Below, one piece after another: positions 1-20,248 of a stretch of 20,248 nt of DNA (positions are counted from its first letter, which is position 1; every line of letters begins with the position of its first letter). Made by a program: the position numbers and the translations under genes. The notes beneath the pieces are model-generated. The model was not told the origin of the DNA, did no database searches, and was given only the letters and a program-made list of their open reading frames with translations. The DNA is from a virus, in the IMG/VR virus record IMGVR_UViG_3300024261_000193, positions 1-20,248 of that record, one strand, 5' to 3'.

Positions 1-168
1 TGGTGATAAGAGGGTTTTTAGTGTCGTATAAGGGGTGTTTTAGGCATCTAGGGGGTGTATGAGGGGTTGGAGAAAGACCCCTCAGAAGCCCGTTCAGAGG
101 CCCAAATTAGTTAAGTTGTTGTATTATAACGGGTTAGGGCCTAAATGCATATATGTGCACTTTTTCTC
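1..168. other. G-rich non-coding leader
   Basis: No credible ORF is seen here. The top strand carries GGGGTGT at 32-38 and 52-58 (20-bp offset) and a perfect 7-bp stem GAGGGGT/ACCCCTC (61-67 with 77-83, 9-nt loop). There is also a weak AGGCCC/GGGCCT pair (98-103 with 137-142). No T-run follows the stem, so it is not a clear intrinsic terminator. TGCA/GTGCAC palindromes at 146-160 lie just upstream of the -35 box at 169 and could be an operator; that is inference. Confidence 0.4.
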
Positions 169-197
169 TTGACTTATTGGTAAAACCTCTGTATAAT
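169..197 (+). promoter_or_regulatory. sigma70-type promoter for the leftward-end gene cluster
   Basis: A TTGACT -35 (169-174) is followed by a 17-bp spacer and a perfect TATAAT -10 (192-197). This is close to the bacterial housekeeping consensus. Transcription should start near 203-206, heading into the five small + strand genes that end at 1276. The -10 box contains the ATG at 196, so that ATG cannot be the translation start if the promoter is used. A host-polymerase (early) promoter is the natural reading. Confidence 0.75.
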
Positions 198-234
198 GGT
201 ATATATGATAGAGAATAACACATTGGAGATTGAA

Positions 235-393
235 ATGAAATTGAACGAAATTAACTATGCTTTGAAGGATATACAGGAAACCCTTGCTATATGGAGAGAT
301 GATAAGGAATGGAATGACCCTTATATAGTGAAGCTATATAGTGAGTTTGATAAATTGATTGTAATGAAACAGAAAATAATGGAGAAGCGATAA
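235..393 (+). CDS. small hypothetical phage protein (52 aa)
   Basis: I do not recognise this protein. It is a charged, probably mostly helical 52-residue protein beginning MKLNEINYALKD. The longer reading frame opens at 196, but that ATG lies inside the -10 box of the promoter at 169-197. The ATG at 235 has a GGAG Shine-Dalgarno at 225-228, so I place the start there. The in-frame ATG at 205 would be essentially leaderless. The stop overlaps the next start as TAATG, so the two genes are probably translationally coupled. The protein is first in a five-gene early-type cluster; its function is unknown. Confidence 0.6.
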   Translation: MKLNEINYALKDIQETLAIWRDDKEWNDPYIVKLYSEFDKLIVMKQKIMEKR

Positions 394-608
394 TGATAGA
401 GATTAGTGGAGAAAAAGAAATGTTCGGTATGACAGTAGATCAACTCAGAGCTACTTATATTGATGGTAAAAATACTTTTGATATCTTAGCATTAGTGCAG
501 AGAATGGTTAATAATGTTGCAAATGATTCAGTAAATAAGGCTAAATTATGTAATATAATCAACTACCTTGTACAACATTGTAAAGAAGAAAACAGGAGGG
601 CTTGGTAA
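393..608 (+). CDS. small hypothetical phage protein (71 aa)
   Basis: The protein is unrecognised: 71 residues, predicted helical, with no signal peptide, membrane segment or metal motif beyond two scattered cysteines. The start ATG shares its A with the TAA of the preceding gene. GGAG at 382-385 is a suitable ribosome binding site. The stop overlaps the next ATG (TAATG at 606-610). Its position just behind a sigma70-type promoter suggests an early-expressed accessory protein, which is inference from context only. Confidence 0.6.
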   Translation: MIEISGEKEMFGMTVDQLRATYIDGKNTFDILALVQRMVNNVANDSVNKAKLCNIINYLVQHCKEENRRAW

Positions 609-784
609 TGAATAGACCAACACACTATAACAGTCGAACAAGATTTTTAGAGATGGTTTTAGAAGGAATTATCACTAAAGAACGTGCAATTATTATGATG
701 CTTAATTGGATGGATCACGATGATATAGACTATATGTTGGAAAAACATTGTTTGAAAGAAATTGCTGAAGGAGATATACTATAA
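608..784 (+). CDS. small phage protein, paralogue A (58 aa)
   Basis: Function is unknown. The start is the ATG at 608 (MNRPTHYN), with AGGAGGG at 594-600 as a strong ribosome binding site. A longer frame begins at a TTG at 602, which is less likely. Residues 8 to the end align with almost the whole next gene without visible gaps: shared features are R..R.LEMV.EG.I, then LNWM..DD.D.ML and LKEIA. The two genes are therefore a tandem duplication. The pattern suggests a compact helical protein with a helix-turn-helix-like layout, but I see no firm DNA-binding motif. The stop overlaps the next ATG (TAATG). Confidence 0.65.
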   Translation: MNRPTHYNSRTRFLEMVLEGIITKERAIIMMLNWMDHDDIDYMLEKHCLKEIAEGDIL

Positions 785-945
785 TGAATAATTATGATGC
801 GAGAGATAGAGTTTTAGAAATGGTTGAAGAGGGATATATTAGTGCAGATCAGGCATTATTGATGTGTCTTAATTGGATGAGTCAAGATGATGTTGACGGT
901 ATGTTGGAAGCTAATGAATTGAAGGAGATTGCTGATAATGAATAA
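784..945 (+). CDS. small phage protein, paralogue B (53 aa)
   Basis: This short gene begins at the ATG sharing an A with the TAA of the preceding gene and ends with TAA at 943-945. Its 53-residue product (MNNYDARDRVLEMV...) is clearly homologous to the 58-aa product just upstream. They share LEMV.EG, LNWM, DD.D.ML and LKEIA at equivalent positions. The next gene starts at 938, so the 3' end overlaps that gene by 8 nt; its AAGGAG (923-927) serves as the next ribosome binding site. Function is unknown. Conservation between the copies shows that both frames are real coding sequence. Confidence 0.65.
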   Translation: MNNYDARDRVLEMVEEGYISADQALLMCLNWMSQDDVDGMLEANELKEIADNE

Positions 946-1276
946 CGACATGATTAAAGGATTGGATAAATTGAGTGCTAAGATTAATGCTGATTATTGT
1001 AAGTTTGTTGCTAATACCACTACCCTTGTGGATTATAATGACCAAAAGGATCGTATTAGGAAGTTTAATAGTCAGCTTCAGTTTAAGATAGGAAAGAAAT
1101 ATATCAAGTTTACCACTGGACGTTCAGTATGGGGATTTGTGATGCTTCAAGACGATGACAAATTTATGAAGGGCGACATATTGAAACCAGCGGGTTTCTC
1201 TACTCCAGCTCGTAACTTTGCTCGTGGTAATATACTTAATGGTCAATTCGGAAGCATTCAATGGATGGGTGCTTGA
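938..1276 (+). CDS. conserved T4-like phage hypothetical protein (112 aa)
   Basis: The start is the ATG at 938 (MNNDMIKGLDKLSAKINADYC), with GGAG at 924-927. An upstream in-frame TTG at 929 is less likely. From memory, this resembles a family of short conserved proteins in marine T4-like phages with an N-terminal helix (LxKLAxKINADYCK), a middle block GKKYIKxTTxxSVWGFV, and a C-terminal block with NFARGN and a terminal GA. The function of that family is not known to me. It is the last gene of the + strand cluster; the structured convergent intergenic region follows. Confidence 0.7.
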   Translation: MNNDMIKGLDKLSAKINADYCKFVANTTTLVDYNDQKDRIRKFNSQLQFKIGKKYIKFTTGRSVWGFVMLQDDDKFMKGDILKPAGFSTPARNFARGNILNGQFGSIQWMGA

Positions 1277-1286
1277 TAACAAATAA

Positions 1287-1385
1287 CCCTGTCAGCTACC
1301 TCCTTTATACCTCTTTATGATGAGGGATTTAACGGTGATTATGACTTGCTGATCAACAGGGTATTCATGTTTGGGTCATAATCAC
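1287..1385. repeat. structured inverted repeats between convergent genes
   Basis: The region 1277-1450 separates a + gene ending at 1276 from a - gene ending at 1451. It contains a perfect 11-bp inverted repeat GTGATTATGAC/GTCATAATCAC (1335-1345 and 1375-1385, 29-nt spacer). CCCTGTCAGC (1287-1296) can also pair with GCTGA + CAGGG (1348-1352, 1357-1361), leaving a 4-nt bulge. The second partner lies in the loop of the first hairpin, so the two pairings would form a pseudoknot or alternate. On the - strand the outer stem is followed by TTATTTGTTAT. A bidirectional terminator is the simplest role; no classical T-run is present. Confidence 0.45.
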
Positions 1386-1450
1386 AATAATCATAGTGCC
1401 TATGAGATGGGTTTATGGTGATTCTGTTCAGTATCAAGAATTGCAAAATC

Positions 1451-1807
1451 TCACTTCCCCCCTAACATATCAGACATACCCCCCATTATATCCATTAAAT
1501 TACGCATTCTGTCTGTCACTATCTTCAATATGGGGATTACAGCTTGGGGACGATATTTAATGAGTTCCCTATAGTTTTCCCTTGTTACCATACCTAATGC
1601 TACCGCCGTCTTTGCAGTACAAGTAGCAGTCCTTGGACGTTGATCTACTAATGCTATCTCACCAAATATAGAGTTTTCTTTTAATAGTGCTATTGACTTT
1701 CCTTTTTTAGTGACCTCTATTACTCCCGATAGTATGATATATGCTTCGTCCGTTTCTTCACCTTCCCTCACTATAACATCACCAGGCTTCTTGTGTATAG
1801 TTTTCAT
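1451..1807 (-). CDS. stand-alone cyclic-nucleotide-binding domain protein
   Basis: The 118-residue protein is a single cNMP-binding (CRP/PKA-R type) beta-roll. Residues 8-45 carry the beta-strands with the typical G..I..EG...D..Y.I.SG pattern. Residues 48-62 (F-G-E-I-A-L-V-D-Q-R-P-R-T-A-T) form a phosphate-binding cassette, with Glu50 and Arg59 at the positions that contact ribose and cyclic phosphate in the family. The C-terminal helix (about 75-105) is present, but there is no helix-turn-helix or kinase domain. It is therefore a sensor or binder module, not a transcription factor. The tail MGGMSDMLGGK is Met/Gly-rich. It is the last gene of the long - strand run, 3 nt after the Cys-rich gene. 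Ligand and partner are unknown. Confidence 0.85.
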   Translation of the reverse strand: MKTIHKKPGDVIVREGEETDEAYIILSGVIEVTKKGKSIALLKENSIFGEIALVDQRPRTATCTAKTAVALGMVTRENYRELIKYRPQAVIPILKIVTDRMRNLMDIMGGMSDMLGGK

Positions 1808-1810
1808 AGG

Positions 1811-2140
1811 TTAGTCCTCGAATTTTGCTCCTGCCCTCCATTGGTAACATGACCAGTATCTTGCTTTGTACTTAGGGCCTGGGTTGTCACACTTATGTCT
1901 TGCACGAAAGGATTTTCTACGTTCTGGACTATCTCGTTTTATTGACATATTAGGGTCGCCAAATCCTAACTTGATTATATTACCCTTTTCGTTTTTAACG
2001 TATACATAAAACTTCTTTTTACCATCTGTTGCACGCTTAGGGTCATTCAGTGTTACCTCTTTGCCCTGATATTGTGCTTCGGATAGTGTGTGGTCATAAC
2101 ATTCATCACAACATTTTTCCTTTCCCTCACCTATAGGCAC
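1811..2140 (-). CDS. Cys-rich conserved phage protein, start codon uncertain
   Basis: The shortest supportable frame uses GTG at 2140 and gives 109 residues, but no ribosome binding site precedes it. In the same frame, codons 2141-2227 encode a segment with D-P-C-W-D-G-Y and V-P-N-C-V-P that I recall as a recurring N-terminal motif of structural or scaffold proteins in marine phages. That extension has no ATG, GTG or TTG before the in-frame TAA at 2228-2230. An ATG at 2209-2211 lies in another frame, one base out. The C-terminal half (KKFYVYVKN...GFGDPNM...SFRARHKCDNPGP...YWSC) matches a remembered conserved phage domain. Either the gene has lost its start or frame by one base, or it uses unusual initiation. 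Function is unknown. Confidence 0.6.
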   Translation of the reverse strand: MPIGEGKEKCCDECYDHTLSEAQYQGKEVTLNDPKRATDGKKKFYVYVKNEKGNIIKLGFGDPNMSIKRDSPERRKSFRARHKCDNPGPKYKARYWSCYQWRAGAKFED

Positions 2141-2234
2141 ACAGTTGGGTACTTTTTTGCCGTCTTTCTTTTTCCAACCTACTTGTTTGTAGCCGTCCCA
2201 GCAAGGGTCATTATCGTTCTTTTTCCTTTAAAGT

Positions 2235-2951
2235 TTAAATCGGATCAGCATGTATTAATTCGTGGATATATTGATAAACATCTAAAACAGCATCCATATC
2301 ATCACCCTGACGAAATAAATCCTTATCTAAAGAACAACCGTCTTTGTCCCACAATCTGCAGCCATCAGGTTCTATAGAGTCCGCTAACATAATGTTTCCA
2401 TCTTCATCTATACCGAATTCGTACTTAGCGTCCACTAGTGTTAGTTCGTAGTTTTTCCAATAATCCGTCATTTTTTGATGGATTATATGAGCTTGTTTCT
2501 TTATTTCGGATAATTGTGAGGCAGTACACCACTCCATTTCCAGTATTACATCATCACGGACTAGAGGATCTTTAAGTGCATCGTCTTTATAAAAGAGTTC
2601 TATTAGTGGAGTTTTAAATGTGTGGCCTTTACGGAGATTATATCGTTTGCAAATAGAGCCTGCAGCGATATTACGGACGATTACTTCTATTGGGAGGATG
2701 TGGAGTTTCTTTACTAGTTGTTCATTTGTTTGCGGTGATGAGATGTAGTGTGTATGAACACCCCTCTGTTTCTCCAAGTACTCAAAGATTTTCTTGGATA
2801 TAGTGCAGTTGAGTTTACCTTTGTTATTCATGGTGTCTTTCTTCTCACCATCACCAGCTGTGATATCATCCTTAAAATGCATTAAGGATACAGTTTTATC
2901 ATCAGTTTCATATAATATCTTAGCTTTTCCCTCGTACATTCTTTCGTTCAT
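2235..2951 (-). CDS. purC: SAICAR synthetase (phage PurC)
   Basis: The enzyme ligates aspartate to CAIR using ATP, giving SAICAR in de novo purine synthesis (EC 6.3.2.6). The 238-aa length is that of bacterial PurC. Hallmarks are N-terminal YEGKAK (6-11), IEVIVRNIAAGS (88-99), TLVDAKYEFG (171-180) and the aspartate/nucleotide loop D-S-I-E-P-D-G-C-R-L-W-D (191-202), followed by DKDLFRQ. In most PurC proteins the loop reads DE[IF]SPD; here Glu and Ser appear exchanged, worth checking for activity. The start overlaps the preceding zinc-ribbon gene by 32 nt; GAGGTGA lies upstream. purM is about 1.2 kb earlier on the same strand, so two steps of the pathway are phage-encoded. Confidence 0.95.
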   Translation of the reverse strand: MNERMYEGKAKILYETDDKTVSLMHFKDDITAGDGEKKDTMNNKGKLNCTISKKIFEYLEKQRGVHTHYISSPQTNEQLVKKLHILPIEVIVRNIAAGSICKRYNLRKGHTFKTPLIELFYKDDALKDPLVRDDVILEMEWCTASQLSEIKKQAHIIHQKMTDYWKNYELTLVDAKYEFGIDEDGNIMLADSIEPDGCRLWDKDGCSLDKDLFRQGDDMDAVLDVYQYIHELIHADPI

Positions 2952-3108
2952 TATGATTCACCTCGCTATTTAAATTATTAATTATTACTAAAATACCCTT
3001 TCTACATTTATTACAAATACCCCACTCCTTATGATGCCAAATACTCAATAGGTGTGAAGATTGATATCCACATTTATTGTTATTGCACAAGAAAGAAAAT
3101 AGTTTCAT
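2920..3108 (-). CDS. small zinc-ribbon-like protein (62 aa)
   Basis: The chosen start is the ATG at 3108 (MKLFSFLC), which shares its A with the TAA of the preceding 55-aa gene and has GAGGG upstream. The sequence has a C-x4-C pair (CNNNKC, residues 8-13) and a C-x2-C pair (CNKC, about 36-39) about 22 residues apart, typical of a zinc ribbon. Histidines lie between the pairs. The C-terminus is basic. The last 32 nt overlap purC. Function is unknown; it may bind nucleic acid or protein. Confidence 0.55.
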   Translation of the reverse strand: MKLFSFLCNNNKCGYQSSHLLSIWHHKEWGICNKCRKGILVIINNLNSEVNHNERKNVRGKS

Positions 3109-3275
3109 TAAATTTCCCTCACTATATGAGTGCAACAGTCAATAGTACTCCATGACCAAGATTGGAAATTATTAGGTTTTTGTTTCATATCACCTAGTTT
3201 TAACAGTAACATGATTATTGCACCCAATAAACAAGTCAAAAAAAACCAATCACCAAAAGAGTTTCCTCTTTTCAT
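3108..3275 (-). CDS. small single-pass membrane protein (55 aa)
   Basis: The ORF starts at ATG 3275 with AAGGA upstream and ends with TAA at 3108-3110, overlapping the next ATG as TAATG. Residues 9-27 (DWFFLTCLLGAIIMLLLKL) form one hydrophobic segment after a short basic N-terminus (MKRGNS). The remainder is polar, with two adjacent cysteines. I do not recognise it. Tight coupling on both sides supports coding. It sits in a cluster of small membrane ORFs; a lysis role (holin or spanin-like) is possible but unproven. Confidence 0.5.
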   Translation of the reverse strand: MKRGNSFGDWFFLTCLLGAIIMLLLKLGDMKQKPNNFQSWSWSTIDCCTHIVREI

Positions 3276-3287
3276 GGTTCTTGTTCC

Positions 3288-3359
3288 TTATTTAGAATGT
3301 GTGATATATATGATTATTACACCATATATAAGCCATAACCCAATGACCATATTGGTCAT
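3288..3359 (-). CDS. possible 23-aa membrane peptide
   Basis: This tiny ORF begins at the ATG overlapping the TGA of the preceding 70-aa gene (ATGA at 3356-3359) and ends 12 nt before the next ATG. The product, MTNMVIGLWLIYGVIIIYITHSK, is one hydrophobic helix ending in a basic residue. Stop-start coupling and the match of its length to the gap are the only support. It could also be chance. Confidence 0.3.
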   Translation of the reverse strand: MTNMVIGLWLIYGVIIIYITHSK

Positions 3360-3568
3360 TTCTTAGTCTTTCTTTTTGTAACCTTTTTCTTGACTACCTT
3401 TTTCTTGACTTTTTTGGGTAATACTTTCTTAGTCCTTCTTCGTGTTTTCTTTTTAACAGATTTAGGTGATTTTCCATATATTCCACCATCAATATCTGTT
3501 TCATCACATTTCTTTGGAATAACAATATACAATGCAGTAACAGCAAGGATGATTATTAAATATTCCAT
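3356..3568 (-). CDS. membrane-anchored Lys/Arg-rich protein (70 aa)
   Basis: The protein has an N-terminal hydrophobic helix (residues 2-18, EYLIIILAVTALYIVIP), a short acidic linker (CDETDID) and then about 35 residues made largely of Lys, Arg, Val and Thr (residues 36-70), resembling a histone H1-type tail. AGAGAG lies upstream of the ATG. The TGA stop overlaps a 23-aa ORF (ATGA). The highly basic tail would face the cytoplasm (positive-inside rule) or bind nucleic acid or phospholipid. I do not recognise a family. Low-complexity tail and TM anchor together are unusual. Confidence 0.6.
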   Translation of the reverse strand: MEYLIIILAVTALYIVIPKKCDETDIDGGIYGKSPKSVKKKTRRRTKKVLPKKVKKKVVKKKVTKRKTKK

Positions 3569-3712
3569 CTATATCTCTCTTTTATGTTTCTTTATCATTT
3601 CTTTTGCTCTATTTAGCTGTTCTGATGTCATCTTTGACTCCAAATATAGTAAATTTGCTTTTGATCTTGGGTCTTTAGATAAAGATAACCAGTAGTATGC
3701 TAAAATGTACAT
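3569..3712 (-). CDS. C-terminal Sel1-repeat fragment (47 aa)
   Basis: The ORF starts at ATG 3712 with GAGGG 8-12 nt upstream and stops at TAG 3569-3571, two bases before the next ATG. Its product (MYILAYYWLSLSKDP..., then MTSEQLNRAKEMIKK) matches the end of a Sel1-like repeat protein (A-Y-x-W-L-x-L-A... and a terminal MTxEQ...A helix). The preceding repeat half lies upstream in the same frame, separated by one TGA (3734-3736). It may be expressed as a stand-alone fragment, by readthrough, or not at all. Confidence 0.5.
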   Translation of the reverse strand: MYILAYYWLSLSKDPRSKANLLYLESKMTSEQLNRAKEMIKKHKREI

Positions 3713-3867
3713 CGGTTTGCCCTCGTTTGAAAGTCATGACAAATACATTATTCCTAAGTTGTATTTTTTTCTATCACTAGGGTATTGTGAAGCTTCAAAC
3801 CAATATTTAGTTGTTATGTTACTATATTTATATGTTTTAGTATCTCTAGCTCGTCATTTATGTCCAT
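3569..3867 (-). pseudogene. disrupted Sel1-like repeat gene
   Basis: Three pieces together make a plausible small Sel1-repeat protein. ATG 3867 gives MDINDELEILKHINIVT then TAA. A second frame (shifted) gives TKYWFEASQYPSDRKKY then NLGIMYLS and TGA at 3734-3736. After that TGA the same frame continues LSNEGKPMYILAYYWLSLS to TAG at 3569. The middle piece has the Sel1 signature W-F-x-A-x...Y-N-L-G-x-M-Y but no start codon of its own. So an intact frame would need one frameshift and one stop corrected. The middle and last pieces are also in frame with the upstream 99-aa gene, beyond its TGA. Decay, sequencing error, or recoding remain possible. Confidence 0.5.
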
Positions 3868-4153
3868 CAATATATTCCAGTTTTGTCTCTAATCTCACTA
3901 TATCTTGATGTATCTCACTAATCTCCTTATTTAATGATGCCCTAGAACTAGCTGATGTTGGTGATTGGATTATAGTGCCATCTGGTGAAATTAGTCTGGA
4001 TAGTAGCAGTCTATGCTCCACTATCTCTTTGTGCATTTCTTCTATATTAGAATACGCGAATGACATTAGTGTGCTTAATCCCGATAATGCAACTCCTAGA
4101 ATTATTGGCACTAGGTTATCTAACTTTATCATTTTGCTCATATCTTTAATCAT
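3854..4153 (-). CDS. single-pass membrane protein with coiled coil (99 aa)
   Basis: The ATG shares its A with the purM TAA (TAATG at 4151-4155), with GGGGA just upstream. Residues 13-34 form one transmembrane helix (LVPIILGVALSGLSTLMSFAY). Residues 35-55 and 73-95 are heptad-like charged helices predicted to form a coiled coil, separated by a Ser/Thr-rich linker. This layout (N-terminal anchor, soluble coiled coil) is common among phage lysis-cluster and tail-associated small proteins; I cannot name a family. The stop TGA (3854-3856) is followed in frame by Sel1-repeat sequence. Confidence 0.65.
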   Translation of the reverse strand: MIKDMSKMIKLDNLVPIILGVALSGLSTLMSFAYSNIEEMHKEIVEHRLLLSRLISPDGTIIQSPTSASSRASLNKEISEIHQDIVRLETKLEYIDGHK

Positions 4154-5145
4154 TAATTATCCCCTAGTTTATATTCTTCACACACTTCCTTTTCCTTAAA
4201 CACATACGGGTCTGCGTCACCGAAATATATATCTTGTCCATTTACTACTACATTAGGTCTATCGTTTTCTACCACTTTACCAATAACCTTTGGATTAGAT
4301 ACCATTGCATCTAGTGCTTTATCAGAATCCTCTGGCCTCACTATCACCATAAGACCTATGCCACAATTAAATGTTGTGTATAGTTCTTGATGAGTGAATT
4401 TTGTTTCTAGTAATTCCCATGTCCTATTAGAAGATTCGTTATATATCTCATACTGGACATTCTTGGGGATTCGTTCAAGATTCCTAAATCCACCACCAGT
4501 TATATTAGCAATAGCACTAACATTTTTAACTCTTGCTAATAGTGTCATTATATCTTTATTGTATATCTTAGTAGCTGTGAGGGTTTCTGGTAAAATCAGT
4601 TCTGGTATTCTCTCACTAATAGCAGTCCAACCATTTGCATGGACACCACTAGATTCTAATCCAATAATCACATCACCCGGCTCTACTCTAGTACCGTCAA
4701 TGAGTCTATCCTTTTGGACAGTACCCATTATAGAGCCAGAGATATGGAAATTAGTTTGTTGGAGTATTTCAGTCTCACCACCAGATAATAGTGTGAATGA
4801 TTTTTTACAATACTCTAAAATACCCTCTATTACTTGAGGGATTATATATGCATCACTATCTGTTGATGTGATATGATTCTGAAATGATATCGGATTAGCA
4901 CCAACACATAGGATGTCGTTGAAATTCATGGCAAAACAATCACGTCCAATGTCACTATACATCTTATATTTGATAAGATGTTTTATCTTTGATCCTACTC
5001 CATCTGTACAATGGGCAATATAGTTCTGATTTGTGTCAATCACACTAGCGAAATAGTTAGGTGTTCCAACAGTTTTCACTAGTGTATTGTGAAGATTTGA
5101 TTTTTCTATTACATCAATCACACCACTTGTTACATAATCAAGCAT
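4153..5145 (-). CDS. purM: AIR synthetase (phage PurM)
   Basis: Phosphoribosylformylglycinamidine cyclo-ligase (EC 6.3.3.1) closes the imidazole ring of FGAM to AIR using ATP. At 330 residues it is near bacterial length. Recognisable blocks are TDGVGSK (47-53), GRDCFAMNFNDILCVGANP (67-85, ATP/phosphate-binding dimer core), GGETE (122-126), PGDVIIGLESSGVHANGW (156-173), NITGGGFRNLERIP in the middle, and NCGIGLMVIV near the C-terminus. It starts 4 nt after a 44-aa ORF, with GGAG upstream, and its stop overlaps the next start. Such purine genes are known auxiliary metabolic genes of cyanophage and related marine T4-like phages. Here the gene sits inside a tail-gene run, so late expression is possible. 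Confidence 0.95.
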   Translation of the reverse strand: MLDYVTSGVIDVIEKSNLHNTLVKTVGTPNYFASVIDTNQNYIAHCTDGVGSKIKHLIKYKMYSDIGRDCFAMNFNDILCVGANPISFQNHITSTDSDAYIIPQVIEGILEYCKKSFTLLSGGETEILQQTNFHISGSIMGTVQKDRLIDGTRVEPGDVIIGLESSGVHANGWTAISERIPELILPETLTATKIYNKDIMTLLARVKNVSAIANITGGGFRNLERIPKNVQYEIYNESSNRTWELLETKFTHQELYTTFNCGIGLMVIVRPEDSDKALDAMVSNPKVIGKVVENDRPNVVVNGQDIYFGDADPYVFKEKEVCEEYKLGDN

Positions 5146-5148
5146 AAA

Positions 5149-5283
5149 TTAAAATCTCCATATAAATATAATAAAACAACCAAAGCCAAATAAGTTTGTT
5201 GGGTCTTCGGTTGGTATTCTCTGTTGAACGTCAACTTCCAACTCTGGTATCATCCATTCATAGCTTGTTTCCTTCTTACCCAT
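5149..5283 (-). CDS. small ORF filling the purM-thioredoxin gap (44 aa)
   Basis: The ORF starts at ATG 5283, with GAAAGAAG upstream, 15 nt after the thioredoxin stop, and ends with TAA 3 nt before the purM start. The product has a polar N-terminal half (MGKKETSYEWMIPELEVD) and a hydrophobic, aromatic C-terminus (LFGFGCFIIFIWRF) that could insert in a membrane. I do not recognise it. Exact fit in the gap supports it; short length keeps confidence low. Confidence 0.4.
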   Translation of the reverse strand: MGKKETSYEWMIPELEVDVQQRIPTEDPTNLFGFGCFIIFIWRF

Positions 5284-5297
5284 GCTTCTTTCAACCC

Positions 5298-5972
5298 CTA
5301 TTTTTCCGACATAGAACATGGCATAAAAATTTTCTTACCATTTATGATATGCTCATGTACCCCGCGACATCCAAGCCACATAGCTGCAATTTCAGCCATT
5401 GCTTCTGTCTCATAAATATGGTCACGAATATCATCCGACTTGAATACACCATTAGGATATTTGTCACTCTTTGAGTTAGAGCCTTCGTGTTTATGTTCTT
5501 CAACAATTGGCTTTTCTTCTTGTTCAAGTATCTGTGCTTGTTTGTAATCTAATTCCGTTTCTGTTTCAAATGGAATTGGATTTGTTCCAGCTACAGATTG
5601 TAAGTATTTTAGGTTACTCTGAATAAAATTTCCGATATCTTCATAAAATCTCTCTTTACCTTGATACCCAATAAGTCTTGCCTTTTCTTCACCATTGTCA
5701 AACACTACAAATGTTGGAGTACCAGCAATCCCATCAATTTTCCTTGCATCGTATGCTTTGTCATACCACTTAGGTGCAGCCTTCTTATCCATACTGATTA
5801 TTCGCAGTGGCAAGAGTTTTGCGTGTTCTGTTTCCGAATATGTTGGTGCAACTTCTTTTAGAAATGCTTGACAGTATCCACATGATGCCATAGAGAACAT
5901 GAGTAACTCTGCAGCGACAGCTGATGAAGTAAAACAAAACCATAGTGCTAGGGTCAAGATAATCTTTTTCAT
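5298..5972 (-). CDS. secreted thioredoxin-fold protein fused to DUF3721-like domain
   Basis: Residues 1-20 are a signal peptide (MKKIILTLALWFCFTSSAVA, cleavage likely after AVA), so the protein acts in the periplasm. CGYC (31-34) is the redox-active CxxC and GTPTF (84-88) supplies the cis-proline, as in SoxW/DsbE-type thioredoxins. A charged linker (about 135-170) leads to a C-terminal module (about 173-220) with GVF.S...I......A...A...GC.G.H...NGK...PCSM, which resembles the DUF3721 domain, with Cys202 and Cys219 as its conserved pair. A plausible role is thiol-disulfide exchange during virion assembly, lysis or host envelope stress. It lies between a coiled-coil protein and the purM cluster. 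The fusion is from memory of both families. Confidence 0.75.
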   Translation of the reverse strand: MKKIILTLALWFCFTSSAVAAELLMFSMASCGYCQAFLKEVAPTYSETEHAKLLPLRIISMDKKAAPKWYDKAYDARKIDGIAGTPTFVVFDNGEEKARLIGYQGKERFYEDIGNFIQSNLKYLQSVAGTNPIPFETETELDYKQAQILEQEEKPIVEEHKHEGSNSKSDKYPNGVFKSDDIRDHIYETEAMAEIAAMWLGCRGVHEHIINGKKIFMPCSMSEK

Positions 5973-5983
5973 GCTATTCTCCT

Positions 5984-6196
5984 TTATTTGAATCTATTTA
6001 ATACATCTTCATTAATACTTATATCACTTTTAGATATTGATTTAATGAGATTTTGCAATCTTTCTACTTCTTGTTTTAGTAGAAGATTTTCTGCCTCAAG
6101 TGCAAATACTTTACTCCCCTTGACTTCTAATTGTGATTCCAATATACACAATTGAGTATGTGCTTGAGAATCATTTGACCAGTTACTAAAACTCAT
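5984..6196 (-). CDS. coiled-coil small protein (70 aa)
   Basis: A 70-residue protein with a long heptad-patterned helix in the middle (LESQLEVKGSKVFALEAENLLLKQEVERLQNLI, about 19-51), so probably a coiled-coil oligomer. The GGAGG ribosome binding site overlaps the last codons of the PAAR gene, and only one base separates the stop and start. Position directly after the spike tip suggests a virion-assembly or chaperone role; no family is recognised. Confidence 0.55.
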   Translation of the reverse strand: MSFSNWSNDSQAHTQLCILESQLEVKGSKVFALEAENLLLKQEVERLQNLIKSISKSDISINEDVLNRFK

Positions 6197-6197
6197 A

Positions 6198-6491
6198 TTA
6201 TCCTCCCGCGTTTACATTTGGTGAACCTTGTGCAACACTAGTACAACCTGCGATAGAATCTCCGATTCTACCAGCCCCTCTTCCGTTTATGAATACAGTA
6301 CCAGAACCAACAGCTATTGGTGCAGTATGTGGACAACATCCCGGCCCACATGGTAACAAGTGAACCGTATTGTTATCGCCCTGTCTGCTCCACGGAATTC
6401 CGTTGACATTTACGTTTGGCGAACCCTGAGCTCTAAATGGCGTTGAGCAATGGGGAACATCAGCGTCACCAATCCTTGTAGCTGCGGGCAT
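6198..6491 (-). CDS. PAAR-domain spike tip protein
   Basis: PAAR proteins cap the central spike of contractile tails (T4 gp5.4) and type VI secretion systems and sharpen the tip that pierces the outer membrane. This 97-aa protein has the family's short beta-strands and Gly/Asn turns, with N-terminal P-A-A-T-R-I-G-D, and two copies of QGSPNVN (22-28 and 88-94). Candidate Zn ligands are His14, Cys15, Cys48, Cys52, Cys53, His55 and Cys83; PAAR tips bind one metal through His and Cys. The start overlaps the stop of the 336-aa structural gene. Its place after the gp5-like spike fits the role. Confidence 0.85.
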   Translation of the reverse strand: MPAATRIGDADVPHCSTPFRAQGSPNVNVNGIPWSRQGDNNTVHLLPCGPGCCPHTAPIAVGSGTVFINGRGAGRIGDSIAGCTSVAQGSPNVNAGG

Positions 6492-7501
6492 TAGTCTATC
6501 ACTCCATTATCTTTATCAGAAATAATTTGTTTTAATGGTGCACTTCCAAAAACATCAGTATACATAAATTTATAATAATCATCACCGATATGTGCGGATA
6601 TACCCAAAGATTGAACTAACCTATCAAGCTTGTCCAAGACAATATTGTATTCCGCAGTATCATTAGTTATATGAGTTTGGAAATTATCTCTATGGGTTAA
6701 TATAGTTGTAGCATATGTTGAACCACTAAGTAGAGCAGTAATTTCATTCACTAGTATAACAGGTGTTTCAATAAATGGGTCTGCATTAACCCTTGTTACA
6801 ATATCTAAACTAGCATATGTTGTGGGTATTGGATTAGTATTGAGAAATGTTTGAGCATTACTGATAGTGACATCACCAGTAAATAATGTTCCAAATACTT
6901 TTACCAAATAATTAGTAAATGTAATACCAAACTTATTTTCCAATGTAGTTAGTGCTGTGACTAATCCCATCAATCCCCGTAAAGTTGGTTTTACATTACC
7001 TGGCGGTGGGTCTTCCCTAATACCACTCAGTAAATCATTATGAAGTTTAAAAGTATCATCAGCAGTAGTGAGAAAAGTTTTCAGTACTGCTAAGTTTGTC
7101 CTGATTAATTGATTTGCATCTCTATAACTAGTAATAGAAACAGTAACAGTTTCTATATCAGTTTCAACAAATCCTGCAGCTGCCCAACCATCTGGTAAAT
7201 TTGTAACTACTTGTCCTGTATTTGGGTCAACTTCCTGTTGTCCTGTATTTGGGTCAATGGGAATAGAAGAAAATCCATTCAATGTAGATAATTCAGATGA
7301 AGCTATACTATCATCTGATAGAAGCTGTGATGTTAATGCATCAATCCTTGCAATCAAATTAGATAGTGGTGTTTCAAGTATATTACTAAATGCAGTACCG
7401 CCATCAAGTAATGCAAATATTCTCTTGACGTGCTCTTTCTCCGTATTGAAACTATTGGGAGAAAAATCTGGTGTTAGTCCATTTGTAAATGTAATAGGCA
7501 T
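6491..7501 (-). CDS. probable virion structural protein (336 aa)
   Basis: I do not recognise this family. The sequence is Thr/Ser/Asn/Leu-rich with several predicted helices, no signal peptide and no membrane segment. Residues 83-98 contain a 9-residue direct repeat, DPNTGQ(Q/V), encoded by an exact 20-bp DNA repeat. It sits between the gp5-like spike and the PAAR tip with only a few bases on each side, so it is probably a baseplate, hub or tail-fibre-connector protein. The start is the ATG at 7501; the upstream gene ends 4 nt before. Confidence 0.6.
   Translation of the reverse strand: MPITFTNGLTPDFSPNSFNTEKEHVKRIFALLDGGTAFSNILETPLSNLIARIDALTSQLLSDDSIASSELSTLNGFSSIPIDPNTGQQEVDPNTGQVVTNLPDGWAAAGFVETDIETVTVSITSYRDANQLIRTNLAVLKTFLTTADDTFKLHNDLLSGIREDPPPGNVKPTLRGLMGLVTALTTLENKFGITFTNYLVKVFGTLFTGDVTISNAQTFLNTNPIPTTYASLDIVTRVNADPFIETPVILVNEITALLSGSTYATTILTHRDNFQTHITNDTAEYNIVLDKLDRLVQSLGISAHIGDDYYKFMYTDVFGSAPLKQIISDKDNGVID
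7211..7257. repeat. 27-bp-period tandem repeat within the structural gene
   Basis: The 20-mer TTGTCCTGTATTTGGGTCAA occurs exactly at 7211-7230 and 7238-7257, giving a 27-bp (9-residue) duplicated unit in frame in the 336-aa protein. A recent slipped-strand duplication is likely. Confidence 0.85.
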
Positions 7502-7505
7502 AATA

Positions 7506-8513
7506 TTAGTTCAAGTTAATTGTTGATCCAGTAACAATTACAGTACCAGATACATTTGTAGTTTGAGTGCTTCCATATGTTTCTTGAACAGAACCAGATA
7601 CATTTTCTGATTTTGTTTGTTTATATGTTTCTGTTACAGTTTTTTCTACCGTTTCAGTCTTTGTTCCTTTGCACACTATATTCCAGTTGCCATCTATCTG
7701 TTGTTCCACATTACCCTTGACATACCAGTTAGCATTTGCATCAATAGTAATATTACAGTTTCCAACAATATGTATATTGTCTGATTTTGCCTTAATGGTA
7801 TAGTTGTCACCAACAATCTTATGAACAGTTGTGCCGTCTGGGTGTATCTCCTCAAATGTACCAGATTTATGATATGTATGTATTCTTTCTTTACCAGCAG
7901 TATCATCCCATTCTTCTATATGGCCAGACTCAGATTGTCTTACATGATTACTTGGGTAGTTAGCTGCATAAGGTACTTCTGGTTCATTCCATTTAGTGTC
8001 CACATTAGCTATCGGAATACTTGTTCCGTTATCTTTTCTAGCTGTTTTCTTTATCTGAATAACTGGATGTTCTTTAGAAGAATCTGCAACAGCTAGTCTA
8101 TTAGTGTCTGGTTCATTTAGTCCAGCTCCCCAAGGTGCATTAGTCAATGATGATGATTGTGGATATTTATCATTAGGGTCATTGAAACCTACAGTGCTGT
8201 TTGGTTTATCTTCTGGTATACCACCAAAGGTTGCCATCATTACAGGTTCTTGTGCATTATCACCATCACGGAAAAAACCAAATACCCATGTTCCCTCTAC
8301 TGGGCCCATAGGTGTAGTACCAATACCATTCATAGCTGCAGATGTTATTGGTTGACTTGGTGTTGCCCAAGGCAAATCATTAGTAGGTATACCAATACCA
8401 TCAACTTTATTATCAGTATGGTATCCAAGTATACGCACACGGCATCTACCCAACTTCAATGGGTCTAGTCTATCCTCTACAACACCTTGCCACCAAACAA
8501 ATTCACCAAACAT
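7506..8513 (-). CDS. gp5-like baseplate central spike, lysozyme-less
   Basis: The N-terminal 110 residues form an OB-fold domain (VWWQGVVEDRLDPLKLGRCRVRILGYHT, then GTWVFGFFRDGDNAQEPVMMATFGG), matching T4 gp5 and VgrG. Residues about 180-335 have short repeated strands rich in Gly/Asn/Thr/Val (KSDNIHIVGNCNITIDANANWYVKG...), the triple-stranded beta-helix needle. T4 gp5 carries a lysozyme between these parts; here I see no such domain, only a linker. The spike would therefore pierce without its own muramidase. It is preceded by the gp27-like hub and followed by the 336-aa protein and PAAR tip, the expected order. Confidence 0.85.
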   Translation of the reverse strand: MFGEFVWWQGVVEDRLDPLKLGRCRVRILGYHTDNKVDGIGIPTNDLPWATPSQPITSAAMNGIGTTPMGPVEGTWVFGFFRDGDNAQEPVMMATFGGIPEDKPNSTVGFNDPNDKYPQSSSLTNAPWGAGLNEPDTNRLAVADSSKEHPVIQIKKTARKDNGTSIPIANVDTKWNEPEVPYAANYPSNHVRQSESGHIEEWDDTAGKERIHTYHKSGTFEEIHPDGTTVHKIVGDNYTIKAKSDNIHIVGNCNITIDANANWYVKGNVEQQIDGNWNIVCKGTKTETVEKTVTETYKQTKSENVSGSVQETYGSTQTTNVSGTVIVTGSTINLN

Positions 8514-8515
8514 AA

Positions 8516-9952
8516 TTAATCTTCCTTTCTTGATGTTCTATTGGTCACAATATCTTCTAACGCATCCTTGACTACTTCAACTTTCATAGTATATGATATC
8601 TTATTATCTTTCTTTTGATGTGCTGAAAATATATGTTTAATAGCTGTTATCATATAAGTGCCTGAAAGAAATCTGTCGAGAAGATTATCTGTTTGTCCAT
8701 CAGCATCATTAGCTTCTGGTGATGGTAATTCTAATGTAACAGTTTGTCCAACTCTTAGTGTCGAGTTACCACTTACCTCTATCATCATTGTAAGATTATC
8801 ATATGATGCTAACTGTGCATTTCTTTGTAACTTCCAATTCTCAACTTTATTATCATATAAGTCGTTAACATTTTTTGCATACATTTGATTATGTTTTGGA
8901 TAGAAACAAACAGAACCATCTGTCATACTAGATAAATCTCTTTCATTTGTAATAGGAAAATTATTAGCTTCTTCAACTGGAGCATAAGATGTACGATTTA
9001 CAGCAGATGAAGCTACTTCTACATCAGACGATGATATAACTGGAAATGCTCCAACATGATTCAAACCTAAAAAGTCATTGTATCCATTAAAATCATATTG
9101 AGTAATTTTCTTTCTAACTATATCATGCGTGATGAGTTTTGAAGAGTATAAACCATCTTCTATGTTTTGAGTTTTATCAAATTGCTTGAGATAGTAATAC
9201 TTATTAATCTTCTGAATACCCTTAGCTAAATTCTCTACACCGGCAGCGTCATCACTTCTAGGTTTAAATATAAATTTCCAAAAAGGTTCTACATCAGCTA
9301 AAGTGTTTATACTTATGAATGAAGAACCATCAATAGTTTCAAAGAATACATAGTTAGATGCATTATTAGCTGCAGAATCTGGTTTTGCTCTACTACTTAA
9401 CCATGCAATAGCATCTAATGGTGTTAAATTTGGTATAATCAGTGACTCTATTCTTTCTGTTGGTTCAAAATTTAATGTTTTTGATAAGTCACTACTATCA
9501 TTTAAATATGTATAGTATATATCATACACCATATCACTTATTTTTTGATTGCTGTAAGATTTTGATACTTTAGAATGCATGCTACTCATAAATTGTTCAG
9601 ATGCCAAATCTAAAGTAAAATTCTGTGCTTTAGGTTTAGTCGCATATCTTGAATCAATAGAATTAACGTGCATAGGTGGGGGTTTTATATGAATACCAGA
9701 CTGACCCTCTCTACCATCAATGCCAGATAATACAATATCAATATCAAGTGTTTCTTCACCAACAATAGGTAATTTTGTAGGAAGATTGAAAGAGTCAGCT
9801 AAAATAATACTACCCGTCAATGCAGAGCGAAACAAACTTTCCTCTATTGTTAGTTCAACAAATAATGGAATTAAATCAAAATTACCAATTGCTGACCTGA
9901 TTGATAGATTATTTACAGTTACATCTTGTACATTAGCTATAGGAGTTGCCAT
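8516..9952 (-). CDS. gp27-like baseplate hub protein
   Basis: In T4, gp27 trimerises as a torus joining the tail tube to the gp5 spike. This 478-aa protein begins with beta-rich sequence resembling the hub domain of marine T4-like phages (IPLFVELTIEESLFRSALTGSIILADSFNLPTKLPIVGEETLDI, split here across residues 28-72). It ends with a strand-rich part (SGNSTLRVGQTVTLELPSP...GTYMITAIKHIFS) typical of hub proteins. The gp53-like gene lies just upstream and the gp5-like spike 2 nt downstream. Homology is judged from motif memory and order, not alignment. Confidence 0.75.
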   Translation of the reverse strand: MATPIANVQDVTVNNLSIRSAIGNFDLIPLFVELTIEESLFRSALTGSIILADSFNLPTKLPIVGEETLDIDIVLSGIDGREGQSGIHIKPPPMHVNSIDSRYATKPKAQNFTLDLASEQFMSSMHSKVSKSYSNQKISDMVYDIYYTYLNDSSDLSKTLNFEPTERIESLIIPNLTPLDAIAWLSSRAKPDSAANNASNYVFFETIDGSSFISINTLADVEPFWKFIFKPRSDDAAGVENLAKGIQKINKYYYLKQFDKTQNIEDGLYSSKLITHDIVRKKITQYDFNGYNDFLGLNHVGAFPVISSSDVEVASSAVNRTSYAPVEEANNFPITNERDLSSMTDGSVCFYPKHNQMYAKNVNDLYDNKVENWKLQRNAQLASYDNLTMMIEVSGNSTLRVGQTVTLELPSPEANDADGQTDNLLDRFLSGTYMITAIKHIFSAHQKKDNKISYTMKVEVVKDALEDIVTNRTSRKED

Positions 9953-9956
9953 ATTT

Positions 9957-10481
9957 TTACTCTACAATAAGTTTCTTAAACTCTTTAACGATTTGAGATA
10001 CATACTCAATTCTAATAATATCTATTGTTCTCTTTTCATCATTTAATCTTTCTTCATATAGAAAGTTAGTTATAGTTGTTGCACTACCTGCTGTCACGCC
10101 AGGTGCTTCTAATGTTCCTGGCTCTTGTACCTCATTACCATCAGCATCTTCATAATGATGGACACCATTTATATTCGTATATTTCTTAGCAACAAACTTT
10201 TGTAGATCAAAATATTGTAATGGCCAATCATAATATGGATTAGTCATGTAGTTTGCATACATAATCAACCAATGCAATGTAGAGTCTTTGTAAAATTGAT
10301 AAGCAAGTGTATCTGCTCTATCACCATCTTGGATAAAGTATTGTTCAAACAAAGCTGCATTAGTAATTTCTATTTTCTTTCTAGCTCTCACTAAAACATT
10401 AGTGATTCTATCTATTCTTAGTTTATTCTTATCACCACGAACATCATATACAGTAGTTGGAAAATAAGTAAAGTATGCCAT
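9957..10481 (-). CDS. baseplate wedge protein gp53-like
   Basis: At 174 residues, near T4 gp53 (196). The N-terminus YFTYFPTTVYDV, the R..I.NVLVRAR region and the LysM-like block DGDRADTLAYQFYKDSTLHWLIMYAN (about 52-77) are typical of the family, which clamps wedges around the hub in the baseplate. The next recognisable block is NPYYDWPL. The start ATG is 3 nt after the previous stop. Placement between tube cap and hub genes fits. Confidence 0.85.
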   Translation of the reverse strand: MAYFTYFPTTVYDVRGDKNKLRIDRITNVLVRARKKIEITNAALFEQYFIQDGDRADTLAYQFYKDSTLHWLIMYANYMTNPYYDWPLQYFDLQKFVAKKYTNINGVHHYEDADGNEVQEPGTLEAPGVTAGSATTITNFLYEERLNDEKRTIDIIRIEYVSQIVKEFKKLIVE

Positions 10482-10483
10482 TA

Positions 10484-11620
10484 TTAATATCCCTCCAAGA
10501 CAGAATCTTTTGTAATAATATCTACTTCCTCAAATCCTAATTGTAAAGTTATAGTAGTTGGTGCGCCATCTTCAAAAGATTTCCAACCAGCTGTTGTGAA
10601 ATTAGTATTTACAGATTTACAAATACATGGTTTCAATTTAGGCAACCATGTATTTGTAGTAAAATTATCTTGGTTGTTATTTGTTAAAAAATCAATTCTA
10701 AATTCGCCAGGATAACGAAATATAGCAGACTCAGGACTATCCAAAGAAGGCTTTGAGTATTCTCTAAATTTATTGATTATCTCTTTTATAGTGATTACTT
10801 CTGACTGACTTCTTGCATTAAATACGAATGAAAATTCAAATGGACGAAAACCTACACCTTGAAATGTTTGTTCTTTAAAGGGATTTGATTTTACTCTAAG
10901 ATTTGATTCAATAGCACCTTGTAGTGCAGCACCACCACCAAGACCACCAAGTACAGCACCACCTAAAAGGCCACCACCTAAAAGTTTACTTACTATCGCA
11001 CCGGCACCACCAGCTAATGCATTTCCTGCCTGTCCCAATACAGCTCCACCAAGAGCATTGTCACTACCACCTTTACCCAATAAAGCATCGGCTGCACCTT
11101 TCATCATACCCAAATCCGTCCCTGACCAATCTACTGGTTCATTGTATACAAGATTTTCTGGCATTGGAAGATAAACAGTACTTTCGGGAGAAAACTTATT
11201 TTTTTTCTCTGATTCTATCAACGCTTTTTGACTCTCTAAAAGAGTGTTTCCAGCATCTTTAAATATTCCTATAAAATCGTCAAAATTTGTTTCACCCTTA
11301 CCTATTCGTTCTTGAAAGTTACTGAATTGGGTTTTTGCTGTTTTTAATTTAGCATTCAACTCCTCTAATTGTTCTTTAGTAGATTTCCCAGATATTTGAT
11401 TTTGAATGTCTGTTATATTTTTTTGTAGACCGACACCGATTGCAACTTTTGAGGCCGTTAATCTTTCTTTAAAGACCTTTTGTACTCCTTCTAAACTAAC
11501 GCCTGGTTTTGTCCCAATAGTAAACTTTACACAATCAGGATGTGTATATCCAACACCCAAATCATCAGGATAATGGAGACTATTTCCAAAATTTGGATTT
11601 TGTTCGTCTATCTTTGGCAT
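10484..11620 (-). CDS. tail-tube cap / initiator protein, gp48-like
   Basis: The C-terminal part (about 250-372) has the tube-protein-like block beginning FKEQTFQGVGFRPFEFSFVF and continuing to NKFREYSKPSLDS, with later repeat of tube-fold strands, as in T4 gp48/gp54, which sit between baseplate and tail tube. The N-terminal third carries a predicted coiled coil (about 48-135). Between them is a Gly/Ala/Leu-rich low-complexity stretch (about 170-235) with many GG pairs, probably a flexible or membrane-interacting segment. It stops 2 nt before the gp53-like gene. gp48 versus gp54 cannot be told apart here. Confidence 0.75.
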   Translation of the reverse strand: MPKIDEQNPNFGNSLHYPDDLGVGYTHPDCVKFTIGTKPGVSLEGVQKVFKERLTASKVAIGVGLQKNITDIQNQISGKSTKEQLEELNAKLKTAKTQFSNFQERIGKGETNFDDFIGIFKDAGNTLLESQKALIESEKKNKFSPESTVYLPMPENLVYNEPVDWSGTDLGMMKGAADALLGKGGSDNALGGAVLGQAGNALAGGAGAIVSKLLGGGLLGGAVLGGLGGGAALQGAIESNLRVKSNPFKEQTFQGVGFRPFEFSFVFNARSQSEVITIKEIINKFREYSKPSLDSPESAIFRYPGEFRIDFLTNNNQDNFTTNTWLPKLKPCICKSVNTNFTTAGWKSFEDGAPTTITLQLGFEEVDIITKDSVLEGY

Positions 11621-12667
11621 TTACTGACCCCCTCTTACATTTATATCAGTCTTTTTCCAGACATTTCTGCTTCTAATTCTACGCTTAGTGCTAGAATAAA
11701 ATCTTTCAGTATCAACACTCATTGCTATTTCCCAATCTAAAGGATGAACTTCTATTATTCTTGATTCGATACTACTGTATCTATATTGTCTATAACATTG
11801 TTTAGCGTATCTGAACTTCCTATTGTTTCTTATTACCTTAACAAAAGAATTGAATAGAAGTTTTTGATTTGCAGCATAGTCTACCTTATTCAAATATTGA
11901 AACATATTCTCAAGCAACATACCCCTTGATCGAGGATTCATATAATGAAAATTGATTCCAGAGAAATGATCTTCTGATTTATCTAAGATAAACAACAACG
12001 GGTATAAATCAAAATCTGTCTCAACGGGGTCTGGCCTGTACTTGTAGAAATACATTCTTCCTAGTAGAAAATTACTTTTCCTCTTTCCACCTTCGCGAAT
12101 CATATCTCTAAAATTAAAACCAGTACCATACTCTATCGCATACTCTCTATAAAAATCAATAGATGTTTCACTTCTTTCTATGATGCTTCTTTGTTTTGCT
12201 GCAAGGTGAGCCTTCTGAAAGAATGATTGTTCACCTAGATATTTTATATGCTTATTTAATGTTTTTAATATAGGATTCTTTTTTTCTGTAAATTCCTCTA
12301 TCCTTTCACCATATCTTTGTTTTACTTGTTTTATTTCATCTTTCTTTTTTCCAGCAAGTTTGATTGCAGCTCTTGTTTTTTGTATCTGCTTTATAGTCTC
12401 ATCAATGGTTGGAAACCCTATTTTCTCCAAATGTTTATTATACATCTTTCTATCTTCATAAGGAAGTTCAGAAAGCATCTTCTTTATATTTCTATCTTTA
12501 GAAATATCTTTAATATTTTTAATTTTTCCAGCTCTAAAAAGACGAGCTGACTCTTTAAAGATTTCTCTAACCTTTGGGTATTTTTGTAACTTTGAAAGAG
12601 ACAGGAAAATCTTTTTTTCCTGCACCCCAGCTCTTTTTAAAGTCTGTGACCTTCTTTCTTCAGCCAT
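11621..12667 (-). CDS. conserved tail-region protein of unknown function (348 aa)
   Basis: The N-terminal half (1-165) is strongly charged and helical (Lys/Glu-rich, coiled-coil-like). The C-terminal half from about 195 (LGRMYFYKYRPDPVETDFDLYPL..., FSGINFHYMNP, then SRIIEVHPLDWEIAMSVDTERF) recalls a conserved family in T4-like cyanophage tail clusters (Y.Y.P....LPYYD.FPL...FLGLNFHYLP...W...L...RF). I cannot assign a biochemical role; location between tape measure and gp48-like gene suggests a baseplate or hub component. The start ATG is 4 nt after the tape-measure stop. Confidence 0.6.
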   Translation of the reverse strand: MAEERRSQTLKRAGVQEKKIFLSLSKLQKYPKVREIFKESARLFRAGKIKNIKDISKDRNIKKMLSELPYEDRKMYNKHLEKIGFPTIDETIKQIQKTRAAIKLAGKKKDEIKQVKQRYGERIEEFTEKKNPILKTLNKHIKYLGEQSFFQKAHLAAKQRSIIERSETSIDFYREYAIEYGTGFNFRDMIREGGKRKSNFLLGRMYFYKYRPDPVETDFDLYPLLFILDKSEDHFSGINFHYMNPRSRGMLLENMFQYLNKVDYAANQKLLFNSFVKVIRNNRKFRYAKQCYRQYRYSSIESRIIEVHPLDWEIAMSVDTERFYSSTKRRIRSRNVWKKTDINVRGGQ

Positions 12668-12671
12668 TAGA

Positions 12672-14951
12672 TTATCTTATATTGCTATGTCTATGTTGTT
12701 TTCCTTGTTGTGCTGTCGGAACTCCATATATTGCAGTACCACCTTCACCACCGCCACCAGAACTATTATAATAATTGTTTATTGTAGTAGGTGCTACAAC
12801 AGTATTACCAGCTGAACTCAATTCTGTATTTTCACCTTGAACTTGATTCAATGTATCTGCTTTCATTGTTGGGGAAACTCTTGGTTGCATACTTAATGCT
12901 TGTTCCTTAGTAATAACACCACCGAGCATTGCTACCCCTCTATGTCTATCCTGCTCTTCGGGTGACATTGCTTCCCAAAATTCCTCACCATCCGGCCCCT
13001 TCAATATATTCTTTATCTTTTTCTTTCTTTCTTTTGTAGACTTTATATTTCTAACTTCTTCTATTTTTTTCTGTGCTCTTTCTGTTCCTCTTGTTGCTAT
13101 TGGTGTTGCTGTGACTTTACTAGGAGTCGATACCGCAGAAGGCTTATTGTCTACACCATCAAGATATGCTTCCCACATTTTGTCTTGTTTGTTTGTATTT
13201 ATTCCTTTAAGAGTACCATCTGGTTTACGAATTTGTGATTTGTATTCTTCTGATTGAAGAAATTCAGCTTTAGTTCCATATTTTCCTTTTGACTTTCGAT
13301 TCTCTATTTTATCATCTTGTATTTTAACTTGTTCATCTGAAATCGGTTCAACTTCGTCATCATCCATACCAAAAATACCTTTGACGGTATTCCAGATTTT
13401 TCCTCCTACTTTTTTAGCAATTGCTATAGGATTTATAGCTTTAATTAAATCAAATATTTTTCCCCATATACCACTATAAATATTCCAAAGTTCCTTTGCA
13501 AATCCACCCCATGTAAATTCTTCTTTCTCTTTTTCTGGATCAGCACCATCAGGGTCAATCCAATCAGCAATCATTCCCGCACCAATACTTCTTAAAAAGT
13601 TACCAAGCATTGACCTTGCACTTCCTACGATACCAGAAGCCATTGTGAGAATTGCAGTAAATCCTTCTTTTATAGAACTTGCAACTTTATCCCACACTTT
13701 CGTAATGTCATCCCAAAAATACCAAACCAATCCACCAAGAGCGATACCTGCAAGGATTCCCCAACCATAAGGGCCCATAGTCATCAAACCTCGGACAACA
13801 CTTTTACCCATCTTAGCTAAGAATTTTCCTGCTTTACCAAACTTACCCATTAAAGTTTTAAACCAATCACCACCGGCACTTGCTACATTCTTGACTGCTC
13901 CACCAACTTTACTTGCACCAGCTTTGACTACTCCACCAACTTTACTTGCTTTATCTTTTCCATATTTAACATAATCATTATTACGAAACCTGTCCATCAT
14001 GGAAAGTTTTTTACCTCTGTCCATTTTCATCATATCATCTGTCAAAAAATCTTTAGCTTTATGTTCCATCACCCTATTTCCAATAACCTTATCAAACAGT
14101 CCTTTACCCATTAAAGACAGTCCTTTACCCATTTTAGAAAACATCTTTCCAACTATACCATCCGGCCCTAATTTTTTCAAAAGCAATATAAGACTACCTA
14201 GACCAAGTGCAACTCTTTTAAACAGACTATCATCTAGTCCACCAGTTCTTTCACCACCGTCTAACATCTGGTCAACTTTTTTCTGTTCTGCAGCTTTTCT
14301 ATCTATAAATTCAACCTCAGATTCATCATCCTTCCTTTTCATATTATCAACTTTATCTTGTGCCCTCTCTTTATCAGTCTCTCCAAAAAGCCACTTAAAA
14401 ATTCCACCAATCAACTTGCCTATCTTTGGAACAAGCCATTTTAATCCATCATATATACCTTTAAATATCCCTGGCCCATTTTTCCATAACCATGTTGCCA
14501 TACCTTTAAGTGCTTCCCACACCGCTTTCATTTGTGCAGGTTTTAGAAATAAAAATCCAAGACCTATTAACAATTTACCCCAATGGTCTTTTATGAAATT
14601 TGTTATGGGATTATCAGTCAAAGTTTTTGTAAGAGTAATAAGCAGTCCGTCTTGCCATTTCTTAACATTATTTCTCCACTTTTTCTCTTTTTCTTCTGCT
14701 CTTTTGGTCTTTTCTTTAGCTTTTAGTGCTAATACTGATTCTGATTTTGTTGCTTTCGGTTTTTCTTCGTCTTTATCTTTACCATCAGTTATCAACTTAG
14801 GAGCTTCAACAGTTAAGGGATCATTTATAGTGATATGAATTTTCTTGGGAACTACCATGCATTGTTCTGCAAAAACTGCCATTTTAGACACACTCTGAGA
14901 AACATTCCCTATAGAATCGGAAAACTCTGTATTTTGTGGTATTTGTAACAT
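12672..14951 (-). CDS. tail tape-measure protein (gp29-like)
   Basis: A 759-residue protein, the longest in the window. It has a disordered charged N-terminus (50-100), hydrophobic helices (about 125-138, 175-190, 245-260, 396-413) and a Gly/Lys-rich helical middle with short repeats (K-A-S-K-V-G-G-V-V-K-A-G-A-S-K-V-G-G, about 334-352). The tail is Ser/Gly-rich (NNYYNSSGGGG). Tape measure proteins set tail length at roughly 0.15 nm per residue, so the tail would be near 110 nm if the rule holds. It follows the gp26-family genes with the frameshift and precedes the tube-cap gene. The function is inferred from size, composition and order. Confidence 0.75.
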   Translation of the reverse strand: MLQIPQNTEFSDSIGNVSQSVSKMAVFAEQCMVVPKKIHITINDPLTVEAPKLITDGKDKDEEKPKATKSESVLALKAKEKTKRAEEKEKKWRNNVKKWQDGLLITLTKTLTDNPITNFIKDHWGKLLIGLGFLFLKPAQMKAVWEALKGMATWLWKNGPGIFKGIYDGLKWLVPKIGKLIGGIFKWLFGETDKERAQDKVDNMKRKDDESEVEFIDRKAAEQKKVDQMLDGGERTGGLDDSLFKRVALGLGSLILLLKKLGPDGIVGKMFSKMGKGLSLMGKGLFDKVIGNRVMEHKAKDFLTDDMMKMDRGKKLSMMDRFRNNDYVKYGKDKASKVGGVVKAGASKVGGAVKNVASAGGDWFKTLMGKFGKAGKFLAKMGKSVVRGLMTMGPYGWGILAGIALGGLVWYFWDDITKVWDKVASSIKEGFTAILTMASGIVGSARSMLGNFLRSIGAGMIADWIDPDGADPEKEKEEFTWGGFAKELWNIYSGIWGKIFDLIKAINPIAIAKKVGGKIWNTVKGIFGMDDDEVEPISDEQVKIQDDKIENRKSKGKYGTKAEFLQSEEYKSQIRKPDGTLKGINTNKQDKMWEAYLDGVDNKPSAVSTPSKVTATPIATRGTERAQKKIEEVRNIKSTKERKKKIKNILKGPDGEEFWEAMSPEEQDRHRGVAMLGGVITKEQALSMQPRVSPTMKADTLNQVQGENTELSSAGNTVVAPTTINNYYNSSGGGGEGGTAIYGVPTAQQGKQHRHSNIR
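13898..13949. repeat. 33-bp-period direct repeat in the tape measure gene
   Basis: The 19-mer CTCCACCAACTTTACTTGC appears at 13898-13916 and 13931-13949. It encodes an 11-residue repeat (ASKVGG...) in the tape measure. A second pair of repeats (ACAGTCCTTTACCCATT, 24-bp offset) lies near 14096-14137. Such in-frame repeats can change tail length. Confidence 0.8.
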
Positions 14952-14963
14952 ACTCTATCCCTT

Positions 14964-15116
14964 TTATTTATTTTGTGCTCTAATGCGTTCATTTTCCTCT
15001 GCAATGAACTTAACTAATAATGCTACATAGATATCTTTTTCCCAAGGCAACATATTCTCTATATCACTTAGAGAATATTTATGATGTTGCATCATTGAGA
15101 AATTAGTGTTAATCAT
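14964..15116 (-). CDS. frameshift-extension ORF of the gp26-family protein (50 aa)
   Basis: The ORF MINTNFSMMQHHKYSLSDIE... ends at TAA 14964-14966, 12 nt before the tape measure ATG. It resembles short ORFs placed after the baseplate/assembly gene in marine T4-like phages (M..HH.YSL.DIE.M.P.EKDIY). No Shine-Dalgarno lies before its ATG (15116). Its frame is exactly -1 relative to the upstream gene and open through the stop region: after the slippery site 15149-15155 the -1 frame reads RIILCDNSLSN and then this ORF. It is therefore probably made mainly as the tail of a roughly 308-aa fusion, in the manner of lambda gpGT. Independent initiation is not excluded. Confidence 0.7.
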   Translation of the reverse strand: MINTNFSMMQHHKYSLSDIENMLPWEKDIYVALLVKFIAEENERIRAQNK

Positions 15117-15120
15117 ATTA

Positions 15121-15170
15121 GATAATGAATTATCACAGAGGATTATGCGAAAAAAGACTGTAGACCCTCC
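15121..15170 (-). promoter_or_regulatory. predicted programmed -1 ribosomal frameshift signal
   Basis: The gene reads ...GAG GGT CTA CAG TCT TTT TTC GCA TAA. The heptamer T TTT TTC (15155-15149) is in the correct X XXY YYZ phase. An SD-like GGAGGG (15170-15165) lies 9 nt upstream, the spacing seen for stimulators at dnaX. Downstream, GATAA-TTCA-TTATC (15134-15121) can form a short weak hairpin. Slipping -1 bypasses the TAA and enters the 50-aa ORF. Confidence 0.7.
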
Positions 15171-15889
15171 AGAGTCATGTCCTCTTTATATCCGCAAACT
15201 TTATCCTTTTTCTTTCCTTCACCCTTTACTTTGTTTTTACATTCTAACTTTATATCATGCTTTAGTTTTGGCATTGTCTCAAAAAAACTAGAAACTTTTT
15301 GAAACTGGTCATCAGATAATGATTCTAAAAACTCTTCCATCTCAGCCGCAGTATGGTCTTTAGCTGGATATGTTTTTTCATTATCATAGAGATAATCAAT
15401 AGACAATAAAATAGTTTTAAATACTATTTCAATTTGTTTATCACTATCAATGTTATCTATTCTTGACTGTAGACTCATATCAGGATACTTTAAACATACT
15501 CCAAGATCATCTGTTAATTGAATCTTGTTTGTATGTTCATCATTCTTTTTAACCTTCACATCTTCAATATTAAAAAATACTTCTATTTCTCCTTTACAGG
15601 TAGGACAATTGTATTTAAGCTCTATCTCTTCACCTTTTGATCTACCCCTTAACCATAGAAAGATATACTCAATATCAAAGATAGGCAATGAGTCAACATC
15701 AACATCACCAAAAATACAATTCTTGATAACTGTCTTTGTAGCATCAGCTATTTGTTTCTCATCTTCACTTTCCATAGCTATAAGAAGAATCTTTTCTTCC
15801 TTAACCAAGAAAGGTCTATATTTAATTTCTTCACCTGTTGATGGTAATTTTAAACTATACTCTGGTACTGCAATTTTTGGTAATCCCAT
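15143..15889 (-). CDS. T4 gp26-family baseplate/tail assembly protein
   Basis: The 248-residue protein begins MGLPKIAVPEYSLKLPSTGEEIKYRPFLVKEEKILL, characteristic of the T4 baseplate gp26 family (Pfam T4_baseplate, from memory). A zinc-ribbon-like pair CPTCKGE lies near 114-120, with further cysteines at the C-terminus (LECKNKVKG...VCGY). It is followed at once by the tape measure and carries a -1 slippery site in its last codons, so it occupies the position of a tail assembly chaperone. About 247 residues would be shared with the frameshifted product. AAGGAG lies upstream of the ATG at 15889. The next gene upstream is the tube-like protein. Confidence 0.8.
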   Translation of the reverse strand: MGLPKIAVPEYSLKLPSTGEEIKYRPFLVKEEKILLIAMESEDEKQIADATKTVIKNCIFGDVDVDSLPIFDIEYIFLWLRGRSKGEEIELKYNCPTCKGEIEVFFNIEDVKVKKNDEHTNKIQLTDDLGVCLKYPDMSLQSRIDNIDSDKQIEIVFKTILLSIDYLYDNEKTYPAKDHTAAEMEEFLESLSDDQFQKVSSFFETMPKLKHDIKLECKNKVKGEGKKKDKVCGYKEDMTLEGLQSFFA

Positions 15890-15927
15890 TTCATTAACTC
15901 CTTAATATAAAATGATATTGTTATTAT

Positions 15928-16659
15928 TTATCGTGCTCCTCTAAAATCTAGCAAATCATCTCCACCAGATCGAATCCCCACTCCTACTTTTAATGGTCTA
16001 GTTTTACTTAATGCTCTTAAACTCAATGAACCTAAGTTCTGTCTATCTGTATCAAGAAATTTAACACTATCTGGTGCTTTTAACGGTTGTCCTATAATCT
16101 CTGGTGATTCTAATGCTATCCATTTCTGTTCATAGTTTCTATAAGAAAAATTAACGCTTAATGACATTACACCAGTACCAGAATAATCTAATGATAACGG
16201 TTCAATTCTTTTTGGATAAGCTTCATGTATTGTTGTTACTAAGGTTGTTGCGTTTGCTTCTACTGTTGAATTATTTCCTTTTAACCTACTTAACTTATGT
16301 ATTGTAATAGTTCCAATATAATTATTATAAAAACCAACTCTATTAGTTTCGGGATTAACCATCTCTGCCATCCACTCTTGAAAATATTTAAGCTCTAGCA
16401 TATCATCATTACAATGGAAAGCTAATGTTATATCATCATAAGTTTTTTGACGAACATTTGACCTATAAGCTAAATCCTTATCTGTTGCTACCATAGTTAG
16501 GCCTGGAATTTGTGCATTATGACAGACAAATGTTAGTCTTTCTCGGATGCTTGAATTCACTTGTCTAGGGTCAAGTTTAGTAATTTCAACTCTAAATAAA
16601 TTAGGACTTGCGAAATTCGCTAACGTCTGTGCTTTAAATTGATCTACTCCTTTGGCCAT
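15928..16659 (-). CDS. tail-tube-fold protein (gp19/gp54-like)
   Basis: At 243 residues this has the T4 tube-fold block FQEWMAEMVNPETNRVGFY, then YIGTITIHKL and later AYPKRIEPLSLDYSGTG followed by VMSLSVNFSYR, the strands that stack in tail-tube rings. T4 gp19 is shorter (163) and gp54 longer (320), so either a tube subunit or a tube initiator is possible. It is the first gene after the late promoter at 16700-16707, with GAGG and AAGGAA upstream of the ATG, consistent with high late expression. Confidence 0.75.
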   Translation of the reverse strand: MAKGVDQFKAQTLANFASPNLFRVEITKLDPRQVNSSIRERLTFVCHNAQIPGLTMVATDKDLAYRSNVRQKTYDDITLAFHCNDDMLELKYFQEWMAEMVNPETNRVGFYNNYIGTITIHKLSRLKGNNSTVEANATTLVTTIHEAYPKRIEPLSLDYSGTGVMSLSVNFSYRNYEQKWIALESPEIIGQPLKAPDSVKFLDTDRQNLGSLSLRALSKTRPLKVGVGIRSGGDDLLDFRGAR

Positions 16660-16674
16660 TTCCTTTTCCTCTGT

Positions 16675-16682
16675 TATAAATA
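16675..16682 (+). promoter_or_regulatory. T4-type late promoter for the gp4-like gene
   Basis: A perfect TATAAATA box (T4 late -10 consensus) lies 34 nt upstream of ATG 16716, so transcription would start about 10 nt after the box. The gp33-like coactivator at 18215-18424 supports T4-style late transcription. It is one half of a divergent pair. Confidence 0.65.
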
Positions 16683-16699
16683 TCTGTAACTATATACTA

Positions 16700-16707
16700 T
16701 ATTTATA
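16700..16707 (-). promoter_or_regulatory. T4-type late promoter for the tail operon
   Basis: A perfect TATAAATA on the - strand lies 41 nt before the tube-like gene start (16659) and reads into the approximately 15-kb tail and accessory run. It lies downstream of the + strand box, so each initial transcript passes through the opposite box; the transcripts overlap at their 5' ends. Confidence 0.65.
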
Positions 16708-16715
16708 AGAGATAT

Positions 16716-17162
16716 ATGAACAAATACCCTAGAGTTGGAAAATATAAGGTAAGAAACAAAGAGAAATATGTGGGAAATCTCCATGAATGTGAACATAGGT
16801 CACGCTGGGAGCTCATCTATATGAAGTACTTAGACAGTAACCCTAATGTCATTGAATGGGGCTCTGAGACTGTCATAATACCCTATTATCACCCAATAGA
16901 CAAGCGTTATAGGCGTTATTTAGTTGATTTCTATGTCAAGGTAGTAACTCGCTCAGGGATGACTAAGAAGTATATCATAGAGATTAAACCATATAGTCAA
17001 TGTTTCCCACCTAAGAAACCCAAAAGACAGACTGTTAGCTATAAGAATAAAATCAAAGCTTATGTAATGAATCAAGCAAAATGGAAAGCAGCACAGAAAT
17101 ATGCTGAGAAAAGGGATTGGGAATTTGTAGTCCTTACAGAAAAAGAACTGGGAATAAAATAA
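16716..17162 (+). CDS. gp4-like head completion nuclease
   Basis: In T4, gp4 (gp50/65) is a head-completion protein with an endonuclease fold that acts before tail joining. This 148-aa protein is of matching length. Residues 28-45 (HRSRWELIYMKYLDSNPNV), 50-75 (SETVIIPYYHPIDKRYRRYLVDFYV) and 86-92 (YIIEIKP) form a restriction-like nuclease core, with probable catalytic Glu32, Asp71, Glu89 and Lys91. It is the only + strand gene between 1276 and the right edge, transcribed from the late box at 16675. The ribosome binding site is weak (AAGAG/GAGAT). Confidence 0.85.
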   Translation: MNKYPRVGKYKVRNKEKYVGNLHECEHRSRWELIYMKYLDSNPNVIEWGSETVIIPYYHPIDKRYRRYLVDFYVKVVTRSGMTKKYIIEIKPYSQCFPPKKPKRQTVSYKNKIKAYVMNQAKWKAAQKYAEKRDWEFVVLTEKELGIK

Positions 17163-17163
17163 A

Positions 17164-17267
17164 GGGGGAGTATTACCGAAACGGTTTCACAAGGTATCAC
17201 GGAGCTCCTGCGGAATGATACCAGCATACTACTGGTTATACACCAATATAACAAATAATACTCCCCC
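17164..17267. other. 104-nt cloverleaf-like inverted-repeat element
   Basis: Between the convergent gp4-like and gp32 genes, a perfect 12-bp stem (GGGGGAGTATTA 17164-17175 with TAATACTCCCCC 17256-17267) encloses three inner helices: CCG-AAA-CGG (17176-17184), GGTATCA/TGATACC (17193-17199 with 17216-17222) and GTTATA/TATAAC (17235-17240 with 17247-17252, 6-nt loop). Both strands can fold it. On the - strand, TTTATTTTATT follows the outer stem, suiting gp32 termination. It is not a tRNA by anticodon or T-arm. A bidirectional terminator or a structured RNA is likely. Confidence 0.65.
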
Positions 17268-17275
17268 AATATTAA

Positions 17276-18154
17276 TTACTGCTCAGCTAATTTCTTAAAA
17301 TACTCAAGGGTATCTTCAGAAGTTGATTCAGCTGAATCAACAGATGCAATTGGATCAGCAGTACTCTCTTCAATAGTTTCACTATAATCACTGCCTGTAC
17401 TAGAAGCAGTAACCGTTTTGAAACGTGCTTCCAACTCTTGATAACTCTTAAAGTTCTCTGGAGCTAGAATACCTTGAAGTGAATGCTGTTGTTTCCAAAC
17501 ATCCTCACACTTAGCATCGTCGCCGTCAAACAATCCAGATGGTGAAGCAAACTCTGACTTATCATAATTTGCATATCCTTCTACTTGACGGATTTTGAGT
17601 TTAAAGTTAGCACCAGACCAGAAATCAAACGGGTTCATTGGCTCTTCATCTTTAAACTCTGGATTCATAACACTTTCGATTTTCTCGAAAATCTTCTTAC
17701 CATACCTAAACAAAAATACTTTACCTTCATTCTGTGCATTTGTTGAATCTTCAAGTACAAGAATATTGGAATAGTAACTTAGCTTACGCTTTCGATCTCT
17801 TGCAATATTCTTATCAGACTCAATACCAGAATTCCACAAAGTAGTATTTGCCTTTGATACAGGATCATCACTTCCACTTGGAGCATCTGCTCTTGGTGTA
17901 GTCAATGAGTTTTCAATATACCAACCACCTGGCCCCTTAAAACCATGCGACCACATACGAACCCACGGCACATCTTCATTTGCAGCTGCAGGGAGAAAAC
18001 GGATAACAGCATAACCATTACCTGTTTTATCTCTTTCACACTTCCAGATTCGTTCATCTTCATAAGATGGTTTCTCTGATAGCTTCTCTACTTGTTTTGT
18101 TAATGACTGCAGGTTATTCATTCGGTTGTTCTTTAAATCTTTAAAACTAGACAT
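17276..18154 (-). CDS. single-stranded DNA-binding protein gp32-like
   Basis: T4 gp32 coats ssDNA cooperatively during replication, recombination and repair. This 292-aa protein has an N-terminal basic cooperativity region (about 1-20), the core with IWKCERDKTGNGYAVIRFLPA, the SHGFKGPGGWYIENSLTT block, DPVSKANTTLWNSG and NPFDFWSGANFKLKIRQVEGY, then an acidic Ser/Glu/Asp-rich C-terminal tail (about 255-292) of the type that binds partner proteins. The Cys-rich zinc subdomain of T4 gp32 is absent; the corresponding stretch (TPRADAPSGSDDP) has no Cys, as I recall for marine relatives. AAGGAG precedes the ATG. It follows the gp33-like gene. Confidence 0.9.
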   Translation of the reverse strand: MSSFKDLKNNRMNNLQSLTKQVEKLSEKPSYEDERIWKCERDKTGNGYAVIRFLPAAANEDVPWVRMWSHGFKGPGGWYIENSLTTPRADAPSGSDDPVSKANTTLWNSGIESDKNIARDRKRKLSYYSNILVLEDSTNAQNEGKVFLFRYGKKIFEKIESVMNPEFKDEEPMNPFDFWSGANFKLKIRQVEGYANYDKSEFASPSGLFDGDDAKCEDVWKQQHSLQGILAPENFKSYQELEARFKTVTASSTGSDYSETIEESTADPIASVDSAESTSEDTLEYFKKLAEQ

Positions 18155-18214
18155 ACATATTTCTCCTTATTTCGTTATATTTCTTAGTATCATTCTAAAC
18201 ATTCATCACGCACA

Positions 18215-18424
18215 TTACAAAGGTAATTTTGTAACTTGTTTCTTCATCATATTCAAGTCGTTAGCTTCTGCTTCAAGTTTATCTTTGATAGACCTATTTA
18301 GAAGCTTTGCAACCATTTCAATCTCACCATCCACATCGTCAGCATACATAATAATAGCTTCCATGTATGAAATCTTCTTATCTCTAACAAGTTTTTCTAT
18401 GGTAGTATTAACATCTATGCTCAT
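18215..18424 (-). CDS. gp33-like late-transcription coactivator
   Basis: The 69-residue protein is helical: MSIDVNTTIEKLVRDKKISYMEAI, then IEMVAKLLNRSIKDKLEAEANDLNMM and a KLPL C-terminus. That layout resembles the T4 gp33-type coactivator of marine T4-like phages, which bridges RNA polymerase to the sliding clamp at TATAAATA promoters. I give moderate certainty because the similarity is from memory. Support comes from the two TATAAATA boxes nearby and the gp32 neighbour. Its ATG overlaps the clpP-like TGA (ATGA), so the two are coupled. Confidence 0.6.
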   Translation of the reverse strand: MSIDVNTTIEKLVRDKKISYMEAIIMYADDVDGEIEMVAKLLNRSIKDKLEAEANDLNMMKKQVTKLPL

Positions 18425-18975
18425 TTGAACTCCTTAATCTTATCACAAATACCAAGTTTCTTTGCTTCCTTTGCAGACATCCAAACATCTGTAGCTGGAA
18501 GTAAATACTCCCTGATCTTTTTCTCACTCATACCAGTACACTTTTTGTAATGGTTCATCATCCTTTCAGAAGTTAGTTCAAATTCTTTTGTTTGAGCTAT
18601 GAGTTCATGTTCTTTACCCCATGCACCCCAACTCCATTGATGAGACATAATAGAGGTATTAGGAGTCAATAGTCTATGACCCTTAGTACCATTAATAAAC
18701 ATCATAAAACCTGCTGATGAGATTTGTCCCAATCCAACTGTATGAACGGGAAACGGACATCCATTCATAACATCAATTACAGCGAACGCAGCATTCAAGT
18801 CTCCGCCGGGAGAATTAATTACTATCTGTAAACATTTAGGTCTAGGTCTCTGCCAACTCTTAGTTAACATAAAAGAAATAAGTTCTTTACAAGTTTCTTG
18901 ACTTACTTCTTCCATGAAAAGGTACACACCCTTTTCTTCTGGAGAGGCGGGGCCCTTCTTTTCTTTTTCAGACAT
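18421..18975 (-). CDS. clpP: ClpP-like ATP-dependent protease subunit
   Basis: ClpP forms tetradecameric proteolytic chambers fed by ClpX/ClpA. This 184-residue protein has the catalytic triad in canonical contexts: Ser87 in GQISSAG, His112 in MSHQWSWG, and Asp163 in TDVWMSAKEA. INSPGGD (54-60) is the substrate-binding strand and loop, and KEAKKLGICDKI the C-terminal helix. I choose ATG 18975 (MSEKEKKG), with GGGGG 5 nt upstream. Longer frames from 19014 and 18987 overlap the preceding hydrolase gene. No Clp ATPase is seen in the window. Roles could include prohead or tail processing, or degradation of tmRNA-tagged peptides (see tmRNA at 20155-20248). Confidence 0.9.
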   Translation of the reverse strand: MSEKEKKGPASPEEKGVYLFMEEVSQETCKELISFMLTKSWQRPRPKCLQIVINSPGGDLNAAFAVIDVMNGCPFPVHTVGLGQISSAGFMMFINGTKGHRLLTPNTSIMSHQWSWGAWGKEHELIAQTKEFELTSERMMNHYKKCTGMSEKKIREYLLPATDVWMSAKEAKKLGICDKIKEFK

Positions 18976-18994
18976 TTGTTCCCCCATTGTTAAG

Positions 18995-19504
18995 TTAATA
19001 TCTATAAGGATCAATATAGAAAACGTGATCTCCTATTATTGCAACCTTTAACATTTTACGGTTCCAATAAGGATCAACATCATTTCTATGGTAATGGGTT
19101 GCACCATTTAGAAAATCATTAACCTTCCATCGTTCACCGTAATTTTTAATATGAGCTCCTGGCTGTTGTAGCATTGCAGTTGCAATTACCTTTGATACTT
19201 TCCATGCAATTTTATCTTTTGGTCTATCAGATTTACCATCACAAAACCAAGAGAAATGACATTTGTTTCTAACAACCTTTCCATTTCTATATCTTGCTTG
19301 TTTCACTACTTTACAAATAGAGTTTGGAAATCTTCTACTCTTCACTCTATTTATAGTTACAAGTGCAACTGCAATCTGACCTTTAGTAATTTGATCTCTA
19401 GCTTCAAAATAAATGTTCTGAGCCAAACAAGTAAGTTCTTCATTTGAAACTTTCGTAAATCCACTTAATATTAAAAATGAAAATATGAGTATGAATGTTT
19501 TCAT
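18995..19504 (-). CDS. SleB-type cell wall hydrolase with signal peptide
   Basis: The protein belongs to the SleB/Hydrolase_2 family (spore-cortex-lytic type), which cleaves peptidoglycan glycan strands. ELTCLAQNIYFEARDQITKGQIAVA and VTINRVKSRRFPNSICKVV match the family signature, with catalytic Glu in YFEAR (Glu34 from the ATG at 19504). GATHYH and a C-terminal DHVFY complete the domain. Residues 1-20 (MKTFILIFSFLILSGFTKVS) form a signal peptide or anchor, implying export. ATG 19504 lies just after the U-rich tail of a terminator and has no clear ribosome binding site. A longer frame from ATG 19531 begins inside the terminator stem and would add MGNHLPYFI, spoiling the signal peptide. Probably a lysis or DNA-injection enzyme. 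Confidence 0.8.
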   Translation of the reverse strand: MKTFILIFSFLILSGFTKVSNEELTCLAQNIYFEARDQITKGQIAVALVTINRVKSRRFPNSICKVVKQARYRNGKVVRNKCHFSWFCDGKSDRPKDKIAWKVSKVIATAMLQQPGAHIKNYGERWKVNDFLNGATHYHRNDVDPYWNRKMLKVAIIGDHVFYIDPYRY

Positions 19505-19537
19505 AATAAAATAGGGGAGATGGTTGCCCATCCCCCC
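19502..19537 (-). terminator. Rho-independent terminator after the 71-aa gene
   Basis: On the - strand GGGGGGATGG-GCAA-CCATCTCCCC forms a 10-bp stem with one G-U pair and a GNRA-type tetraloop (19537-19514), followed by TATTTTATTATG. It closes the 71-aa gene; the hydrolase ATG begins in the tail. Confidence 0.8.
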
Positions 19538-19552
19538 ATGATTAGTTAAAGA

Positions 19553-19768
19553 CTAAACACCCCAATGAGAGTTTAGTGCTTTACGACAAGCAAAGACAGC
19601 CTTTGCTCCGCCATCAAGATCACAATCCTTGAAAGCAGTTTGTCCAGTAGCAGGTGAAGTGTAAATCTCTACCCAACGAGGCAATCCAGTTACGTCTGCT
19701 TCTGCTCGGGTGATTTTACGAGCATTCTTCATACCTACTTTTGGTTGACCAACAGTTGTGTTACGCAT
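19553..19768 (-). CDS. small unidentified protein, own transcription unit (71 aa)
   Basis: The 71-residue product MRNTTVGQPKVGMKNARKIT... is basic at its N-terminus with a compact Gly/Ala-rich C-terminal half (TGQTAFKDCDLDGGAKAVFACRKALNSHWGV). I do not recognise it. It has its own extended -10 promoter, a 5' hairpin, AGGAG 9 nt before the ATG and a strong terminator, so it is likely abundantly expressed, perhaps early. It stops at TAG 19553-19555. Two Cys residues suggest possible metal or disulfide chemistry. Confidence 0.6.
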   Translation of the reverse strand: MRNTTVGQPKVGMKNARKITRAEADVTGLPRWVEIYTSPATGQTAFKDCDLDGGAKAVFACRKALNSHWGV

Positions 19769-19801
19769 AAAATAAATCTCCTAAAAATTAAACATCAAAT
19801 T

Positions 19802-19822
19802 AGTGATGAGTCATTCATCACT
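19802..19822 (-). promoter_or_regulatory. 5' hairpin in the leader of the 71-aa gene
   Basis: A perfect 8-bp stem AGTGATGA/TCATCACT with 5-nt loop ATGAC lies within a few bases of the predicted transcription start (about 19827). Position at the very 5' end suggests mRNA stabilisation, as seen for several T4 transcripts; an operator is the alternative. Confidence 0.6.
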
Positions 19823-19833
19823 TTAGTATAACC

Positions 19834-19862
19834 ATTATATCATAATGGTATTGGTAATACAA
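19834..19862 (-). promoter_or_regulatory. extended -10 promoter for the 71-aa gene
   Basis: TGATATAAT (TGnTATAAT, 19842-19834) is a strong extended -10. TTGTAT (19862-19857), 17 bp upstream, is a poor -35 and overlaps the hairpin that follows tRNA-Gly. The start point is near 19827, 59 bases before the ATG at 19768. Confidence 0.65.
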
Positions 19863-19879
19863 GGAAGAAGTTTTCCTTG
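19860..19879 (-). terminator. hairpin immediately after tRNA-Gly
   Basis: CAAGGAA/TTCCTTG (7 bp, 6-nt loop) lies 2 nt beyond the tRNA-Gly CCA end. The following bases (TATTACC) are a weak U-tract, so termination or 3' processing of the tRNA transcript is possible. Confidence 0.45.
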
Positions 19880-19881
19880 TT

Positions 19882-19956
19882 TGGAGCGGGTGGCGAGGCT
19901 CGAACTCGCGACATTCACGTTGGCAACGTGAAGCTCTACCACTGAGCTACACCCGC
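19882..19956 (-). tRNA. tRNA-Gly (anticodon GCC)
   Basis: On the - strand the 75-nt sequence begins GCGGGTG and ends CACCCGC-T-CCA, a 7-bp acceptor with encoded CCA and U73. The D-loop region TAGCTCAGTGGTAGAGC, anticodon stem-loop TCACG-TTGCCAA-CGTGA and T-arm with GTTCGAG are all canonical. The anticodon is GCC, reading GGC/GGU. Confidence 0.95.
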
Positions 19957-20002
19957 TGAAAGTTAAATACTGTGTAAACCCTTATAAAACAACAAAACAA
20001 AT

Positions 20003-20045
20003 ATTTTAAGGCCCTTAGATGCGTTTTAAGGGGTCTTTTTGTCGA
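20003..20045. terminator. possible terminator-like hairpin between tRNA genes
   Basis: GGCCCTTA (about 20010-20017) can pair with TAAGGGGTC (about 20027-20035) with one bulge, followed on the + strand by TTTTTGTC. On the - strand the tail is poor. No + strand gene precedes it, so a processing or spacer role is equally likely. Confidence 0.3.
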
Positions 20046-20068
20046 AATCCATAGGTAAACAAGGTTTT

Positions 20069-20145
20069 TGGCTCCGGCGGTAGGGTACGATCCTACAACA
20101 ACTCGATTAACAGTCGAGTGCGCTACCAATTGCGCCCTCGCCGGA
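20069..20145 (-). tRNA. tRNA-Asn (anticodon GTT)
   Basis: The 77-nt - strand gene has acceptor TCCGGCG/CGCCGGA, discriminator G and encoded CCA, D-arm GGCGCAATTGGTAGCGC and anticodon stem-loop CTCGA-CTGTTAA-TCGAG (anticodon GTT). The T-stem is GTAGG/CCTAC with loop ATCGTAC. Canonical loops read TTCGANN; here positions 54 and 58 are A and T, swapped relative to the universal T54-A58 pair. All other stems are intact. Confidence 0.9.
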
Positions 20146-20154
20146 ATAATAGGC

Positions 20155-20248
20155 GGTAGTTTTTCTGTTGCTAGGAAAACTACCAAACCCCGCTACTTAG
20201 TCAAAGACTACGCAGCAATTGCATACGAATAATCGTTAGCATTTGTGA
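20155..20248 (-). ncRNA. ssrA: tmRNA (ssrA), tag-coding 3' part, truncated by window edge
   Basis: On the - strand GCT AAC GAT TAT TCG TAT GCA ATT GCT GCG TAG (20240-20208) encodes ANDYSYAIAA-stop, the length, AND start and hydrophobic -AIAA end of a tmRNA degradation tag. The last codons and stop lie in a stem GCTGCGTAGTC-TTT-GACTAAGTAGC (20216-20192, 10 of 11 pairs), as in the P5 helix of tmRNAs. A further 9-bp hairpin follows (20184-20155). tRNA-Asn starts 10 nt beyond (20145), so no 3' tRNA-like half can follow, as in a one-piece gene. A permuted two-piece tmRNA, as in alphaproteobacteria, is implied; its acceptor half would lie beyond 20248. No CDS explains this frame. Confidence 0.75.

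Follow-up and report, generated by a model that had tools for sequence, protein, structure and literature searches.

A T4-like aquatic myovirus very probably carries a permuted two-piece tmRNA gene upstream of its own ClpP gene

Results

Genes and features at the contig end

The window analysed here is the entire 20,248-base viral record. Toward its end the minus strand carries, in downstream order, the 3′ part of what is almost certainly a tmRNA gene, two tRNAs, a 71-aa protein, an endolysin, a ClpP-family peptidase (~1.1 kb downstream of the tmRNA), a gp33-like protein and gp32 (Table 1). The phage is a T4-like myovirus, with T4-type genes in the window for the baseplate hub and wedge, tail tube, tape measure, gp2, gp32, endolysin and PAAR protein, and the nearest annotated proteins to its gp32 are those of cyanophages and Melnitz (~51–53% identity). 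The 71-aa protein had no PHROG or Pfam match. The 69-aa protein presumably occupies the position of the T4 late-transcription coactivator gp33, an assignment made by position and by visual resemblance to Melnitz gene 90. Elsewhere in the window, a protein with a TnsA-like N-terminal endonuclease domain (16716–17162, plus strand; PF08722, E 2e-19) is encoded on the opposite strand among structural genes and is conserved in related phages. The auxiliary metabolic genes purC and purM (2235–2951 and 4153–5145, minus strand) and a small cyclic-nucleotide-binding domain protein (1451–1807) were also found.

Table 1. Features in the tmRNA–gp32 region of the window
Feature	Position	Strand	Evidence
Permuted (two-piece) tmRNA, 3′ part, very probable; cut by contig end	20152..20248	-	cmscan alpha_tmRNA; whole gene in L005, L008
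Tag frame ANDYSYAIAA*, resume codon GCT, stop TAG	20208..20240	-	Sequence; ARAGORN, same tag in L002, L004, L006
P5-like hairpin containing the stop codon, UGCUGC-G-UAGUC-UUU-GACUA-A-GUAGCG	20191..20217	-	Fold
3′-terminal hairpin, conserved loop CCUaGcAACAGAA	20151..20190	-	Fold and covariation, 22 distinct stems
tRNA-Asn(GUU), directly after tmRNA	20069..20145	-	ARAGORN, Rfam
tRNA-Gly(GCC)	19882..19956	-	ARAGORN, Rfam
71-aa protein	19553..19768	-	Conserved in the window's tmRNA clade, 79–100% identical in relatives
Cell-wall hydrolase / endolysin	18995..19531	-	phrog_938, E 9.6e-20
ClpP-family serine peptidase	18421..19014	-	PF00574, E 1.8e-32; alignment A1; PDB ClpP matches; synteny
69-aa putative gp33-like protein	18215..18424	-	Synteny
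gp32-like single-strand DNA-binding protein	17276..18154	-	phrog_224, E 4e-109

From position 20248 the minus strand reads TCACAAAT and then GCTAACGATTATTCGTATGCAATTGCTGCGTAG, which encodes ANDYSYAIAA and a stop (20240–20208; GCT AAC GAT TAT TCG TAT GCA ATT GCT GCG TAG). The stop codon lies within a stem, UAGUC(UUU)GACUA inside GCUGC/GUAGC, and the gene is closed by a second stem, GGUAGUUUU...AAAACUACC. The hallmarks of the coding half of a two-piece tmRNA are thus present: an Ala resume codon, an Ala-Ala end, a stop, P5 and a 3′ hairpin. At a relaxed cmscan threshold, positions 224–355 of the 355-position alpha_tmRNA model, including its exact 3′ end, were aligned with 20248–20152 as a 5′-truncated match (30.6 bits, E 3.2e-7). 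The score of this truncated sequence is below the cutoff of 50 (L005, 77.7 bits), and that of RF04321 tmRNA_permuted (18.9 bits, E 0.086) is likewise below gathering, because the upstream half is missing. Neither ARAGORN nor Rfam at its gathering threshold called a tmRNA in the window; only tRNA-Asn and tRNA-Gly were found, as expected given a truncated gene. The contig end sits 8 nt before the tag, leaving the T-arm, the acceptor 3′ strand and CCA outside the window; an acceptor half would lie past 20248. The original prediction, made from the letters alone, had read the frame as a phage tmRNA tag with its stop in a P5-like stem and the coding part immediately followed by tRNA-Asn, and all three observations held.

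The fold of the 99-nt stretch has an energy of -33.7 kcal/mol (z = -4.8), and none of 200 shuffles was equally stable. A tag followed by a hairpin with loop CCUNGNAACAGAA occurs in more than 160 loci (a few contigs counted twice). The 3′ stem occurred in 22 different versions; most of its positions show compensatory changes, and a position has up to five standard pair types. The paired fraction was 0.94, versus 0.71 (maximum 0.76) when the two sides were dealt at random, in a test that takes no account of relatedness among loci. Even so, a single position with five pair types speaks for a real structure. Since the stem covaries as RNA, the tag frame does not belong to a longer protein gene; had it done so, this would have spoken against the original reading. 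In three contigs a second copy of the 3′ hairpin (38–51 nt, 95–98% identical) lies ~300 nt downstream of the first (L064:7732/8040, L040:4073/4375, L121:8538/8840); one small conserved ORF (MSKTPFEIRMNLLEMAKDL...) precedes it in each, with no second tag.

The complete gene in related phages

With a degenerate DNA pattern of the tag, eight other IMG/VR contigs were retrieved. Seven of them (L002–L008) gave full-length matches to RF04321 (84–110 bits, cutoff 47), and the eighth, L009, starts just before the tag. ARAGORN called a permuted tmRNA with the tag ANDYSYAIAA in L002, L004 and L006, for which the betaproteobacterial model, not the alphaproteobacterial one, scored best. Two contigs represent the same phage species as the window, L008 (99.65% identity over 8.3 kb) and L005 (99.4% over 3.9 kb), and both contain the gene in full, the T-arm, acceptor strand, CCA and D-arm preceding the tag. 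The order in L005 is P2 strand, T-arm, acceptor CACCUCC, ACCA, spacer, acceptor GGGGGUG, D-arm, P2 partner and tag. The permuted arrangement that had been proposed as probable is supported by these matches and calls, and the acceptor half it implied (T-arm, CCA, acceptor stem) lies upstream of the tag in the relatives, within ~220 nt. Since the window is without this half, the completeness of its own copy is deduced from the same-species contigs.

The acceptor strands of L005 (GGGGGUG/CACCUCC) form G3:U70, the alanine identity pair, which occurs in the 7-bp acceptor stem (GGGGG../..CCUCC) of L002, L004–L006 and L008, a region outside the window. Odd T-loops at first suggested decay, but that of L005, GGCAGUA, agrees with the tmRNA consensus of alphaproteobacteria (GGCgGUA). 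The tRNA-Asn of L005 (9229–9310), L007 and L008 has an extra palindrome of ~15–18 nt between the T-arm and the acceptor strand (CCGCTCCGGCGGTAGCTACCGCCGG); that of the window is a normal tRNA-Asn without it. We conclude that a T4-like aquatic myovirus almost certainly has a circularly permuted two-piece tmRNA gene, of which 20248–20152 on the minus strand is the 3′ end.

A swapped tRNA-like half and an HNH endonuclease gene

Upstream of the tmRNA, L005 and L008 share 99.98% identity over 5,032 bp, and from the tag onward they do not differ over 3,382 nt. Between these stretches, L008 has ~550 extra bases relative to L005, which encode an HNH protein of 187 aa (phrog_655 homing endonuclease, E 3e-13), and the tRNA-like halves of the two contigs share only 70% identity. 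They part 47 nt ahead of the tag, at a breakpoint just after P2, the pairing of which is kept by compensatory change (UGCUG/CAGCA versus GUCGU/ACGAC). Endonuclease-like ORFs abut the tmRNA also in L003, L109, L217 and L249 (5 of 141 distinct upstream ORFs, L008 included). These HNH-type genes end at the first tmRNA bases (L008:5036–5599, plus strand; L003:3046–3732, minus strand; likewise L109, L217 and L249), and the ORF of L217 has NUMOD-like repeats. Judged from the sequences, HNH homing with co-conversion would be the natural reading of both the insertion and the swapped half. The link between endonuclease and half swap is not strict, because L003 combines an endonuclease with an L005-type half. 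Only 39 nt separate the end of the window from the point at which L005 and L008 diverge, which suggests that the cut at 20248 is due to an assembly fork.

Phage ClpP and its association with the tmRNA

The triad of the ClpP-family peptidase (Ser92-His117-Asp168 in alignment A1 numbering) was invariant in 22 homologues. A profile search with A1 found solved ClpP structures (to E 1e-23), with matches mostly starting at ~residue 30 or later and the N-terminal part outside the alignment. T4-like phages are known to use a gp21-type protease for head maturation, which makes the role in the PHROG label, head maturation protease, seem less likely for this protein.

The gene order tmRNA, lysin, ClpP, gp33-like, gp32 recurs widely. 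When ClpP-seeded viral loci with at least 3 kb upstream were screened, a permuted tmRNA was present in 37 of 40 (36 within 3 kb), versus 16 of 48 ClpP-negative gp32-seeded loci of equal upstream length, a contrast that is overstated because the screen overlooked some tmRNAs in the gp32 set (4 missed in 18 contigs re-examined by covariance model). The ClpP alignment itself was built from tmRNA phages. Phosso and Synechococcus phage BUCT-ZZ01, the two complete isolate genomes whose ClpP is closest to that of the window, each have a permuted tmRNA too, unlinked to ClpP (~235 kb and ~41 kb away, respectively). On a tree of gp32, used as the T4-like phage marker, ClpP changes only twice, with two ClpP lineages, and a sign test of the ClpP–tmRNA association was therefore without power. 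Ten ClpP-positive fragments with at least 1.5 kb upstream had no tmRNA, as confirmed by covariance-model search, and no phage ClpX or ClpA was seen. We regard the association as suggestive, not proven. In the open-access literature we found no description of a tmRNA paired with a phage ClpP and no paper on a phage-encoded ClpP, the latter also being absent from the titles and abstracts of the papers listed on tmRNA and homing endonucleases.

Distribution of the tag and of two-piece tmRNAs in phages

The pattern ANDYxxAIAA, strict or relaxed, was not found in any of 84,980 bacterial and archaeal species genomes (contigs of at least 3 kb), and the scan thus gave no pointer to a host; a tag scan of the same kind does recover the tag in viral contigs. 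The group of the window tag comprises ANDYSYAIAA, ANDYDLAIAA and similar sequences, and ANDYxxAIAA is an aquatic-phage tag type. The tag had originally been thought unusual, which is true with respect to the species genomes but not to aquatic phages, where it recurs. A scan for the 3′ hairpin retrieved at least 120 contigs of viruses, and almost all of these have AND...AA tags. RF04321 also matches HTVC008M, Mosig, Mesorhizobium phage Cp1R7A-A1, Phosso and BUCT-ZZ01; the match in Pelagibacter phage HTVC008M (NC_020484:145161–145370, 90.6 bits) is a full permuted tmRNA with the tag ANFNEYALAA. Two-piece tmRNA is common in aquatic T4-like phage contigs.

A two-piece ssrA has already been published in phage Melnitz, together with a survey of 18,146 phage genomes, of which 402 had a tmRNA and 53 a two-piece one; these 53, of 133 unique structures, included 50 from marine or aquatic samples (PMC9004378). 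Phage two-piece tmRNAs being published and widespread, the window gene adds to a known type. That phage tmRNAs are uncommon, as first supposed, fits this genome count but not the aquatic T4-like phages, given the number of viral contigs recovered here. In a DNA similarity comparison with characterised phages, only tRNA-Gly and other tRNA stretches matched, and the L005 tmRNA matched none.

Discussion

The tmRNAs of the Bxz1 group and of phage G are not known to be permuted. These one-piece genes, carried by mycobacteriophages and a Bacillus phage unrelated to the phage studied here, are likewise virus-borne and encode a tag (PMC4131195). The two-piece ssrA genes of Melnitz, a phage of Methylophilales, and of the pelagimyophages Mosig and HTVC008M share the permuted order and belong to T4-like aquatic myoviruses (Kyanoviridae) (PMC9004378), and that of Melnitz is, like the window tmRNA, upstream of a gp33-like gene and gp32. 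Their tags differ from that of the window (ANDNYVPVDYALAA, GEDNFALAA and ANFNEYALAA, respectively), their genomes have no homologue of the window ClpP, and the Melnitz ssrA is reported with a glutamine riboswitch, whereas Rfam gave no riboswitch match in the window. The alphaproteobacterial two-piece tmRNA (Rfam RF01849; RF04321, PMC11915505) has the same gene order, the CCuaGcAACAGAA-loop 3′ hairpin, the Ala-Asn-Asp tag start and Ala-Ala end, and the noncanonical T-loop GGCaGUA seen in L005; in contrast, the window gene is virus-borne and has a short 10-aa tag ending AIAA. Homing endonucleases in tmRNA group I introns (PMC11915505) are another case of endonuclease–tmRNA association, but the HNH genes of L008, L003 and others are free-standing, intronless and upstream of the tRNA-like half.

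Beyond the sequence, gene order, structural conservation and neighbours described above, we infer how the phage tmRNA would be processed and charged and how it would tag proteins for degradation, largely by analogy with known two-piece tmRNAs. A single precursor would comprise the acceptor piece (P2 strand, T-arm, acceptor strand, CCA), a short spacer and the coding piece (acceptor 5′ strand, D-arm, P2 partner, tag frame ANDYSYAIAA, terminal hairpins). Host tRNA-processing enzymes would excise the spacer, and host AlaRS would charge the tmRNA via G3:U70. The charged tmRNA, with host SmpB, would enter stalled ribosomes, add the phage tag and free the ribosomes. Clp proteases would recognise the phage tag with its Ala-Ala end and degrade the protein that bears it, perhaps through the phage ClpP encoded downstream. 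Most likely the RNA works like any other two-piece tmRNA, relying on SmpB, AlaRS and processing enzymes of the host, and rescues ribosomes in infection.

It is probable, though well short of certain, that the tmRNA chiefly frees ribosomes late in infection, from decaying host mRNA and broken messages, while ClpP does something else, such as clearance of host proteins. The gene is near late-regulator and replication genes, as is the Melnitz ssrA, many phages have a tmRNA without ClpP, and such a function agrees with the ordinary role of tmRNA. It leaves unexplained, however, why a phage-specific tag is retained and why ClpP occurs almost solely with tmRNA. A single tag-and-degrade module, in which a phage-specific degron is handled preferentially by particles containing the phage ClpP, would fit the conserved gene order, the frequencies in ClpP-seeded and ClpP-negative loci, the presence of both genes in Phosso and BUCT-ZZ01 though unlinked, the intact ClpP triad and the absence of the tag type from the species genomes. 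We nevertheless consider this module unlikely: the two changes on the gp32 tree leave the sign test powerless, many tmRNA-positive phages are without ClpP, some ClpP-positive fragments are without a tmRNA even by covariance model, screen false negatives inflate the contrast, and no phage ClpX or ClpA was seen. A functional link between tag and ClpP is accordingly put forward as a hypothesis. A functionless remnant of which only the 3′ part is left, for example from an ssrA integration site, is very improbable: the window is without the acceptor half and ssrA is a common integration site, fragments of which are reported in prophages (background cited in PMC9004378), but L005 and L008 of the same species have the entire gene, the tag frame and the stems have stayed intact, with covariation from lineage to lineage, and an assembly fork would explain the cut.

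The broadest proposal, that aquatic T4-like phages have their own tag-and-destroy system, a permuted tmRNA degron with a matching ClpP, and that the tmRNA locus is an HNH homing site swapping the tRNA-like half as a unit, is in our judgement quite unlikely as a whole. The window is a case in which a permuted tmRNA gene was correctly readable from a truncated contig end. The adjacency of tmRNA and ClpP, together with tags absent from the bacterial genomes searched, makes the question of why phages carry tmRNA testable, and sharpens it: whether tagged proteins are redirected to a phage protease, or the tmRNA serves ribosome rescue alone.
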